Positions 1 through 64,000 of a stretch of DNA of 64,000 nt are shown in pieces (the stretch's first letter is position 1; every line of letters begins with the position of its first letter). This stretch comes from Stackebrandtia albiflava (GTDB lineage: Bacteria > Actinomycetota > Actinomycetes > Mycobacteriales > Micromonosporaceae), in NCBI RefSeq assembly GCF_007994225.1, contig NZ_VLLL01000011.1:1-64000 (forward strand), read 5' to 3'. The notes below the pieces were generated by a model. The model was not told the DNA's origin. It saw nothing but the letters and a program-made list of their open reading frames with translations, and ran no database searches. The translations under genes and the position numbers were made by a program.

Positions 1-10
1 CACACGACTA

Positions 11-49
11 GAGGGTCTGAGCCCGGTCGAGTACCGGGCCCAGACCCTC
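11..49. terminator. Long hairpin terminator downstream of mycP
   Basis: A 9-bp arm (11-19 with 41-49) continues, after one A/C mismatch, into a 7-bp arm (21-27 with 33-39) around a 5-nt loop. There is no T tract, as is usual in high-GC actinobacteria. It lies 70 bp past the mycP stop and could also end transcription arriving from the left. Confidence 0.8.
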
Positions 50-118
50 GCGGCCTAACCTTCAATAACCGGTCCAACTATCAGGGACCAGTTCACATGA
101 CCGCCGGCCCCCTCCACG

Positions 119-1480
119 TCATTGCTTGAGTCCCTTGATGCCCTGGAACAGGGCGATCGGGTCGCCGTCGTCGACGGGTTCGATCATGTCCTCTCTGGAC
201 GCCCGGCCGATCCGCCACCGCGCGCGTTTGCCGCGCCGCAACGCGGCGACCCCCAGGAGGGCGGCGGTGAACACCGCGAGCGCGGCCACGCCGGCCGACG
301 TCGCCCACCGCATGGCCATCGCGTCGAACTCCTGGTTCTGCACCTGTTGCTCGGTCAGTACCGGCGGGTCCATGCTGAGCACCGGTTCGGGCTCGGAACC
401 GCTGAGTCGTTCGGTGGCCGCCCGCACCGGGTCCACCATGCCGTACCCGTACTGGTCGGAGCGGGTGGCGCCGGCGACGCTGCTGGCGGTGCCCATGATC
501 TGGATCGCGATCTCCTCGGGCGTCCAGTCCGGGTACATCTCGACGAGCAGCGCGGCGGTACCCGCCACGTAGGCGGCCGCGCTGGAGGTGCCGCCGAAGG
601 CGATCTGGAAGTTCCCGTCGTGTTGCGGCGCACCGATCTCCAGGCCGGGAGCCACCACGTCCACCCACGGCCCCCACTGCGACTCGGCGGTCTTGACGAG
701 GTGGGAGTTGACGGCTCCGACACCGATCACGCCCTCGTACGCGGCCGGGTACGACGGCGTGGTGGCCGCCTCGGGGTCCTCCTCGATGTTGCCCTCGTTG
801 CCGGCCGAGGCGACGAGCACGATCCCCGCGTCCACGGCGGCGGCGACGGCCTCGGCGATCACCGGGTGGTCGACGGAGAACTTCAGCGACATGTTGATGA
901 CGTCGACGTCCTGCGAGACCGCGTAGTCGATGGCGGCGGCGAAGTCGTTCTGGTCGACGAGGATGTTGTCGTCCTTGTCCTCGTTGGCGTCGTCCTGGTC
1001 GGCGGGGACGGTGTTGGCGATCCGGATGGGAAGGATCCGGGCGTCGGGCGCCATACCGTGGAAGCCGTTCTCCGGCGATTCGCTGCCGGCGATGATGCCG
1101 GCGACCGCCGTGCCGTGACCGACACAGTCCCGTGTGGCGCCGTCGCCGAGGTTCTGTTCGTCCTTGTCGGTGGACTCCACGTCGATGTACGCCTTGCCGG
1201 AGTCGACCTTGCCGTCCAGCAGCGGATGATCGGCCTGCACACCCGAGTCCAGAACAGCGACGGTGACGCCCTCGCCGGTGGCGTTGGGCCACACCAGTTC
1301 CGGCTTCAGAAGCCGTTGCGGCCACAGGTTGGCGTCGGGTACCTCGTCGGCGACGACGCTGTCCCGAGGCTTGTTCTCGCAGTCGTCGCCGGCCCACGCG
1401 GGCTGCGGTGACGCGACCAGCAGGCCGGCGGCGGCCACACTCGATACGGTCAGAGCGGCGAGCCGGGGGACGAGTCTCAT
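119..1480 (-). CDS. mycP: Mycosin, type VII secretion subtilisin-like serine protease
   Basis: 453 aa. Mycosins are membrane-anchored S8 proteases that work with the ESX membrane complex on the outer face of the membrane. A signal peptide (residues 1-30) is followed by a subtilisin domain with the triad D78 (VAVLDSG), H122 (GHGTAVAG) and S299 (GGTSSA), plus oxyanion N228 (SAGNEG). A single membrane helix spans about 392-414 with a basic cytoplasmic tail, as in the family. C34 and C119 could form the disulfide known in mycosins. The start overlaps the eccB stop by 4 nt (ATGA), so the two are translationally coupled. A hairpin terminator follows the gene. Confidence 0.95.
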   Translation of the reverse strand: MRLVPRLAALTVSSVAAAGLLVASPQPAWAGDDCENKPRDSVVADEVPDANLWPQRLLKPELVWPNATGEGVTVAVLDSGVQADHPLLDGKVDSGKAYIDVESTDKDEQNLGDGATRDCVGHGTAVAGIIAGSESPENGFHGMAPDARILPIRIANTVPADQDDANEDKDDNILVDQNDFAAAIDYAVSQDVDVINMSLKFSVDHPVIAEAVAAAVDAGIVLVASAGNEGNIEEDPEAATTPSYPAAYEGVIGVGAVNSHLVKTAESQWGPWVDVVAPGLEIGAPQHDGNFQIAFGGTSSAAAYVAGTAALLVEMYPDWTPEEIAIQIMGTASSVAGATRSDQYGYGMVDPVRAATERLSGSEPEPVLSMDPPVLTEQQVQNQEFDAMAMRWATSAGVAALAVFTAALLGVAALRRGKRARWRIGRASREDMIEPVDDGDPIALFQGIKGLKQ

Positions 1481-2979
1481 TCCTCGGGCTCCTTGTCGTT
1501 GGCGAACGCCGTCTCGATCGCCGCCTGCGGGTCGAGGGCCGCGCCCTGCGGCACCAGGCTCAACAGGCCCGCCGACATGACGACGGCGTGGGAGGGCTCG
1601 TATCCCATGGCGGACAACGGGTCTTTAGCCGCGACGATCTCGTACCGGGCTTCCTCGTTCTTGGTGGGCATCACGATCGGGAAGTTCTGGCCGCCGACGA
1701 TGAGCGAGAACGCGCCCTCGGTGCCGCCGGTGCGCACCAGCATGCCGCGTCCCGGCGGCACGACGATGCGGTCGGCGTAGACCTCGCCCTCGGTCGACAG
1801 GCGCTGCGTCTCGATCCCCGGGTTCACCGGGAGAGAGGCGGACAGTTCGATGCCCGGCTCGTCGCCGTCGAAGCCGACGCAGGCCGGGGAGGCCGCCCAG
1901 TTGTCCGGGACGGTGGGGATCTCGGTCGGCAGCGCCGCACGCCAGGCCGCCTCGTCGTCACGGTCGGGAAGGAACATGTGGAGGTTCTCGCCGACGCTGG
2001 CCGACGCCTCCTGGGCGGCGTTGCCGGAGAGGTACTGGGACTGGCCGGTGGCGCCCATGAACAGCTCCGCCTGCAGCGGGCTGATGGGAGCGGCACCGTC
2101 GCGCAGCGCCACGTAGTACTCGGTGTTTCCGCCGGCGGTGTTCTCGATGACCTGGCCGACCTTCGCGCCGGAGATGCCGGAGTCCTCGCCCATGCCGCTG
2201 ACGGCGGGGACCTCCAGGTTCTCACCCGAGGGGAGCGACTTGGTGAACGCCGGTGCCACGATCGCCCGCTGCTGCGATGCCAGGCCGAGCGCGCTGAGCG
2301 TCAGTTCGGGGTCGGGGATGAGGTGCTTGTATCCGCCGGAGGAAACCAGGTACACCTCCTCGCCCTCGTTGATCAGCAGGGCCTGGTTGGCCGCCATGGG
2401 GGTGCCGCTGGTGAGGCGTTCGCCCACGTACAGCAGTGAGATCGCCGCGTTCTCCTCCTGCGTCGGGTCGGTGCAGACGGTGAACAGCGGCGCCGCGAGC
2501 AGGTGTTCGGGGAGGGGGAGCGAGTCGGGGGCGCCCACGATGCCGACCGGCATGCCACGTGGCGGGACCTCACCGTCGATCCCCTCGCCGGTCAGGGAGC
2601 GTTGGCTCACCTCGACGGTCGCCGTGGTGCCGGCCAGCAGCGCCGCCGACGCGAAGTTGGTGACGGGGTAGAGCTTCTGCGGGAACTGGTCGGTGGCCTG
2701 CTCCTCGGACGGGAACACCACGTACTTGGTGCCGGTCTCCTCCTCCAGGACGATGAAGTTCCCCTTCCACCAGGTCTCGTCCTTGCCGAAGCTGGCGAAC
2801 AGGCCGATGAGTGCCGTGACGGCCAGTGCCAGGATGCTGATCATGATTCCGGCGAAGACGGCGCCGCCTGCGCGGCGGAACGGGGACTCGGCGGGGTCGG
2901 TCCTGCGGTACACCAGGGCCGATACCACGCGTTGCAGCAGGAACTGGTAGCTCTGCAACTGATCCCGTCGGGTGGCCAT
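1477..2979 (-). CDS. eccB: Type VII secretion membrane protein EccB
   Basis: 500 aa. EccB is a core ESX membrane-complex subunit with one membrane helix and a large extracytoplasmic domain. The N-terminus has the family signature (MATRRDQLQSYQF, then RRV.SALV.R..DP..SPFRR); the helix is at about 40-63 and the rest is extracytoplasmic. The ATG at 2979 is chosen because AAGGAG lies 7 nt upstream and the family signature begins there; the frame stays open a further 47 codons upstream. The stop overlaps mycP. A hairpin (3080-3118) separates it from the esx pair upstream, which suggests eccB-mycP are expressed below esx or from their own promoter. Confidence 0.95.
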   Translation of the reverse strand: MATRRDQLQSYQFLLQRVVSALVYRRTDPAESPFRRAGGAVFAGIMISILALAVTALIGLFASFGKDETWWKGNFIVLEEETGTKYVVFPSEEQATDQFPQKLYPVTNFASAALLAGTTATVEVSQRSLTGEGIDGEVPPRGMPVGIVGAPDSLPLPEHLLAAPLFTVCTDPTQEENAAISLLYVGERLTSGTPMAANQALLINEGEEVYLVSSGGYKHLIPDPELTLSALGLASQQRAIVAPAFTKSLPSGENLEVPAVSGMGEDSGISGAKVGQVIENTAGGNTEYYVALRDGAAPISPLQAELFMGATGQSQYLSGNAAQEASASVGENLHMFLPDRDDEAAWRAALPTEIPTVPDNWAASPACVGFDGDEPGIELSASLPVNPGIETQRLSTEGEVYADRIVVPPGRGMLVRTGGTEGAFSLIVGGQNFPIVMPTKNEEARYEIVAAKDPLSAMGYEPSHAVVMSAGLLSLVPQGAALDPQAAIETAFANDKEPEE

Positions 2980-3079
2980 GTGGGGTTCTCCTTGAGGGTG
3001 TGCCGGCGTCGGTAACACGATATCGGGCGGAGCCCGTCCGGCCTGCGCTCCGGTGGCGGTTCCGGAGGGGTGGACACGC

Positions 3080-3118
3080 GACGGCGCCCCGCACGATGGG
3101 ATCGTACGGGGCGCCGTC
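3080..3118 (-). terminator. Hairpin between the esx pair and eccB
   Basis: 12-bp arms (3080-3091 with 3107-3118) extend after one mismatch by 5 bp around a GGG loop. It lies just past the esx stop (3162) and about 100 nt before eccB. It could terminate the esx transcript or attenuate read-through into eccB-mycP. Confidence 0.7.
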
Positions 3119-3161
3119 AATGCACGGTCGGCGTCGTGGCGACGCCTTCAGCCCAGGAGGC

Positions 3162-3464
3162 TTATCCGCCGAAGTAGGCCGCGGAACGGACGTCGGCGGC
3201 GCGGATGCCCTCGGAGCCCTCACCGAGCGCGACCTTCAGCGCGACCAGCGACTCGGCGATCGCGCCGGCGGCGGCGCGCCACTGCGACTTCAGGTCGTGG
3301 TAGGCGACCTGGGCGTCGGAGCCACTCCAGGCCTCACCGGTGTCGAGCGGCTTGAGCTTGCTCTCGATGGCGTCCAGCTCCATGTCCATCTGCATGATGA
3401 ACTTGTCGATGGCGTCCTGGCCGTTCTTGATGCCGACGTAGTTGTACCTGATCAGATCACCCAT
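3162..3464 (-). CDS. WXG100 family ESX secretion substrate
   Basis: 100 aa, the usual length for WXG100 proteins, which form a helical hairpin, pair with a partner and are exported by the ESX machine. The turn motif is W46-S-G48 (EAWSGSDAQVAY) between two amphipathic helices. No clear YxxxD/E export signal is seen at the C-terminus (ends SAAYFGG), so the signal may be divergent. The gene lies 49 bp after the partner gene and is followed by a hairpin. Confidence 0.92.
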   Translation of the reverse strand: MGDLIRYNYVGIKNGQDAIDKFIMQMDMELDAIESKLKPLDTGEAWSGSDAQVAYHDLKSQWRAAAGAIAESLVALKVALGEGSEGIRAADVRSAAYFGG

Positions 3465-3513
3465 TGTGATCTCCTTCTAAGAATCGATTCCGGGTAGGGA
3501 TGTGAACGGGTGA

Positions 3514-3843
3514 TCACTGACCGTTGGTCAGCAGGGCGACGGCGTCGGTTCCCAGCGAGTTCTCGATGGTCCGCGAGTTGGTGTCGTCCTCGTTGTTGAA
3601 GTTCAGGCTCGAGTCCTTGATACCGTTCCCGACCTGGTTGAGGGTGCGGTCGATGATGTCCAGGTTGACGCGCATTGTTTCCTGCACGTTCTGGAACGCC
3701 CGGCCGCCCTGACCCACGAGGTCGTACTTCATGGACTCCAGGTCGGAGAACATCTGACCGGCGAACTTGGCGATCTCCTCGCCACCGAGCAGGGCGGCGT
3801 CGGCGCCGTCCTGCATCGCAATGAGATCGGATTCCATTGACAT
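3514..3843 (-). CDS. WXG100-like ESX partner protein lacking the Trp
   Basis: 109 aa, predicted helix-turn-helix protein paired with the downstream WXG100 gene. The turn region reads DLVGQGGRAFQ, which keeps the usual G and the A..F pattern of the second helix but has Val where WXG100 proteins have Trp. It is the first gene of its transcript, downstream of the eccD terminator. Start 3843 has GAGG 6 nt upstream; a second ATG at 3837 would lose two residues. Heterodimer formation with the 3162-3464 product is inferred from tandem arrangement. Confidence 0.85.
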   Translation of the reverse strand: MSMESDLIAMQDGADAALLGGEEIAKFAGQMFSDLESMKYDLVGQGGRAFQNVQETMRVNLDIIDRTLNQVGNGIKDSSLNFNNEDDTNSRTIENSLGTDAVALLTNGQ

Positions 3844-4008
3844 GGTTGCCTCGGTTTCGCTAGGGGGTGTGACACCCGGTGAACGTGTTGCAGACGACAG
3901 TACCGCCCCCTGTCAAGGCACGCCAGCCCCCGATCCGAGACGGCACGAACCGGGGATTCACCCGAAACCACTGCCGCACCGGAGAAGCCGGTTCACCTGC
4001 GGAGACGG

Positions 4009-4037
4009 CCGTGGACCGGCACGCGGCCGGTCCACGG
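4009..4037 (-). terminator. Hairpin terminator after eccD
   Basis: Perfect 12-bp stem (4009-4020 with 4026-4037) and 5-nt loop, 22 bp past the eccD stop. It separates eccD from the esx pair, so the esx promoter should lie in 3844-4008. Confidence 0.8.
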
Positions 4038-4058
4038 TGAACGATGGATGAATTATGG

Positions 4059-5465
4059 TCAGGCGGTCAGTCCCCGGAAGAAGGTGAACAGGCCGATGGC
4101 CGTACAGGCCACCGGGACCACCGCGACGATGAGGATGATGTCCACAATGTCGGCGATGCGGCCGATGTACGGCGACGGCGCCCGCTTGGAGTACAGCAGG
4201 CCCGCGGCGGTGCCGATCGCGATCAGCGGCACCACGACCGCCAGCAGGCCCAGCAGTTGCAGTCCCTCACCGAACAGGCCGACGGTGTCGTCGATGAGCA
4301 TCACCAACGCCAGCAGGCCCGCCGCCAGCAGCGGCACCCGCTGCCGGACCGCCGGGAACAACCGCGCCCGCAGCAGGAACACGCAGGCGACGACCGCCAC
4401 CAGGATGGGCGCGGCGGCGGGGAAGCCGTCCCGGTCGACCACGTACAGGCACAGCACGGTCGAGATGGAGGCGCCGATCAACAGGCCGGTGAGGAGTTCG
4501 TCGGCGCGCAGCACCTTCGCGAAGATCTCCTCCTTCGGCGGGTTGGGTGTGTCCTTGATGAGTTCCTTGGCGGATGTCGGCAGCTCCGGCATGGGCAGTT
4601 TCGCGAACCGCATCGACAGCACCGGGATGGACGGCAGGAACGCCACCACCAGCGACACCGAGGCCGCCGCGACACCGTCCGAGGTCCAACTCGTGAAGCT
4701 GAGGGCCGAGGCGATCAGGCCGATGAACCCGACGAACACGCCCGCGGCGAACACCCGCAGTCCCTCGCCGACCGCGTAGAAGCCGATGATGCTGAACATC
4801 AGGACCGCCGAGGAGGCGACCAGCAGTTGCGGCGTCCCGAACTCGGCGATGGTGTAGCCGCCGCCGAGGACGGTGTAACCGCCCAGCGCCGCGAACGGCA
4901 GTGCCAGGCCGCCCAGGGTCGCGCCGGCCTGGGAGTCGCCGGTCGCGCGCGACAGGGCCACGCCGATGACCAGCAGCACCGTCGCCACGACGATGCCCGC
5001 GACCCCCGGCCACAGCCAGGTGCCGCTGACGGGCGGGCCGGCGTTGAACAGTCCGTACAGGGTCAACGCGGAGGCCACGCCCGCGACCGACAGACCGGTG
5101 ACGCGGGTGTGGTTGCCGTCCCAGGGTTTGCCGAGGACCTTGGCGCCGGCGGCGATCGCCTCCACGACGTCGTCGTACTCGCCCTCGGGCCAGTCGGCGT
5201 GCCGGGGTGCCAGGTGCAGGATCTCGCCGTCGCGGATCTGCTGCATCGCCATGGACTGCGAGGGGTTGATCGTCTTGCCGTCGGCGCGGCGCAGGTCGAA
5301 ACCGCCGTGCTTCTCGGCGTCGTCGGCCGCGCCCTCCCCCGCGTAGTCGAGCACGGTCGGCAGCAGTTCGCTGACCGGAACGTGGTCGGGTAGCACGAGG
5401 TCGATACGCCGTCGTGGCGCGGAGACCGTGATCCGCGTCAGGCCGGTACGAATTGCCGTGGTCAC
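4059..5465 (-). CDS. eccD: Type VII secretion integral membrane protein EccD
   Basis: 468 aa. EccD forms the membrane-embedded barrel of the ESX complex. A ubiquitin-like N-terminal domain (about 1-95; ITVSAPRRRIDLVLPDHVPV near its start) precedes about eleven hydrophobic helices to the C-terminus, the family layout. The start is ambiguous: GTG 5465 has AAGGA 9 nt upstream, while TTG 5471, six bases earlier, would leave only a 3-nt spacer. Divergent from eccC across a 0.4-kb promoter region, and followed by a strong terminator. Confidence 0.93.
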   Translation of the reverse strand: MTTAIRTGLTRITVSAPRRRIDLVLPDHVPVSELLPTVLDYAGEGAADDAEKHGGFDLRRADGKTINPSQSMAMQQIRDGEILHLAPRHADWPEGEYDDVVEAIAAGAKVLGKPWDGNHTRVTGLSVAGVASALTLYGLFNAGPPVSGTWLWPGVAGIVVATVLLVIGVALSRATGDSQAGATLGGLALPFAALGGYTVLGGGYTIAEFGTPQLLVASSAVLMFSIIGFYAVGEGLRVFAAGVFVGFIGLIASALSFTSWTSDGVAAASVSLVVAFLPSIPVLSMRFAKLPMPELPTSAKELIKDTPNPPKEEIFAKVLRADELLTGLLIGASISTVLCLYVVDRDGFPAAAPILVAVVACVFLLRARLFPAVRQRVPLLAAGLLALVMLIDDTVGLFGEGLQLLGLLAVVVPLIAIGTAAGLLYSKRAPSPYIGRIADIVDIILIVAVVPVACTAIGLFTFFRGLTA

Positions 5466-5754
5466 CGTCAATGTTCCTTACATCTATGGGCTCGGTTGGT
5501 GGTTCCGATCCGCGGCCGTCGGCCCCGCCCGCCCCGGCGTCTCCCGCCGGTGGGAACGGTCCGCTCCCCGCGAGGGGGTGGGGGTGGCGTACGCCGCGGC
5601 GCGTGGAGCGCGCCACACCTTCGGCGATGTGCCGCATACTGCCACGTGAACCGGAGTCACCGCCTGCCGGACACCCACCTGGTGTGGCGGTGTGACGTCA
5701 GGTCCTTCAGACTATCGGCTATCCGCCAGCGGGTGGACCGGTGATACAGGGGCT

Positions 5755-5783
5755 TTGATGATGGTGCGCCGTCACCGTAGAGT
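5755..5783 (+). promoter_or_regulatory. Candidate eccC promoter in the eccD/eccC divergent spacer
   Basis: TTGATG (5755-5760), a 17-bp spacer and TAGAGT (5778-5783) make a good housekeeping-type promoter about 80 bp before eccC. The rest of the 5472-5862 spacer has no convincing gene and must also hold the eccD promoter. Confidence 0.5.
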
Positions 5784-5862
5784 GTGTGCTCACCCTTGAA
5801 CTTCTCGACGTGACTCCCGCTGTCGAACGTCCCCACGAGAGCCAGAAAGAGGCGATCCGCTC

Positions 5863-8800
5863 ATGGGTCTAGTCATGGTGAAGAAGCGCCCCCGGCGCCC
5901 GGCACCGGAATTGCCCGACGGCGACCTCCAGGTCGAGGCGCCGCCCGAGCTGCCGCCACCCGCCGGTAAGAACTGGCAGTCGATGCTCATGGTGCTGCCG
6001 ATGGTGGCGGGTGCCGGTGCGATGGCGATGATGATGATGGCCTCGGGAACCGGCAGCGCCGGTATGGGCATGCTGCGCGGTATCAGTGGTGGTCTGTTCG
6101 CCGTCTCGATGCTGGGCATGGTCTTCATGAACATGTCGCAGGGACGCGGCCCCTCCAAGGAGGAGATGCTGCAACTGCGGCGCGACTTCCTGCGCAAGCT
6201 CGCCCAGCTGCGCCGGCAGGTCCACAAGACGCGGCGGGAGCAGCGGCGCGGCCTGTTCTACCGGCACCCCGACCCGGACACGTTGTGGAGTTCGGCGAGC
6301 AGCAGCCGCCTGTGGGAGCGGCGCTCGGGTGACGGCGACTTCGCGGTCGTCAGGATGGGCCTGGGGCCGCAGCAGTTGGCGACGCCGATCCGGGTGCCAC
6401 CGTCGAAGCCGGTGGAGGACCTGGAACCGTTGTGCACGGCCGCGTTGCGGCGGTTCCTCAACACCAACGCGGTCGTCAACGACCTGCCGGTGGCGATGGA
6501 CCTGCGCGGCTTCTCGAAGATGTACTTCCGGGGCGAGGTGGAGCGCAGCCGCGGCCTGGTGCGCGCGATGATCTCGCAGGTCGCGACCTGGCACAGCCCC
6601 GACGAGATGCTGGTCGCGGTGTGCGCGTCCCCGGCGAACATGGGCCACTGGGACTGGATGAAGTGGCTGCCGCACGTGCTGCACCCCGAGACCACCGACG
6701 CGCTCGGCCAGGTCCGGTTGATGGGCAACTCGCTGCGGGAGCTGGAGGAGCGGTTCGGTGAGCTGCTGGCGGGCCGGCCCCGGTTCAACCCGGCGTCGTC
6801 GCCGTGGGACGGCCACCACGTCATCGTGATCATGGACGGCGGGAACACACAGGGCGCCGACCACCTCGCCACCGAGGGTGGCGTGGAGGGTGTCACGATC
6901 CTCGACCTGAGCACCCCGCCGCCCCGCCAGTTGGAGCCCGGTCTGCTGCTGTTGCAGCACCAGGACAACGGGATGCTGCGGATGGGGACCGTCGACGCGA
7001 TCGACGACATCCGCAAGCCGGACAGCCTGTCGCTGCCGGAGGCCGAGGCGCTGGCGCGCCGGTTGTCGCCGCTGCGGCAGAGCTTCAGCACCGGCGGCGG
7101 TGACGCCGACGACGACGGCGCCTTCGAGGGCAACCTGAGTTTCACCGACCTGCTCGACATCGGCGACCCCTACGACTACAACCCCGAGCGGGCCTGGGCG
7201 CCGCGCCCCAACCGGGACCGGTTGCGCGTGCCGATCGGTGTCGGCCCGGACGGACTCCCCGTCGACCTGGACATCAAGGAGTCCGCGCAGGACGGCATGG
7301 GCCCGCACGGCCTGATGATCGGTGCGACCGGTTCCGGTAAGTCCGAGGCGCTGCGGACACTGGTGTTGGCGCTGGCGGCGGTGCACTCGCCGGAGACGTT
7401 GAACTTCGTGCTCGTCGACTTCAAGGGTGGTGCGACGTTCACCCGGCTCGACAAGTTGCCGCACACCTCGGCGGTCATCACGAACCTGTCGGACGAGCTG
7501 GTCCTGGTGGACCGGATGAAGGACGCCATCGAGGGCGAGACGCTGCGGCGGCAGGAACTGCTGCGGTCGGCGGGCAAGTTCGCCTCGCTGCGCGACTACG
7601 AGAAGGCCCGGGCGGCGGGGGCGCCGATCGCGCCGCTTCCGAGCCTGCTGATCATCTGTGACGAGTTCTCGGAGCTGTTGGCGGCCAAGCCCGACTTCAT
7701 CGACATGTTCGTGCAGATCGGCCGGGTGGGCCGGTCGCTGGGTGTCCACCTGCTGCTGGCGAGCCAGCGGCTGGAGGAGGGCAAGCTGCGCGGCCTGGAC
7801 ACGCACCTGTCGTACCGGATCGGTCTGCGGACGTTCTCGGCCATCGAGTCGCGGACCGTGCTGGGTGTCTCCGACGCCTACGAGCTTCCCCGGGCGCCCG
7901 GTCACGGTTACCTGCGGTTCGGTACCGAGCCGCTGATCCGGTTCCGCGCCTCCTACGTGTCGGGCGTCTACCAGCGCAGCGCGGCCGAGAAGGCGATCGC
8001 GGCGGCGGGCGGCCCGCAGGTCCGCGAGTTCACCGCGTCGTTCGTGGCTCCGCCGCCCAAGCCGAAGAAGGAGGAGAAGCCCGTCGAGGCCATCGACGAC
8101 GAGTCGGTGGGCGAGTCCCTGATGGACATCCTCGTGTCCAAGATGGAGGGTAAGGGTACTCCGGCGCACAAGGTGTGGCTGGACCCGTTGGACATCCCGC
8201 CGACCCTGGACGAGTTGCTGCCGTTGACGACCACGCGGGAACGCGGTTTCGGTACCTCGCGTCCCGAGCAGCAGGGCGCGCTTTCGGTGCCGATCGCGTT
8301 GGTGGACAAGCCGTTCGAGCAGCGGCGTGACGTGGAGTGGCTGAAGCTGTCGGGTGCCTCGGGGCACCTGGCGATCGCCGGTGGCGCCCAGTCGGGCAAG
8401 TCGACGGCGTTGCGTTCCATCGTCGCCGGTCTCGCCCTGACCCACACCCCGGCCGAGGCGCAGATCTACTGCCTCGACTTCGGTGGTGGTGCCTTGGCGA
8501 CGGTCCGGGACCTGCCGCACGTCGGCGCGGTCTACCAGCGGCTCGACGGCGACGAGGTGCGCCGGACCGCCGCGGAGGTCTACAACGCCCTGGAGGCGCG
8601 GGAGCAGCGGTTCGCGGCCAAGGGGATCGACTCGATGCCCACGTACCGCAAGATGCGCGCCGACGGGCGGGTCACCGACGACCCGTTCGGTGACATCTTC
8701 CTGATCATCGACGGCTGGCAGACGTTGCGGCAGGACTTCGACGACGTCGAGGCCGTCATCACCCAGATCGCGCAACGCGGTCTGTCCTACGGCGTCCACG

Positions 8801-9849
8801 TCATCGCGACGGCCTCCAAGTGGGGCGAGTTCCGGTCGGGCATCCGCGACCTGTTCGGCTCGAAGCTGGAGCTGAAGATCAACGACGTGTTCGACTCGCA
8901 CGCCTCCCGGAAACTGGCCGAGGCGGTGCCCTCGGGACGCCCCGGCCGGGGCATCACCAAGGACGGCCTGCACCTGCTGACCGCGTTGCCGCGGGTGGAC
9001 GGCCGGCCCGACGGGACCGACCTGGCCCCGGGCATCGAGAACCTCGTGGCGAAGGTCCGCGACGCGTGGACCGGCCCCGCCGCCCCCGCGGTGCGGCTGC
9101 TGCCCGCCCAGTTGCCCTACGAGGCGATGCGGGCCGAGGAGTACACCAACAAGTGGCACGTCCCGATCGGCATCGCGGAGGCGAACCTGCGGCCGGTCTA
9201 CCTGGAACTGGACGTCGATCCGCACTTCATGTACCTGTCGGACGTCGAGACGGGCAAGAGCACGTTCCTGCGGCAGCTCATCAAGACCCTGGTGTCGCGG
9301 TGCAGCTCCCGCGAGGTGCAGTTCGTGCTGTTCGACTACCGGCGCAGCCTGCTGGGTGCGGTCCCGGAGAAGTACCTGGTCAAGCACTGCTCCACCAGCG
9401 AACAGTCCACCGAGATGGTGCAGGCGCTGGTGGCGGCGGCCAAGAGCCGGACCGCCCCGGACAACGTCACGCCGCAACAGCTGCGGGACCGCTCCTGGTG
9501 GGACGGCCCGGAGATGTTCGCGATCATCGACGACTTCGACCTGGTCGCGTCCGGCTACAGCAACCCGCTCACCCCGCTCATGGAGGTCGTGCCGCAGGGC
9601 CGCGACACCGGGCTCCACCTCATCGTGACCCGGCGCACCGGTGGTGTCAGCCGCGACCTGCACAGCGGCATCCTGGGACGCATGAAGGACCTGGCCACCC
9701 CCGGCTTCCAGGGATCCGCACCCAAGGCCGAGGGCCGGGTACTGGGCGAGATCAAGGCGTCCAAGATGCCCGCCGGACGCGGTTGGCTGGTCGACCGCAA
9801 ACACGGAAACCGCAAGATCCAGACCGCCTACCTCCCACCGGAGATCTAG
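5863..9849 (+). CDS. eccC: Type VII secretion ATPase EccC, three FtsK/SpoIIIE domains
   Basis: 1328 aa, a single-chain EccC that recognises substrates and powers ESX export. Two membrane helices (about 41-62 and 68-91) precede three FtsK/SpoIIIE ATPase domains. Walker A motifs are GATGSGKS (487-494), GGAQSGKS (840-847) and SDVETGKS (1126-1133); the third has Ser for the first Gly. Walker B-like strands are LLIICDEF, IFLIIDGW and FAIIDDFD. In mycobacteria EccC is often split into two genes; here it is fused. AGAGG lies 10 nt before ATG 5863; ATG 5875 is a less well placed alternative. Hairpin 9871-9903 follows. Confidence 0.96.
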   Translation: MGLVMVKKRPRRPAPELPDGDLQVEAPPELPPPAGKNWQSMLMVLPMVAGAGAMAMMMMASGTGSAGMGMLRGISGGLFAVSMLGMVFMNMSQGRGPSKEEMLQLRRDFLRKLAQLRRQVHKTRREQRRGLFYRHPDPDTLWSSASSSRLWERRSGDGDFAVVRMGLGPQQLATPIRVPPSKPVEDLEPLCTAALRRFLNTNAVVNDLPVAMDLRGFSKMYFRGEVERSRGLVRAMISQVATWHSPDEMLVAVCASPANMGHWDWMKWLPHVLHPETTDALGQVRLMGNSLRELEERFGELLAGRPRFNPASSPWDGHHVIVIMDGGNTQGADHLATEGGVEGVTILDLSTPPPRQLEPGLLLLQHQDNGMLRMGTVDAIDDIRKPDSLSLPEAEALARRLSPLRQSFSTGGGDADDDGAFEGNLSFTDLLDIGDPYDYNPERAWAPRPNRDRLRVPIGVGPDGLPVDLDIKESAQDGMGPHGLMIGATGSGKSEALRTLVLALAAVHSPETLNFVLVDFKGGATFTRLDKLPHTSAVITNLSDELVLVDRMKDAIEGETLRRQELLRSAGKFASLRDYEKARAAGAPIAPLPSLLIICDEFSELLAAKPDFIDMFVQIGRVGRSLGVHLLLASQRLEEGKLRGLDTHLSYRIGLRTFSAIESRTVLGVSDAYELPRAPGHGYLRFGTEPLIRFRASYVSGVYQRSAAEKAIAAAGGPQVREFTASFVAPPPKPKKEEKPVEAIDDESVGESLMDILVSKMEGKGTPAHKVWLDPLDIPPTLDELLPLTTTRERGFGTSRPEQQGALSVPIALVDKPFEQRRDVEWLKLSGASGHLAIAGGAQSGKSTALRSIVAGLALTHTPAEAQIYCLDFGGGALATVRDLPHVGAVYQRLDGDEVRRTAAEVYNALEAREQRFAAKGIDSMPTYRKMRADGRVTDDPFGDIFLIIDGWQTLRQDFDDVEAVITQIAQRGLSYGVHVIATASKWGEFRSGIRDLFGSKLELKINDVFDSHASRKLAEAVPSGRPGRGITKDGLHLLTALPRVDGRPDGTDLAPGIENLVAKVRDAWTGPAAPAVRLLPAQLPYEAMRAEEYTNKWHVPIGIAEANLRPVYLELDVDPHFMYLSDVETGKSTFLRQLIKTLVSRCSSREVQFVLFDYRRSLLGAVPEKYLVKHCSTSEQSTEMVQALVAAAKSRTAPDNVTPQQLRDRSWWDGPEMFAIIDDFDLVASGYSNPLTPLMEVVPQGRDTGLHLIVTRRTGGVSRDLHSGILGRMKDLATPGFQGSAPKAEGRVLGEIKASKMPAGRGWLVDRKHGNRKIQTAYLPPEI

Positions 9850-9870
9850 GCCTGCGAAGACACGCACGAC

Positions 9871-9903
9871 GTGCCCGCCGCGGCCACCTTTCGCGGCGGG
9901 CAC
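9871..9903 (+). terminator. Hairpin after eccC
   Basis: Perfect 12-bp stem (9871-9882 with 9892-9903) and 9-nt loop, 21 bp past the eccC stop and immediately before the ribosome-binding site of the next gene. It may act as an attenuator, since the next gene starts 14 nt later on the same strand. Confidence 0.7.
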
Positions 9904-9917
9904 CACAGGGAGGAAAT

Positions 9918-10223
9918 GTGCCAGGTACCGCCGAGTCACGTCCTGATTCGCTGCCTCGCCGGGGTGTCCGCGTGGACGCGGCCGGACCCGTCGCACCGGG
10001 AGACGCCGACACCCCCGCCGGAGACCGGATAGTGGTGGACCACACCGGGGAACTACTCGAACTCGCCTTGACCGACGCCGCGCTGACGGCCGGGCACCAC
10101 GCCGTCGCCGACACGGTGCTGGGCCTGTACCGCAGGGCGCTCACCGTCGCCGAGGGCAACGCGGCCACCGCGAGCCACCCGGTGGGCGACCGGCTGCCGA
10201 ACCGCCGGGCGGGTCTGCGGTGA
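9918..10223 (+). CDS. Small YbaB/EbfC-like protein of the ESX locus
   Basis: 101 aa. The central part (IVVDHTGELLELALTDAAL, then a helix with YRRALTVAEG) resembles the beta-hairpin plus helix of YbaB/EbfC nucleoid-associated proteins, small versions of which are common beside actinobacterial ESX genes. Assignment is by pattern only. GTG 9918 has GGAGG 4 nt upstream; the overlapping ATG at 9916 is in another frame that stops early. The stop overlaps the next start (GTGA), so the two small proteins are co-translated and may form a heterodimer. Confidence 0.65.
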   Translation: MPGTAESRPDSLPRRGVRVDAAGPVAPGDADTPAGDRIVVDHTGELLELALTDAALTAGHHAVADTVLGLYRRALTVAEGNAATASHPVGDRLPNRRAGLR

Positions 10224-10522
10224 ACGGGCACGAGACGGAGTCCCCGGCGGGGGTGTCGGAACTCGACCGCGCCATGCAGCGGGAGGCCGTGCACGCCGAC
10301 GCCCTGCAACGGCGGCTGGAGTCGGTGCGTTCCACGGCGGTGTCCTCGGACGGGACGGTGACCGCCGAGGTCGACTGCGCCGGTGCGCTGTGCCGTCTGG
10401 ACCTGACACCGGAGTCGGTCGGGTTGGGCGCGGTCCTGCTGGCCGACACGATACGGCTCACCACCGCGCACGCCCGGGCGAGACTGCCGGAACGGCTTCG
10501 CGAAGCCGCCGACGCGGGCTGA
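10220..10522 (+). CDS. YbaB/EbfC-family nucleoid-associated-like protein
   Basis: 100 aa. An N-terminal helix (about 10-38) is followed by a strand region (SSDGTVTAEVDCAGALCRLD) and a C-terminal helix, the YbaB/EbfC order. It overlaps the preceding small gene by 4 nt (GTGA). E. coli YbaB binds DNA; many actinobacterial ESX-linked members have unknown roles, and a chaperone or regulatory role for ESX substrates would be speculation. It is the last gene of the ESX block. Confidence 0.75.
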   Translation: MNGHETESPAGVSELDRAMQREAVHADALQRRLESVRSTAVSSDGTVTAEVDCAGALCRLDLTPESVGLGAVLLADTIRLTTAHARARLPERLREAADAG

Positions 10523-10675
10523 CGGCGGTCGGCCGCTCGGTCGGCCGACCCGGCCCGGCCGTCACGTTCCCCGTCGTCGCGGGGCGTGCCGTGCCGCATC
10601 CGTCACGCTCCCCGGTGGTGGTGACGGGTTAGGCTTGACACACCCGCTCGTCTCCCTTCAGTTAGCAGAGGTCCC

Positions 10676-10954
10676 ATGTCAACGTCATCCCGATACGACT
10701 CGGACGATTGGTCCGGTAGGTCACAGGGTTTTGACGAGCCCGTCGAGGCCGCCGACACCGACGACGACTACATCGACGAGGAAACCCTCTGGACGCCCGC
10801 GCAGAAGGCGTTGCCGCCGGTCTTCGGCCGTTACGACAAGGACTCCGGCGAACGGCTCATGCACTACAGCGACGACGTCATCCAGAGCGCCAACAAGGAC
10901 GACGACTTCGACTGGCAGGACAGCGAGGGCACCTCGATCGACATCGGCTTCTGA
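10676..10954 (+). CDS. Small acidic protein of unknown function
   Basis: 92 aa, not recognised. Rich in Asp/Glu and Ser, with no membrane helix or signal peptide. The middle (LPPVFGRYDKDSGERL) looks ordered, flanked by acidic low-complexity segments. ATG 10676 has AGAGG 4 nt upstream; TAGGCT at 10630-10635 could be its -10 box. It stands alone between the ESX locus and apeB. Codon usage matches the genome, which supports a real gene. Confidence 0.75.
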   Translation: MSTSSRYDSDDWSGRSQGFDEPVEAADTDDDYIDEETLWTPAQKALPPVFGRYDKDSGERLMHYSDDVIQSANKDDDFDWQDSEGTSIDIGF

Positions 10955-11040
10955 GCCGCCGAGTCCTCCCACCTTTTCGCGCCTTGGGTGGCGGCAGGCC
11001 CATCGACATGCCTCGAATGGGCCCGGATGTCCGTTTTCCG

Positions 11041-11103
11041 CCGGGCCTGTGCCCACCCAAGGCGGGCCCGTGCCCACCCAAGGCGGGCCTGTGCCCACCC
11101 AAG
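11041..11103. repeat. Three tandem copies of a 21-bp repeat with an upstream inverted copy
   Basis: Units at 11041-11061, 11062-11082 and 11083-11103 differ at only two positions. Each ends CCCACCCAAG, and the 11-bp inverse GCCTTGGGTGG lies at 10981-10991, just past the 92-aa gene. Each unit can therefore pair with that upstream arm to form alternative hairpins. The rest of 10955-11240 shows no gene. Confidence 0.85.
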
Positions 11104-11240
11104 GCGGTTCGGGGTGATGGGAAAGGTGGGGAGGCGGCCGGACTGTGATCACCGTGATCCCGATCGGTCGGGGCGGCCGGCGGTGATGCCACGTAGGCTC
11201 GACCGCGTTCGCATCACGACTGTCAGGAGCCACCAGCACG

Positions 11241-12518
11241 ATGATTGCCTTCGATCGCCGCCACACCGACGACCTGATCGAATTCGCCGCAGCGGCGACC
11301 TCCCCTTACCACGCCGCCGCCGAGGCCGCCGCCATCCTGTCGGAGGCCGGGTTCACCGCCCTGTCCGAGCGGGACGCCTGGGACGACAGCCCCGGCGGCA
11401 GGTACGTCGTGAGGGGTGGTGCCCTGATCGCCTGGGTGGTACCCGATACCGCCACCCGGACCACCGGTTTCCGTGTCTTCGGCGCGCACACCGACTCGCC
11501 CACCCTGAAGGTGAAGCCCACACCCGACACCGGCGGGTCCGGGTGGCGCCAGATCGCCGTCGAGATCTACGGCGGCGTGCCCCGCGACACCTGGCTCGAC
11601 CGCGACCTGGGCGTGTCGGGGCGGCTCGTCACCCGCGACGGTGAGACCCACCTGGCCCGGATCGACCGCCCGCTGCTGCGGGTCCCCAGGCTCGCGATCC
11701 ACCTCGACCGGCAGGTGAACGAGGGCCAGGTACTGGACGCGCAGACCCACATGACCCCGCTGTGGGGCCTGGGCGAACCCCACGAGGGCGAACTGATCGC
11801 GGTGGTCGCCGAGGCCGCGGGCGTCGACGCCGACGAGGTCACCGGCTGGGACCTCATGGTCCACGACGTCCAGCGTCCCGCCTACCTCGGCCGGGACGGT
11901 GAACTGCTGGCCTGCCCCCGCCTGGACAACCTGGTGTCGGTGCACGCCGGTGCCCGCGCCCTGGCGGCGCTCACCGGGCGGCCGCTCACGCACATCCCCG
12001 TACTGGCCGCCTTCGACCACGAGGAGTCCGGCAGCGAGTCGTCCACCGGCGCGGCGGGGCCGTTCCTGGAGACGGTGCTCCACCGGGTCCTGGCGGTGCG
12101 GGGCGCGTCGGTGGAGGACACCGCGCGGGCGTTCGCCGACAGTGTCGTGATGTCCTCCGACACCGGGCACTCGATCCACCCCAACTACCCCGAACGGCAC
12201 GAGCCCGGCGACCCGCCCATCGCCGGTGGCGGCCCGATCCTGAAGGTCAACGTGAATCAGCGGTACGCCACCGACGGCCTCGGCCGTGCGGTGTTCGCCG
12301 CCGCCTGTGAACGCGCCGGGGTGCCGTGGCAGACGTACGTCAACCGGAACTCGCTGCCGTGTGGAACCACGATCGGCCCGATCACGGCCGCCCGGCTGGG
12401 GATCCTGACGGTCGACGTCGGCATCCCGATCCTGTCGATGCACTCCGCCCGGGAGCTGTGCGCGGCCGACGATCCGGCGCGTCTCGCGGCCGTGGCGGCG
12501 GCGTTCCTGTCGGACTGA
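11241..12518 (+). CDS. apeB: M18 family metalloaminopeptidase
   Basis: 425 aa, the typical length for M18 (aspartyl-type) aminopeptidases, cytoplasmic di-zinc enzymes that remove N-terminal residues. Metal/catalytic motifs: GAHTDSP with H83 and D85, FDHEESGS with D259 and E261/E262, DTGHSIHP with D307, and MHSAREL with H401. Annotated homologues are called apeB. It is probably monocistronic. Confidence 0.95.
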   Translation: MIAFDRRHTDDLIEFAAAATSPYHAAAEAAAILSEAGFTALSERDAWDDSPGGRYVVRGGALIAWVVPDTATRTTGFRVFGAHTDSPTLKVKPTPDTGGSGWRQIAVEIYGGVPRDTWLDRDLGVSGRLVTRDGETHLARIDRPLLRVPRLAIHLDRQVNEGQVLDAQTHMTPLWGLGEPHEGELIAVVAEAAGVDADEVTGWDLMVHDVQRPAYLGRDGELLACPRLDNLVSVHAGARALAALTGRPLTHIPVLAAFDHEESGSESSTGAAGPFLETVLHRVLAVRGASVEDTARAFADSVVMSSDTGHSIHPNYPERHEPGDPPIAGGGPILKVNVNQRYATDGLGRAVFAAACERAGVPWQTYVNRNSLPCGTTIGPITAARLGILTVDVGIPILSMHSARELCAADDPARLAAVAAAFLSD

Positions 12519-12572
12519 CCTCGACGCGGCGGCCGCCCGGGAGCGGTGGTGGCCGGTGTGGCCGCCGCATGC

Positions 12573-12578
12573 GAGGAT
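12573..12578 (+). promoter_or_regulatory. Candidate leaderless -10 box (DivIVA-like gene)
   Basis: GAGGAT ends 7 nt before ATG 12586, the spacing expected if transcription begins at the start codon. Confidence 0.35.
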
Positions 12579-12585
12579 GCTCACC

Positions 12586-13029
12586 ATGCTGGAGTTGGTC
12601 CTGGTGTCGGCGGTGCTGGTGCTCGGTTGCGCCATCGCCTTCGCGATCGTGGTGCTGGTGACGGGCGACGACCCGGGACTGGTTCCGGTGTCGCAGGACG
12701 GCGCGCCGCTGGACCTGCCGTCCGACCGGCCGCTGTCGGAGGCGGACGTGCTGGCGACCCGGTTCGACACGGGACTGCGCGGCTACCGCACCAGCCAGGT
12801 CGACGACGCGTTCGCCAGGATGGCCTACGACGTCGGCTTCAAGGACGAACTGATCAAGGTATTGGCCGGTGAGGTCAGCGCGTTGCGGGCCGGGCGGCGC
12901 GACGAGGCCGACTCGTTGCGCGACGTCCGGCGCAAGGCGTTGGGCGAGCTCGGTGACGACACCGGTGCCACCGCGGCGATGGACCCGGACGCCGAGGTGG
13001 GTTCCGTCGAGGAGGGGAAGACGCCGTGA
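12586..13029 (+). CDS. DivIVA-domain membrane protein
   Basis: 147 aa. One N-terminal membrane helix (about 2-24) is followed by a DivIVA-like segment (TRFDTGLRGYRTSQVDDAFARM), the domain that in DivIVA/Wag31 binds curved membrane and forms coiled coils at the growing pole. The short length suggests an accessory DivIVA-like protein, not Wag31 itself. ATG 12586 is preferred over ATG 12577 because of the upstream -10-like box and GAGG spacing. The stop overlaps tag (GTGA). Confidence 0.75.
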   Translation: MLELVLVSAVLVLGCAIAFAIVVLVTGDDPGLVPVSQDGAPLDLPSDRPLSEADVLATRFDTGLRGYRTSQVDDAFARMAYDVGFKDELIKVLAGEVSALRAGRRDEADSLRDVRRKALGELGDDTGATAAMDPDAEVGSVEEGKTP

Positions 13030-13622
13030 CCGACCTGGTCACCGGGGACGACGGTCTGGCGCGTTGCGCGTGGGGCGTGGCTCCGGCCGTCTACCGGACG
13101 TACCACGACACCGAGTGGGGGCGGCGGCTCACCGGTGACGTCGCGTTGTTCGAGCGGATGAGCCTGGAGGCGTTCCAATCGGGACTGTCGTGGCTCGTGA
13201 TCCTGCGTAAGCGGGAGGCGTTCCGTGCCGCCTTCGACGGTTTCCGGTTCGACCGGATCGCCGAGTACGACGAATCCGATGTGGAGCGACTGCTGGCCGA
13301 CGCCGGCATCGTCCGCAACCGCGCCAAGATAACCGCGACCGTCGGCAACGCCCGTGCGGTCCTGGGACTTCCCGGATCGCTGTCCGATCTACTGTGGTCG
13401 TACGCTCCCGATTCGGGCCGGCCGCGACCGGCCGACTTCTCGGAGGTCCCCGCCGTCACACCGGAGTCCACCGCGATGGCCAAGCGGCTCAAGGGACTCG
13501 GATTCCGGTTCGTCGGACCGACCACCGCCTACGCACTCATGCAGGCCACCGGCATGGTGGACGACCACCTGGCCGGATGCCACGTGGCCACCACCCGAGA
13601 ACCAGAAGGGACACCCCGATGA
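13026..13622 (+). CDS. tag: DNA-3-methyladenine glycosylase I
   Basis: 198 aa. TAG excises 3-methyladenine from alkylated DNA to start base-excision repair. Family signatures RCAWG, YHDTEWG and FQSGLSWLVILRKRE are present. The zinc ligands known from E. coli TAG (Cys, His, His, Cys) correspond to C14, H27, H181 and C185. It overlaps the DivIVA-like gene upstream by GTGA and the next small gene by ATGA, so the three are one translationally coupled unit. Confidence 0.95.
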   Translation: MTDLVTGDDGLARCAWGVAPAVYRTYHDTEWGRRLTGDVALFERMSLEAFQSGLSWLVILRKREAFRAAFDGFRFDRIAEYDESDVERLLADAGIVRNRAKITATVGNARAVLGLPGSLSDLLWSYAPDSGRPRPADFSEVPAVTPESTAMAKRLKGLGFRFVGPTTAYALMQATGMVDDHLAGCHVATTREPEGTPR

Positions 13623-13837
13623 CCGAGACCCCGGAACCGCAGCGGCAATGGCTGGTCACCCTGTCGATGCCGATCGAGGCCGGTGACCGGGCGCAGGCCG
13701 CCGCCGGATTCTGGGAGTACGTCAAGAACCTCGGCGCCGACGAGCTGCCGGTGTTCGTGTCCCCGATGACCGACGAGATGGCGATGCTCGCCTACGTCGG
13801 CGGAGTCGAGTCCGATCAGGACCCCGAGGAGGAGTGA
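13619..13837 (+). CDS. Small conserved-type protein of unknown function
   Basis: 72 aa, not recognised. It has an alternating strand/helix pattern (QWLVTLSMPIEAG, then FWEYVKNLG and LPVFVSPMTDEMAM) that suggests a small alpha/beta fold, and an acidic tail. It overlaps tag by 4 nt (ATGA) and is the last gene of that operon. Its stop sits inside a hairpin shared with the convergent gene. Confidence 0.75.
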   Translation: MTETPEPQRQWLVTLSMPIEAGDRAQAAAGFWEYVKNLGADELPVFVSPMTDEMAMLAYVGGVESDQDPEEE

Positions 13838-13852
13838 GGCACCGGGCCTCAC
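13834..13852. terminator. Short bidirectional terminator overlapping two convergent stops
   Basis: 7-bp stem (13834-13840 with 13846-13852) and 5-nt loop. The left arm contains the TGA of the 72-aa gene and the right arm covers the end of the convergent enoyl-CoA hydratase gene. Confidence 0.55.
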
Positions 13853-14631
13853 CGGCCCTGGAACTCCGGCTTCCGCTTGGCCACGAACGCGTCCACCGCG
13901 TCACGGTGATCGGTGGTGAACCCGCACGCCGCCTGCGCGTCGGCCTCCCCGGCCAACGCCGCCTCGAAATCCCCGTCCTGCCGAAGCTGCCGCCTGATCT
14001 CGGCGAAGGCCCGGGTGGGACCGACGGCGAGCCGGGCGGCGAGCGCGGTCGCCCGGGGCAGCACCTCCGCGTCGTCGTCGACGAGTTCGGTCAGCAGTCC
14101 CAGCTCGCGCGCCCGGTCGGCGGTGACCTTCCGGTTCAGCATCAACATCTCCGTGGCGACGGCGGTGCCGACGAGCCGGGGGAGCGTGTAGCTGGCGCCG
14201 GTGTCGGCCGCCAACCCGATCCCCGCGAACGCCATCGTGAAGCTGGTCGAGGGACCGCCGACCCGGAAGTCCGCCAGGAACGCCAGTGACGCCCCCGCCC
14301 CCGCCGCCGCGCCCCGCACCGCCGCCACCACGGGCTTGGGCATCGTGAACAGCAGGCGCGCGATCGGGTTGAAGTGGTCGCGCACCGTGGCGAGCGGATC
14401 ATCCCCCGCGAGGTTCCCGACGTGTTCGCGCAGGTCCTGCCCGACACAGAAACCGCGGTCACCGGCCCCCGCCAGCAGCACCGCCCGGCAGGCCGGGTCC
14501 GCGGCGGCCTCGGTCAGGGCCTCCAGCAGGGCCTCCTTGACGGCCACGTCCAGGGCGTTCAACGCCTGCGGCCGGTTCAACGTGATGGTCGTCAGGCCGC
14601 CTTCGCGCGACGTCAGGACTGCATCGGTCAT
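13849..14631 (-). CDS. Enoyl-CoA hydratase/isomerase, PaaG-like
   Basis: 260 aa crotonase-fold protein. Features: N-terminal TTITLNRPQALNALD, oxyanion segment GFCVGQDLREH, glycine-rich AAVRGAAAGAGASLAF and IGLAADTGASYTLPRLVG. The Asp in the last motif corresponds to the catalytic Asp of PaaG-type isomerases, and the classical hydratase Glu pair is not seen. With a PaaX-like regulator 4 nt upstream, an aromatic or fatty acyl-CoA substrate is likely but unproven. The C-terminal half looks standard. Confidence 0.85.
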   Translation of the reverse strand: MTDAVLTSREGGLTTITLNRPQALNALDVAVKEALLEALTEAAADPACRAVLLAGAGDRGFCVGQDLREHVGNLAGDDPLATVRDHFNPIARLLFTMPKPVVAAVRGAAAGAGASLAFLADFRVGGPSTSFTMAFAGIGLAADTGASYTLPRLVGTAVATEMLMLNRKVTADRARELGLLTELVDDDAEVLPRATALAARLAVGPTRAFAEIRRQLRQDGDFEAALAGEADAQAACGFTTDHRDAVDAFVAKRKPEFQGR

Positions 14632-14635
14632 CGGT

Positions 14636-15418
14636 TCACCTCATCTGTAGACAACGATCGACGAAACGGTCCGCCGCCGGGCGCAGCCGGGCCGCCTGGG
14701 CGTCGAAGAACGCCGCCGCGGTGCTGCCCGCCCAGTGTGGCGGACACAGTTCCGCGGGCAGTTGCGGATCGGAGAACAGGAACACCCGGAACGCGTGCAC
14801 CAGTTCGCAACGCGCCGTGTACGCGATCTGGTCGGGCGTGCCGGTCCCGACCAGCGACACCATCGGTTCCATCACCGCCACGAACTCCCGGTACCTCGCG
14901 GCCAGCGCGTCCAGGTCCCAGGCGCGCCGCGTCAGCGACACCGTGTCGCCGTGGTGCTCGGCGGCGAACCGGTCGTAGCCGACGCCCGCCTCGGCGAACA
15001 CCTGCGGCAGTTCCCGCGACCGCCACGGCGAGATCCAGGTGCCGGCGGCGAGCGGGCCGTAACCGTGGAACCGCAGCACGTCCGCCAACCGGTGCCGTTG
15101 CCGCCGGTCACCGGGCGGCGAGAACATGACCAGGTCGAGCCGGCCGTCCCACGCCGGGTCACGGGTGCGGTAGATCCGGGCCGCCGCCTCGTCGAGCCGT
15201 TGGGTGCCCTTGACCGTCAACGCGTAGCCCCGTTGCCCGTCGATGGTGACGCCGGTGAGCCAGCCCTGTTTCACCATCCGGGACACCGCCGTGCGGACCG
15301 CGGGCGCGTTGACGCCCAGCGGCGCCATCAGGCTCACCAGCGCCGCGATCGGGGCCCGCCCGCCACGCGGGCGGAGGTGGTCCCCGAACAGATCGAACAG
15401 CGCCGAGCGGGCGTGCAT
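14636..15418 (-). CDS. PaaX-family transcriptional regulator
   Basis: 260 aa. PaaX-type repressors (GntR-like winged helix plus PaaX C-terminal domains) respond to phenylacetyl-CoA or related acyl-CoAs. The N-terminus (SALFDLFGDHLRPRGG, VRTAVSRMVKQGWL, DGQRGYALT) is the winged helix and the C-terminal half (DLVMFSPPGDRR, TWISPWR, CELVHAFRVFLF) matches the family. It is co-directional with the enoyl-CoA hydratase gene 4 nt downstream, so it probably autoregulates the pair. AACCGT sits 7 nt before the start, a weak leaderless-type -10. Confidence 0.88.
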   Translation of the reverse strand: MHARSALFDLFGDHLRPRGGRAPIAALVSLMAPLGVNAPAVRTAVSRMVKQGWLTGVTIDGQRGYALTVKGTQRLDEAAARIYRTRDPAWDGRLDLVMFSPPGDRRQRHRLADVLRFHGYGPLAAGTWISPWRSRELPQVFAEAGVGYDRFAAEHHGDTVSLTRRAWDLDALAARYREFVAVMEPMVSLVGTGTPDQIAYTARCELVHAFRVFLFSDPQLPAELCPPHWAGSTAAAFFDAQAARLRPAADRFVDRCLQMR

Positions 15419-15717
15419 CGTGGTGACGGTTCCTCGCGGGTCGAGCGCCGCGAGGGACGGCGTCGCGGCGGTGTCTTGGCTGGTCGGCGCGGCGGTCGTG
15501 CGAGCGGCGCCGGGGTCGGTGAGCAGGCGACGAGTGTGACAGAAAACCGGCGGAATCTCAAGTCGGCGTCACATCACGGCCGGGGTGGTTTGGAATTCGA
15601 GGTGCTCATCAGGGAAGATTGTTCGTCGAGCGTTTCGGCACCGAGTTGGAACGACTGACATAATGTCCCACCCATGAGAGCCGCGTACCGCGGCAACGAG
15701 TCGAGGGGAGTCAACAC

Positions 15718-16077
15718 ATGGCGGCCATGAAACCGCGGACAGGCGACGGTCCGTTGGAGGTCACCAAGGAGGGCCGCGGCATCGTCATGCGGGTCCCGCT
15801 CGAAGGCGGCGGCCGGCTGGTGGTCGAGATGACCCAGGACGAAGTCGACACCTTGTCCGAGGAGCTTCGAAACCTCAACGGCTTATTGTTACCGGTTTGC
15901 GAAAGACAACACCCCGGAATTCACACCACCGGCGCTTCCCGCCACGCGAAGTGGCCGTGGTGCATCTCGACCGGACGGCTCCGGCGGCAGGGAGGATTTT
16001 GCCGCCGGAGCCGTCGCCGTGCGGGCACCACCGCGCAATTCGATACGGCACGGCTCCGCGCCCGGGCCACCGGGTAG
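15718..16077 (+). CDS. DUF3117 protein with an unusual C-terminal read-through
   Basis: The first 55 residues (MAAMKPRTGDGPLEVTKEG..., GGGRLVVEMTQDE) are a textbook DUF3117 protein, a tiny actinobacterial family of unknown function that normally ends near residue 55. Here the frame continues to residue 119 through Arg-rich sequence and through the strong hairpin at 15975-16014. Either the normal stop has been lost by mutation, or the tail is genuine but unrelated to the family. GGGGAG lies 7 nt before ATG 15718. CATAAT at 15659-15664 may be the -10 box. Confidence 0.8.
   Translation: MAAMKPRTGDGPLEVTKEGRGIVMRVPLEGGGRLVVEMTQDEVDTLSEELRNLNGLLLPVCERQHPGIHTTGASRHAKWPWCISTGRLRRQGGFCRRSRRRAGTTAQFDTARLRARATG
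15975..16014 (+). terminator. 15-bp hairpin terminator inside the DUF3117 read-through
   Basis: Perfect 15-bp stem (15975-15989 with 16000-16014) and 10-nt loop, the strongest simple hairpin of this part. Its position 90 bp after the normal DUF3117 end marks where that gene should have finished. Confidence 0.85.
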
Positions 16078-16331
16078 GATCGGTGGACTGTGTATCGGGT
16101 CACTTCGACCACCGGGTACGCGGCCCGGAAGGCGGCCCCGCCGCCGTTCCGGAGCCGGCGCGAGAGGTTGCGGACCAGCGGCTCGGCGTTCCACCACCGC
16201 GGTGACACGCCGGCCGGGGAGAGGGGCGCCCACCGACCCGAGGCGCCCGGTTTGTCGCGGGCGGGCATCATACGAACCACAGGGTGGGTGACCGGCGGCG
16301 ATCCGCCGACGGCCGAGGAGAGGACGACACC

Positions 16332-17621
16332 ATGGTGGACGGCAATCCGCAGCCGAACCGGACCAGCGGGTGGGCGGCACCGTCGACCGACCACCCGGCG
16401 CAACCCCGCCAGCCCTACCAGCCGCCCGCTCCGGCCACGTCGCCGTGGTGGGCCAAGGACGCCGCCACGGACCCGTGGCGTGACCCCGCCGCGCCCGCCG
16501 TCGTACGGCACACCCCTCCGCCGGTGTTGCCCCCGACCGAGCCCCCCGCCCCGCCCGAACCCGCCCACGCCCCCACCACGCGCCTCGTCGTCGTCATCGC
16601 CGTCGTCACGGCCCTGCTGGCCGGTGGGATCGGGGCCGCCCTCGCCGTCTACGCCACCTCCAGCGGCCGCACCGGAGTGGTCACCCAACCCAACACCGAC
16701 CGGCCCGCCGGCTCCTATCAGGACATAATCTCGCAACTGCTGCCCAGCGTCGTCACCATCTGGGTCGACAGCGACGAGGGCGGCGGCAACGGCTCCGGAT
16801 TCGTGTACTCCTCCGAGGGCTACATCGTCACCAACCAGCACGTCGCCAACCTCGCCGACGCCGACGGCGCCCGGATGACGGTGCAGTTCAACGACGGCAC
16901 CGAGATCCCCGCCGAGGTCGTCGGCGGCGCCGAGTCCACCGACATCGCCGTCATCAAGGTGGACCGCACGGGGCTGCCCGCCGTCGCCGTCGCCGACTCC
17001 AACGACCTGGTCGTGGGCGACCCCGTCATCGCCATCGGCGCGCCCCTGGGCCTGTCCCACACCGTCACCGACGGCATCGTCAGCGCACTCGACCGTCCGG
17101 TCGTCGCCGGTGAGTCCGAACGCGACAGCACCGTCACCGCCGCCATCCAGACCGACGCCGCCATCAACCCCGGCAACTCGGGCGGCCCTCTCGTGGACGC
17201 GGGCGGTGCCCTGGTGGGGGTCGTGTCGTCGATCTACACCATCGCCAACGAGGAGGGCGAGGGCGGCAGCATCGGGCTCGGATTCGCCATCCCGTCCAAC
17301 CAGGTCGTGCGGATCGCCTCCGAACTCATCGACACCGGCGAGGCCACCCGCACCGAACTGGGCGTCTCCCTGGAACAGTCCCGGCCCGGAGTGCCCGGCG
17401 CCCAGATCGAGTCCGTCGACTCCGGGGGCCCCGCCGCCGAGGCCGGCATCACCGAGGGCGACGTCATCCGCTCCATCAACGGCACACCCGTGTTGTCCGA
17501 CGTGCACCTGCGCGCCCTGGTGCTCAAGTACGGCGGAGGGGACACCGTGACCATCGGATACGAACGCGACGGAGAGACCGCCGAAGCACAGGTGACGCTG
17601 CGATCGGTGCCCGACAACTGA
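16332..17621 (+). CDS. HtrA/DegP-like membrane-anchored serine protease with PDZ domain
   Basis: 429 aa. A Pro-rich cytoplasmic N-terminus (1-85) and one membrane helix (about 88-111) are followed by a trypsin-like domain with H170 (TNQHVANL), D204 (STDIAVIK) and S283 (NPGNSGGPL), then a C-terminal PDZ domain (about 335-425). HtrA proteins degrade or refold damaged exported proteins at the cell envelope. ATG 16332 has GGAGAGGA 7 nt upstream. tatB follows, an order common in actinobacteria. TAGGAT at 16075-16080 is a possible -10. Confidence 0.93.
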   Translation: MVDGNPQPNRTSGWAAPSTDHPAQPRQPYQPPAPATSPWWAKDAATDPWRDPAAPAVVRHTPPPVLPPTEPPAPPEPAHAPTTRLVVVIAVVTALLAGGIGAALAVYATSSGRTGVVTQPNTDRPAGSYQDIISQLLPSVVTIWVDSDEGGGNGSGFVYSSEGYIVTNQHVANLADADGARMTVQFNDGTEIPAEVVGGAESTDIAVIKVDRTGLPAVAVADSNDLVVGDPVIAIGAPLGLSHTVTDGIVSALDRPVVAGESERDSTVTAAIQTDAAINPGNSGGPLVDAGGALVGVVSSIYTIANEEGEGGSIGLGFAIPSNQVVRIASELIDTGEATRTELGVSLEQSRPGVPGAQIESVDSGGPAAEAGITEGDVIRSINGTPVLSDVHLRALVLKYGGGDTVTIGYERDGETAEAQVTLRSVPDN

Positions 17622-17704
17622 TCCGTGACGCCCGGTGACGTGTTGCCGGGGAACGACCGCACGGCGTAGGCTGGCGACGACTTTCCGCCCTCAAGGAGCA
17701 GTTG

Positions 17705-18196
17705 ATGTTCGAAAACCTCGGTGCCTGGGAGATCCTCCTCCTGATCCTGGTGGCACTGTTCATCATCGGCCCCGAACGGCTGCCGAAGATGCTGAAGCAA
17801 CTGGGCAAGATGGTCCGCAAACTGCGGACCATGGCCTCCGACGCCACCGCCGACATCAGCCGCGAGGTCGGCACCGACATCGACATCACCGACCTCAACC
17901 CCAAGACGTTCATCCGCAAACACGTCCTCAGCGAAGCCGACGAGGAGGCGCTGAAGAACCCGCTGCGGTCCGCCCTCGGCGACCTCAAACGCGACGCCGA
18001 CGGGGTACGACGCGACCTCGACGAGACCGCGTCCGCGATGCGCTCCACCCGGGCCGGCCGCGCCGCCCGGGCGGAGAAGGCCGACGTCTCGGCGACCACC
18101 GGAGGCGACGAGGCCCCCACGGTGCCCAAGCCCGCGGTCGGCGCCGACACCGAGAAGGCCGCCACCGGCGACCGCTACGACGCCGACGCCACCTGA
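17705..18196 (+). CDS. tatB: Sec-independent protein translocase TatB
   Basis: 163 aa. An N-terminal membrane helix (MFENLGAWEILLLILVALF) is followed by the hinge GPERLPK, an amphipathic helix and a long, charged, low-complexity tail, the TatA/B layout; the longer amphipathic region and Glu in the helix favour TatB. It serves twin-arginine export, used in this window by the binding protein at 55325. ATG 17705 has AAGGAG 6 nt upstream. TAGGCT near 17667 is a candidate -10. Confidence 0.92.
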   Translation: MFENLGAWEILLLILVALFIIGPERLPKMLKQLGKMVRKLRTMASDATADISREVGTDIDITDLNPKTFIRKHVLSEADEEALKNPLRSALGDLKRDADGVRRDLDETASAMRSTRAGRAARAEKADVSATTGGDEAPTVPKPAVGADTEKAATGDRYDADAT

Positions 18197-18210
18197 GACC
18201 CGCCCGCCCG

Positions 18211-19044
18211 GTGGACACGCCCGCACCGGTCGTCCCGGTATACAGCGTCGCCAAGACCTACACCGCCGCCGCGGCGTTCCTCACCCTCGACCTCGCCGCG
18301 CCGGTGAGCGCGTACCTCCCGGACCCGCCCCCGCCCGTGGCCGGTCTCCGGCTCCACGACCTGCTGACCCACCGCTCCGGCCTCGACGACTACTCCGGGT
18401 GGCCCGACTACCGCGCCGCCGTGGCCGCACGTGAGACACCGTGGCCACCGGAGACGGTCCTGTCCCGGGCACGGACGTCACCGGCCGGCGGCTTCCGGTA
18501 CTCCAACATCGGATACCTCCTGGTCAGGCGCTGCCTGGAGGAGGCACACGGCGACACCCTCTTCGGCGTCCTGGACACGACGGTGCTGTCACCCCTCGGG
18601 ATCACCGCGCACCGGTTCGCCGAACCCGCCGACTGGACGGCCTGCACCCACCCCTCGACGACCGGGCACCTGCGCGCCTACCACCCCGGTTGGGTGTACC
18701 CGGGCACCTTCGCCGCCCGCGTCGACGACACCGCGCGAGGCATCGCCCTGATGATGCGGGGCGCACTGGGCGACGACCTCGCCGCGGCGATGCGCGACAC
18801 GGCGCCCGTCGACGCGCCCGGACACCCACTCGACCCGCCCGGATACGGCCTCGGCCTCATGACCGGCGGAACCCCGCCCGTCGTCGTCGGACACGGCGGC
18901 GGGGGACCCGGTTTCCACCTGTTCGCCGCGGCCACCGCCGACGGCCGGCGTTGGCACGGCGTCGTCACGACCGAGGACACGGACCCGCTCGACCCCGCCG
19001 CGACCTGCGTCGCCGCGGTCGCGTCCGCCCGACCCGGATCCTGA
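18211..19044 (+). CDS. Serine hydrolase of the class C beta-lactamase/penicillin-binding fold
   Basis: 277 aa from GTG 18211. The active-site motifs are present: S-V-A-K (YSVAKTY, Ser about residue 12), Y-S-N (RYSNIGYLL) and a late HGGGGPGF in place of the KTG box. The catalytic Ser is normally preceded by about 40-60 residues, so this start makes an unusually short N-terminus; the frame is open upstream but would overlap tatB. No ribosome-binding site is evident, and GTG lies 14 nt after the tatB stop. No signal peptide is seen. Function beyond 'serine hydrolase' is not inferable. Confidence 0.75.
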   Translation: MDTPAPVVPVYSVAKTYTAAAAFLTLDLAAPVSAYLPDPPPPVAGLRLHDLLTHRSGLDDYSGWPDYRAAVAARETPWPPETVLSRARTSPAGGFRYSNIGYLLVRRCLEEAHGDTLFGVLDTTVLSPLGITAHRFAEPADWTACTHPSTTGHLRAYHPGWVYPGTFAARVDDTARGIALMMRGALGDDLAAAMRDTAPVDAPGHPLDPPGYGLGLMTGGTPPVVVGHGGGGPGFHLFAAATADGRRWHGVVTTEDTDPLDPAATCVAAVASARPGS

Positions 19045-19053
19045 CCGGGAGAC

Positions 19054-20202
19054 TCAGCCCCGCCGGGGCGACAGGCCCAGCGACTTGCCCGCCAGGCTCT
19101 CACGCCGCACCGCCAACCGGTCCGCCACACCCCGCAACGCCGCCGCCGCCGCCGACTCCGGCGCCGTCAACACCAACGGCACACCCGCGTCACCGGCCTC
19201 ACGCAACGCCGGCTCCAACGGGATCTGACCCAGCAACGGCACCTGGTGGCCGAGCCGCCGCGACAACGCCTCCGACACCTGCGCGCCACCGCCGGCACCG
19301 AACACCTCCATCCGGGAACCGTCCGGGGTCTCCAGCCACGACATGTTCTCCACGACACCGGCCAACCGCTGATGCGTCTGCATTGCGATCGCCCCGGCCC
19401 GTTCGGCCACTTCCGCCGCCGCCGTCTGCGGCGTCGTCACCACCAGCAACTCCGCGCCCGGAAGCAACTGCGCGACCGAGATCGCGATGTCACCGGTGCC
19501 GGGCGGCAGGTCCAGCAACAGGACGTCCAGCTCTCCCCAGTACACGTCGGCCAGGAACTGCTGCAACGCCCGGTGCAGCATCGGGCCGCGCCACACCACG
19601 GCGGCGTTGCCCTTGGTGAACATCCCGATCGAGATCACCTTCACGCCGTGCGCCTGCGGCGGCATGATCATGTCCTCGACCGCCGTCGGCCGGGCGTCGG
19701 CCGCGCCGAGCATCCGGGGCACCGAGTGGCCGTAGATGTCGGCGTCCACCACTCCCACCGACAGGCCCTTCGCGGACAACGCCGCCGCGAGGTTCACCGT
19801 GACACTGGACTTCCCGACACCGCCCTTACCGGAGGCGACCGCGAAGACCCGGGTGCGGGAACCGGGCTGGCTGAACGGGATCACCGGCTCGCCGCCACCC
19901 CCGCCGCGCAGCGACTCCTGGAGCGTGCGCCGCTGCGTGTCGGTCATCGTGCCGAAATCCACCGACACCGACTCGATCCCCTCGACCGTCTGGGCGGCGG
20001 CCGTCACGTCGTTCCGGAGGGTGTCCTTCAACGGGCAACCCGCGATGGTCAGCAGGATCCGGATGGCGGCGTGGGTGCCGTCGACGACGACGCTCTCGAC
20101 CATGCCGAGATCGGTGATCGGGCGGCGGATCTCGGGATCGTCGACGGTGCTCAGCGCGGCGTGAACCGCCTGTTCGATCGTCGTTGCTGGGGCAGAAGAC
20201 AT
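19054..20202 (-). CDS. mrp: Mrp/NBP35-family iron-sulfur cluster carrier ATPase
   Basis: 382 aa. An N-terminal MIP18/DUF59-like domain (about 1-95; DPEIRRPITDLGMV, ILLTIAGCPLKD) is followed by a P-loop ATPase with the deviant Walker A GKGGVGKSS (125-133), VVDADIYGHS and LLLDLPPGTGD. Mrp proteins carry 4Fe-4S clusters to apoproteins, but the usual CxxC near the C-terminus is not visible here. ATG 20202 is preferred to ATG 20211 because TACGAT lies 7 nt upstream (leaderless type). Convergent with the serine hydrolase. Confidence 0.9.
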   Translation of the reverse strand: MSSAPATTIEQAVHAALSTVDDPEIRRPITDLGMVESVVVDGTHAAIRILLTIAGCPLKDTLRNDVTAAAQTVEGIESVSVDFGTMTDTQRRTLQESLRGGGGGEPVIPFSQPGSRTRVFAVASGKGGVGKSSVTVNLAAALSAKGLSVGVVDADIYGHSVPRMLGAADARPTAVEDMIMPPQAHGVKVISIGMFTKGNAAVVWRGPMLHRALQQFLADVYWGELDVLLLDLPPGTGDIAISVAQLLPGAELLVVTTPQTAAAEVAERAGAIAMQTHQRLAGVVENMSWLETPDGSRMEVFGAGGGAQVSEALSRRLGHQVPLLGQIPLEPALREAGDAGVPLVLTAPESAAAAALRGVADRLAVRRESLAGKSLGLSPRRG

Positions 20203-20209
20203 GCGCCCC

Positions 20210-20215
20210 ATCGTA
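20210..20215 (-). promoter_or_regulatory. Candidate leaderless -10 box (mrp)
   Basis: TACGAT on the minus strand ends 7 nt before ATG 20202. Confidence 0.45.
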
Positions 20216-20265
20216 CGTCCCGGGTGACGTGCCCGGCCGCCGCCAGGTGCCGGCAGCGCGCGAGA

Positions 20266-21027
20266 TCACTCCTGCGGACCGTCACCCGGGTCGTCCGTGG
20301 GCGGCTCCGACGACGGCGACGGCGGCTCCTGCGGCGACGAGGGTTCCCCCGTCGGCGGTGAGGACGGCTCCGACTCCGACGGAGACGGCGACTCCTCCGG
20401 CTCACCGGTGCTCTCCGACGGCGACGGGGAGACGTCGTCGCTCGGCGGCGTCCACGGCCCCGTGTCGCCACCGTCCCCGTCGTCGGGGGAACCGGTCGAC
20501 GCCCCCGAATCGGGTGAGCCGCCGTAGAACGCCGCCGGCGGCTGGCCCGACAACCAGGCGATACCGGTCAGGGCGGCGATACTCAACACGAAGACCACGA
20601 CGCTGCTGATCAGGACCGGCCGCCACGCGAACCGGCGGCCCGGCACCGGCGTCGACTCCGGAACGGCCGGATCCGCCTCGGGTACCGCCGCCGGGCGGAT
20701 CACCGGAGCGCCGTCGCCTCCGGCGGGTTCGGCCGTGACCGTCACGGCGCCCGCCGCGCCACGCCGCCGCACCCGCCGCAACCGTTCCCGGGTACGGTTC
20801 ATCGAATGTAGATAGAGGACGGTCGCCACCGAGGACACCACGCTGACCACCGCGACACCCACGACCGTGCCGTAGATGCCCATGGCGTTGGCGACGACCG
20901 CGGCCGTCGTCGCGGCGGCGGTGGCCGCCACGATCTGCAGGGAGTTCAACCGGGTGTCGGACTCCTCGGCCGCCTTGCCGGGCTCGCGGGAGACCTCCTC
21001 GGCGGTCTCGTCGCGGTCTTTCGGCAT
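20266..21027 (-). CDS. Membrane protein with Pro/Ser-rich tail, unknown function
   Basis: 253 aa. A charged N-terminus is followed by two adjacent hydrophobic helices (about 31-49 and 52-73), a basic loop (RERLRRVRRRG), a third helix (137-159) and a C-terminal tail of about 90 residues dominated by Ser, Pro, Glu and Asp, probably exposed and disordered. ATG 21027 has AAGGGGG about 7 nt upstream; upstream codons look non-coding. Not recognised as a named family. It lies between DUF1003 and mrp on the same strand. Confidence 0.75.
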   Translation of the reverse strand: MPKDRDETAEEVSREPGKAAEESDTRLNSLQIVAATAAATTAAVVANAMGIYGTVVGVAVVSVVSSVATVLYLHSMNRTRERLRRVRRRGAAGAVTVTAEPAGGDGAPVIRPAAVPEADPAVPESTPVPGRRFAWRPVLISSVVVFVLSIAALTGIAWLSGQPPAAFYGGSPDSGASTGSPDDGDGGDTGPWTPPSDDVSPSPSESTGEPEESPSPSESEPSSPPTGEPSSPQEPPSPSSEPPTDDPGDGPQE

Positions 21028-21118
21028 GGCGGGACCCCCTTCGCTGCGCTCACACGGTCGAGACCGGTTGTCAAGCCTGCCCGGCGGCCACCACACCGCC
21101 CAGGCTTTGTGCCGCGGC

Positions 21119-21640
21119 TCACCGGGACTCGCGGGCACCGCCCCGGGAGCCGGCGTCCCGGCGCTCGTCTTCCTCCTCGACCGGTTCACGCGACCGATGC
21201 AGCTCCGCGCGCAGGAAGTCACGGGTCGCGACCTCACCCAACGCGATCCGCAACGCCGCGATCTCCCGGGCCAGGAACTCGGTGTCGGCCTTGGCGGCCT
21301 CCGCCCGGTTGCGGTCCGCCTCGATCTGCACCCGGTCCCGGTCGGCCTGCCGGTTCTGCGCCAACAGGATCAGCGGGGCCGCATAGGACGCCTGAGTGGA
21401 GAAGAACAGGTTCAAGAGGATGAACGGGTACGGGTCCCACCGCAGACCGAACAGGCCGATCAGGTTCAACGCCACCCACAGCAGGACGAAACCCGTCATG
21501 TACACCAGGAACGTCGCGGTGCCCATGAACCTGGCGAACCGCTCCGCGAAGACGCCGAACGACTCCGAGTCCAGTCTGGGCAGCCGGACCCGGCGAGACA
21601 CCCGGGGCTGTTCCAGCCGACGGTCCCGGCCGTCAGACAT
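21119..21640 (-). CDS. DUF1003 membrane protein
   Basis: 173 aa. Two helices (about 42-64 and 72-96) with the family signature WVALNLIGL..WDPYPFILLNLFFS and YAAPLILLAQNRQADRDR, then a cytoplasmic coiled-coil-like segment. DUF1003 proteins often sit beside MgtE-type or CBS proteins, as here: it overlaps the MgtE-N/CBS gene by 8 nt and is co-translated with it. Function unknown; a role in cation homeostasis is only inferred from neighbours. Confidence 0.93.
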   Translation of the reverse strand: MSDGRDRRLEQPRVSRRVRLPRLDSESFGVFAERFARFMGTATFLVYMTGFVLLWVALNLIGLFGLRWDPYPFILLNLFFSTQASYAAPLILLAQNRQADRDRVQIEADRNRAEAAKADTEFLAREIAALRIALGEVATRDFLRAELHRSREPVEEEDERRDAGSRGGARESR

Positions 21641-22886
21641 TGCGTTCCCTCCAACCCGGCGGCAACAGGTGATCCAGCACGTCGTCCACCGTCACCGCGC
21701 CGATCAGCCGGTCGTCCCGCACCACCGGGATCGCCACCAGGTCATACGCCGCCAACCGCCGCGTCACCTCCATCAACGGCGCGTCCGGGTCCAGCGGATC
21801 GATGTCGGTGTCCACACACGCCGCCAACAGGTTCGACGGCGGCTCACGCAGCAACCGCTGGAAGAACGCCGTCCCCAGGTAACGACCGGTCGGGGTCGCG
21901 GTCGGCGCCCGGCACACGAACACCTGTGCCGCCATCGTCAACGGCTGCTGCGGAACCCTGATGAACGCCAACGCCTCCGCCACCGTCGCGTCCGGAGCCA
22001 GGATGATCGGCTCACTGGTCATGATGCTGCCCGCCGTGCCCTCCCGGTACTGCAGCAACTGCCGCACCGGATCGGCCTCGGCCGGTTCCATCAGGCTCAG
22101 GATCTCCAGCTTCTCCGCGGCCGGCATCGAATTGAGCAGGTCCGCGGCGTCGTCGGGACCCATCTCGCCGATCACCGTGGCGGCGCGCGGCCGGTCGAGC
22201 GAATGGATCAACTCCACCTGGTCGGTCTCCGACAGTTCCTCCAGCAGCGCCGCCAACCGGTCGTCGTGCAGCGCCGCCGCCAACTCGACCCGGCGCCGCA
22301 GCGGCAGGTCCCGGACCAGGTTCGCCAGGTCCGCGGCACGCAGGTCCTCGGTGGCCTCCACCAGTCCCGCCGCGCCCTGGGCACGGTTGCCGCTTCCCAG
22401 ACCGGTCACGTCCTCCCAGTTCAACTGCAGGAGTTGACCGCGTCGCGACAACCGCTTGGTGCGCCGCCGTACCGCGACCCTGGTCAGCCACCAGTCGCCC
22501 TGCCGGTCGCGTTCCATCGCCACGTCCACGACCTCACCGTCGCCGTGACCGTCCTCCCGGGCGAAACCGACCCGGCGGTCCAACAGCTCCCCGATCGTCA
22601 GGACCTCACCCGGACGGGTGGAGAACTTGCGCAGGTTCAGCGTCCCGGTCGACAGGACGACCGCCTCCGACGCCACCGACGTCACCCGCCCCATCGGGAT
22701 GAAGATGCGCCGGAACGCCTGGATCTCGGCGACCAGGCCCAGCACCGGGGGAGGCCGGGAGTCGCTGCGGGGACGCACCACCGCGTCCGACACCCGCCCC
22801 ACCTGGTCACCGTTGGGGTCGAAGATCGCCGTCCCGGCGAGCTGCGCGATGTAGACCCGGCCAGCCGTAGTCGCCACAGCGCTCAC
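21633..22886 (-). CDS. MgtE N-domain/CBS regulatory protein without a transporter domain
   Basis: 417 aa. Order: PRC-barrel-like N-terminal region (about 10-170, with repeated VGRVSDAVVRP-type elements), MgtE intracellular N domain (about 175-280; DRLAALLEELSE, DDAADLLNSMPA) and a CBS pair (about 285-415; GSIMTSEPIIL, AYDLVAIPVVRDDRLIGAVTVDD). Magnesium transporters of the MgtE family end with five membrane helices; these are absent, so it is probably a Mg2+- or nucleotide-sensing soluble partner of DUF1003. GTG 22886 is the likely start; GTG 22877 is an alternative. Confidence 0.88.
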   Translation of the reverse strand: MSAVATTAGRVYIAQLAGTAIFDPNGDQVGRVSDAVVRPRSDSRPPPVLGLVAEIQAFRRIFIPMGRVTSVASEAVVLSTGTLNLRKFSTRPGEVLTIGELLDRRVGFAREDGHGDGEVVDVAMERDRQGDWWLTRVAVRRRTKRLSRRGQLLQLNWEDVTGLGSGNRAQGAAGLVEATEDLRAADLANLVRDLPLRRRVELAAALHDDRLAALLEELSETDQVELIHSLDRPRAATVIGEMGPDDAADLLNSMPAAEKLEILSLMEPAEADPVRQLLQYREGTAGSIMTSEPIILAPDATVAEALAFIRVPQQPLTMAAQVFVCRAPTATPTGRYLGTAFFQRLLREPPSNLLAACVDTDIDPLDPDAPLMEVTRRLAAYDLVAIPVVRDDRLIGAVTVDDVLDHLLPPGWRERNV

Positions 22887-22946
22887 AGTAGTCGCGCCCG
22901 GGCGGTGGGCAGGGCCAATCCGATTCAGCGCCGTGGCGCGGTGGCA

Positions 22947-22952
22947 TACCGT
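22947..22952 (+). promoter_or_regulatory. Candidate leaderless -10 box (PhzF-like gene)
   Basis: TACCGT ends 6 nt before ATG 22959 and no ribosome-binding site is present. Confidence 0.45.
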
Positions 22953-22958
22953 GTCACA

Positions 22959-23798
22959 ATGCTGCGTTACGAGATCCTCGACGTGTTCACCGGCCGCGCC
23001 TACAGCGGGAACCCACTCGCCGTGGTGTTCGGCGCCGACGACCTCACGGCCAACCAGATGCAGCTCATCGCCAAGGAGTTCAACCTGTCGGAGACCTCCT
23101 TCGTGATGGAGCCCTCCATCGAGGGAGCCACCTACCAGGCCCGGATCTTCACGCCCGCCGAAGAGCTCCCGTACGCGGGGCATCCCAGCATCGGCACCGC
23201 GGTCGCGCTCGCCCGGCAGGGACGGATCCCGCAGGGCGAAGTGGTACAGGAGTGCCGTGCGGGGCTGCTGATCCTGAACGTCGACGAGGAGTTCGCGACG
23301 CTCACCGGGGCGGAACCCACACTCGGCGGCGAGGCCGACGCCGGCCCGTTGCTGGCGGCCACCGGCCTGACCGAAGCGGACCTGGCGGGCACGCCACGCT
23401 ACGCGGGCACCGGCCTGGAGTACCCGTACCTGCCGGTGCGGCCCGAATCCGTCGCGCGCGCCCGGTCGCACCCGCGCCCCGACGTGCCCGAGGTGTACCT
23501 GTTCGCCTGGGACGGCGAACGCCGGCACGCGCACTCACGCATGTTCGCGCCCGGCCTCGGAGTGCCCGAGGACCCGGCCACCGGATCGGCCGCGCTGGGG
23601 CTGGGCGTGTACCTGGTGGCAGCCGGACTGCTCCCCGGTGACGGCGAGACCGGCTACCTCATCGAACAGGGCGCCGAGATGGGCCGCCCCTCGCAGTTGG
23701 AGTGCGCCGTGACCGCCGAGGCGGGCGCCGCGACCGCCGTGAGGGTGCGCGGTCAGGCCCTGCGGGTGGCCTCCGGGGAACTGCTCCGGCTGCCGTGA
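22959..23798 (+). CDS. PhzF-family isomerase/epimerase-like protein
   Basis: 279 aa, typical PhzF length (diaminopimelate-epimerase fold). Signatures: DVFTGRAYSGNPLAVV, LSETSFV with catalytic Glu45, FTPAEELPYAGHPSIGTA and the second-lobe motif EDPATGSAALGLG. PhzF itself isomerises a phenazine precursor; most homologues act on unknown substrates and no phenazine genes are nearby, so the substrate is unknown. Leaderless start at 22959, divergent from the MgtE-N/CBS gene. Confidence 0.92.
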   Translation: MLRYEILDVFTGRAYSGNPLAVVFGADDLTANQMQLIAKEFNLSETSFVMEPSIEGATYQARIFTPAEELPYAGHPSIGTAVALARQGRIPQGEVVQECRAGLLILNVDEEFATLTGAEPTLGGEADAGPLLAATGLTEADLAGTPRYAGTGLEYPYLPVRPESVARARSHPRPDVPEVYLFAWDGERRHAHSRMFAPGLGVPEDPATGSAALGLGVYLVAAGLLPGDGETGYLIEQGAEMGRPSQLECAVTAEAGAATAVRVRGQALRVASGELLRLP

Positions 23799-24176
23799 GC
23801 CGGCGGGAGCGACCGGTCCCCGTGCTCGGGGGCCGCCACTCCTCCTCCCCATGGCGTCGAGCCTAGGGCCTCGGCGGCGGCTCCGTCGACTCCGCAACCG
23901 GGGGCCTGTGGAAAACCGGTGGGTTGTGGACGACGCGGTGGACCGGAAGCCGACGCCTTCCCCGCCGTGGTGACCGGGTCGCCGAGACCTGGGGGCCGGG
24001 CGCAGGGGTGTCACGGCTCGTAGGAGGCGCGGCGTGCCGCCCGGCACCCTGAGCCGGTCCCGGCGGCCGGAACCGGGCGAGGCACCCGGCGGACCGGCGA
24101 CAGACCACCACGGCCGACGGTGTGATGCCGGCCCACCCGGAGCGGCACCAGCCGGAACACCGACCCGGGCCGCGCG
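23799..24176. other. Intergenic spacer, no gene seen
   Basis: About 380 bp between phzF and hemC. No convincing coding frame or strong terminator is seen. Two DnaA-box-like sequences with mismatches occur around 23907-23935 but are not convincing. Confidence 0.5.
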
Positions 24177-24182
24177 TACCCT
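24177..24182 (+). promoter_or_regulatory. Candidate leaderless -10 box (hemC)
   Basis: TACCCT ends 7 nt before ATG 24190; no ribosome-binding site is present. Confidence 0.45.
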
Positions 24183-24189
24183 GTCCGGT

Positions 24190-25116
24190 ATGGCGGCGAT
24201 TGTGCGTATCGGCACCCGTTCCTCTCCCATGGCGATGGCCCAGGCCGAACGGGTCCGCGCCGACCTGCTGCGCGTCTCACCCGACGTGACCGTGGAGATC
24301 AACCCCATGACCACCTCCGGTGACCGTTGGACCGGCCCGCTGTCTCAGCTGGGCGGCAAGGGCGCGTTCACCAAGGAGGTCGACGCCGCGATCCTGTCCG
24401 GAGAGGTGGACCTGGGGGTCCACTGCGTCAAGGACATACCCGGTGACCGCCCGGTCCCGGAGGGCACCGTCATCGCCGGTTACCTGACCCGCGACGACGT
24501 ACGCGACGCCGTCGTCATCCCCGGCGGCGGAGAACTCGCCGACCTGCCGCCCGGCAGCCGGATCGGCACCTCGTCCCCCCGCCGCGTCGCGCAACTGGCA
24601 CTGCACTGGCCGCACCTGCGGCCGGTCCCGATCCGCGGCAACGCCAACACCCGCCTCGCCAAGCTCGACGACGGTCGGTTCGACGCCCTGCTGCTGGCGG
24701 TCGCGGGCCTGGAACGCATCGGCCTGACCAGCCGGATCAGTCAGATCCTCTCCGAGGACACCATGATCCCGGCGGTCGGTTCCGGCACACTCGCGCTGCA
24801 GTGCCGCACCGACGACACCGCCACACTGGAACTCGCCGAGAAGTTGGCCGACTCGCTCACGACCCGCCAGACCGTCGCCGAACGCGCGATGCTGCGGGTG
24901 CTCGACGGGCACTGCCATTCCCCGATCGCCGGTTACGCCGAACCGCACGGCGACGGCTCCCTCACCCTGCACGGCAGGGTGATCTCACCGGACGGCAAGA
25001 CGGTGCTCGACGCCACCGACCGTCACACCGACCCGGAGGCGTTGGGCGTCGCCGTGGGGGAGGCGCTGTTGCGCCAGGGCGCCCGCGAGGTCATCGACGC
25101 CGATCGGCCCGCTTGA
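24190..25116 (+). CDS. hemC: Porphobilinogen deaminase (hydroxymethylbilane synthase)
   Basis: 308 aa. Joins four porphobilinogen units into hydroxymethylbilane in haem synthesis. Signatures: RIGTRSSPMAMAQAE, QLGGKGAFTKEVD, DLGVHCVKDIP, RIGTSSPRRVAQL and RGNANTRLAKLD. C242 (DGHCHSPI) is the residue that carries the dipyrromethane cofactor in the family. Leaderless start at 24190. No other hem gene is in the window. The 3' end overlaps the convergent 25091-25603 gene by 26 bp. Confidence 0.96.
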   Translation: MAAIVRIGTRSSPMAMAQAERVRADLLRVSPDVTVEINPMTTSGDRWTGPLSQLGGKGAFTKEVDAAILSGEVDLGVHCVKDIPGDRPVPEGTVIAGYLTRDDVRDAVVIPGGGELADLPPGSRIGTSSPRRVAQLALHWPHLRPVPIRGNANTRLAKLDDGRFDALLLAVAGLERIGLTSRISQILSEDTMIPAVGSGTLALQCRTDDTATLELAEKLADSLTTRQTVAERAMLRVLDGHCHSPIAGYAEPHGDGSLTLHGRVISPDGKTVLDATDRHTDPEALGVAVGEALLRQGAREVIDADRPA

Positions 25117-25603
25117 CCCTGTGCAACCGGAAAGGCTTACGGGTCGGCCGTGCGGCCGGACTCGGCCTCGGGACCGCCGCGAGTGAGCCCTCGGGCAGCG
25201 TGGCGCCCGCCTGGTCGGGCACCGGGTGCGGCGCGAGCCGGTAGACGGCGCACTCCGCCGCCCACCTGGCGACGGTGTCACCGGCCGGGGCGTTGAGCCG
25301 TTTCGCCGCCAACGCGGTCGCGACGCCCTCCCACTCGGGAGCCGCCGGGTCCACCCGTGTCACGTCGGCGGTGAAGCCGACGATCCTTCCGCCGTGGTCG
25401 CCGCGCAACCGGACACCCGCGGTGTCGGCACCGTCGAGTCCCGGATCGTCCTGCTCCCCGGGGCCGCACACCACGTACAGGGCGTCGTCGATCCACAGGC
25501 ACCACAGCGCCGTCTCGGTGTCGCCGGCGGCCACCCACGCCACGGCGGCACGCTTCACCGCCTCCACGATGAGGGCGGCCGGTGTGGACTGCGCGTCTGT
25601 CAC
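25091..25603 (-). CDS. Conserved-type protein of unknown function beside AMMECR1
   Basis: 170 aa, not recognised. An alpha/beta-looking N-terminal part (VEAVKRAAVAWVAAG, ALWCLWIDDALYVVCGPGEQ, RIVGFTADVTRVDP) precedes a Pro/Arg-rich tail that may be disordered. No membrane helix. GTG 25603 has GGAGG 4 nt upstream, inside the end of the AMMECR1 gene, and overlaps its stop by 4 nt (GTGA). The 3' end runs 26 bp into hemC on the other strand. Confidence 0.75.
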   Translation of the reverse strand: MTDAQSTPAALIVEAVKRAAVAWVAAGDTETALWCLWIDDALYVVCGPGEQDDPGLDGADTAGVRLRGDHGGRIVGFTADVTRVDPAAPEWEGVATALAAKRLNAPAGDTVARWAAECAVYRLAPHPVPDQAGATLPEGSLAAVPRPSPAARPTRKPFRLHRVKRADRRR

Positions 25604-26199
25604 GGGACCTCCAGGGGCTGCCGCGGCGGAAGATCCGCGACGGTGTGGGTGGTGTAACGCTCGGCGGTCATGCCTTCGGGCCACTGCGGCCAGCCGCCCT
25701 TGGCCAGCAGGGCGGCGAGGAAACGCTCCGGGTCCGGAAGCGACCGCCACACCGCCGGGAGGAACGTCGCCCGGCGGTCGCCGTGCCGCAACGTCAGGCC
25801 GTCCACATCGGGACGCAGGCCGTCGAGCAGATCCGAGGGACCGGTCACCCGGAACGGCGAGGGCGTCGACAGCACCGACACCTCGACGGTCAGGTCCGGC
25901 CAGTCGTCCACCGTCACCGGCGGCATCCTGCGGTCCACCATCGACTGCCGCGCGTTGTGGACCACGTCCAGGAACAGGGGGCGCCGCGCCACGAGGCTGC
26001 CGATGCAGCCGCGCAGCCGTTCGCCGCGCCGCAGCGTCACGAAGCTCGCGCCGGGGCGGCGCAGGGTCTCGGCCTCGTCGCCGGACGCGGTGCGTTCCAG
26101 CAGTTCGGTCGCGGAGTGGAACCGCTCGGTCAGCCGGGCGTGCACCGCGGCCACCGCGAGCGCGCCGACCGCGGTGGCGGGTCCCGGGTTGTCGGTCAC
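25600..26199 (-). CDS. AMMECR1-domain protein (AmmeMemoRadiSam A type)
   Basis: 199 aa. Carries the AMMECR1 hallmark LRGCIGSL and the surrounding pattern (FVTLRRGERL, PPVTVDDWPDLTVEVSVLS, FLPAVWRSLPDPERFLAALL). In many prokaryotes such proteins are encoded with Memo and radical-SAM partners; those partners are not present here. Cytoplasmic; biochemical role unknown. GTG 26199 has CAGTAT 6 nt upstream. Translationally coupled to the 170-aa gene downstream and divergent from the SDR gene. Confidence 0.93.
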   Translation of the reverse strand: MTDNPGPATAVGALAVAAVHARLTERFHSATELLERTASGDEAETLRRPGASFVTLRRGERLRGCIGSLVARRPLFLDVVHNARQSMVDRRMPPVTVDDWPDLTVEVSVLSTPSPFRVTGPSDLLDGLRPDVDGLTLRHGDRRATFLPAVWRSLPDPERFLAALLAKGGWPQWPEGMTAERYTTHTVADLPPRQPLEVP

Positions 26200-26257
26200 C
26201 CGTCGATACTGTCACGTCCGGAACGTCCACGGGCGGGCCGTTGTCGGCGGTTCGTGC

Positions 26258-26263
26258 GAAGAT
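26258..26263 (+). promoter_or_regulatory. Candidate leaderless -10 box (SDR gene)
   Basis: GAAGAT ends 6 nt before ATG 26270. On the opposite strand CAGTAT (26206-26211) lies 6 nt before the AMMECR1 start, so the divergent pair may both be leaderless. Confidence 0.35.
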
Positions 26264-26269
26264 CGGGCG

Positions 26270-27106
26270 ATGCAGTCGCCGAACCCGCCACGACCCGTCG
26301 GGGAAGCCACGGTAATCCGGCACCCCACCGCCCGCGTACCCGCGTCACAACCCACCGAAGTGGACTCGTTGGAGGGCCGGGTCGCACTCGTCACCGGTGC
26401 GGGCAGTCCCGACGGCATCGGCTTCGCCGTGGCGCGTCGCCTCCGCGCCGCCGGCGCCGAGGTCGTCGTGGTCTCGACCACCAAACGCATCCACGAACGC
26501 GCCTCCGAACTCGACGCGACGGGCTTCGTCGTGGACCTCACCGAGGACGCCGAGGTGGCGGGCCTGGCCGACGCCCTCACCGACCAGATCGGTCCGGTGG
26601 ACGTGCTGGTCAACAACGCCGGTCTGGCCTCCAAGACCGGTCCGGCGGTGCTCCGCCCGGTGGCGCAGCTGTCCCCGGCGGAGTGGCGTGACGAGGTCGA
26701 CCGGAACCTGTCCACGACGTTCCTGGTGAGCCGGGCGTTCGTGCAGGGGATGGCGGAGCGGGGCTGGGGCCGGGTCGTCAACGTCGCCGCCACCGCCGGA
26801 GTCGTCAACGGCGTCCCGGCCGAGGCCGCCTACGCCGCCGCCAAGGCGGGTGTCACCGGTCTGACCCGGGCGCTGTCGATGGAGCTGGTCGCCGACGGCG
26901 TCACCGTGAACGCGGTCGCTCCCGGCCTGATCCGCACGGGTTCCTCGACGGTGCCGGAGTTGCAACGCGGCCTCGACATGCCGATCGGCCGTCCCGGTAC
27001 CGCCGACGAGGCCGCCGCCGCCATCGCGTTCCTGTGTTCGCCGTCGGCCGGTTACATCACCGGTCAGGTGCTCGTCGTCGACGGTGGTGCCGGCGTCCGG
27101 GCGTGA
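26270..27106 (+). CDS. Short-chain dehydrogenase/reductase
   Basis: 278 aa. Classical SDR with Rossmann motif VTGAGSPDGIGFAVA, NNAG, a Ser-type position in the VAATAGV strand (Ala-Thr instead of the usual Ser), catalytic YAAAK, and C-terminal ITGQVLVVDGGAG. Similar to FabG-like 3-oxoacyl reductases, but an N-terminal extension of about 35 residues precedes the fold. The substrate cannot be inferred. Leaderless start at 26270. Confidence 0.9.
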   Translation: MQSPNPPRPVGEATVIRHPTARVPASQPTEVDSLEGRVALVTGAGSPDGIGFAVARRLRAAGAEVVVVSTTKRIHERASELDATGFVVDLTEDAEVAGLADALTDQIGPVDVLVNNAGLASKTGPAVLRPVAQLSPAEWRDEVDRNLSTTFLVSRAFVQGMAERGWGRVVNVAATAGVVNGVPAEAAYAAAKAGVTGLTRALSMELVADGVTVNAVAPGLIRTGSSTVPELQRGLDMPIGRPGTADEAAAAIAFLCSPSAGYITGQVLVVDGGAGVRA

Positions 27107-27172
27107 CACATCGTCGGTGTGACGGCGTTCGCGCGGTCGCCGTACGGGGACGGACGCCGGGCGTGGCGGCGT

Positions 27173-27178
27173 TAGGCT
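27173..27178 (+). promoter_or_regulatory. Candidate leaderless -10 box (DCC protein gene)
   Basis: TAGGCT ends 6 nt before ATG 27185. Confidence 0.45.
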
Positions 27179-27184
27179 AGCCGC

Positions 27185-27592
27185 ATGACCGAGGCTGCGG
27201 TGTTCCTCTACGACGGCGACTGCGCGTTCTGTAGCAGGTGCGCCGGTTTCATCGAACGTCACATCGCCACGCCCGCGCGGGTCGCGCCCTGGCAGTGGAC
27301 CGACATCGACACCCTGGGGCTGTCGGTCGACGACTGCGACGCGGCGGTGCAGTGGGTGGCTCCGGGAGGGCGGCGCGCCGCCGGCCCGGACGCGATCGCG
27401 GCGATGCTGCGCACCGCGCCCGGCGCGCTGGGGTTGTGGAAGACCGCCGGGTTGTTGCTGAGGTTCCCGCCGGTGCGGGCGGTGGCGTGGCCGGTGTACC
27501 GGTGGGTCGCCCGTAACCGGCACCGGATGCCGGGCGGTACCGCGGCGTGTTCCCTGCCGCAGGCGCAACGGAACGCCGGTAACGCCGCCTGA
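27185..27592 (+). CDS. DUF393 (DCC family) thiol-disulfide oxidoreductase-like protein
   Basis: 135 aa. N-terminal YDGDCAFCSRC gives the DxDCxxC motif of the DCC family, with C13 and C16 as the likely redox pair in a thioredoxin-like fold. The C-terminal part is basic and hydrophobic. DCC proteins are often encoded near HTTM-domain proteins, as here (27645-28589 on the opposite strand). Substrate unknown. Confidence 0.92.
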   Translation: MTEAAVFLYDGDCAFCSRCAGFIERHIATPARVAPWQWTDIDTLGLSVDDCDAAVQWVAPGGRRAAGPDAIAAMLRTAPGALGLWKTAGLLLRFPPVRAVAWPVYRWVARNRHRMPGGTAACSLPQAQRNAGNAA

Positions 27593-27598
27593 CGCACG

Positions 27599-27633
27599 AC
27601 GCGCCGGCACCGGTGGGACCGGTACCGGCGCGT
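27599..27633. terminator. Bidirectional hairpin between convergent genes
   Basis: A 16-bp stem with one mismatch and a GGG loop (27599-27614 with 27618-27633) lies between the convergent DCC (stop 27592) and HTTM (stop 27645) genes. Confidence 0.8.
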
Positions 27634-27644
27634 ACGTCCGGGTC

Positions 27645-28589
27645 TCAGGCAGTGACGGGCCGTGTGTCGGGTTGCTGCGGCGGGCGGCCGGTGGCCACCG
27701 TGTGCGGGTCCTTGCCGAGCGCCCGCATGATCGCCTGCACCGGTTTCTCCAGCGGCAGGAACGCCGCCATCGCGATCAGGTGCGGTACGAAGGCGATCGT
27801 GACGGTCAGGAACACCACCAGGTGGAACGAGTAGAAGAAGGCCACGATCCAGTACCGCAGTCGCTGCGAGACGACGAACACCACCGGGCTGAACAGCTCG
27901 AACAGCAGGATCCCGAACTGCGCCAGCACCAGCATCCCGGGCACCTTCAGCATCCACGTCGCCGCGATCGTTCCGCGCCGCATGACGGCCCGGGTCATGG
28001 TGGAGCCGGTGAGCCATGCGAATCCGCCGTACCGCAGTTTCGCCAGCGCGGCCAGGAAGTAGGTGGCGACGACGGCGAGTTGCGTGGTGCGCAGTGCCCA
28101 GCCGCCGCTCTCCGACAGCGTCGGGTCGCCCTGCCGGGCACGCCCGACGAACGGCACGACGGCCAGCGCGATGAGGAACCCGAACCGGTCGTGGTCGACC
28201 TTCCCGTAGCTCATCGCGATGATCATCCACTCGGTGAACAGCAGGAACACCAGGAAACCGAAGATCTGGGGCCGCCAACGGCCGATCTTGGGGTTCCAGC
28301 CGGTCGCGGCGATCGGGGCCAGCACGACCATCGCCCAGAACAGCCCGTGGACGAGCCCGGGTGTGGGTACCGGCAGGTGGAGGAAGTCCGCTATGTACAG
28401 CGGCATGTAGAGGTTGCCGGGGGCTCCGGCGTGCCCGTACACCCAGTGCGTGAACATCGTGATGTCGGCCAGGATGTACAGGTACAGCAGGGTCCGGAAG
28501 GCCGCGATGCGACCGTAGGGGACCGGGGCGGTCGCCCAGTGCAGGAGTCGCCGTCCGATGCCGCGGCGTGGCGCGGTGGCGGTCACCAT
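27645..28589 (-). CDS. HTTM-domain (vitamin K-dependent carboxylase-like) membrane protein
   Basis: 314 aa polytopic membrane protein with the HTTM pattern seen in gamma-carboxylase relatives: RTLLYLYILADI near the N-terminus, LFTEWMIIAMSYGKVDHDRF, and a central helix with TYFLAALAKLRYGGFAWLTG. Bacterial HTTM proteins mostly have unknown reactions. ATG 28589 lies inside the 3' end of the upstream gene (7-nt overlap), so the two are coupled; GTG 28586 is the alternative start. Confidence 0.88.
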   Translation of the reverse strand: MVTATAPRRGIGRRLLHWATAPVPYGRIAAFRTLLYLYILADITMFTHWVYGHAGAPGNLYMPLYIADFLHLPVPTPGLVHGLFWAMVVLAPIAATGWNPKIGRWRPQIFGFLVFLLFTEWMIIAMSYGKVDHDRFGFLIALAVVPFVGRARQGDPTLSESGGWALRTTQLAVVATYFLAALAKLRYGGFAWLTGSTMTRAVMRRGTIAATWMLKVPGMLVLAQFGILLFELFSPVVFVVSQRLRYWIVAFFYSFHLVVFLTVTIAFVPHLIAMAAFLPLEKPVQAIMRALGKDPHTVATGRPPQQPDTRPVTA

Positions 28590-29143
28590 GACGAGAACCC
28601 CCGTTCGCAGGAGAGCGGACTGAGTGACCCGTCGGTCGGCGGAGGCACCTCGTCCTCGTACCAGGAGGCCGCGAGTACCGTGTCGCACTCGCCGGTCAGC
28701 GACCCGTCCTCCAGTTGGTAGTTGGACACGAGGATCTCCACGGCGATCAACTTCGGCTTGTGCGGCCCGTGATGGTGGTAGGCGTCGGCCAGCGTCTTGA
28801 CCAGCATCGGGTCCTCGGCCATCTTGTCGCGTTGTCCGTCGACCTCGGCCCAGCGGATGCCGGAGTTCTCCTGGGACAGCAGCATGCGCTGCCCGTTCTC
28901 GTTGACGGCCTCCACGCGGAGGATCTCGATGACACCGTTGGGATCGGCGGCGGTGGCGAACATCCGCATCGGGGCGAACGGGAACCACGAGTCGTTGCCC
29001 CAGGCCGTGGTCGCGAACATGACCAGGGCGCACACCGTGGTCACCGCGAGTGCGGTGACACGGGCGCCCAGGCGCATCCTCACGACGGGCGGAGTCGACT
29101 CGGCCGTCGCTTCGCCGGTGGCGTCGGGGGAGTCGGTTGGCAT
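28583..29143 (-). CDS. Membrane-anchored partner of the HTTM protein
   Basis: 186 aa. One helix (about 28-46) is followed by an extracytoplasmic-looking domain with DSWFPFAPMRMFA and a C-terminal part containing two Cys (ECDTV and LSCERG). Proteins with this segment are frequent partners of HTTM genes in actinobacteria (family knowledge, not checked here). Function unknown. The pair would make a two-subunit membrane complex if the translational coupling means co-assembly. Confidence 0.8.
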   Translation of the reverse strand: MPTDSPDATGEATAESTPPVVRMRLGARVTALAVTTVCALVMFATTAWGNDSWFPFAPMRMFATAADPNGVIEILRVEAVNENGQRMLLSQENSGIRWAEVDGQRDKMAEDPMLVKTLADAYHHHGPHKPKLIAVEILVSNYQLEDGSLTGECDTVLAASWYEDEVPPPTDGSLSPLSCERGFSSW

Positions 29144-29265
29144 CCTGGCAGGTTACCGTGCCGGTTCCGCGGTGCCGAACCGTCCCCGAGGCCGCGAACC
29201 GCCCGGCCGGCCGGGTCGCGCGGCGGTGATCCGGCACGTCTCGTCGTCGCCGCGACTCGCCTGCT

Positions 29266-29271
29266 TAAGCT
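29266..29271 (+). promoter_or_regulatory. Candidate leaderless -10 box (TrmH-family gene)
   Basis: TAAGCT ends 6 nt before ATG 29278. Confidence 0.45.
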
Positions 29272-29277
29272 GGCGGT

Positions 29278-30012
29278 ATGAGCGGGGAACCGGAGGACGA
29301 CGTCGCGCGTCGCTGGCGGTGGGCCGAGCCGGGGGCGGTCCTGTTGGACGGTTTCCACGCGGTCAAGCACGCCGTGCGGTTCGGCGCCCGGCTGCGCTGT
29401 GTCGTGGCGGTGGACCCGGAGGGGACGGCCGGCCTGGCGGCGGACCTGGCCCCGGACGTGGCCGCGCCGCTGCGGGAGTCGGCGGTGCGGGTGTCGGCGC
29501 GGCTGCTCCGGGAGCTGGTGTCGCGGCCGCACCCGACGGCGGTGGCGGCGTTGGCGGACCGTCCGGAGCCGGTGGCGGCCGGGCGTGTCGCGCCGACGGT
29601 GCTGCTGGACAACCCGCGCCACCTCGGCAACGTGGGCGCGGTGGTACGGGTGGTGGCGGGGTTCGGGGCTGCGGGGGTCCTCACCACCGGGGACATGGAT
29701 CCGTGGCATCCGCAGGTGGTGAGGTCGGCGGCGGGACTGCACTTCGCGACCGGCGTGGCGCGCACCGGGCTCGAACGGCTGCCGCGGGGGCCGCTGCTGG
29801 CGTTGGACGCCGGAGGTGAGGACATCCGGTCGGTGGCGATCCCCGACGACGCGGTGCTGGCCTTCGGTTCGGAACGGCGGGGCCTGTCGGAGCGGGTGTG
29901 GGCGCGGGCGGACGGCGTGTTGTCGCTGCCGATGCGGGACGGCGTGTCCAGTTACAACCTCGCGACCAGCGTCGCGATGGTCCTGTTCCACTGGTCCACC
30001 CGGGCGCGATAA
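29278..30012 (+). CDS. SpoU/TrmH-family RNA 2'-O-methyltransferase
   Basis: 244 aa. SPOUT knot motifs are clear: NPRHLGNVGAVVR (motif 1), FGSERRGLS (motif 2) and LPMRDGVSSYNLATSVAMVLF (motif 3, with the S..N SAM-binding pattern). The N-terminal part (about 1-95) is a short substrate-binding region. Whether the target is tRNA or 23S rRNA is not decidable from sequence. Leaderless start at 29278. Confidence 0.92.
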   Translation: MSGEPEDDVARRWRWAEPGAVLLDGFHAVKHAVRFGARLRCVVAVDPEGTAGLAADLAPDVAAPLRESAVRVSARLLRELVSRPHPTAVAALADRPEPVAAGRVAPTVLLDNPRHLGNVGAVVRVVAGFGAAGVLTTGDMDPWHPQVVRSAAGLHFATGVARTGLERLPRGPLLALDAGGEDIRSVAIPDDAVLAFGSERRGLSERVWARADGVLSLPMRDGVSSYNLATSVAMVLFHWSTRAR

Positions 30013-30225
30013 CCGGCGGCTGTTCCACGATCGGGTTCACTGACGGTTATCCGACACTCCACCATCACACCAGGTCACGGATCCGAGGCGGCCCAGCGAT
30101 TGCCCGACTTACGGCTTTCGGGTGATTTAGGATGGCCGTTGGTCGTTACGGTGCGTACTCGGGGGTGCGCTCGGGGCGAAAGGGGGCTAACCTGGATACG
30201 GCCGAACCCATGGGAAGGGACAGCC

Positions 30226-30381
30226 GTGGCCGTAGATTTGACGATTGACATCAAGTGCGCCAACACGACAGAAGTTGTACGCTCTGGGGTGTCCACGAAT
30301 CCCGGTGGCTGCCAATACATCGAGGCTAGTGGCCATTGTGGTTCGATCGAGACGCCATGGGAGGGGGTTCGCCCGACATGA
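30226..30381 (+). CDS. 51-residue Cys-containing peptide, unknown
   Basis: GTG 30226 has AAGGA 5 nt upstream. The product has three Cys (IKCANTT, GGCQYI, GHCGS), no membrane helix and no known family. Third-codon G+C is only about 60%, low for this genome, so it may be recently acquired or a weakly selected frame. Its stop overlaps the next start by ATGA, which favours a real gene. TAGGAT at 30128-30133 is a possible -10. Confidence 0.5.
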   Translation: MAVDLTIDIKCANTTEVVRSGVSTNPGGCQYIEASGHCGSIETPWEGVRPT

Positions 30382-30533
30382 AAAAGATACTGACCTGGGG
30401 TGGCATTGCGTTCCTGGTCTTCTTCGTAGCCTTCCGGCCCGAAAGCGCCGGCAACGTCGTCACGACGATTGTCGGAAGCATCGGAGACATCGGCCGGGGC
30501 TTCGCCACGTTCATCTCCAGTCTTGTCGCCTGA
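30378..30533 (+). CDS. 51-residue single-helix membrane peptide
   Basis: One hydrophobic helix (about 5-19, LTWGGIAFLVFFVAF) then a short amphipathic C-terminus. It overlaps the preceding 51-residue gene (ATGA) and ends 3 nt before the PH-domain gene, so the three form one operon. A GGGAGGGGG stretch lies about 11 nt upstream. Possibly a small partner of the PH-domain membrane protein (inferred from context only). Confidence 0.7.
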   Translation: MKKILTWGGIAFLVFFVAFRPESAGNVVTTIVGSIGDIGRGFATFISSLVA

Positions 30534-30536
30534 TCC

Positions 30537-31310
30537 ATGTCCGATGCCGACAAGCAGATCGGCGGTGACCCGGATTTCCGGGTCACCGAGCCGGTCGATC
30601 CTCCGAATCAGCGAAGGCCCACCGAGAGCGCCGCTCCGGACATAGCCGAGGACGACCTCACCGGCTTTCGCTTCGACGCCTCCGGTTCCCCGTTGGGTCC
30701 GTCGACGCTTCCCGTCCCGGACGTGCCGTCGCCGTTGTCGGCGCGGTACCTGTTCCCCACCGAGAAGTACCGCGGCGAGTGGCGCCGCCACTGGATCCAC
30801 CTCATGCCCGTGATCGTCATCGGTGTGCTCGCCACGTTTATCGGCGGCTACGCCATCGGCCTGCTCGGCAAGGGCGGCGTCGGCGCGGCGGGGCCGGAGT
30901 TCGCGGTCACCGCCGTGGTGGTCGTCTACCTGGCCGTCCTGTCGTGGGTGGCGTGGAAGATCGCCGACTGGTACTTCGACCGGTTCATCCTGACCAACAA
31001 GCGGGTCATGGTCATCAGCGGGATCATCACCCGCAAGGTCGCCATGATGCCGTTGTTGCGCGTCACCGACATGAAGTACGAGCAGTCGCCGTTGGGTCGG
31101 ATGATGAACTACGGCACCTTCGTGATGGAGTCCGCCGGTCAGGACCAGGCGTTGCGCGAGGTCAAGCACCTTCCCGACCCGAACGAGCTGTATCTCCAGA
31201 TCTGTGAGGAGATGTACGAGCCGGAGGCCGTCGAGGCCCGCGACAAGGTCGACGAGGAGGCGCTCGACGCCGAGTTGGAGACCGACAGCGCCCGCGGCGG
31301 CGACGCCTGA
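30537..31310 (+). CDS. Membrane protein with a bacterial PH (bPH2/DUF304) domain
   Basis: 257 aa. A Pro/acidic N-terminal region (1-60) precedes two membrane helices (about 86-110 and 122-144) and a bacterial PH domain (about 145-225; YFDRFILTNKRVMVISGIITRKVAMMPLLRVTD). The C-terminus is acidic. bPH2 proteins are widespread, with little known biochemistry. It starts 3 nt after the small membrane peptide. Confidence 0.88.
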   Translation: MSDADKQIGGDPDFRVTEPVDPPNQRRPTESAAPDIAEDDLTGFRFDASGSPLGPSTLPVPDVPSPLSARYLFPTEKYRGEWRRHWIHLMPVIVIGVLATFIGGYAIGLLGKGGVGAAGPEFAVTAVVVVYLAVLSWVAWKIADWYFDRFILTNKRVMVISGIITRKVAMMPLLRVTDMKYEQSPLGRMMNYGTFVMESAGQDQALREVKHLPDPNELYLQICEEMYEPEAVEARDKVDEEALDAELETDSARGGDA

Positions 31311-31330
31311 CGTCCCGGCATCCGGACGTC
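31309..31330 (+). terminator. Hairpin overlapping the PH-domain gene stop
   Basis: 7-bp stem (31309-31315 with 31324-31330) and 8-nt loop, beginning within the TGA of the PH-domain gene. Confidence 0.5.
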
Positions 31331-31426
31331 GCGCTCACTTTCCGGTACCGATCGATGACGCGGTCTTTACATCGGCCGGGTCCACGCGGATCATGGGTGG
31401 GGACTTCCAGGTGAGGAGGCCCTGCC

Positions 31427-31816
31427 ATGGTGACGGGTGCGGACGCCGCAGACCGGGACGCGGCCGGTATCTCGCGGCTGGAACAGCTCGTGCGCGGTCC
31501 CTGCGACCGGCAGTGGCGGGCACGGGTGGAGGCCGGGCTTCGCGCGTTGCGGGCGTGGCTGGCGGGGCAGGACGGCCTCGACGGGCAGGTGCGCGCGGAT
31601 TCGCCCCGCATGATGTACCTGGCGCGCAGGCTGGACAGGCAGCGAGGCCATCTCGACGGCGACGTGGAACGGCTGCGGCGCACGTTGTGGGCCGGGACAC
31701 CGGCGCAGTTGGAGACGATGCTGTGGCAGGTGGTACGTGAGGCGCGGCTGTACCGGCGTGGTGTCGCGGAGTTGCTGTACCAGACGTACGAGGTGGACCT
31801 CGGGGGCGAGCGCTGA
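31427..31816 (+). CDS. Small helical protein of unknown function
   Basis: 129 aa, all-helical and Arg-rich, no membrane helix, not recognised. AGGAGG lies 7 nt before ATG 31427, a strong site. TTTACA (31366-31371), a 17-bp spacer and GATCAT (31389-31394) are a plausible promoter. Segments such as LEQLVRGPCDRQWRARVEAGLRALRAW, then ARRLDRQRGHLDGDVERLRR, look like two long helices. Codon usage fits the genome. Confidence 0.75.
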   Translation: MVTGADAADRDAAGISRLEQLVRGPCDRQWRARVEAGLRALRAWLAGQDGLDGQVRADSPRMMYLARRLDRQRGHLDGDVERLRRTLWAGTPAQLETMLWQVVREARLYRRGVAELLYQTYEVDLGGER

Positions 31817-31976
31817 GTCGGTGTGGCGGTGTCCCCCCGTGGCGGGCGTGTCGTACCGCGACAGTATGTTGTGGACGACGGCCCGTCGCCGGATTCGCCC
31901 CGTTTCCCGCGTGTGCGCCCTATGTCGGATAGTTGACGGATTCGTGGCCAATCCCGAATAAAGTGCGAGACGCTGT

Positions 31977-32004
31977 TTGCATCAACGACCGGATTCGATA
32001 GCGT
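31977..32004 (+). promoter_or_regulatory. Candidate promoter of the YqgE/AlgH gene
   Basis: TTGCAT (31977-31982), a 16-bp spacer and TAGCGT (31999-32004) lie 47 bp before the start at 32051. A second set, TTGACG at 31933-31938 with GAATAA 17 bp on, lies just upstream. Confidence 0.45.
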
Positions 32005-32050
32005 GCGGGGGAAAACGTGAACGGTCGCCCATAGGGAGGAGGTCAAGGCA

Positions 32051-32644
32051 ATGGCATCGCAGGAACCGGGCATGGTGGAGCACCAGGCTCCCGAATCCCT
32101 GGTGGGACGGCTGTTGGTTGCCACGCCCGCCTTGCAGGATCCCAACTTCGAGCGCACCGTGGTGCTCTTGGTGGGAAGCGAGCCCTCGGGATCACTGGGG
32201 GTGGTGCTCAACCGGGCCACGGAGGTGCCGGTCGCCGACGTCCTCGGCGACTGGGGTCGGCTCGCTCAGGAGCCGGCGGTGTTGTTCGAGGGCGGCCCGG
32301 TGCAGCCGGAGGCCGCGATCGCCCTGGGATGGGCGCGGAACGGCGCCGGTGAGGCCGACTGCTTCAAACCCTTCGCCGGTCGACTGGGCACAGTGGACCT
32401 CGGTGCGGACCCGGACGTCCTCACCCGTACCCTCGACGGGATGCGGGTGTTCGCCGGATACGCCAGTTGGGGTCCCGGGCAGCTCGACGGCGAGATCGAG
32501 GAGGGCGCCTGGATGGTGTTCGACTCACTGCCCAGCGACCCGTTCGCCTCCCGGCCGGAGGACCTGTGGCCGATGGTGTGGCGCAGGCAGGGCGGCCTGC
32601 TCGCCGCCATCGCGATGTACCCCCCGGACCCGAGCCACAACTGA
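32051..32644 (+). CDS. YqgE/AlgH family protein (UPF0301)
   Basis: 197 aa. Family signature: LVGRLLVATPALQDPNFERTVVLLV, GVVLNR, VLFEGGPVQPEA, and YASWGPGQLDGEIEEGAWMV. Function is not established despite the name AlgH (alginate regulation in Pseudomonas). The ribosome-binding region GGGAGGAGG..AAGG precedes ATG 32051. Convergent with mca across a large hairpin. Confidence 0.94.
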   Translation: MASQEPGMVEHQAPESLVGRLLVATPALQDPNFERTVVLLVGSEPSGSLGVVLNRATEVPVADVLGDWGRLAQEPAVLFEGGPVQPEAAIALGWARNGAGEADCFKPFAGRLGTVDLGADPDVLTRTLDGMRVFAGYASWGPGQLDGEIEEGAWMVFDSLPSDPFASRPEDLWPMVWRRQGGLLAAIAMYPPDPSHN

Positions 32645-32654
32645 CCCGTCGCCG

Positions 32655-32710
32655 GTGACGCGCGGCCGGTCCGGGCGCGTCGTGGCGTCCCGAACCGGCC
32701 GCCACGTCAC
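32655..32710. terminator. Large bidirectional hairpin enclosing the mca stop codon
   Basis: The outer 6-bp arm (32655-32660 with 32705-32710) and inner 9-bp arm (32662-32670 with 32694-32702), plus a further CGGG/CCCG pair in the loop, form one long hairpin between the convergent algH and mca genes. The right outer arm contains the mca stop (32707-32709). Confidence 0.8.
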
Positions 32711-33579
32711 CGCAGGCCGGCGAACAGGTCGTCCTCGGGGAGCCGGGACGGCACCAGCGACTTCACCAACTCGTAGTCCTCGGTCGGCCACGCCTTCTGC
32801 TGCAACTCCATGGGGACCTGGAACCAGAAGCCGTCCGGGTCGACCTGGGTCGCGTGGGCGCGCAGCGCGTCGTCGCGGACCGGGAAGTACTCCGAACAGT
32901 CCACTTTGGTGGTGACGCGTTCGCCCTTGTCGTCGGTCCAGTCGCGGTTGGCGAGCCAGTCGGCGTAAGGCGACTCCAGCCCCTCGGCCAGCATCGCCTC
33001 GTGCAGCGCGGTCATGCGCGCCCGTCCGAACGACATGTGGTAGTACAGTTTGGACGGCTTCCACGGTTCACCGAACTCACGGTAACGATCGGGGTCACCC
33101 GCCGCCTCGAACGCCTCCATGGTGATCACGTGGGTCTTGATGTGATCGGGATGGGGATACCCGCCGTCCTCGTCGTACGTCACGACGACCTGCGGCTTGA
33201 ACTGGCGGATCAGCCGCACCAGCGGTGCCGCGGCGACCTCCAGCGGTTCCAGGTAGAAGCAGTCCTCGGGGAGCGCGATGTCGGAGTCGGGGAGCCAACC
33301 CTCCGGCAGACCGGAGTCGACGAACCCGAGCCACGCCTGCTTCACACCCAGGATCTCGCGGGCGCGGTCCATCTCGCCCGCCCGGATCGAGGCGATGTCG
33401 CGCCACACCTCCGGGCGGTCCATCTTCTTGTTGAGCACGCTGCCGCGCTCGCCACCGGTACAGGTGGCCACCAGTACGTCCACGCCCTCGGTGACGTACT
33501 TCGCCATCGTGGCGGCACCCTTGCTGGACTCGTCGTCGGGGTGAGCGTGGACACACATCAAGCGCAGTTGCTCTGTCAT
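32707..33579 (-). CDS. mca: Mycothiol S-conjugate amidase
   Basis: 290 aa. Mca cleaves mycothiol-toxin conjugates to a mercapturic acid, which is exported, and glucosaminyl-inositol. LmbE/PIG-L fold with zinc motif HAHPDDES (H13, D16), TYDEDGGYPHPDH carrying the third ligand, and the Mca-type length and C-terminus rather than those of MshB. This is good evidence for a mycothiol-making actinobacterium. Start 33579; TACTGT lies about 20 nt upstream on the minus strand. Divergent from DUF4307. Confidence 0.93.
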   Translation of the reverse strand: MTEQLRLMCVHAHPDDESSKGAATMAKYVTEGVDVLVATCTGGERGSVLNKKMDRPEVWRDIASIRAGEMDRAREILGVKQAWLGFVDSGLPEGWLPDSDIALPEDCFYLEPLEVAAAPLVRLIRQFKPQVVVTYDEDGGYPHPDHIKTHVITMEAFEAAGDPDRYREFGEPWKPSKLYYHMSFGRARMTALHEAMLAEGLESPYADWLANRDWTDDKGERVTTKVDCSEYFPVRDDALRAHATQVDPDGFWFQVPMELQQKAWPTEDYELVKSLVPSRLPEDDLFAGLR

Positions 33580-33703
33580 GCGTTGGTACCTTCACAGTAG
33601 GGCCGGTCAGAACGGTCCGGTCGGAGACCGGCGGTTGTGTGAAACAACCGTCTGTCACAATCGATTCTTCCCGAACGGTACGACGAGTCATCAGGAACAG
33701 GCG

Positions 33704-34150
33704 GTGATCATGGACGAGACGCGCACCACTTCCGTGCGGTTTCCTCCGGGCCGCTACGGACGGCGTCGTCCCGACACGGGAGCCGGCACCGGCCTCACGG
33801 GGCGAAGGCCCTCCGCCTGGTTGACCGGGCTCGCGGCACTCGCCGTCGTGATCGCGGGGGTGGCGATCTCGCTCAAGCTGTACGACCAGTACGGGGACCG
33901 GGAATACCACGGTCAGGTACTGGCGTTCGACACCGCCGAGGAATCGGTGTCGATCACCTTCGAGGTGTTCAAGCCGGCCGGAGAGCCGGCCGTCTGCCGA
34001 GTGCGAGCCAGGTCGGCGGACGGCGCGCAGGTCGGCATGGCCGAGGTGTCCATCACCGCCCGGGAGTCCCACGTCACCGTGGAGTACGTCCTGGAGACCA
34101 CTGGCAAACCGGTCACCGGCGAACTTCAACGCTGTTACGCCGCCGAATAG
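33704..34150 (+). CDS. DUF4307 single-pass membrane protein
   Basis: 148 aa. Basic N-terminus (FPPGRYGRRR), one helix (about 40-58) and an extracytoplasmic domain with two Cys. DUF4307 genes commonly sit between mca and greA in actinobacteria, as here. GTG 33704 is preferred because AGGA lies 7 nt upstream; ATG 33710 is the alternative. Function unknown. Confidence 0.88.
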   Translation: MIMDETRTTSVRFPPGRYGRRRPDTGAGTGLTGRRPSAWLTGLAALAVVIAGVAISLKLYDQYGDREYHGQVLAFDTAEESVSITFEVFKPAGEPAVCRVRARSADGAQVGMAEVSITARESHVTVEYVLETTGKPVTGELQRCYAAE

Positions 34151-34250
34151 CACCGGTCGATCGCGGCGATCACCTGTCCGGCAGTTCGGGCGGCGGTTCC
34201 GCGCATCAAGAATCCGATTAATCAACACTTCCGTCCGGGAGGATGCGATC

Positions 34251-34742
34251 GTGTCTCAGAACAATTCCGGGGCGTGGCTGTCCAAAGACGCCCACGACCG
34301 ACTCACCGCAGAACTCGAGGAGCTCATCGCGTCACGTCCGGCCATGGCCGCCGAGATCAACGCCCGCCGGGAGGAGGGCGACCTGCGGGAGAACGGCGGT
34401 TACCACGCCGCCAAGGAGGAGCAGGGCAAGATGGAGTCCCGGATCCGCTACCTCCAGGACTTCCTGCGCACGGCGCAGGTCGGCGATGCCCCCTCGGCCA
34501 ACGAGGTCGCCGCGGGCAGCGTCGTGACCGTCGCCTTCGACGACGACCCCGACGACACCGAGACGTTCCTCCTCGGTTCCCGGGAGATCGCCGCCACCAC
34601 GGACCTGACCGTCTACAGTCCGGAGTCGGCGCTGGGCGCGGCCATCCTCGGCCACGCCGAGGGCGACACCGTCACCTACGCCACGCCGACCGGTGCCCAG
34701 ATGAAGGTCACCATCGTCAAGCTCGCACAGTTCGAGGGCTGA
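34251..34742 (+). CDS. greA: Transcription elongation factor GreA
   Basis: 163 aa. The N-terminal coiled coil (LTAELEELIASRPAMAAEI, REEGDLRENGGYHAAKEEQG) carries the acidic tip that rescues backtracked RNA polymerase by stimulating transcript cleavage; the C-terminal FKBP-like domain (about 85-160) includes SPESALGAAILGHAEGD. GTG 34251 has GGAGG 8 nt upstream. A strong terminator follows immediately. Confidence 0.96.
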   Translation: MSQNNSGAWLSKDAHDRLTAELEELIASRPAMAAEINARREEGDLRENGGYHAAKEEQGKMESRIRYLQDFLRTAQVGDAPSANEVAAGSVVTVAFDDDPDDTETFLLGSREIAATTDLTVYSPESALGAAILGHAEGDTVTYATPTGAQMKVTIVKLAQFEG

Positions 34743-34748
34743 CCAGTC

Positions 34749-34777
34749 CCGGCCGCCGGTGGACCACCGGCGGCCGG
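34749..34777 (+). terminator. greA terminator
   Basis: Near-perfect palindrome with 14-nt arms (34749-34762 with 34764-34777) starting 7 nt after the greA stop. In RNA it would fold as an 11-12 bp stem with a small loop. Confidence 0.85.
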
Positions 34778-34807
34778 TGAACCGCCGGATCACGGATCGT
34801 CCTCTGG

Positions 34808-34813
34808 CATGAT
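34808..34813 (+). promoter_or_regulatory. Candidate leaderless -10 box (ilvA)
   Basis: CATGAT ends 7 nt before ATG 34821. Confidence 0.35.
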
Positions 34814-34820
34814 CACCGCT

Positions 34821-36044
34821 ATGACGCCATTGGTCACCGTCGAGGAGGTCCGTCAGGCGCGCCGCACGCTCACCGGCGTGGTGCGCACGACCCCCATGGA
34901 GCCGTCCCGGGGGCTGACCGGCATCACCGGACCGGTGTACTACAAGTGCGAGAACGTGCAACGCGCCGGGGCGTACAAGGTGCGGGGCGCGTACGTGCGG
35001 CTCAGCCGCCTCGACCACGCCCAGCGGGCACGCGGCGTCGTCGCCGCCAGCGCCGGGAACCACGCGCAGGGAGTCGCCGTCGCCGCCGGGGAGCTCGGCA
35101 TCCGCGCCACCGTCTTCATGCCGCAGGGCGCCCCGCTGCCGAAGGTCGCCGCCACCCGCGGATACGGCGCCACCGTCGAACTCGTCGGCTCCTCGGTGGA
35201 GGACGCCCTCGCCGCCGCCCAGGACTTCGCCGCACGCACCGGCGCCGAGTTCATCCACCCGTTCGACCACCCCGACGTCATCGCCGGGCAGGGCACCGTG
35301 GCGTTGGAGGTGTTCGAACAGTGCCCGGAGGTCAGGACGATCATCGCCGGGGTCGGCGGTGGCGGGCTCATCTCCGGCATCGGTGTCGCCGCCAAGGCGC
35401 TGCGCCCGGACGTGCGGGTGGTCGGTGTCCAGGCGCACGGTTCGGCCGCCTACCCGCCGTCGCTGCGCGCCGGGAACCCGGTCGGCCTGTCGGAATCGGC
35501 GACGATGGCCGACGGGATCCGGGTCGCCCGGCCCGGTGACGTGACCTTCCCGCACGTCCGCGACCTCGTCGACGACGTGGTCACGGTCTCCGAGGAGGAG
35601 ATATCGCAGGCCGTACTGCTCCTGTTGGAACGCAACAAGCTGCTGGTGGAACCGGCCGGCGCGGTCGGGGTGGCGGCCCTGCTGGCCAAGGCGGTCGTGG
35701 CCGAACCGCCCGTCGTGGTGGTCCTGTCGGGCGGCAACATCGACCCGTTGCTGCTGCTGCGGCTCATCGAACACGGCCTGGCCGCCTCGGGCCGGTTCCT
35801 GCGTTTCACGGTCCGCTGCTCCGACCGGCCGGGCGTGTTGGCCGCCATCCTCGGCATGATCGCCGAACGCGGCGGCAACGTCATCGACGTCATGCACCAG
35901 CGTTACGACCCGCGTCTCGCGGTCGGTGAGGTGGCGGTGGCGTTGTCGGTGGAGACCCGCGGCGAGGACCACGCCGCCCACCTGTCGGCCGCGCTGCGGG
36001 ACGCGGGATACCGCCTGTCGTTCCAGTCGGTCGCCAGCCAGTGA
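34821..36044 (+). CDS. ilvA: Threonine ammonia-lyase (threonine deaminase), ACT-domain form
   Basis: 407 aa. PLP fold-type II enzyme making 2-oxobutanoate from threonine, the first step to isoleucine. K53 (GAYKVRGAY) is the PLP lysine; SAGNHAQG and [10 protein letters not shown] bind the cofactor phosphate. A single C-terminal ACT domain (about 328-407; [16 protein letters not shown]) is typical of the shorter biosynthetic/catabolic actinobacterial enzymes. ATG 34821 is chosen over ATG 34809 because of the -10 box spacing. Confidence 0.92.
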
Positions 36045-36088
36045 ACCGTTCGCACCGGCGGTCCGTCGGGGATGTCGCCCCCGTCCTC

Positions 36089-36094
36089 TACGCT
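36089..36094 (+). promoter_or_regulatory. Candidate leaderless -10 box (ung)
   Basis: TACGCT ends 8 nt before GTG 36103. The same hexamer and spacing precede uppS. Confidence 0.4.
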
Positions 36095-36102
36095 TTACAG
36101 CC

Positions 36103-36792
36103 GTGGTGAAAGCATTGCATGAAATCGTGGAACCGGGCTGGGCCAAGGCATTGGAGCCGGTCGCTGATCAGATCACGGCGATGGGCGAGTTCCTGCGCGC
36201 GGAGCTGGCGGAGGGACGTAGCTACCTGCCCGCCGGTGAGAACGTGTTGCGGGCGTTCACCCAGCCGTTCGACAGGGTCCGGATCCTGATCGTCGGCCAG
36301 GACCCCTACCCCACGCCGGGACACGCCGTCGGGCTCAGCTTCTCGGTCGCTCCGGACGTGCGGCCGCTGCCCAAGAGCCTTGTCAACATCTTCAAGGAGT
36401 ACGCGGCCGACCTGGGACACCCGCTGCCGACCAACGGCGACCTGACGCCGTGGGCGGACCAGGGGGTGCTGCTCCTCAACCGTGCCCTGACCACCGCGCC
36501 CGGCAAACCCGGCGCGCACAAGAACAAGGGCTGGGAGAAGGTCACCGAACAGGCGATCCGGGCGCTCGCCGAGCGCGGTGGACCGTTGGTCGCGATCCTG
36601 TGGGGCCGAGACGCCCGCAACCTGCGTCCGCTGCTGGAGCCGGTGCCCTGCATCGAGTCCGCGCACCCGAGCCCGCTGTCGGCGCGCAGCGGCTTCTTCG
36701 GGTCCACACCGTTCAGCCGCGCCAACACGCTGCTGGTGGAGCAGGGCGGCGAACCGATCGACTGGCGGCTGCCCTCGCCGGAGGACACCTGA
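36103..36792 (+). CDS. ung: Uracil-DNA glycosylase, family 1
   Basis: 229 aa. Removes uracil from DNA. Catalytic [11 protein letters not shown] with D67, [10 protein letters not shown], and HPSPLSA with H188 are the family-1 motifs. GTG 36103 or GTG 36106 starts the protein; no ribosome-binding site is seen, in line with the leaderless -10 box. The hairpin at 36829-36863 follows. Confidence 0.95.
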
Positions 36793-36828
36793 TCCTCAAT
36801 GGATTGAAATCGCTTGATCGCATAGGGT

Positions 36829-36863
36829 GACGGCGCCGTGGGATTCCCCCTCACGGCGCCGTC
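36829..36863 (+). terminator. ung terminator
   Basis: 12-bp stem (36829-36840 with 36852-36863) and 11-nt loop, 37 bp past the ung stop and 25 bp before the next gene. Confidence 0.8.
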
Positions 36864-36887
36864 TCCGCGATCAAGGAGCCCACATCG

Positions 36888-37757
36888 GTGGTCACCGTCG
36901 AACACGAAACCCTCATAGAACTGTTCCGTACCGCGAAACCACTCGCCCTCGACCTGCTTCAACAGGTGTACGGCTTGTCCGTACCCGAATACACCGACCT
37001 CCGCGACGAATCCGAAAGCTGCGGTGAGGTCGTCCCGGTGGAGCGCCGGGCCGATTCGGTGCAGACCCTCCGCGACGGCTCCGGCAGGGCGCGCATGGCG
37101 CTGATCCTGGAGGTCCAGCGGAAGTACCGCGTCGAGAAGTGGCCCAGCCTGCTGGCGTACGTATCCGCCGCCGCGAACCGGTACCGATGCCCGGTGGTGT
37201 TGTTGCTGCTGTGCCCCGACGACAAGGAGGCACGCGAGTTCCGCACCGTCAGGGACTTCGGGTACGGCAAGGTCACGCTCGAACCGGTGGTCGTCTCCTA
37301 CCGAGACGTACCGTTGATCAAGGACGTCACCGAGGCGACGGCTCACATCGGGCTGGCGATGCTGTCGGCCCTGGCCCACGGCCACCGGGCGGACGAGGGC
37401 GAAACCGCGTTGAACGCGCTGGCGGCGGCGTTCGACACGGTCGACATCGGCGCCGCCACCCAATACTCTGATCTCATGCTCGCCTCTCTCGAGGGGTTGG
37501 CGCAGGCGCACTGGAGGGAACTGATGGCATCGGGCACGTACACGTACCAGAACGAATACGCGCGCGAGTTGATCGCGGCCGGCGAGGCCCGGGGCGAGGC
37601 GAAGCTGTTCCTGAAGCTGCTGGCCAAACGAGGCCTGGAGGTGTCGCCGCAGCGGCGGGAGCAGATCGAGTCGTGCACCGACGCCGGACAGGTGGAGGAG
37701 TGGTTCGACCGCGCGCTGACGGCCCGGTCGATCGACGAGGTGTTCGACGGCGAGTGA
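36888..37757 (+). CDS. Rpn/PD-(D/E)XK-like protein of unknown function
   Basis: 289 aa. The N-terminal half contains RMALILEVQRKYRVEKWPSL, which has the E-x-Q form of the PD-(D/E)XK nuclease core strand, followed by helical YVSAAANRYRCPVVLLLLCPD. The C-terminal half (ELIAAGEARGEAKLFLKLLAKRGLEV, then EEWFDRALTARSIDEVF) resembles the tails of Rpn-type/DUF4351 proteins. Such proteins are common in Streptomyces-type genomes in multiple copies; nuclease activity is not shown. GTG 36888 has AAGGAG 9 nt upstream. Confidence 0.75.
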   Translation: MVTVEHETLIELFRTAKPLALDLLQQVYGLSVPEYTDLRDESESCGEVVPVERRADSVQTLRDGSGRARMALILEVQRKYRVEKWPSLLAYVSAAANRYRCPVVLLLLCPDDKEAREFRTVRDFGYGKVTLEPVVVSYRDVPLIKDVTEATAHIGLAMLSALAHGHRADEGETALNALAAAFDTVDIGAATQYSDLMLASLEGLAQAHWRELMASGTYTYQNEYARELIAAGEARGEAKLFLKLLAKRGLEVSPQRREQIESCTDAGQVEEWFDRALTARSIDEVFDGE

Positions 37758-37781
37758 TCCCGGTTGCTCCGGTGAGGTGTC

Positions 37782-37798
37782 ACCCCCCTTCGGGGGGT
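37782..37798 (+). terminator. Short G/C hairpin abutting a -10 box
   Basis: 7-bp stem (37782-37788 with 37792-37798) and TTC loop. Its last base is also the first base of the TAGCGT -10 box of the next gene. Confidence 0.65.
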
Positions 37799-37803
37799 AG
37801 CGT
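37798..37803 (+). promoter_or_regulatory. Candidate leaderless -10 box (70-aa membrane protein)
   Basis: TAGCGT ends 6 nt before GTG 37810. Confidence 0.45.
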
Positions 37804-37809
37804 GAAGGC

Positions 37810-38022
37810 GTGATCGAGATCCTGGCCGACGGCGTGAACAACTTCGGCGACACCCGAGGCGGCGGGCTTGCCGGGCCCACCGGCCTGTTCATCATCCTCG
37901 TGCTGGCCGTGGCGACCGTCCTGCTGATCAGGAACATGAACAAGCGCCTCAAACGGCTCCCCGCCGAGTTCCCCGCGATGGAACGCCGCGCGGACACCGA
38001 GACCGACCGCACCGACGACTGA
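37810..38022 (+). CDS. Small single-pass membrane protein
   Basis: 70 aa. One helix (about 26-43, LFIILVLAVATVLLIRNM) with a Gly-rich N-terminus and a basic then acidic cytoplasmic tail (NKRLKRLP, ERRADTETDRTDD). Not assigned to a named family. It has its own leaderless promoter and its own terminator, so it is monocistronic. Confidence 0.75.
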   Translation: MIEILADGVNNFGDTRGGGLAGPTGLFIILVLAVATVLLIRNMNKRLKRLPAEFPAMERRADTETDRTDD

Positions 38023-38037
38023 CCCGCGACGACACCG

Positions 38038-38066
38038 ACGCCCCGCACCGCACAGGTGCGGGGCGT
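38038..38066 (+). terminator. Terminator of the 70-aa membrane protein gene
   Basis: 12-bp stem (38038-38049 with 38055-38066) and 5-nt loop, 16 bp past the stop, followed by TCT. Confidence 0.8.
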
Positions 38067-38254
38067 TCTGCGTGTCCACCGATCCACGCGCCGGGAAACG
38101 GACTCCGGGGACCGGTGGGCGTTGACGGGACGACACGTGGGAAACCAGCCGTTCGGGGGAGTGTCCCCGAACGAACAACGACTGTAATCTTGTAAGCGTC
38201 GATACGGCGTATACCGAGGACGTGGCCCGGTCGCCGCGCTGACTGGAGGCTGCG

Positions 38255-38812
38255 ATGCAACAACGAGACAACACCGGTTCCTGGCGCTACGCCGACGTCC
38301 CGTACGCCGACGACGCCGCGATGTGGATCGCCGGCCGCCTGCCCGACGACTGGTTCATCGCACCGCCCGAGGTGTCCGCAGACCGGGACGAACTCATCGT
38401 CATCGGTCGACTGGAGACCCCCGACTACGAACCCGACGCCACCGACGCCGACCGCGCCGCCGCGGAGGAGAGCCGCATCAGTCGGTTCCGGGAGGCCACC
38501 CGCGACCACCGGGTCCGCATCTCCCAACAGATTCAGCACCGCTACCAGCGTCGCGCCAGTTGGGGCGCCGCCTGCGGTGACACCCGGATCGTCTTCACCC
38601 ACCAGACCGTGCCGGTCATGTCGCGGCTGCGGCAACCGGAACGGCAGGTCCTCGACACCCTCGTCGACTCCGGAGTCGCCCGCTCCCGGTCCGACGCGTT
38701 GTCGTGGTGCGTCCGCCTGGTGGGCGAACACGCCGACTCCTGGCTGGCCGAACTCCGGTCGGCGATGGAGGGAGTGGACGAACTGCGACGACAGGGACCC
38801 AACATCACCTGA
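38255..38812 (+). CDS. Conserved-type cytoplasmic protein of unknown function
   Basis: 185 aa, no membrane helix. The C-terminal part (MSRLRQPERQVLDTLVDSGVARSRSDALSWCVRLVGEH) looks like a ribbon-helix-helix or similar small DNA/protein-binding segment (SRSDALSWCVR is typical of such helices). The N-terminal half is acidic. GGAGG lies 5 nt before ATG 38255. A DNA-binding role is inference. Confidence 0.75.
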   Translation: MQQRDNTGSWRYADVPYADDAAMWIAGRLPDDWFIAPPEVSADRDELIVIGRLETPDYEPDATDADRAAAEESRISRFREATRDHRVRISQQIQHRYQRRASWGAACGDTRIVFTHQTVPVMSRLRQPERQVLDTLVDSGVARSRSDALSWCVRLVGEHADSWLAELRSAMEGVDELRRQGPNIT

Positions 38813-38931
38813 GGTCCGTCGCGGTACCGCCACACAGCGTCGACGCCGTTCTCGCGCCGGGAGGGGAGCACGAGGGCGGCGTCCGCCGTGTGTGTGACGC
38901 GTTCTGCGCATCCGTGCGCGAGGATGCGTGA

Positions 38932-38967
38932 TCATGTACCACTTTTCGCGCAAAGCTGCTCATGTAC
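38932..38967. repeat. Direct repeat of TCATGTAC upstream of pckG
   Basis: Two copies of TCATGTAC (38932-38939 and 38960-38967), 28 bp apart centre to centre, in an AT-richer part of the 313-bp spacer before pckG. TACCCT at 39044-39049 may be the pckG -10 box, so the repeats would lie in an operator position upstream. No gene is seen in 38813-39125. Confidence 0.4.
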
Positions 38968-39125
38968 ACATCGGGTGCCGCGGCGACGCCGAATTGTCGA
39001 GGTTTATGGGCTTTTGCCGCCCCGCGGTCCCGGCATCCGGGCATACCCTGTCGGCAGTCATGCGACGTCGCGGTAACCGTCCGGTGCCCGCGTCCGTCCG
39101 CCGCCGTCAACAAAGGAGCAACCGA

Positions 39126-40964
39126 ATGAGCGCACCGGTCGCGATCCAGGGACTGGACACCACCGCCACGACACATCCCGGGTTGCTTTCCTGGGTCGCC
39201 GAGATGGCCACGCTGACCACCCCGGACCGGGTCGTGTGGTGCGACGGCTCCGACGCCGAATGGCGCCGCCTCACCGATCAACTCGTGGAGGCGGGCACGC
39301 TCGTGCGCCTCGACGAGAAGCACAAGCCCAACTCGTTCTGGGCACGCACCGACCCCTCCGACGTGGCGCGCGTCGAGGAACGCACCTTCATCTGCTCGGA
39401 ACGCGAATCCGACGCCGGCCCCACCAACAACTGGATGGCGCCCCACGAGATGAAGCAGACCATGACGGAGCTGTACCGCGGCTGCATGCGGGGCCGCACC
39501 ATGTACGTCATCCCGTTCTGCATGGGACCGCTCACCGCGGAGAAACCGATGTTCGGTGTGGAGTTGACCGACTCCGCCTACGTGGTCGCCAGTATGCGGA
39601 TCATGGCCCGGATGGGATCGGAGGTACTGGCGGCCATGGGCGACACGGCGGAGTTCGTGCCGGCCATGCACTCCATCGGCGCACCGCTGGAACCCGGCGA
39701 GGCGGACGTGGCGTGGCCGTGCAGCCAGACCAAGTACATCTCCCACTTCCCCGAGACCCGCGAGATCTGGTCGTACGGGTCCGGATACGGCGGTAACTCG
39801 CTGCTGGGCAAGAAGTGCTTCTCGCTGCGCATCGGCTCCGTCATGGGACGCGACGAGGGCTGGCTCGCCGAGCACATGCTCATCCTGCGGCTGACCAGCC
39901 CCGCCGGCAAGGTCTACCACATCACCGGCGCGTTCCCCAGTGCGTGCGGCAAGACCAACCTGGCGATGCTGGAACCCACCATCCCCGGATGGAAGGTCGA
40001 GACGCTCGGCGACGACATCGCGTGGATGCGGTTCGGGGAGGACGGCCGTCTCTACGCCGTCAACCCGGAGTACGGCCTGTTCGGGGTCGCCCCGGGCACC
40101 GACTACACCACCAACCCCAACGCGATGCGCACCATCGCCAAGGGCAACTCGCTGTTCACGAACGTGGCGTTGACCGACGACGGCGACATCTGGTGGGAGG
40201 GCATGGGCGAACCGCCCGCGCACCTCACCGACTGGAAGGGCCGGGACTGGACCCCCGACTCCGACGAGCCGTCGTCCCACCCCAACAGCCGGTTCTGCAC
40301 CCCGATCACGCAGTGCCCGATCCTGGCCGACGCCTACGACGACCCCCGGGGCGTCCCGATCGACGCCATCCTCTTCGGTGGCCGCCGCGCCGGCACGATC
40401 CCGCTGGTGAGCCAGTCCCGCGACTGGAACCACGGCGTCTTCCAGGGGGCGACGTTGTCCTCGGAGACGACCGCCGCCGCCGTGGGCAAGGTCGGTGTCG
40501 TGCGGCGCGACCCGATGGCGATGCTGCCGTTCATCGGCTACCACGCCGGTGACTACTTCTCGCACTGGATTGACATGGGCAAGGGTCCGGCGGGCGGCGG
40601 TGACGCCGACCGGCTGCCGAAGATCTTCTACGTGAACTGGTTCCGCCGCGGCGAGGACGGCCGGTTCCTGTGGCCGGGGTTCGGTGAGAACAGCCGGGTC
40701 CTCAAGTGGGTGGTGGAACGCCTGGAGGGCACCGCCGAGGCCCGCGAGACGCCGGTCGGTTTCGTGCCCACCCCGGAGGCGTTGGACACCGACGGCCTCG
40801 ACATCTCACGCGACGACCTCGTCGCCGCGCTCGCGGTGGACCCGGAGGAGTGGCGCGCCGAGCTGCCCTCCATCAACGAGTGGTTCGAACGCTTCGGTGA
40901 CAAGCTGCCGGGCGTGCTGTGGGCCGAGCTCGACGCGTTGAAGGCGCGGCTGGCGAACGACTGA
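39126..40964 (+). CDS. pckG: Phosphoenolpyruvate carboxykinase (GTP)
   Basis: 612 aa, the family length. Converts oxaloacetate plus GTP to PEP, the entry to gluconeogenesis (or runs in reverse in anaplerosis). [13 protein letters not shown] (270-282) is the kinase-1a P-loop with the hyper-reactive C274; [27 protein letters not shown] is the substrate and metal region. AAAGGAG lies 7 nt before ATG 39126; upstream in-frame sequence is AT-richer and non-coding-like. Confidence 0.97.
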
Positions 40965-40989
40965 GCGGATCCGACCGAGCCGAACGCGC

Positions 40990-41071
40990 ACGTGGTCGGC
41001 CATGCGACCGTGGGGAGACCGGACCGGGGTGTGATCCGGCGGCCCATCGACGGTCGGGTGGCCGACCACGT
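40990..41071 (+). other. Nested three-stem hairpin between pckG and uppS
   Basis: Outer perfect 13-bp arm (40990-41002 with 41059-41071), middle 7-bp arm (41005-41011 with 41050-41056) and inner 5-bp arm (41019-41023 with 41035-41039) stack into one 82-nt rod. It is probably the pckG terminator, but is larger than the other terminators of the window. Confidence 0.65.
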
Positions 41072-41148
41072 CATCGTGGGGCAATGTGCCCATTCCCGGC
41101 CAATGGTGAGAGACCGGGCCACCCCCGGCGAGATCACCGTACGCGGAC

Positions 41149-41154
41149 TACGCT
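41149..41154 (+). promoter_or_regulatory. Candidate leaderless -10 box (uppS)
   Basis: TACGCT ends 8 nt before GTG 41163. Confidence 0.4.
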
Positions 41155-41162
41155 TACCTGCT

Positions 41163-41933
41163 GTGGCGATGCGTGATCTGCTGTACCGGCTCTACGAGAA
41201 GCGACTGGCCGCCAAGCTGGCGGGCGGGCCGCTCCCGGCGCATGTCGGGGTGATGGTGGACGGCAACCGCCGGTGGGCCAAGGACATGGGTTTCGTCAAT
41301 CCGAACGACGGCCACCGGGAGGGCGCCGAACACATCAAGCGCCTGTTGCGCTGGTGCGACGAGGCCGGAGTCCGGCACGTCACGATCTGGCTGTTGTCCA
41401 CAGAGAACATGGGGCGGCCGGCGGTCGAGCTGGAGCCGCTGTTGCAGATAATCCAGGACCTCGCCGTCGAGCTCGCCGAAGCCGGGCAGCCGTGGCGGCT
41501 TCGGACCATCGGAGCGCTCGACCTGCTACCCGCCCACCACGCCTCCGCGATCAAGCGGGCCGCCGAGAGCACAGTGGACCGTACCGACGGCGCGGTCGTC
41601 AACCTCGCCATCTGCTACGGCGGCCACCGCGAGATCACCGACGCGGTCCGCGCCCTGCTGCACGAGTACGACAGGCGCGGCAAGACCCTCCACGAGGTCG
41701 CCGACGAGCTCGAGGCGCAGGACATCGCCGACCACCTCTACCTGAAGGACCAGCCCGCCCCCGACCTGCTCATCCGCACCAGCGGCGAGCAGCGGCTGTC
41801 GGGGTTCCTGCTGTGGCAGTCGGCGTACTCGGAGTTCTACTTCTGCGACCTCAACTGGCCCGACTTCCGGCGCGTCGACTTCCTCCGCGCCCTACGGTCC
41901 TACTCCTCCCGCCAACGCCGCTACGGCGTCTGA
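41163..41933 (+). CDS. uppS: Isoprenyl transferase (cis-prenyl diphosphate synthase)
   Basis: 256 aa. Adds isoprenyl units in cis to make the polyprenyl phosphate carrier for wall synthesis, or a shorter Z-prenyl diphosphate; actinobacteria often have two such enzymes and the chain length cannot be told here. Motifs HVGVMVDGNRRWAK (D33 catalytic), HVTIWLLSTENMGRP, ICYGGHREI and RTSGEQRLSGFLLWQSAYSEFYF are complete. GTG 41163 (or ATG 41169) is the start; upstream in-frame codons are not conserved-looking. Confidence 0.93.
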   Translation: MAMRDLLYRLYEKRLAAKLAGGPLPAHVGVMVDGNRRWAKDMGFVNPNDGHREGAEHIKRLLRWCDEAGVRHVTIWLLSTENMGRPAVELEPLLQIIQDLAVELAEAGQPWRLRTIGALDLLPAHHASAIKRAAESTVDRTDGAVVNLAICYGGHREITDAVRALLHEYDRRGKTLHEVADELEAQDIADHLYLKDQPAPDLLIRTSGEQRLSGFLLWQSAYSEFYFCDLNWPDFRRVDFLRALRSYSSRQRRYGV

Positions 41934-41937
41934 GCCG

Positions 41938-42882
41938 TCAGAACCGTCTTCCGGTCTCGGCCCAACACCGAGTGAGCCATCCCGCCACGAACGCCGGCGA
42001 ACAGAAGACGGGCCCGACCACGATGGATATCGCCGTGCCCTGGTCCCACACCTCGTTGTTGAAGCCGGGCGGCCCCTGGTGTTCCGCGCTCACTCCCGCC
42101 AGGCCCAGCAACAGGAGCATGCTGAGGCCGACGAGACCGCCCGAGATGAGTAGAAGACGTGGCGAGGGAGGCCCGAGCCGTCGCACCTCGGTGCCGCCGT
42201 CGCCATCCTTGCGCGCGTCCCATTCCTCGTACCACCAGAACAACCACAGGAAGAAGCCCATCGCGAACGCTCCTGTCCACGCGATCGGCCAGTCGGTCAG
42301 CCACGAGTGTTGTTCGGGAGAGTCGGTGAAGAAGACTCCGAGTTCGGGCCGTCCGGCCACCTGATAGGCGAAGAGCCGGTGATCCTCGGGGGCGACCCCA
42401 CGGGGATCGTATGCGAGTTCAACGGTCTGGGTCACGGTCCGGCGGTCACTGCCGTCGGGTACCACCGCGGTCATCAGGAACTCGTAGGTGGTGCGGCGGC
42501 CGCCATGGACATCGACGTCACCGATCTCCACGACCTCCACCGGGACGGCGACCGGACCCGCCGATGCGAACTCCGACCAGCCCGGCAGGTGAAGGGACGT
42601 GTTGAGCCCGATGGACAGCCACGCCGTCAGCCCCAGGTAGTAGACGAAACGCACCGCCCGTCGGCGTCGAGGCCACCATCGCCGCTGCACCTGACCCGGT
42701 GGTACGTGCCGGGCCAGAAGCAGCCATGCGACGACGGCGAGTACCCCCACCACCATGGACCACAGCGCGATCGGGACGGGAGCGCGGTGTCCCAGCGCCA
42801 CGAGGTTCGCGGTGACGCAGACCGAGAACGCCGCCACGGCGACGACGGCGACCAGCCGTCGTGTGAGCCGAGTCGACATCAT
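41938..42882 (-). CDS. Polytopic membrane protein of unknown function
   Basis: 314 aa with about six hydrophobic helices: two near the N-terminus (about 9-31 and 38-58), one near 78-96, then an extracytoplasmic-looking loop (VEVVEIGDVDVHGG...YEFLMTAVVP) and three more helices in the C-terminal third. The loop between helices 3 and 4 recalls DUF3592-type proteins, but this is weak. Two adjacent ATGs (42882, 42879) can start it; GAGGAA lies upstream. Its stop is 5 nt from the convergent uppS stop. Confidence 0.75.
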   Translation of the reverse strand: MMSTRLTRRLVAVVAVAAFSVCVTANLVALGHRAPVPIALWSMVVGVLAVVAWLLLARHVPPGQVQRRWWPRRRRAVRFVYYLGLTAWLSIGLNTSLHLPGWSEFASAGPVAVPVEVVEIGDVDVHGGRRTTYEFLMTAVVPDGSDRRTVTQTVELAYDPRGVAPEDHRLFAYQVAGRPELGVFFTDSPEQHSWLTDWPIAWTGAFAMGFFLWLFWWYEEWDARKDGDGGTEVRRLGPPSPRLLLISGGLVGLSMLLLLGLAGVSAEHQGPPGFNNEVWDQGTAISIVVGPVFCSPAFVAGWLTRCWAETGRRF

Positions 42883-43330
42883 CGGATTCCTCGGAGTTCA
42901 TGCCGGGGCGATGGGGCGAGACCGTGGTGCGCCCGAGGCCGGGTTCGCCACGGGTCCCGGGCGATCCGACGATCGACGTGGCGAGCCGGCGGTGCGGTGG
43001 GATCGTTCGGCGGGATCGGGCGGGAGCCCGCCGGCACGTAGGTCGCGTGGGTCATTCTGCTCCCGGGGCATGGCATGAGGGGATGCGCGTGCCGGGGCGC
43101 ATCACCATTATGCGGGACATCGTCCCGCCGCCACCGAGACGGACGAGCCGTGGAGGGTGGCGACATCGTCACCGACCGTTGTGGACTCGGGCCTGTGTCG
43201 GCGGCTCGAAGCTTGTAGTGGAACCGTTACGGCGTCGAGGTTGCAGTCGGGTTGGCCACCTCCTGAACCACACGCGTCACGGCGCATGGCCCGTACCGGT
43301 GGTCTTCGTTCATCACTTCGTGTCCTGCCC
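42883..43330. other. Long divergent spacer
   Basis: About 450 bp between the membrane-protein gene (minus) and the lysozyme-like gene (plus). No gene is supported. It holds a 7-bp hairpin (43082-43088 with 43097-43103). No known riboswitch pattern (for example ydaO) was recognised. Confidence 0.5.
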
Positions 43331-43360
43331 TTGTCGTGCCCGTGATCCGGCTGTCAGGCT
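43331..43360 (+). promoter_or_regulatory. Candidate promoter of the first lysozyme-like gene
   Basis: TTGTCG (43331-43336), 18-bp spacer and CAGGCT (43355-43360), about 60 bp before the start codon. Confidence 0.35.
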
Positions 43361-43421
43361 TCGCAGCCGGTGTCCGCCCGACGGCGCGACACCGGACACC
43401 CCGAGAAGGAATGGATCAACG

Positions 43422-44117
43422 GTGAGCAGTTCTGCCGACGAACGGCATGAGACCGAACCCGAGGACACCACCCCGGCGCACTCCGCGGGAGAACACCGGC
43501 GCCCGCCCCGTGTCGCGCGCCCACGGCTGCGTCACGGACTCCTCACGGTCGTGGCGCTGCTGGCCGTCGCAGGTGCCTGGCTCGGCTGGTCGCTCAACCC
43601 CGAGACCGTCGAGCCCGTGACGTCCACCGCCGCGGAACCGGCCGCCGCCGGCGACGAACGCTGGATGGACGAGTCGATCAGCCGCGACAAGGAACGGCTC
43701 GCACCCGATCCGACCGAGCCGGAACCCGAGCCCGCACCCGAACCGGAGCCGGAACCCGAGCCCGAGGAACCGCAGTCCGAACCGGACACCCAGGCGGCCC
43801 CCGGTTGCGAGTCCTACTCCGGAAACCAGCGGATCGCGTGCGGGCAACTCGCCGACCACGGTCTCGGCACCGACCAGATGAGCTGCCTGGTTCCGTTGTG
43901 GGACCACGAGAGCGGCTGGAACGAGTACGCGGAGAACCCGTCGTCGGGCGCCTACGGGATCCCGCAGGCCCTGCCCGGCGACAAGATGGCTTCGGCCGGT
44001 GGTGACTGGCGGGACAACCCGGCGACGCAGATCGCCTGGGGCCTGGACTACATCACCGGCCGGTACGGCGATCCGTGCGGCGCATGGGGTTTCTGGCAGG
44101 CCAACAACTGGTACTGA
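43422..44117 (+). CDS. Membrane-anchored lysozyme-like (aggregation-promoting-factor C-terminal type) protein, copy 1
   Basis: 231 aa. A cytoplasmic N-terminus and one helix (about 38-57) are followed by a linker with Glu-Pro repeats (about 95-120) and a C-terminal domain (about 130-231) with LVPLWDHESGWNEYAENPSSGAYGIPQALPG and a final GAWGFWQANNWY. That domain is the lysozyme/SLT-like fold in which the Glu of HESGWN is the catalytic candidate. Likely acts on peptidoglycan outside the membrane. GTG 43422 is the only usable start near GAAGGA. A paralogue lies at 46796-47470. Confidence 0.88.
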   Translation: MSSSADERHETEPEDTTPAHSAGEHRRPPRVARPRLRHGLLTVVALLAVAGAWLGWSLNPETVEPVTSTAAEPAAAGDERWMDESISRDKERLAPDPTEPEPEPAPEPEPEPEPEEPQSEPDTQAAPGCESYSGNQRIACGQLADHGLGTDQMSCLVPLWDHESGWNEYAENPSSGAYGIPQALPGDKMASAGGDWRDNPATQIAWGLDYITGRYGDPCGAWGFWQANNWY

Positions 44118-44183
44118 CCGGTTGACCGTCGCGGCGCACCCGGTGCGGTCGCGACGGGGCCGACTCCGGCCCACGGATCGGAC

Positions 44184-44219
44184 GACGGCCCGGCGAGGTC
44201 ACGGACCCGCCGGGCCGTC
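44184..44219 (+). terminator. Terminator after lysozyme-like copy 1
   Basis: 12-bp outer stem (44184-44195 with 44208-44219) and an inner GGTC/GACC stem. Confidence 0.8.
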
Positions 44220-44262
44220 TCTGCGCACCGATCCGGGACCGTCACGTCGGGTGGGGTTTCGG

Positions 44263-44268
44263 TACCGT
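44263..44268 (+). promoter_or_regulatory. Candidate leaderless -10 box (SMI1/KNR4 gene)
   Basis: TACCGT ends 6 nt before ATG 44275. Confidence 0.45.
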
Positions 44269-44274
44269 GCCGGT

Positions 44275-44925
44275 ATGACGTGGAACGGAGTGCGCCGGAG
44301 GGTCGACGCCCTCGCCGGCGACGGCCGCTCCGAGGCCGTCTTCGGTGCGCGCAGACACCGGTTCCGGCTCGCCCCACCGCTTTCCGACGCACAGGTATCC
44401 GAGATCGAGGCGGCCTGCGGCGTCGTGTTGCCCGAGGACTACCGCGAATTCCTGGTCAGGGTCGGTGCGGGAGGCGCCGGACCCTGGTACGGCATCGCGA
44501 CACCGACGTCCCGCGACGGCGGCTGGGACTGGGTCGACGACGCGGCGGAGACGGATTCGGCGACGCTGTCACGGCCGTTCCTCGACGCGCCGGCGAGAAC
44601 GGCGGTCGTCGCGGAGTACGACGCACGGGAGCCGACTCGCGACGGGTTCGACGACGACGAGACGTACCGCAACGCGTTCCGCGCCTGGGACGACGAGTGG
44701 GACACGGTGGAGTCGCAGCTGTTCGCCGGGTCGATCTGCCTGTGCCACTACGGTTGCGGAGTATTCCTGCGGCTCGTGGTCACCGGCGCGGAGCGCGGAA
44801 CCATGTGGAGTCACGACGGTGGCCCGGCCGATCTGACGCCGCTGGGCGTGGACGGCCGGCGGGTCTCGTTCTCGCAGTGGTACCTGGATTGGCTTGAGGA
44901 GTCCGAGCGCACCACTCGCGGGTGA
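44275..44925 (+). CDS. SMI1/KNR4 (SUKH) family protein
   Basis: 216 aa. Signature [35 protein letters not shown] and the late [26 protein letters not shown] and WYLDWLEE are typical of SUKH proteins, many of which are immunity proteins to polymorphic toxins. No toxin gene adjoins it, so an orphan or housekeeping role is also possible. Leaderless start. Confidence 0.9.
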
Positions 44926-44946
44926 CCGCCGGGCGGTCGCACCCGG

Positions 44947-44973
44947 TTGTCCACAACCGCCGGGTTATCCACA
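44947..44973 (+). promoter_or_regulatory. Pair of perfect DnaA boxes
   Basis: TTGTCCACA (44947-44955) and TTATCCACA (44965-44973), in the same orientation 18 bp apart. The first is also the centre of a GGTTGT/ACAACC palindrome (44945-44958). They lie 18 bp before a candidate promoter of the PIN-PhoH operon. Confidence 0.7.
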
Positions 44974-44990
44974 GGGGTGCCGCAACCGGC

Positions 44991-45020
44991 TGGACGACGT
45001 TCCGTGATCGGTTCTATGCT
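44991..45020 (+). promoter_or_regulatory. Candidate promoter of the PIN-PhoH operon
   Basis: TGGACG (44991-44996), 18-bp spacer and TATGCT (45015-45020). Confidence 0.45.
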
Positions 45021-45051
45021 CCTAGTATGGGGCGGAGGTTGGAGGCCCCCG

Positions 45052-45171
45052 GTGAACTCCGGCCCGGATACCGCACCGCCCGATCAGCCCGCACCCTCCG
45101 TCATCGCGTTCCCGGTAGCCCGGTTGGCCGGATCCGTCAGCGATCCGCGTCGCTTCGAGGCGGGCGTTTGA
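45052..45171 (+). CDS. Possible 39-residue leader protein upstream of PIN-PhoH
   Basis: GTG 45052 has GGAGG 6 nt upstream and the frame ends at 45171, 71 bp before the PIN-PhoH start. About 30 of 39 third positions are G or C, as in real genes here. The product contains [12 protein letters not shown]. It could be the small antitoxin-like gene known upstream of phoH2 in mycobacteria (phoAT), but I could not recognise similarity. Treat as tentative. Confidence 0.4.
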
Positions 45172-45242
45172 CGCCCCCACCCTCTATGTTGAGAACTGTG
45201 ACGGGAGCCCGTCCCGCCACTCAAGATCCGGTGGGAGCCGCC

Positions 45243-46532
45243 ATGACCGCGCGCACGTACGTTCTTGACACCTCCGTTCTGCTGTCCGACCCGGCCGCTT
45301 TCAGCCGGTTCGACGAGCACACCGTCGTCCTGCCCCTGGTGGTGATCTCGGAACTGGAAGGCAAGCGGCACCATCCGGAACTGGGCTGGTTCGCCCGCTA
45401 CGCGCTCCGTTCCCTCGACGAACTGCGGATGAAGCACGGTCGCCTGGACCGGCCGCTGCCGATCAACGACACCGGCGGTCGCCTGTACGTGGAACTGAAC
45501 CACGCCGACACCGGTGCCCTTCCTGCCGGTTTCCAGGCCGACGGCAACGACGCCCGCATCCTGTCGGTGGCGTGGAACCTCGCCAAGGCGGGCGCCGACG
45601 TCAGTCTCGTCACCAAGGACATGCCGTTGCGGGTGAAGGCCGCCGCCGTCGGGTTGCGCGCCGAGGAGTACCGGCACGGCCAGGCACTCGACCCGACCTG
45701 GTCCGGTATGGAGACGCTGTCGGTGACCGACGCGGAGATGTCGAAGCTCTACAGCGACCAGCGGATCCCGTTGGACGCCGCCGCCGGGCTGCCCTGCCAC
45801 ACCGGTCTGGTGCTGACCACGGGCTCGGGATCGGCCCTGGGCCGGGTGACGCCCGACAAGCAGGTCCGCCTGGTGCGAAGCGACGCCGAGGCGTTCGGTA
45901 TCCACGGCAGGTCCGCAGAACAACGGGTCGCGCTAGACCTCCTCCTCGACGATGAGGTCGGCATCGTCTCGTTGGGTGGCCGGGCGGGGACGGGCAAGTC
46001 CGCGCTGGCGTTGTGCGCGGGCCTGGAGCAGGTGCTGGAACGCGACCGGCACCGCAAGGTCATGGTGTTCCGGCCGATCTACGCGGTGGGCGGTCAGGAG
46101 CTCGGCTACCTGCCGGGCACCGAGGCCGAGAAGATGCAGCCGTGGGCGCAGGCGGTGTTCGACACGCTCGGCGCGGTCAGCGGCGACAACGTCATCGAGG
46201 AGGTCATCTCCCGGGGGATGCTGGAGGTGTTGCCGTTGACGCACATCCGGGGCCGCTCGCTGCACGACGCGTTCGTGATCGTCGACGAGGCGCAGTCGTT
46301 GGAACGGGGTGTCCTGCTGACCGTGTTGTCCCGGATCGGCACCGGTTCCCGGGTGGTGCTCACCCACGACGTGGCGCAACGGGACAACCTGCGGGTCGGA
46401 CGTCACGACGGCGTGAGCGCCGTCATCGACGCCATGAAGGGCCACCCGTTGTTCGCGCACGTGACGTTGACCCGTTCGGAGCGGTCCCCGATCGCGGAGA
46501 TGGTCACCGATCTGTTGGAGGACTTCGGCTGA
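45243..46532 (+). CDS. phoH2: PIN-domain/PhoH-like ATPase (PhoH2)
   Basis: 429 aa. An N-terminal PIN nuclease domain ([12 protein letters not shown] with D9; GNDARIL and [10 protein letters not shown] acidic residues) is fused to a PhoH ATPase with Walker A GRAGTGKS (246-253) and Walker B VIVDEAQS (D348, E349). PhoH2 proteins are RNA helicase/ribonucleases described as toxin-antitoxin-like in mycobacteria. GGGAG lies 5 nt before ATG 45243. Upstream are two DnaA boxes, a candidate promoter and a small possible partner gene. Confidence 0.94.
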
Positions 46533-46795
46533 CGTCTCCGGCACCGCCCGGTGCGGTACCGCATCCACCGAACGGCTGAATTCCGCGCCGCATCGGGTGT
46601 TCCGGACCAATCGGAATCCCACGTCGATAAGGGACACGGCCCGGCTGTCCACCTGCGGTGCCGCGCTTGTATCGTCGGCTGGCGACGTGATCCCGGTCGC
46701 CGCGGGCGTTGCCGAACCGGACCGGTTCGGGCAGTGTGGTGTCGGCGATTCGCCGCGTCGCCGGGTAATTGACGCCTCGGAAAGGTTTTGCCCAC

Positions 46796-47470
46796 GTGGT
46801 TCCTTTGTTGACCAGGATGGCTTGCCGCGCCTTCGCCGTGATCCTGTTGCTGGCGGGAGTCGGTTTCGGCATTCACATCGGACTCACCGGTGAGGAGGGG
46901 ATCCAGGACCCGCGCCAGTCGGCCGAGGAGGATCTCCGCGCCGCCGATGCGGAGCAGCAGGCCACCCGTGACTGGCACCGCGACTACGCGTTGACCGCCG
47001 CCGACACCGACGCGGAGGCCAAGGCGGAGAACATCGCCCAGGTCGCCAGCGACCAGGCCAAGGCGTTGGACGACACCTTCGCCGCGGTCCAGGAGGCCGA
47101 AGAGGCCGAGGAGCAGTCGGGCAGTGGTTCGGTCGACATCGGCCCGATCCCCGAAGACTGCAACGGATACTCCGGGAACAAGGCCGCCGGTTGTACGCTG
47201 CTGCTCGAACACGGCTTCGGCCTCGACCAGATGCCGTGTCTCGAACAGTTGTGGGACAAGGAGAGCGGCTGGAACGAACACGCCCACAACCCGTCCTCGG
47301 GTGCCCACGGCATCCCGCAGGCGTTGCCGGGCAACCAGATGGCCTCGGTCGGTGACGACTGGGAGACCAATCCCATCACCCAGATCACCTGGGGTCTGCA
47401 GTACATCTCGAACCGGTACGGCACGCCCTGCGACGCCTGGGCGCACTCGCAGGAGATCGGTTGGTATTAG
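46796..47470 (+). CDS. Lysozyme-like (aggregation-promoting-factor C-terminal type) protein, copy 2
   Basis: 224 aa. N-terminal membrane/signal helix (about 8-29), an acidic helical linker (about 45-110) and a C-terminal domain with CLEQLWDKESGWNEHAHNP, GIPQALPGNQMAS and final EIGWY. Clearly paralogous to copy 1 at 43422 over the last 100 residues, with a different linker (helical instead of Glu-Pro repeats). Start GTG 46796, AAAGG 10 nt upstream; TTG 46808 is possible. Spacer 46533-46795 holds no gene. Terminator 47517-47543 follows. Confidence 0.85.
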   Translation: MVPLLTRMACRAFAVILLLAGVGFGIHIGLTGEEGIQDPRQSAEEDLRAADAEQQATRDWHRDYALTAADTDAEAKAENIAQVASDQAKALDDTFAAVQEAEEAEEQSGSGSVDIGPIPEDCNGYSGNKAAGCTLLLEHGFGLDQMPCLEQLWDKESGWNEHAHNPSSGAHGIPQALPGNQMASVGDDWETNPITQITWGLQYISNRYGTPCDAWAHSQEIGWY

Positions 47471-47516
47471 CGGGGAGGGCGTGGGGATCCACGCACACCC
47501 CCGTCGTGGCGGTCCC

Positions 47517-47543
47517 GGCCTGTTCCCGTGCCGGGAACGGGCC
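47517..47543. terminator. Hairpin 1 of a back-to-back terminator pair
   Basis: 12-bp stem with one G-U pair (47517-47528 with 47532-47543) and a 3-nt loop, past lysozyme-like copy 2. Confidence 0.75.
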
Positions 47544-47564
47544 ACCGCGGCCGTGCGGGTACGT

Positions 47565-47594
47565 CGGCCGGACCCGGGTCACCGGGTCCGGCCG
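47565..47594. terminator. Hairpin 2 of a back-to-back terminator pair
   Basis: 13-bp perfect stem (47565-47577 with 47582-47594) and GTCA loop, 17 bp past the convergent pfkB-family stop. Confidence 0.8.
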
Positions 47595-47611
47595 CACTCG
47601 CTCTCGGCCTC

Positions 47612-48553
47612 TCAGATGGGGATCCGGTGGTCGGCGGCGGAGCGCGCCACCTCGGCCGCCGTCGGCGGGTCCGCTCCCACTCGGGTGCAGGTGATCGCGG
47701 CGACCGCCATCGCGTAGTTGAGGCACTGGGTGAGTGCCTCGGCGTCCCCGACGACCGCCGACAGCCGCCCGGGTGTCAGGGCGTCGTGTCGTCGCAGCCG
47801 CGCGAGCAGGCCGGCCATGAAACTGTCCCCGGCGCCGACGGTGTCGGCGACCGGTACGGACGGTCCCACGACCTCGATGACTTCGCCGGAGTGGTGGGCG
47901 CGGGCACGGGGGCCGTCGGTGACGACCACGACCCGGGTGCCGCCGGCCAGCCAACGGCCGATCGCCGCCTCGTGGCCGTCCTCGCCGTACAGGTCGGTGA
48001 GATCCTGCCCGGAGGCCTTCACCAGGTGGCTGAGGCCGGCCAACCTGTCGGTGCGCCGCCGGGCGGCCGCCAGGTCGGCGGTCACGACGGGCCGGATGTT
48101 GGGGTCGAAGCTGACCAACACGCCGGAGGGCAGGTCGCTCAGCCACTTCTCCAGCACGTCGGCTCCGGGCGGCAGGTAGGCCGCCAGGGAACCGAGGTGG
48201 ACGGCCGTGCCGCCGTCGGCCAGGACCGACCCGTCGGGCAGCTCCCCGGGCAGCCGCCCGAAGTCGGCGGCGCCGGTGAGCCGGAACCGGTAGCTCGCGC
48301 CGCCGGACTCGTCGAGCGTGACCTCGGCGACCGGTGAGGGCTCGGACGTGTGGACCCAGTGGCGGTCACCCACTCCCGCCTCGCGCAGCCGGGCCTCGAT
48401 GAGTCCGGCGTGGGCGTCGCCGCCGAGCCGGGCGGCGAACTCTACGGGGCAGTCGAGCCTGGCGAGTCCGACCGCGGTGTTGGCGGGGCCGCCTCCGGCG
48501 ACCGGGCCGCCGGGCAGTACGTCGACGACGTTCTCGCCGATGACCAGGATCAT
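47612..48553 (-). CDS. PfkB-family carbohydrate kinase, fructokinase-like
   Basis: 313 aa ribokinase-fold kinase. [14 protein letters not shown] (N-terminal signature), VSFDPNIRP and the catalytic signature [14 protein letters not shown] with base D243 near the C-terminus. Similar to fructokinases; the sugar is not certain. It overlaps glpX by 4 nt, which fits a role in fructose/hexose phosphate metabolism. Convergent with lysozyme-like copy 2 over two terminators. Confidence 0.9.
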
Positions 48554-49572
48554 GGTTCCACCGGCAGCGGTGTGCCGTCGAAGTCGACGAGCGAGTAGTT
48601 CCGGAGCTTCTCCAACTGGTGGTAGGAGTCGATGACCCGGACCGTCCCGGACTTCGACCGCATCACGATCGACTGGGTGTACGCGCCGCCCCTGCGGAAC
48701 CGGACGCCGTGCAGCAGGTCGCCGCTGGTGATCCCGGTCGCGCAGAAGAACATGTTGTCGCCCTTGACCAGGTCCGTGGTGGTGAGGACGCGGTCGAGGT
48801 CGTGGCCCGCGTCGACGGCCTTGGCCCGTTCGGCGTCGTCGCGTGGCCAGAGCCGGGCCTGGATGGCGCCGCCCAGGCAGTTGAGGGCGACGGCGCTGAT
48901 GATGCCCTCCGGCGTGCCGCCGATTCCCATGAGAACGTCGACGTCGCTGGTGTCGCGGGCGGCGGAGATGGCGCCCGCGACGTCGCCGTCGGAGATGAAC
49001 CGGATGCGCGCGCCCGCGTCGCGGACCTCCCGGACCAGGTCCTCGTGGCGTGGCCGGTCGAGGATGCAGACGGTGACGTCGGAGACCCCGCCGCCCTTGG
49101 CCGCGGCGATGCGGCGCAGGTTCTCCCGGGCGGGCGCGCTGATGTCGATGACGTCGGCGCACTCGGGTCCGACGGCCAGTTTCTCCATGTAGAAGACGGC
49201 GGACGGGTCGAACATCGCGCCCTGTTCGGTGACGGCCAGCACGGCGAGTGCGTTGGGCATCCCCTTGGACATGAGCGTGGTGCCGTCGATCGGGTCGACG
49301 GCGACGTCCACACCGGGCCCGGTGCCGTCCCCGACGGTCTCCCCGTTGTACAGCATCGGCGCGGCGTCCTTCTCGCCTTCGCCGATCACCACGGTCCCCT
49401 TCATGGGGATCGAGTTGATGAGTTGACGCATGGCGTCGACGGCCGCGCCGTCACCGCCCTCCTTGTCGCCGCGTCCTACCCAGCGTCCGGCGGCCATGGC
49501 GGCGGCCTCGGTGACGCGGACCAGGTCCAGGCCGAGATTCCTGTCGAGTTCTTCGGTCTTACGTGGGGACAT
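48550..49572 (-). CDS. glpX: Fructose-1,6-bisphosphatase class II
   Basis: 340 aa. Dephosphorylates fructose-1,6-bisphosphate in gluconeogenesis; class II is the standard actinobacterial type. [18 protein letters not shown] and [17 protein letters not shown] hold the metal and phosphate ligands. ATG 49572 has GAGAGGA 5 nt upstream; 25 further in-frame codons upstream are not coding-like. Complements pckG in this window. A DUF4245 gene lies divergently upstream, a common actinobacterial arrangement. Confidence 0.96.
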
Positions 49573-49712
49573 CGGTGTCCTCTCGCAGCAGGTGTGGTGG
49601 CGGGCTCCCATTATGGTGCAGCCGAGTCGTCGCAGCCGGTGCGGCACTCCGGTGGTCGTGGGGCGTGGTCACGGCCACCCGGCCCGCCGTGGCGGCGCGG
49701 GGCGCGGTCGGC

Positions 49713-49718
49713 CAAGAT
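49713..49718 (+). promoter_or_regulatory. Candidate leaderless -10 box (DUF4245 gene)
   Basis: CAAGAT ends 6 nt before ATG 49725. Confidence 0.35.
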
Positions 49719-49724
49719 TGTGGT

Positions 49725-50267
49725 ATGAGCAGCACCGCCGCACCCGCCGCACCGTCACGCCCCCGGGGCGATCGCCGCCCGCGTGACATGGTCATCTCGC
49801 TCGCGGTGCTGCTGGTACCGATCGGCGCGTTCTTCCTGCTGTGGGGCTTCCTCACCTCCGACCAGCCGGTGAACGGTGTGGATCCGCGCCCGGCGTACAC
49901 CGAGGCGGAGGGGCTGGGCCTCGACGCGCCGGCGCCGGAGGGACTTCCCGACGGGTGGGACCCGTTGAGCGCGCAGACGACGCAGGGGGACGGCGCGGTG
50001 ACGCTTCGGGTGGGTTACCAGACGCCCTCGGGTGGCGGGATGCAGTACGTGGCCGGTGACGGCCTGGCCGAGGAGATCCTGGTGGCGGAGCTGCGGGACG
50101 GCCCCCGGCCGACCGGGGCGGTGACGCTCGACGGCCGGGAGTGGATGAGTTACCTCACTGTGGACGGTAATCCGGCGTTGGTCTACACCGACGAGTCGAT
50201 GACGCTCGTGGTGCACGGTGACGCCTCCATGGCCGAGCTGGAGGCGTTCGCGAAAGCGCTCGGCTGA
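49725..50267 (+). CDS. DUF4245 membrane-anchored protein
   Basis: 180 aa. One helix (about 22-44, MVISLAVLLVPIGAFFLLWGF) and an extracytoplasmic domain (SDQPVNGVDPRPAYTEA, LPDGWDPLSAQT, LTVDGNPALVYTDES). DUF4245 typically neighbours glpX in actinobacteria, as here. Function unknown. The stop is inside a terminator hairpin. Confidence 0.92.
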   Translation: MSSTAAPAAPSRPRGDRRPRDMVISLAVLLVPIGAFFLLWGFLTSDQPVNGVDPRPAYTEAEGLGLDAPAPEGLPDGWDPLSAQTTQGDGAVTLRVGYQTPSGGGMQYVAGDGLAEEILVAELRDGPRPTGAVTLDGREWMSYLTVDGNPALVYTDESMTLVVHGDASMAELEAFAKALG

Positions 50268-50278
50268 GCACCGAGCGC
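50256..50278 (+). terminator. Terminator with the DUF4245 stop in its loop
   Basis: 8-bp stem (50256-50263 with 50271-50278); the 7-nt loop contains the TGA stop. Confidence 0.65.
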
Positions 50279-50924
50279 GCAGAAACGCACATCCGCCACG
50301 CGCCCGCTGCGCGTTTCACCTGGGACGCGGATCACCATGTCCCGCCCCGGGCGGCGCCGCCGCGCACCGCCGGGTTGCCCGAAGCCGGCCCTTGACCGGC
50401 GGTACCGACGGTGACGGACGCCATACTCCTCCTTTGTGGAGCGATGCTCACATCACAGTGGACTCTCCGTGTGCCGAAATAACCATGTGGACAATCTATC
50501 GGTTATCTTCAATATGGTGATCATGTCGTGACCTGGCGGCCGGGCAATGTCGGGGTTATTCGGGCCGGCGGCCGGAGGCGCGGCGACGGCGGTCCGGAGC
50601 ATTTTCTTTTAGGGTCGAACAAATTGTGTGCCGAAGGTTTCCGGGCGGCGACGGTGCCGGTGAAACACCAGGTGGTGGGCGGTGTGTCGAGGGCTCGCCC
50701 GGAAGTCCGCGATCCGAAGAGGGCGTAGTCGACGAATTGTGAAGATAGTTCAATGTAAGAATCGCGCGATTATGGGTCACCCCCGGGATATCGACGTCCC
50801 ATGAATCGAATCATGAACGTAGGTCGATACGATTTCGTGATCTTCCCCCGCTCCCACATCCGGTGGGTTTCTTGTATGTTCGTGCCCACGAGACGCAGGT
50901 CACGTCGAGCTCTGGAGAGGTGGA
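50279..50924. other. Long AT-richer leader region of the ABC importer operon
   Basis: About 650 bp without a supported gene, visibly richer in A+T than its surroundings from about 50450. It has a perfect DnaA box on the minus strand (50486-50494), a palindrome ATCGCGCGAT (50761-50770) and TATGTT (50875-50880), a possible -10 box of the operon. A regulated promoter or mobile-element scar is possible. Confidence 0.45.
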
Positions 50925-52127
50925 ATGGTCGGGATAAAAACCGCAACCGTCGAGGCGGCGGCACCACGGTCCACGCCGACACTCAACGGAGTGCTCCGCC
51001 TCGCCGGTTGGCTCGCCGTCACCGTCGTCGTCGTGGTGGGGCTGTGGCAGTTCGCCGGAATGGGGTGGATCAGCGCCCTACTGCTCGCCGTCTTCATCGC
51101 CTCGACACTGCTGTACTGGGGCTCCTACCTCACCAAGCGCATCGCGCGGGCGGTACTGGCCATCTTCATCGTCGCCAGCGGCGTCTTCTTCATGGTCAGA
51201 CTGCTACCGGGAAACCCGGTGGACGTGTACATCGCCAAACTCACCGCCGAGGGCGTCCCCTACGAGGACGCCGCCGCCCAGGCGGCCGCCTTCTACAGCT
51301 TCGACCCCGGCACCCCCATGTGGCAGCAGTACCTCGACTACCTGTGGGGCCTGGTCAACGGTGACTTCGGCACGACGCTCTCCCACATCCCCGTGCTGGA
51401 GAAGATCGGCCACCACCTGCCGTGGACCCTGTTCAGCGTGGGACTCGCCCTGATCATCTCGGTCGCGATCGGGCTGTTGCTCGGCATGGTGATGGCCTAC
51501 CGTCGCGGCGGCCTCATCGACCACTCGGTCTCGGCGATCGGGTCCACACTGCACGCGATACCCAACTACCTGCTGGCGTTGATCATCGTCGTCATCGGCG
51601 GTGTGCAACTGCGGCTGTTCTCGCTGTCGGACATCCGAGGCACCTACACCGCCGGGCAGGAGCCGGGGTTCAGCCTCGTCTTCCTCCAGGACGCGCTCTA
51701 CCACGCCAGCCTCCCGATACTCGCCTACGTTCTCACCACGGTCGGCACCTGGGCGCTGATCATGAAGGCGTCGACCACACAGGCGCTGGGGGAGGACTAC
51801 GTGATGGTCGCCCGCGCCCGGGGGCTCGGCGGCGGACGCATCGGCGCGATGTACGTGGGCCGCAACGCGGTCCTGCCGTTGGTCGCCCAGATCGCCACGC
51901 AGGCGGGCTTCGTGGTCGGCGGCGCGATCTTCGTGGAGATCATCTTCGCCTACAACGGCATCGGATACGCGCTCTACAACGCGCTCAACGACCGCGACTA
52001 CTCGCTGATCCAGGGCCTGTTGCTGATCATCACGATCACGGTCGTCTTCGCCAACCTGCTGGCCGACCTTAGTTACGGGCTGCTGGATCCGCGCATCCGC
52101 ACGTCCGGGAAAGAGGTGGATTCCTGA
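50925..52127 (+). CDS. Oligopeptide/dipeptide ABC importer permease 1 (DppB/OppB type)
   Basis: 400 aa. About eight hydrophobic helices; two extra N-terminal helices precede the usual first-gene segment (RAVLAIFIVASGVFFMVRLLPGNPVD). The EAA loop reads DYVMVARARGLGGGRIGAMYVGRN. Pairs with the next permease to form the channel. GGAGAGG precedes ATG 50925. First gene of a six-gene operon with overlapping or nearly overlapping ends. Confidence 0.93.
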   Translation: MVGIKTATVEAAAPRSTPTLNGVLRLAGWLAVTVVVVVGLWQFAGMGWISALLLAVFIASTLLYWGSYLTKRIARAVLAIFIVASGVFFMVRLLPGNPVDVYIAKLTAEGVPYEDAAAQAAAFYSFDPGTPMWQQYLDYLWGLVNGDFGTTLSHIPVLEKIGHHLPWTLFSVGLALIISVAIGLLLGMVMAYRRGGLIDHSVSAIGSTLHAIPNYLLALIIVVIGGVQLRLFSLSDIRGTYTAGQEPGFSLVFLQDALYHASLPILAYVLTTVGTWALIMKASTTQALGEDYVMVARARGLGGGRIGAMYVGRNAVLPLVAQIATQAGFVVGGAIFVEIIFAYNGIGYALYNALNDRDYSLIQGLLLIITITVVFANLLADLSYGLLDPRIRTSGKEVDS

Positions 52128-53002
52128 TGTCGGCACTCGCCCCCACCCCCGGAATCCCCCGCCACGGGTTGTTCTACCGGTTGACCCGCAACAAGGTCGG
52201 CGTGGCCGGATTCGTCATCGTCGGCCTGTTGCTCCTGATGACGGTGCTGGCGCCGTTGTTCCTGGACTCCACCATCCCCGGCGACGCCCAGGCCACCTGG
52301 CAGGCGCCCAGCGCCGACCACTGGCTCGGCACCGACAACGCCGGCAAGGACGTCCTCCACCAGACCCTGCTGGGCGGCGGCACCGTCATCTACGTCGGCC
52401 TGGGTGCCGCGGCGATCACGACGCTGATCGCGGTCGTGCTCGGCTCCCTCGCCGCGTACCTGCGGGGACCGATCGACTCCTTCCTGCTCCAGACCACCGA
52501 CATCGTCATGACGGTCCCGCAGATCGTGCTGCTGGCGGTGCTGGGGTCGTTCTTCCAACTGACCTCACCGACGGTGCTGGCGCTGCTCATCGGGTGCCTG
52601 TCCTGGCCGATCCTGATGCGGTCGATCCGGGCACAGGTGCTGTCGTTGAAGGAACGCGAGTTCGTCGAGGCCGCGAAGCTGCTCGACCTGGGGACCTCCC
52701 GCGTGGTGTTCGTGGAGATCGTGCCGAACATGGCCGGTTACATCCTGATCAACTTCATCATCGCCGTCACCAACGCGATCTACGCCCTGGTCGGCATGTA
52801 CGTGCTCGGTCTGGCGCCGTTGGCGGGCGCGAACTGGGGGATCATGATCCGCAAGGCGTGGACCTACGGCGCGATGTCCCTTCCGGAGGGCACGCTGTTC
52901 ATGATGGCGCCGGTCGCGATGATCGCGCTGCTCCAACTGGGGCTGATCATGCTGACCCGTTCGCTGGAGGAAGTCTTCAACCCGCGGTTGTCGGAAGGGT
53001 AG
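52127..53002 (+). CDS. Oligopeptide/dipeptide ABC importer permease 2 (DppC/OppC type)
   Basis: 291 aa. N-terminal segment NKVGVAGFVIVGLLLLM, then HWLGTDNAGKDVL (the OppC signature region), about six helices and an EAA loop EFVEAAKLLDLGTSRVVFVEI. Starts within the stop of the previous gene (TGATG). Confidence 0.93.
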   Translation: MSALAPTPGIPRHGLFYRLTRNKVGVAGFVIVGLLLLMTVLAPLFLDSTIPGDAQATWQAPSADHWLGTDNAGKDVLHQTLLGGGTVIYVGLGAAAITTLIAVVLGSLAAYLRGPIDSFLLQTTDIVMTVPQIVLLAVLGSFFQLTSPTVLALLIGCLSWPILMRSIRAQVLSLKEREFVEAAKLLDLGTSRVVFVEIVPNMAGYILINFIIAVTNAIYALVGMYVLGLAPLAGANWGIMIRKAWTYGAMSLPEGTLFMMAPVAMIALLQLGLIMLTRSLEEVFNPRLSEG

Positions 53003-53008
53003 CGAGCC

Positions 53009-54064
53009 ATGTCCACTCAGGAACCGATTCTGTCGGTACGCGATCTGGAGATCAGCTACCGCACCGGTGCGGGCCGGACCGTCGCGGCGGTGCGCGGCGT
53101 CGACTTCGACCTGTACCCGCAACAGTCCCTGGCGCTGGTCGGCGAGTCCGGCTGCGGCAAGACCACGCTCGGGCTGGGCCTGCTGAGGCTGCTGCCGAAA
53201 CTGGGCCGGGTCACCGGCGGTGAGATCGCCTACCGGGGAAGGGACGGCGCCACCCGCGACGTCCTCGCCATGCAGGGCCGGGAACTGCGGCAGTGGCGGT
53301 GGAGCGAGGTCGCCATGGTGTTCCAGGGCGCGATGAACGCATTCAACCCGGTGTTGAGGATCAGCGAGCACTTCGCCGACACGATCCGCGCCCACCGGGT
53401 CGACGGCCCCCGGCCGTCCCGCAAGGCCGTCCACGAACGGGCCGCCGCCGCGCTGGAGGCGGTCAGGCTGGAGCCGGCGCGGGTGCTGCCCTCGTACCCG
53501 CACGAGCTGTCCGGCGGAATGAAGCAGCGGGTGCTCATCGCCCTCGCGCTGCTGCTGGAACCGCAGATCCTGGTACTCGACGAGCCGACCACGGCCCTGG
53601 ACCTGCTCACCCAACGGTCCATAGTGAACATGCTGCACGAGCTGCGCGAGCGTTTCGGCTTCGCGATGATCTTCGTGTCGCACGACCTGCCGTTGGCCTC
53701 CGAACTCGCCGACCGGGTGGCGACCATGTACGCCGGCCGGATCATCGAGTCCGGGACCGTGCACGACGTGTTCACCACCCCCCGGCACCCGTATTCGGTG
53801 GGGCTCATCAAGGCCGTGCCGCCGGTGCGGGCCGGTGCGGCGGAACCCGCCTCGATCCCGGGTTCACCACCGGACCTGGCGCACCTGCCGCAGGGATGCA
53901 CCTTCCGTGCCCGGTGCCCGTACGCGATCGACGAATGCGCCGAGACCGACCCCGAGCTGCTTCCCGTGGAGTCGCGGCCCGACGGCCTGGTCTCCCACGA
54001 GGCCGCCTGCATCCGCTGGGAACACGTGAGTCTGCACGAACAGAAGGAGGTGGCGGGACGGTGA
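53009..54064 (+). CDS. Oligopeptide ABC importer ATPase 1 (DppD/OppD type)
   Basis: 351 aa. Walker A GESGCGKTT (45-53), signature LSGGMKQRV, Walker B ILVLDEPTTALD, H-loop FVSHD. The C-terminal GCTFRARCPYAIDEC segment is the oligopeptide-transporter-specific domain, which in some DppD/OppD proteins carries an iron-sulfur cluster bound by Cys. It starts 6 nt after the permease stop and overlaps the second ATPase by 4 nt. Confidence 0.94.
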   Translation: MSTQEPILSVRDLEISYRTGAGRTVAAVRGVDFDLYPQQSLALVGESGCGKTTLGLGLLRLLPKLGRVTGGEIAYRGRDGATRDVLAMQGRELRQWRWSEVAMVFQGAMNAFNPVLRISEHFADTIRAHRVDGPRPSRKAVHERAAAALEAVRLEPARVLPSYPHELSGGMKQRVLIALALLLEPQILVLDEPTTALDLLTQRSIVNMLHELRERFGFAMIFVSHDLPLASELADRVATMYAGRIIESGTVHDVFTTPRHPYSVGLIKAVPPVRAGAAEPASIPGSPPDLAHLPQGCTFRARCPYAIDECAETDPELLPVESRPDGLVSHEAACIRWEHVSLHEQKEVAGR

Positions 54065-55083
54065 CCGACCCCAAGAGCGATAAGGCGCCCCTGATGGCGC
54101 TGCGGAACGTCTCGCAGGTGTTCCACACCAAGCGGGGCGACGTGCCCGCCGTCCGCGACGTCACCCTGACCGTCGGCGCCGGAGACGTGCTGTGCCTGGT
54201 CGGGGAGTCCGGCTGCGGCAAGACCACCACCGCGCGGATGGCCGCCGGTCTCGCCCGGCCGACCTCCGGCAGCGTGGAGTTCGAGGGCGAGGACGTCGAC
54301 ACCATGGACTCCCGGCGGCGCCACGAGTTCCGGCGCGCCGTGCAGTTCGTGCACCAGGACCCGTACGCCTCACTGAACCCGATCCGTTCGATCTTCGGCA
54401 CCCTGTCGTCGCCGTTGCGCAGGCACGGGCTGGCGAAGAACCGCGCCGAGGCGTGGGAGCAGGCGAAGGCACTCCTGGAACGGGTCGACCTGACGCCGGC
54501 GGAGAACTTCCTGCCGAAGTACCCGCACCAACTGTCCGGCGGGCAGCGGCAGCGGGTCGCGGTGGCACGCTCACTGACGCTCAACCCGCGGCTCATGATC
54601 GCCGACGAGGCCACGTCGATGCTGGACGTGTCCATCCGGGTCGGTGTGCTGCGCACCCTGACGCGGCTGCGCACCGAGCTCGACGTCGGTTTCATCTTCA
54701 TCACCCACGATCTGGCCATCGCCCGCTACTTCGGGACCGGCGGCAAGATCGCCGTCATGTACCTGGGCCGGGTCGTCGAGTACGGCGACGCGCACGAGGT
54801 CATCGACAACCCGCAACACCCGTACACCAAGGCGTTGCTGGCCGCGGTCCCCGACATCGACCCCGACCAGCGGCACACCCACGACCCGGGTCTGCGCAGT
54901 GTGGACATTCCCAGTCTCACCGCGCTGCCGTCCGGCTGCTCCTTCCACCCCCGCTGCCCGCTGTACCGCGAGGGCGACTGTGACACGGTTCCGCCGCAGC
55001 TCGCGGAGGTGTCCCCGGGTAGGGAGGTCTCGTGCCACGTGGTGGCCGGGGACGCCGCCGAGCGGGACGGGGCGGCGCGATGA
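54061..55083 (+). CDS. Oligopeptide ABC importer ATPase 2 (DppF/OppF type)
   Basis: 340 aa. Walker A GESGCGKTT (48-56), signature LSGGQRQRVA, Walker B LMIADEATSMLD (DEA in place of the common DEP), H-loop FITHD. Shares the C-terminal Cys-containing domain (GCSFHPRCPLYREGDC). GTG 54061 overlaps the previous stop. Confidence 0.94.
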   Translation: MTDPKSDKAPLMALRNVSQVFHTKRGDVPAVRDVTLTVGAGDVLCLVGESGCGKTTTARMAAGLARPTSGSVEFEGEDVDTMDSRRRHEFRRAVQFVHQDPYASLNPIRSIFGTLSSPLRRHGLAKNRAEAWEQAKALLERVDLTPAENFLPKYPHQLSGGQRQRVAVARSLTLNPRLMIADEATSMLDVSIRVGVLRTLTRLRTELDVGFIFITHDLAIARYFGTGGKIAVMYLGRVVEYGDAHEVIDNPQHPYTKALLAAVPDIDPDQRHTHDPGLRSVDIPSLTALPSGCSFHPRCPLYREGDCDTVPPQLAEVSPGREVSCHVVAGDAAERDGAAR

Positions 55084-55328
55084 CCGTCCTGGTCCGCACC
55101 GCGATCCAGGTCTCCTCGCTGGTGATCGTCGGTTCGCTGCTGATGCTGTCGGCCACCGCGCCGGACTCCGCCGAACGGGTCGTCACCGTCGTCACGCTCG
55201 CGGCCGGCCTCGCCGTCGCGGCGACCACCATTGTCCTGTCCCGGTTCGGCCGACAGGCGCTCAACCTGATCCGGCCCGAACGCGAGGGCGATTCCGGCCG
55301 GACGGTGTCTCCTCAGGAGGATCAATGA
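55080..55328 (+). CDS. Small two-helix membrane protein inside the ABC operon
   Basis: 82 aa, two helices (about 11-27 and 34-54) and a charged tail. ATGA overlaps on both sides (dppF-like stop at 55081-55083 and the binding-protein start at 55325), so it is translated in step with the importer. Not a standard member of oligopeptide operons; it may be a small accessory subunit. Function unknown. Confidence 0.8.
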   Translation: MTVLVRTAIQVSSLVIVGSLLMLSATAPDSAERVVTVVTLAAGLAVAATTIVLSRFGRQALNLIRPEREGDSGRTVSPQEDQ

Positions 55329-57163
55329 AGAACCCAGATTTCGACATCTCCCGCCGACGGCTGTTCCAGATCGTCGGCCTGGGAGCCGTCGGAGCAGCCG
55401 GGCTGGGCACCGCCACCGCCTGTTCCCGCGCTGACGAGACGGTGCCCGAGGGGGAACGCGGCTCGTTCCACGGCGCCTACCCGTACGAGCAGCCGCCGGA
55501 CGGGCACTACAACATGTCCGGCGCACCGTATGCCCCCGTGCCCCGGTTCATGCTCGAAGGCCCCTACCGCGACCTGATCGTGCTCCCGTCGGCGTACTAC
55601 TACTGGAACGACAAGAAGTGGGAGTACATGCTGGCGGAGAGTTCCGCCCTTGACACCGAGGCGCAGACCTTCACCGTGACCGTGCGGGAGGGCCTGACCT
55701 GGAGCGACGGCGAGCCGTTGACCTCCAAGGACTACATGACCACCCACTGGCTGCAGTGGATCCAGCGGGCGGCGTCCTGGGCGTCGATCGCCAAGATCGA
55801 GGCCCCCGACGAGCGGACCTTCGTCGCGACCCTGGACTCCCCGTCGGCCGTCATCGAGCGGTACATCCTGCGCGGCAACATCATCGCCTCGCACGCCGCC
55901 GACGAGAGCGGCAAGACCTACGGCGACTTCGCCGAAGAGGCCGCCGCGCTGTTCGCCGACGGCAAGGACATGGACTCCGACGAGGGCAAGGCACTGGGCA
56001 CCTCGCTGCAGGAGTTCCGGCCGGTGGACCTGATCGTGTCCGGCCCGTTCACGATCGACCCCGACATGATCACCGACACCGAGATGACCCTGGTCCGCAA
56101 CGACAAGGGCTACGGTGCCGACGCGATCAAGTTCGACAAGATCGTCGTCTACAACGGTGAGACGCCCGCCGTCGACCCGCTGGTGCAGGACGGTTCCATC
56201 GACTACGCCACGCACGGCTTCTCGCCGAGCCAGGAACGGGCCTACCAGGACATGGGCCTGAAGATCCTGCGCCCGCCGAACTACTCCGGTCCCGGCCTGT
56301 TCATCAACTTCAAGGCACTGCCGGAGATGAAGGACGTGCGGGTCCGCCGCGCGATCGCCCACGCGATCAACCGGGACGACAACGGCACCGTCGCGTTGGC
56401 CGACTCGGGTGTCGCCGTGCAGTACATGGTGGGCTTCTCCGACATCCAGGTTCCCGACTGGCTGTCCCAGGAGGACATCGGCAAGCTCAACAAGTACGAG
56501 TACGACCAGGACAAGGCCGCCGAACTGCTGGAGGAGGCCGGCTGGACGAAGGAGGGCGACCAGTGGTTGAAGCCCGACGGAGAGCCCGCCGAGTACTCCA
56601 TCAAGTACCCCGGTGACTACGCCGACTGGGCGGCCTCCGGCGACAACGCCGCGGAGCAGTTGTCGGCGTTCGGGATCAAGCTGACCCCCAACCCGATGGA
56701 CTTCGAGCAGTACATCCAGGAGGTGGACCTGGGCGAGTTCGAGATCGCCATCCAGGTCTGGGGTTCCTCGCAGCACCCGCACCCGCACTTCGCGTTCGTG
56801 GCGGACCTGTTCACCCACAACACCCCGATCGCCCAGAACATCGGCGGCGACGGCATCGCGTTCGACCTCAACGTCGAGACCGAGGCGTTCGGCAAGCTCG
56901 ACCTGCAGGAGGTCGTCAACGCCGCCGGTTCCGGACTGGACGAGGCGGAGCAGAAGGCCAACGTGACCAAGGCCGCGGTGGCGTTCAACGAGCTGCTGCC
57001 GATCATCCCGATGTTCGAGCGGTACGGCAACAACCCGTGCAAGGAGGGCGGCCGGGTGAAGGCGTTCCCGGCCGAGGACGACCCGATCCTGGAGAACTCC
57101 GCATACGCCGACAACCCGATCATCCTGTTGATGATCACCGGAAAGCTGGAACCGGGCGCCTGA
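55325..57163 (+). CDS. Oligopeptide ABC importer substrate-binding lipoprotein (SBP family 5)
   Basis: 612 aa. N-terminus has a twin-arginine motif (SRRRLF, R10-R12) and lipobox TAC with C33, so it is a Tat-exported lipoprotein. The mature part is a family 5 (DppA/OppA) binding protein (LTWSDGEPLTSKDYMTTHW, VRRAIAHAINRDD, LLEEAGW, NPMDFEQYIQEV). Substrate may be a peptide, nickel chelate or sugar oligomer; it cannot be told here. It is the last gene of the operon; a strong terminator follows. Confidence 0.94.
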   Translation: MKNPDFDISRRRLFQIVGLGAVGAAGLGTATACSRADETVPEGERGSFHGAYPYEQPPDGHYNMSGAPYAPVPRFMLEGPYRDLIVLPSAYYYWNDKKWEYMLAESSALDTEAQTFTVTVREGLTWSDGEPLTSKDYMTTHWLQWIQRAASWASIAKIEAPDERTFVATLDSPSAVIERYILRGNIIASHAADESGKTYGDFAEEAAALFADGKDMDSDEGKALGTSLQEFRPVDLIVSGPFTIDPDMITDTEMTLVRNDKGYGADAIKFDKIVVYNGETPAVDPLVQDGSIDYATHGFSPSQERAYQDMGLKILRPPNYSGPGLFINFKALPEMKDVRVRRAIAHAINRDDNGTVALADSGVAVQYMVGFSDIQVPDWLSQEDIGKLNKYEYDQDKAAELLEEAGWTKEGDQWLKPDGEPAEYSIKYPGDYADWAASGDNAAEQLSAFGIKLTPNPMDFEQYIQEVDLGEFEIAIQVWGSSQHPHPHFAFVADLFTHNTPIAQNIGGDGIAFDLNVETEAFGKLDLQEVVNAAGSGLDEAEQKANVTKAAVAFNELLPIIPMFERYGNNPCKEGGRVKAFPAEDDPILENSAYADNPIILLMITGKLEPGA

Positions 57164-57178
57164 TCCGGATCCGTCGAT

Positions 57179-57210
57179 GCCCGGTGAGACGCGCCGCCGT
57201 CTCACCGGGC
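57179..57210 (+). terminator. Terminator of the ABC importer operon
   Basis: Perfect 13-bp stem (57179-57191 with 57198-57210) and 6-nt loop, 16 bp past the stop. Confidence 0.85.
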
Positions 57211-57253
57211 CCATTCGTTCCCGGGGGTCTCGCCGCCTTCCCCGCCGCCGGGC

Positions 57254-57838
57254 TCACCGCCAGACGGTGCCGCGCCGGTCGTACTCCATGAACTGTTCGA
57301 CCCGTGCGGCGGTCCTGGACAGGCCGAGCTCACGTTCCAGCAGGTAGAGCGGCAGGTCGAAGCCGGACAACGGGCCGCCGCCGGCGGTGATCACGTCCCC
57401 GGCGTCGACGATGCGGGCGTCGACGACCTCGGCGTAGGCGGCCAGATCGGGGAAGGCGGGGTGGTGGGTGGTGGCGGGCCGGCCCTCCAGCAGCCCGGCC
57501 GCGCCGAGGAGCACGGCCCCGGCGCACACGCCGGTCAGGATCGGCCGGGGTGCGGCGGGGTCACGGAACCGGGCGAGCCGCTCGATCAGTTCGCCGTCGG
57601 CGATGACCTCGTGGATCCAGCCACCGCTGACCAGCAGTACGTCGGCCTCGTCGGGAGACCACTCGGCCAGGCCGGTGACGCGGGTGTGGTCGGCACCGGT
57701 CACCTCGGTGGCGCCGTCGGCGGTCACCAGCCGGGCCGTGACCGGAGCGTCCAGCCGCGCGGCCACCTGGAACACGTGCAGGGCCATGATCGCATCCACT
57801 TCGGACACGCCGTCGTACATAAGGATCTCGACACGCAT
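57254..57838 (-). CDS. DJ-1/PfpI family protein
   Basis: 194 aa. Flavodoxin-like DJ-1/PfpI fold with VEILMYDGVSEVDAIM, LLVSGGWIH and the nucleophile elbow TGVCAGAVLLGAAGLLEG. Similar to cyclohexyl-isocyanide hydratase-like members. GGAGGAG lies upstream. Divergent from the GlxA-type regulator across a 93-bp spacer, and the two share the same fold, so they may be one regulated pair. Confidence 0.88.
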   Translation of the reverse strand: MRVEILMYDGVSEVDAIMALHVFQVAARLDAPVTARLVTADGATEVTGADHTRVTGLAEWSPDEADVLLVSGGWIHEVIADGELIERLARFRDPAAPRPILTGVCAGAVLLGAAGLLEGRPATTHHPAFPDLAAYAEVVDARIVDAGDVITAGGGPLSGFDLPLYLLERELGLSRTAARVEQFMEYDRRGTVWR

Positions 57839-57918
57839 CGGTGCACTCCTCCATCCTCGGGTGCTCCAGCGTCCCCCGGAACGGGGCCTCGCACGAGAGG
57901 GCTTCTCGACCGATTCCG

Positions 57919-57924
57919 TAAGAT
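57919..57924 (+). promoter_or_regulatory. Candidate leaderless -10 box (GlxA-type regulator)
   Basis: TAAGAT ends 7 nt before ATG 57932. Confidence 0.45.
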
Positions 57925-57931
57925 TCCCGCC

Positions 57932-58885
57932 ATGCACGAGGTCGCGGTTCTCGCTCTGGACGGTGTGGTGGCACTGGAGGTGGCCATGCCCGGCCAGATC
58001 CTGGGATCCGCGCAGTCGGCCGACGGCGCGCCGCTGTACCGGGTCCGGGTGTGCGGTCCCGGCGAGGGCGTGACGGCCTCCGCCGCGGGCAGTGGGCAGT
58101 TCCAGCTGCGGCCGCCACACCCCGTGACGGAACTGCTGACCGCGGACACGGTCGTCGTACCGGCGCACGAGACGGACGACCGGGTGCCCGAGACGGTCCT
58201 CGACCTGCTCCGGCGGGCGCACGCGTCCGGAGTCCGGCTGGCGTCGATCTGCACCGGCGCGGCGATCCTGGCGCAGACGGGACTGCTGGACGGCCGCCGC
58301 GCCACCACGCACTGGCGCCACGCCGACGCCCTCGCCCGTCGGTACCCGGCGGTGCGGTTCGACCCGGCGGCGATCTTCATCGACGACGGCGACATCCTCA
58401 CCGGCGCGGGAACCACCGCCGGAGTGGACCTGTGCCTGCACATGGTGCGGCGGGACTTCGGCGCCGCCGTCGCCGCCCAGACCGGGCGCAGGGTGGTCGC
58501 CGCCCCGTGGCGTGACGGCGGTCAGGCGCAGTTCGTCGCGCGCCAGGAGATCGGCGACGAGATCGGAGAGCTGTCGGGGACCATGCACTGGCTGCTGGAA
58601 CGGTTGGCGGAGCCGGTCACCCTGGACCGGATCGCCGCGCGGGCACGAGTGAGCACCCGCACCCTGAGCCGGCGGTTCCTGGCCCACACCGGGGTCACGC
58701 CCGTCCAATGGCTCATCGAGCAGCGCGTGTTCGCGGCAAGGGACATGTTGGAGTCCGGGGGGTCGGGCGTCGAGGAGATCGCGAGGGCCTGCGGCTTCGG
58801 AAGCGCCACCGCCCTGCGGCAACACTTCCGGCGGCGGCTCGGCACCACTCCGACGGCCTACCGGGCGCGGTTCCGCGCCGGCTGA
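57932..58885 (+). CDS. GlxA-family AraC-type transcriptional regulator
   Basis: 317 aa. An N-terminal DJ-1/PfpI-like domain (about 1-190; SICTGAAILAQTGLLDGRRATTHW carries the Cys) is fused to a C-terminal AraC helix-turn-helix pair (about 215-317; ARVSTRTLSRRFLAHTGVTPVQWL, ACGFGSATALRQHFRRR). GlxA-type regulators often control an adjacent DJ-1/PfpI gene, here the divergent gene. Leaderless start. Confidence 0.93.
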   Translation: MHEVAVLALDGVVALEVAMPGQILGSAQSADGAPLYRVRVCGPGEGVTASAAGSGQFQLRPPHPVTELLTADTVVVPAHETDDRVPETVLDLLRRAHASGVRLASICTGAAILAQTGLLDGRRATTHWRHADALARRYPAVRFDPAAIFIDDGDILTGAGTTAGVDLCLHMVRRDFGAAVAAQTGRRVVAAPWRDGGQAQFVARQEIGDEIGELSGTMHWLLERLAEPVTLDRIAARARVSTRTLSRRFLAHTGVTPVQWLIEQRVFAARDMLESGGSGVEEIARACGFGSATALRQHFRRRLGTTPTAYRARFRAG

Positions 58886-58893
58886 GCCGGCGC
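58875..58893. terminator. Bidirectional hairpin with a stop codon in its loop
   Basis: 8-bp stem (58875-58882 with 58886-58893); the TGA loop (58883-58885) is the stop codon of the GlxA-type gene. Convergent xseB ends at 58913. Confidence 0.6.
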
Positions 58894-58912
58894 CTCCGGG
58901 CGTGACGCGGGG

Positions 58913-59122
58913 TCAGTCGGGTTCGACCGGTTCGGGTTGCCGGACGGTGGCCAGCCGTTCCCGGGCACCGTCCAGCTTCGCCTGGCACAGGTCCGCGAGC
59001 CGTTCGCCCCGCTCCCACAGCGCCAGCGACTCCTCCAGGCTCGCGCCGCCCACCTCCAGCTTCTCCACGACCGCGACCAGCTCGGCGCGGGCCTGCTCGT
59101 AATCCAGCATCTCGTCCGACAT
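58913..59122 (-). CDS. xseB: Exodeoxyribonuclease VII small subunit
   Basis: 69 aa. Pattern DYEQARAELVAVVEKLEVGGASLEESLALWERGERLADLCQAKL is the XseB helical hairpin. ATG 59122 is chosen since AAGGAG lies 5 nt upstream; a GTG at 59128 would overlap that site. It begins 2 nt after the xseA stop, so both subunits are co-translated. Confidence 0.95.
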   Translation of the reverse strand: MSDEMLDYEQARAELVAVVEKLEVGGASLEESLALWERGERLADLCQAKLDGARERLATVRQPEPVEPD

Positions 59123-59124
59123 GC

Positions 59125-60366
59125 TCACTCCTTCACCGTTACCGTCAGTTCGCCTTCCGCGACGCGCAGCCGCAGGGCCTCGCCCGCCTCGACGTCATCC
59201 GCCGCGCGGACCACCGTCCCGTCGCCGCGCTGCGCGATGGCGTAACCGCGGTCGAGGGTCGCCTGCGGCGACAGGGCGCGCAGTTGGGAACGCAGGTGGC
59301 CGTTGTCGCGGTGCGCGGCCTCCAACCGGACCTCCAGTGACCGCCGGATACGGTCCCGCAGCGCCGCGATCTCGGCCCGCCGGTCGTCGATCATCCGGGA
59401 CGGCTGCGCCAGGCACGGCCGCGACCGGATCGCCGCCAGGCCCTGGTACTCGCGTTCCAGCTTGCCGTGCAACGCCGTCCGCAGCCGGTGCCGGGCCTGG
59501 GCGAGCCCCCGCTGTTCCTCGGTGAAGTCGGGGACGACGCGTTTGCCCGCGTCGGTGGGGGTGGAGCACCGCACGTCCGCCACGTAGTCCAACAACGGGG
59601 TGTCCGGTTCGTGGCCGATGGCGGAGACCACGGGCGTCCGGCACGCGAACACCGCGCGGCACAGCGTCTCGTCGGAGAACGGCAACAGGTCCTCGACGCT
59701 CCCGCCGCCGCGGGCCACGATGATGACGTCCACCGACTCGTCGGCGTCCAGTTCGGACAGGGCCTCCATCACGCGGGTCACGGCGGTGGCGCCCTGCACG
59801 GGCACCTCTCGGACCTCGAACCGTGCGGAGGGCAGCCGGGCGCGGGCGTTCTCCAGGACGTCGCGCATGGCGGCGGAGTTGCGGCCGGTGATGAGACCGA
59901 TCCGGTGGGGTAGGAACGGGAGCCTGCGTTTGCGTTCCCGCGCGAACAGCCCCTCACCGGCGAGTTGACGTTTCAACTGTTCGATCCTGGCGAGGAGTTC
60001 ACCCAGGCCGACCTGCCGGATCTGTGACGCCCGCAGCGAGAGGGTGCCGCGCCCGGCGTACCAGTCGGGTTTGGCCTGCACCACGACGCGAGCGCCCTCG
60101 CGCAGCGGCGGGTCGCACGCCTCCACCACGGCCCGGCCCGTGACCACCGAGACGCTGATCTCGGCGGCGGTGTCGCGCAGGGTCAGGAAGACCGTCGGCG
60201 CGCCCGGGCGGCGGCTGATCTGGGTGATCTGGCCTTCGGTCCACACCACGCCCAGCCGCGCGATCCAGTCGCCTATCTTCTGGCTGACCACCCGCACCGG
60301 CCACGGTTCGTCCGGGGTGCTTCGACCGGCGGGGGCCTCTCCGGCCGGGGCTTCTGGCTGGCTCAC
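59125..60366 (-). CDS. xseA: Exodeoxyribonuclease VII large subunit
   Basis: 413 aa. Degrades single-stranded DNA from both ends with XseB. An N-terminal OB fold (about 20-115; [26 protein letters not shown]) precedes the XseA core ([76 protein letters not shown]) and a coiled coil. GTG 60366 is the start, with TAGGCT 6 nt upstream. Divergent from ispH across 81 bp. Confidence 0.95.
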
Positions 60367-60372
60367 CCGGCA

Positions 60373-60378
60373 AGCCTA
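60373..60378 (-). promoter_or_regulatory. Candidate leaderless -10 box (xseA)
   Basis: TAGGCT on the minus strand ends 6 nt before GTG 60366. Confidence 0.45.
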
Positions 60379-60434
60379 CGCAAGCCCGCCGGTGAGGGGC
60401 GTCACGGGCGCGTCGCCGTGCCCGGTGACGTCCG

Positions 60435-60440
60435 TACCAT
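60435..60440 (+). promoter_or_regulatory. Candidate leaderless -10 box (ispH)
   Basis: TACCAT ends 7 nt before ATG 60448. Confidence 0.45.
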
Positions 60441-60447
60441 GGAGCAC

Positions 60448-61413
60448 ATGTCGAAGCCCGCGAAGCGAGTCCTGTTGGCCAAACCCCGCGGTTACTGCGC
60501 CGGGGTGGACCGGGCGGTGGTCACGGTGGAGAAGGCACTGGAGCTGTACGGTCCGCCGGTCTACGTCCGCAAGCAGATCGTGCACAACAAGCACGTGGTC
60601 AGCACCCTGGAGAGCAAGGGGGCCGTCTTCGTCGAGGAGAACGAGGAGGTGCCGCCGGGCTCGATCGTGGTGTTCTCCGCGCACGGTGTCGCCCCCGTGG
60701 TGCACGAGGAGGCGAGGGAGCGTGGCCTGAAGGCGATCGACGCGACCTGCCCGCTGGTGACGAAGGTGCACGCCGAGGCGCGCCGGTTCGCCGCCGCCGA
60801 CTACGACATCCTGTTGATCGGGCACGACGGCCACGAGGAGGTCATCGGTACCACCGGTGAGGCCCCCGACCACATCAAGCTCGTCGACGGTGTCGCCGAC
60901 GTCGACTCCGTGGAGGTCCGCGACCCGGAGAAGGTGGTGTGGCTGTCCCAGACGACGTTGTCGGTGGACGAGACCATGGACACCGTCTCGGCGCTCAAGC
61001 GGCGTTTCCCGCTGCTCCAGGCGCCCCCCAGCGACGACATCTGCTACGCGACGCAGAACCGCCAGCAGGTGGTCAAGCAGATCGCCGAGGAGTGCGACCT
61101 GGTGCTGGTGGTCGGGTCCACCAACTCGTCGAACTCGGTGCGGTTGGTCGAGGTCGCGTTGCAGGCGGGTGCCGCCGCGAGCCACCTGGTCGACTACGCC
61201 AGCGAGATAGAGGACGCCTGGTTGGACGCGGCGACCACGGTCGGAGTCACCTCGGGCGCCTCGGTGCCGGACGACCTGGTGCAGGGTGTGCTGGACAGGT
61301 TGGCCGAGCACGGTTTCACCGACGTCACCGAGATCGAGTCGGTCAAGGAGAAGCTGACCTTCTCGCTGCCGCGTGAACTGGTCAAGGACATGAAGGCCGC
61401 CGCCGCCTCGTGA
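60448..61413 (+). CDS. ispH: 4-hydroxy-3-methylbut-2-enyl diphosphate reductase
   Basis: 321 aa. The last enzyme of the MEP pathway, making IPP and DMAPP. The three conserved Cys that hold the iron-sulfur cluster are C17 ([12 protein letters not shown]), C101 ([11 protein letters not shown]) and C199 ([11 protein letters not shown]); [13 protein letters not shown] and [13 protein letters not shown] complete the signature. ATG 60448 is preferred over ATG 60439 because of the -10 spacing. Supplies precursors to uppS-type enzymes. Confidence 0.96.
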
Positions 61414-61431
61414 CCCGGCGGGTCGGCATGA

Positions 61432-61448
61432 TGTGTGAAACGCATACA
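61432..61448. promoter_or_regulatory. Possible VapBC operator (inverted repeat)
   Basis: TGTGTG (61432-61437) and CATACA (61443-61448) form an imperfect inverted repeat 22 bp before the vapB start, in the place where a VapB-type autorepressor would bind. Confidence 0.3.
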
Positions 61449-61469
61449 CGACCGACATCTGGGGGCGTC

Positions 61470-61701
61470 ATGTCGGAGACACGGATCGATCTCGACGACG
61501 AATCCCCGGCCGAGGCGGCTCGCCCCGGGTATCACGACTGAGAAGGACACGGTGAACTCCGCGCTGCCGGAGGTGATGCTCCGAGTGAAACGGTTGGAGG
61601 CGTTGGAGAAGCTCGGAAGGCGAGCAGAGCGTGGTGAGTTCGACGCGGCGATCGCGGCGCGCGATGCCGAGCGTCAGGCTCGACGCCGATCCGGGTCATG
61701 A
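61470..61701 (+). pseudogene. vapB: VapB-type antitoxin gene interrupted by a one-base frameshift
   Basis: From ATG 61470 the frame gives MSETRIDLDDESPAEAAR, the usual start of VapB antitoxins, then stops at 61539-61541. Removing one C from the run 61523-61526 joins it to the frame that ends at 61701 (PGITTEKDTVNSALPEV... EALEKL), the usual VapB continuation. The break is therefore a single-base insertion or a sequencing error. A GTG at 61552 with AAGGA upstream could restart translation and yield the C-terminal, toxin-binding half. The 3' end overlaps vapC (ATGA). Confidence 0.85.
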
Positions 61702-62123
61702 TCGAGTATCCGATCGACACCTCGGCGTTGTGGCGTCTGCTCCGGGACGGCGGGCTTCGTGACGAATGGAGCGGACCGATCGGAGCGGGTGCGCTCCATG
61801 TCTGTGAAGCCACCGAGATCGAGTTCCTTCACTCCGCGATGAATGCCGTTCACCGAGATGAACTGCGCGCTGAGCTGCGAATGCTCTGTGCGTACGCCCC
61901 GGTTCCCGAGCGGGCGTGGCAGTGGGTCGAGGGTGCACAGTATCGCCTTACGCAGTCCGCGCAGCACCGGTCCGCCGGCCCGATCGATCTGCTGTCGCGT
62001 GCCACCGCAGTGCATCACGGCCTCACCGTGTTGCATGTCGACCACGACTTCGCGGCGGTGGCGCGGGTGGTATCCGAGGTCGACGAACGGGACTTCCGCG
62101 CGGGCACGTCTCCAGCGGAATGA
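61698..62123 (+). CDS. vapC: VapC-type PIN-domain ribonuclease toxin
   Basis: 141 aa. PIN acidic residues D7 (IDTSALWRLL), E40/E42, D97 (PIDLLS) and D115 (HVDHDF) are all present, so the nuclease looks active. VapC toxins cleave specific tRNA or rRNA. ATG 61698 overlaps the antitoxin stop. An intact toxin behind a frameshifted antitoxin would be harmful unless the antitoxin is still made by restart, another VapB protects the cell, or the frameshift is a sequencing error. Confidence 0.9.
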   Translation: MIEYPIDTSALWRLLRDGGLRDEWSGPIGAGALHVCEATEIEFLHSAMNAVHRDELRAELRMLCAYAPVPERAWQWVEGAQYRLTQSAQHRSAGPIDLLSRATAVHHGLTVLHVDHDFAAVARVVSEVDERDFRAGTSPAE

Positions 62124-62224
62124 CTGTCCGTCAGGGAGTATCTGACGATTCCGGTCTGATCAGCGAGATTCGGCTGGGCTGGCAATCAGGAGGTGCGCCG
62201 ATCGGCTGGGGGACAGGGCAGTGG

Positions 62225-62854
62225 CTACGAACGGCGCGCCAATAGATGGACGTCGAGGAAGCCCCGATCAGAGGCTGGATCGTGGAGCAGGCGGGCGAAG
62301 GGATCGAGCCCAGCATCGCCCAGCAGTTCGGCGAGGCGATCCACCGGCCAGCTGTAGGCGGGCGCCACCTTGTGGTCGAACCGGACCGGTTCTTGTCCGT
62401 CGGTCCCGAAGAAGGAGACCAGGAGCAGACCGTCCGGTGCCAGGACGCGTACCTGTTCGGCGAGCAGCTCCGGTAGTTCCCCCGGAGGGGTGTGAATCAT
62501 CGAGTAGTGGGCCAGTATGCCGCCGAGCGCGGCGTCCTCGATCGGCAGGGATTCCATCCGCGCCTCTTGGAAGCGCAGCGCCGGATGGGCCTGCCGGGCG
62601 TGGTCGACCATGCCGGGGGCAAGGTCTAGTCCGAAGGCGTCCAGGCCGAGTTCGTGCAGCATGGCTGTCAGATGTCCGGGCCCGCACCCGACGTCCGCTG
62701 TCCGCAGGTTGCCCGTCGCGCGCACCAGTTCGGCGAAGGTGCCGATCATGGCCCGGGAGAAAGGCTGTGTTTCCAGCCGGTTTGCGAACAGCGATGCGTA
62801 CAGCTCGACGACACCGTCGTAGGCCGTCCTGGTCTCGTCCTGATGATTCTCCAC
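62225..62854 (-). CDS. Class I SAM-dependent methyltransferase
   Basis: 209 aa. Motif I ADVGCGPGHLTAMLHE, FGLDLAPGMVDHAR (motif post-I) and a later LAPDGLLLVSFFG. Type-11-like methyltransferase of small-molecule kind; substrate unknown. GTG 62854 with TAGAGT 7 nt upstream (leaderless) is preferred over starts further upstream that run into the IS end. The gene ends 101 bp from vapC (convergent). Confidence 0.88.
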   Translation of the reverse strand: MENHQDETRTAYDGVVELYASLFANRLETQPFSRAMIGTFAELVRATGNLRTADVGCGPGHLTAMLHELGLDAFGLDLAPGMVDHARQAHPALRFQEARMESLPIEDAALGGILAHYSMIHTPPGELPELLAEQVRVLAPDGLLLVSFFGTDGQEPVRFDHKVAPAYSWPVDRLAELLGDAGLDPFARLLHDPASDRGFLDVHLLARRS

Positions 62855-62861
62855 GGGCGGG

Positions 62862-62867
62862 ACTCTA
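62862..62867 (-). promoter_or_regulatory. Candidate leaderless -10 box at the IS border
   Basis: TAGAGT on the minus strand ends 7 nt before GTG 62854 and lies 1 bp from the left inverted repeat of the IS, so the -35 region is inside the IS. Confidence 0.45.
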
Positions 62868-62868
62868 T

Positions 62869-62886
62869 AGCCGGTCTGACAATTGA
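62869..62886 (+). repeat. Left inverted repeat of the IS
   Basis: Contains GTCTGACAATTGA at 62874-62886, inverse of the right end with one mismatch in this core. Confidence 0.8.
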
Positions 62887-62904
62887 TCGAGTGGCAGGTC
62901 GAGG

Positions 62905-63773
62905 TTGACGGATGCGGCATGGAGGCGGATAGAGCCCCTTTCGCCTCAGGTGGACGGACGGGGCCGTCCGTGGCGTGAACACCGGCAGGTGGTCAACGGG
63001 GTGCTGTGGAGGCTGCGGACCGGGGCTCCGTTGCGGGATCCTCCCGACCGGTTCGGGCCGTGGCAGACCGTCTACGAGCGGTTCGCCCGCTGGGAGGCGG
63101 ACGGCACGGGCACGGTTGCTGGAGCACGTTCAGGTCCGCGATGACGCGGTGGGCCGGGTGGAATGGACCGTCTCCGTCGACTCCACCACCAACCGAGCCC
63201 ACCAGCACGCAGTCGGCGCCCGCAAGAAGGGGATGTGAACGGGGACGAACTGGAGGATCCGGGCCGCTCGCAGGCGCGCCAGGCCCTCGGCCGCTCCCGA
63301 GGCGGACTGACCACCGAAGTCCATCTCGCCGTCGATGGCCGGGGCCTGCCCCTGTCGATTGTGCTCACGCCCGGCAACGTCAACGACGCGACGGCGTTCG
63401 GCCAGGTCCTCGACGGCATCCGCACCCGCGCCTCGGCACCGGCCGCCCGCGCACGACGCCGGACCGTGTGCCGGGTGACAAGGCGTATTCCAGCAGGGCC
63501 ATCCGCCATCTGCCGAGGCGCCGAGGCATCGCTGCCACGATCCCCGAGCGCCGCGACCAGGCGGCGAACCGCCACCGACGCGGAGCCCTCGGCGGCCGGC
63601 CGCCGGCCTTCGACGAGGTCACCTACCGCGACCGCAACGTCGTCGAACGATGCTTCGCCCGCCTCAAGCAGTTCCGCGCGATCGCGACCCGGTTCGACAA
63701 GCTGGGCGACCGCTACCGTGCCGGAGTTGTCCTGGCTTCCTTGATCCTCTGGCTCCGCGAGTCCACGGGGTAA
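62905..63773 (+). pseudogene. IS5-family DDE transposase, multiply frameshifted
   Basis: The protein is read in four pieces: TDAAWRRIEPLSP...GPWQTVYERFARWEADG from 62905; a piece with VSVDSTTNRAHQHAVGARKKG (first catalytic Asp) ending at 63238; GDELEDPGRSQ...LGRSRGGLTTEVHLAVDGRG...LTPGN through about 63470; and VPGDKAYSSRAIRHLPRRRG...DRNVVERCFARLKQFR (second Asp, Glu) to 63773. At least three frameshifts (near 63110, 63230 and 63470) make it non-functional, or it would need extreme recoding. The DDE residues themselves survive. Confidence 0.92.
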
Positions 63774-63791
63774 TCATTTGTCAGACAGGCC
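63774..63791 (-). repeat. Right inverted repeat of the IS
   Basis: Contains TCATTTGTCAGAC (63774-63786), inverse of the left end with one mismatch; on the minus strand it supplies the stop codon of the adjacent photolyase fragment. Confidence 0.8.
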
Positions 63792-64000
63792 CTGATCCGG
63801 TCCAGCGGTCGATGTACTCGTGGCCGGGGTCGAACCGTTCGGTCTGTCTTCGCATGCCGAGTTTGCGGTTGGGGCGGCTGTCGTTGCCGGTTCCCGCCAT
63901 CCACTGCCAGTTGCCGTAGTTGTTGGCGACGTCGGCGTCGATCAGCCAGCGGTCGAACCAGTGAGCGCCCTCGCGCCAGTCGATCCGCAGGTCCTTGGTG
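63781..64000 (-). CDS. Photolyase/cryptochrome FAD-binding domain, C-terminal part, truncated by the IS and the window edge
   Basis: 72 residues are visible, running off the window. DWREGAHWFDRWLIDADVANN, WQWMAGTGND and RQTERFDPGHEYIDRW match the C-terminal FAD-binding core of photolyases. The last six residues and the TGA (63781-63783) come from or beside the IS right end; photolyases usually continue about 10-20 residues past this Trp, so the gene has lost its natural end. Activity of the shortened protein is uncertain. Confidence 0.85.
   Translation of the reverse strand, partial: TKDLRIDWREGAHWFDRWLIDADVANNYGNWQWMAGTGNDSRPNRKLGMRRQTERFDPGHEYIDRWTGSGPV

Follow-up and report, generated by a model that had tools for sequence, protein, structure and literature searches.

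The question raised by this locus is why an open vapC toxin gene stands directly behind a vapB antitoxin gene that can no longer be read through. The window, by which we mean the whole 64,000-nucleotide stretch of Stackebrandtia albiflava DNA that was analysed, holds the pair near its right end, where the initial annotation had described an intact VapC behind a VapB broken by one extra C. We consider it likely that this is an ordinary vapBC cassette in the course of decay, in which vapB has become a pseudogene while vapC is still open, little toxin is made and the toxin itself is possibly impaired. The cassette and its upstream region comprise the following features.

61428..61465, plus strand: operator/promoter-like stretch and ribosome site, reading ATGATGTGTG..CATACAC, then CCGACAT, with GGGGG before vapB
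61470..61541, plus strand: vapB N-terminal remnant, the RHH/DNA-binding part, 23 codons and then TGA
61524..61527, plus strand: frame-break site, 4 nt in place of the 6 nt usual in the family (net -2)
61525..61701, plus strand: vapB C-terminal remnant, the toxin-binding part in the next frame (profile E 2.4e-13), with R42, A45 and GEFD retained
61698..62123, plus strand: vapC, a PIN-domain toxin frame of 141 aa, joined to the vapB remnant by an ATGA overlap

The toxin gene is the better preserved partner. Its product matches the Pfam PIN domain (PF01850, E 1.4e-12, above the cut-off), scores 28.1 bits with the NCBIfam VapC equivalog, whose cut-off is 80, and is encoded by a frame free of stops or breaks. 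As the initial annotation had stated, all of the catalytic acidic residues are present (D7, E42, D97, D115 and D117), and the toxin does overlap the antitoxin end, its ATG at 61698 lying on the stop at 61699-61701, so that an adjacent upstream antitoxin gene (remnant 61470-61701) overlaps vapC as ATGA. The AlphaFold2 model is a confident PIN fold (pLDDT 93) whose best PDB match is Mycobacterium tuberculosis VapC21 (5sv2, TM 0.85), although we do not take this model as evidence of activity because it says little about single substitutions. Two such substitutions, S100 and R101, lie in the helix after the catalytic D97 and occur in none of 81 relatives, which have I, V, L or T at the first position and A, C, V, S or L at the second. 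Strongly atypical residues number 15 in the window VapC, as against 6, 7, 6 and 11 in its nearest relatives (L090, L038, L031 and L034, respectively); one odd-looking change, L5P, also occurs in a relative. A closer relative suited to a selection test was found neither in 300 family genomes (best ~57% identity), nor among genome contigs (best 60%) or plasmids (best ~40%). Thus the description of an intact toxin behind a broken antitoxin stands as far as the open vapC frame, its full set of acids and the vapB stop at 61539 are concerned, but S100 and R101 raise doubt about the toxin, whose RNase activity or toxicity is possibly impaired.

The antitoxin lesion is larger than had been described. 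From its ATG at 61470, vapB runs for 23 codons (MSETRIDLDDESPAEAARPGYHD) to a TGA at 61539-61541, and the antitoxin continues in a second frame (PGITTEKDTVNSALPEVMLRVKRLEALEKL...RRSGS), which ends with the stop codon at 61699-61701; an intact antitoxin frame is absent from this locus, given the early TGA and the net loss of 2 nt. For comparison, we used loci encoding relatives of the window VapC and took the upstream gene as vapB. Between the IDxD and TKK motifs, 82 of 83 intact VapB relatives have a spacing of 15 residues, the lone 14-residue exception (L053) having one aspartate missing from its DDD run. Deleting one C in 61523-61526, which was supposed to restore a full VapB, leaves a distance of 14 residues in the window. 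A VapB family profile, made from ten VapBs, agrees with this measure: it matches the window in two separate pieces, model positions 1-18 at 61470-61523 and 21-73 at 61528-61686, between which four bases stand for two codons, where six are expected. Because the spacing falls one residue short of the family value and the profile register leaves 4 nt for 6, the lesion is better described as a net 2-nt loss than as a one-base gain, and one extra C as the sole lesion is ruled out on the same two grounds. Neither vapB piece gave any Pfam match, to the antitoxin domain PF09957 or to another family, whereas the VapB of the relative L090 matched PF09957 at 4.2e-17.

Nor is the frame all that has changed. 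L13P and K25E in the window VapB fall in columns that are invariant in 27 of 27 relatives, while P20, I22 and P34 are absent from all 27. Atypical columns make up 8 of 28 in the N-terminal half (one of them a missing residue; relatives have 0-6, mean 1.4). The C-terminal half has 6 of 45, within the normal range (relatives 0-8, mean 3.5), and retains the invariant R and A. Because L13P, K25E, P20, I22 and P34 would remain, restoring the frame alone would not yield a normal antitoxin. To judge by its sequence, vapB is a pseudogene, with a frame break and several presumably damaging substitutions, especially in the DNA-binding half.

These substitutions also bear on whether the break might be an error of sequencing or assembly that hides an intact vapB. 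The indel does adjoin a run of four C. However, with one base removed the spacing is still not that of the family, several VapB substitutions never seen in relatives would be left in place, and the neighbouring genes compared with a sister genome are free of frame breaks: of the 33 genes predicted in that genome with a syntenic counterpart in the window (at least 50% identity), each matches in one frame only, and for 31 the match covers >80% of the gene length. An indel error is unlikely because these 33 syntenic neighbours are unbroken, and an indel-prone assembly is ruled out by them; we regard an error as very improbable. In this part of the window, frame damage was found only in vapB and the neighbouring transposase, a confinement that would fit relaxed selection rather than an indel-prone assembly.

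The same run of bases could in principle allow a programmed or leaky +1 frameshift on CGC CCC GGG that yields some full-length antitoxin, since a proline tRNA can slip by +1 at a CCC that precedes a G. Against this, the A site holds no stop codon, the relatives have no corresponding site, and the product would be one residue short and carry L13P, K25E and R34P. We find such a rescue scarcely credible.

Upstream of vapB, the stretch 61428-61465 resembles, by eye in 15 relatives, the ATGTATG..CATACAT..CCAACAT..GGAGG arrangement of several intact ones, and the vapB ribosome site within it has a Shine-Dalgarno (SD) pairing of -8.4 kcal/mol. The upstream region and ribosome site thus look retained, which counts against decay. 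The inverted-repeat, promoter/operator-like part is still relative-like despite the broken DNA-binding half. At the other end of vapB, a 4-nt overlap joins vapC to the vapB stop in 75 of 79 relatives, an arrangement that points to translational coupling, and the predicted SD pairing of the window vapC itself is -3.4 kcal/mol, with a weaker one in only seven of 79 relatives. Ribosomes that start at the vapB ATG would end at 61541, ~157 nt before vapC, so coupling would be lost unless translation restarts. We think that the vapB break itself would lower VapC output.

Two possible restart sites lie between the premature stop and vapC.

61552..61701, plus strand: possible restart frame of 49 codons from GTG 61552, which follows the premature stop by 10 nt; SD pairing -6.3 kcal/mol
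61585..61701, plus strand: alternative restart frame of 38 codons from GTG 61585; the GGAGG at 61569-61573 lies at a spacing of 11 and has an SD pairing of -10.8 kcal/mol

With either site, the locus might encode a split antitoxin: ribosomes that stop at TGA 61541 would begin anew at GTG 61552 or 61585, make the toxin-binding half only and run on into vapC through the ATGA, so that toxin is produced only along with a neutralizing fragment that does not bind DNA. The position of GTG 61552, just past the stop, the strong GGAGG before GTG 61585, and the contrast between a C-terminal half that is in the normal range, with its invariant R and A, and a clearly atypical N-terminal half all speak for such an arrangement. 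The GTG and the AAGGA noted in the initial annotation are indeed both present (AAGGA at 61543-61547), but AAGGA is dictated by the codons of the conserved KKDTVN motif and is also found in intact antitoxins, and an SD-like string with a start codon occurs at the same place in 13 of 84 intact vapB genes. The apparent restart signal is therefore mostly a by-product of the KKDTVN codons. The one genuine hint for a split antitoxin is the uneven damage to the two halves. Moreover, R34P falls inside the fragment, and we found no relative with an intact vapC and a C-half-only antitoxin, as the one relative that has only the C-terminal half (L030) carries a stop in vapC. A search of the available literature returned nothing directly on a truncated VapB that still neutralizes. 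Because the numbers behind the uneven damage are small, and because the N-terminal half has more conserved columns to break, we hold a split antitoxin to be unlikely. If true, the operon would lack autorepression yet stay safe because fragment and toxin are translationally coupled, and it would separate neutralization from autoregulation in a natural system.

A toxin that is active and expressed might instead be neutralized by another VapB of the same genome, which contains three further vapBC pairs, the closest VapC being 40% identical. Yet at 40% identity VapB-VapC pairing is usually specific, and a profile search found no orphan VapB elsewhere in the genome. Neutralization from another pair is, in our view, quite improbable.

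The surroundings suggest how the cassette came to be here. No vapBC follows ispH in four sister genomes, where other genes directly follow it; in one of them (G003) this is a photolyase-like gene, which in the window lies beyond 63794, separated from ispH by ~2.4 kb that hold vapBC, a methyltransferase and IS5. The vapBC cassette was probably acquired horizontally. A mobile methyltransferase-IS5 unit (62133-63793) starts 10 bp downstream of vapC and contains an IS5-family transposase, which is frame-broken, and a minus-strand class I SAM methyltransferase (62225-62920). It is 97.4% identical over its full length to plasmid copies in Streptomyces anulatus and S. platensis, and 94.8% identical to one S. 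cyaneofuscatus copy; the Streptomyces copies occupy unrelated sites, share the ends AGGG..CCCT and have CTAG as their target, and the unit appears to be an IS5 element that carries a methyltransferase as passenger. Relative to these copies, the window transposase has 4-, 2- and 1-nt deletions at 62903, 63107 and 63424, and spreads over more than one frame. The 3' end of the photolyase-like gene (63781-64000, minus strand, PF03441) appears to be cut by the right end of the unit at 63793.

Returning to the decaying cassette, the course of events may have been as follows. The net 2-nt loss at 61524-61527 would halt vapB translation after 23 codons, with several residues of the DNA-binding half also lost. 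That the toxin gene is tolerated probably reflects a low output of toxin, given the weak vapC ribosome site and a coupling through the vapB stop that would be cut ~157 nt upstream; VapC may be further weakened through S100 and R101, and the cassette as a whole would be under neutral decay. Counting against decay, the VapC acids are all kept, the vapC frame is unbroken, and in the C-terminal half of VapB atypical residues are no commoner than among intact relatives. Read as decay, the locus is one more example of a toxin-antitoxin (TA) pair whose antitoxin can go first at no obvious cost, and it could serve as an inexpensive test of whether breaking the upstream gene silences a coupling-dependent toxin.

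Damage to vapB recurs among the relatives. In Nonomuraea basaltis (L030), which has the closest VapC (60%), the first half of vapB is lost and vapC has a stop at codon 12; in Streptomyces sp. rh34 (L095) an internal vapB deletion carries the reading frame on into vapC; and in L104 the N-terminal half of vapB and most of vapC are gone. These losses are independent events, and decaying pairs of this kind recur among the relatives. In L095, in the 150 bp before vapC, the deletion creates a natural VapB-VapC fusion frame in which the first VapB codons lead into an open vapC.

Compared with VapBC systems that carry a PF09957 VapB, such as M. tuberculosis VapBC15 and the intact pair of Nonomuraea jabiensis (L090), the window cassette has in common the acids of a PIN VapC, the vapB-vapC order, the ATGA overlap and recognizable VapB pieces, but its vapB is frame-broken and further damaged, and no complete antitoxin can be read. 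The closest solved structures to the window VapC by sequence and fold are M. tuberculosis VapC21 (5sv2) and VapC3 (3h87), with 28-31% identity over the structural match; the VapC3 structure includes an intact antitoxin bound to the toxin. VapC toxins left as orphans and TA pairs degraded to remnants have been described (reviewed in PMC7354431), and the window cassette fits that pattern: as in those cases, a toxin gene stands without an intact antitoxin, although here both antitoxin pieces are still in place.
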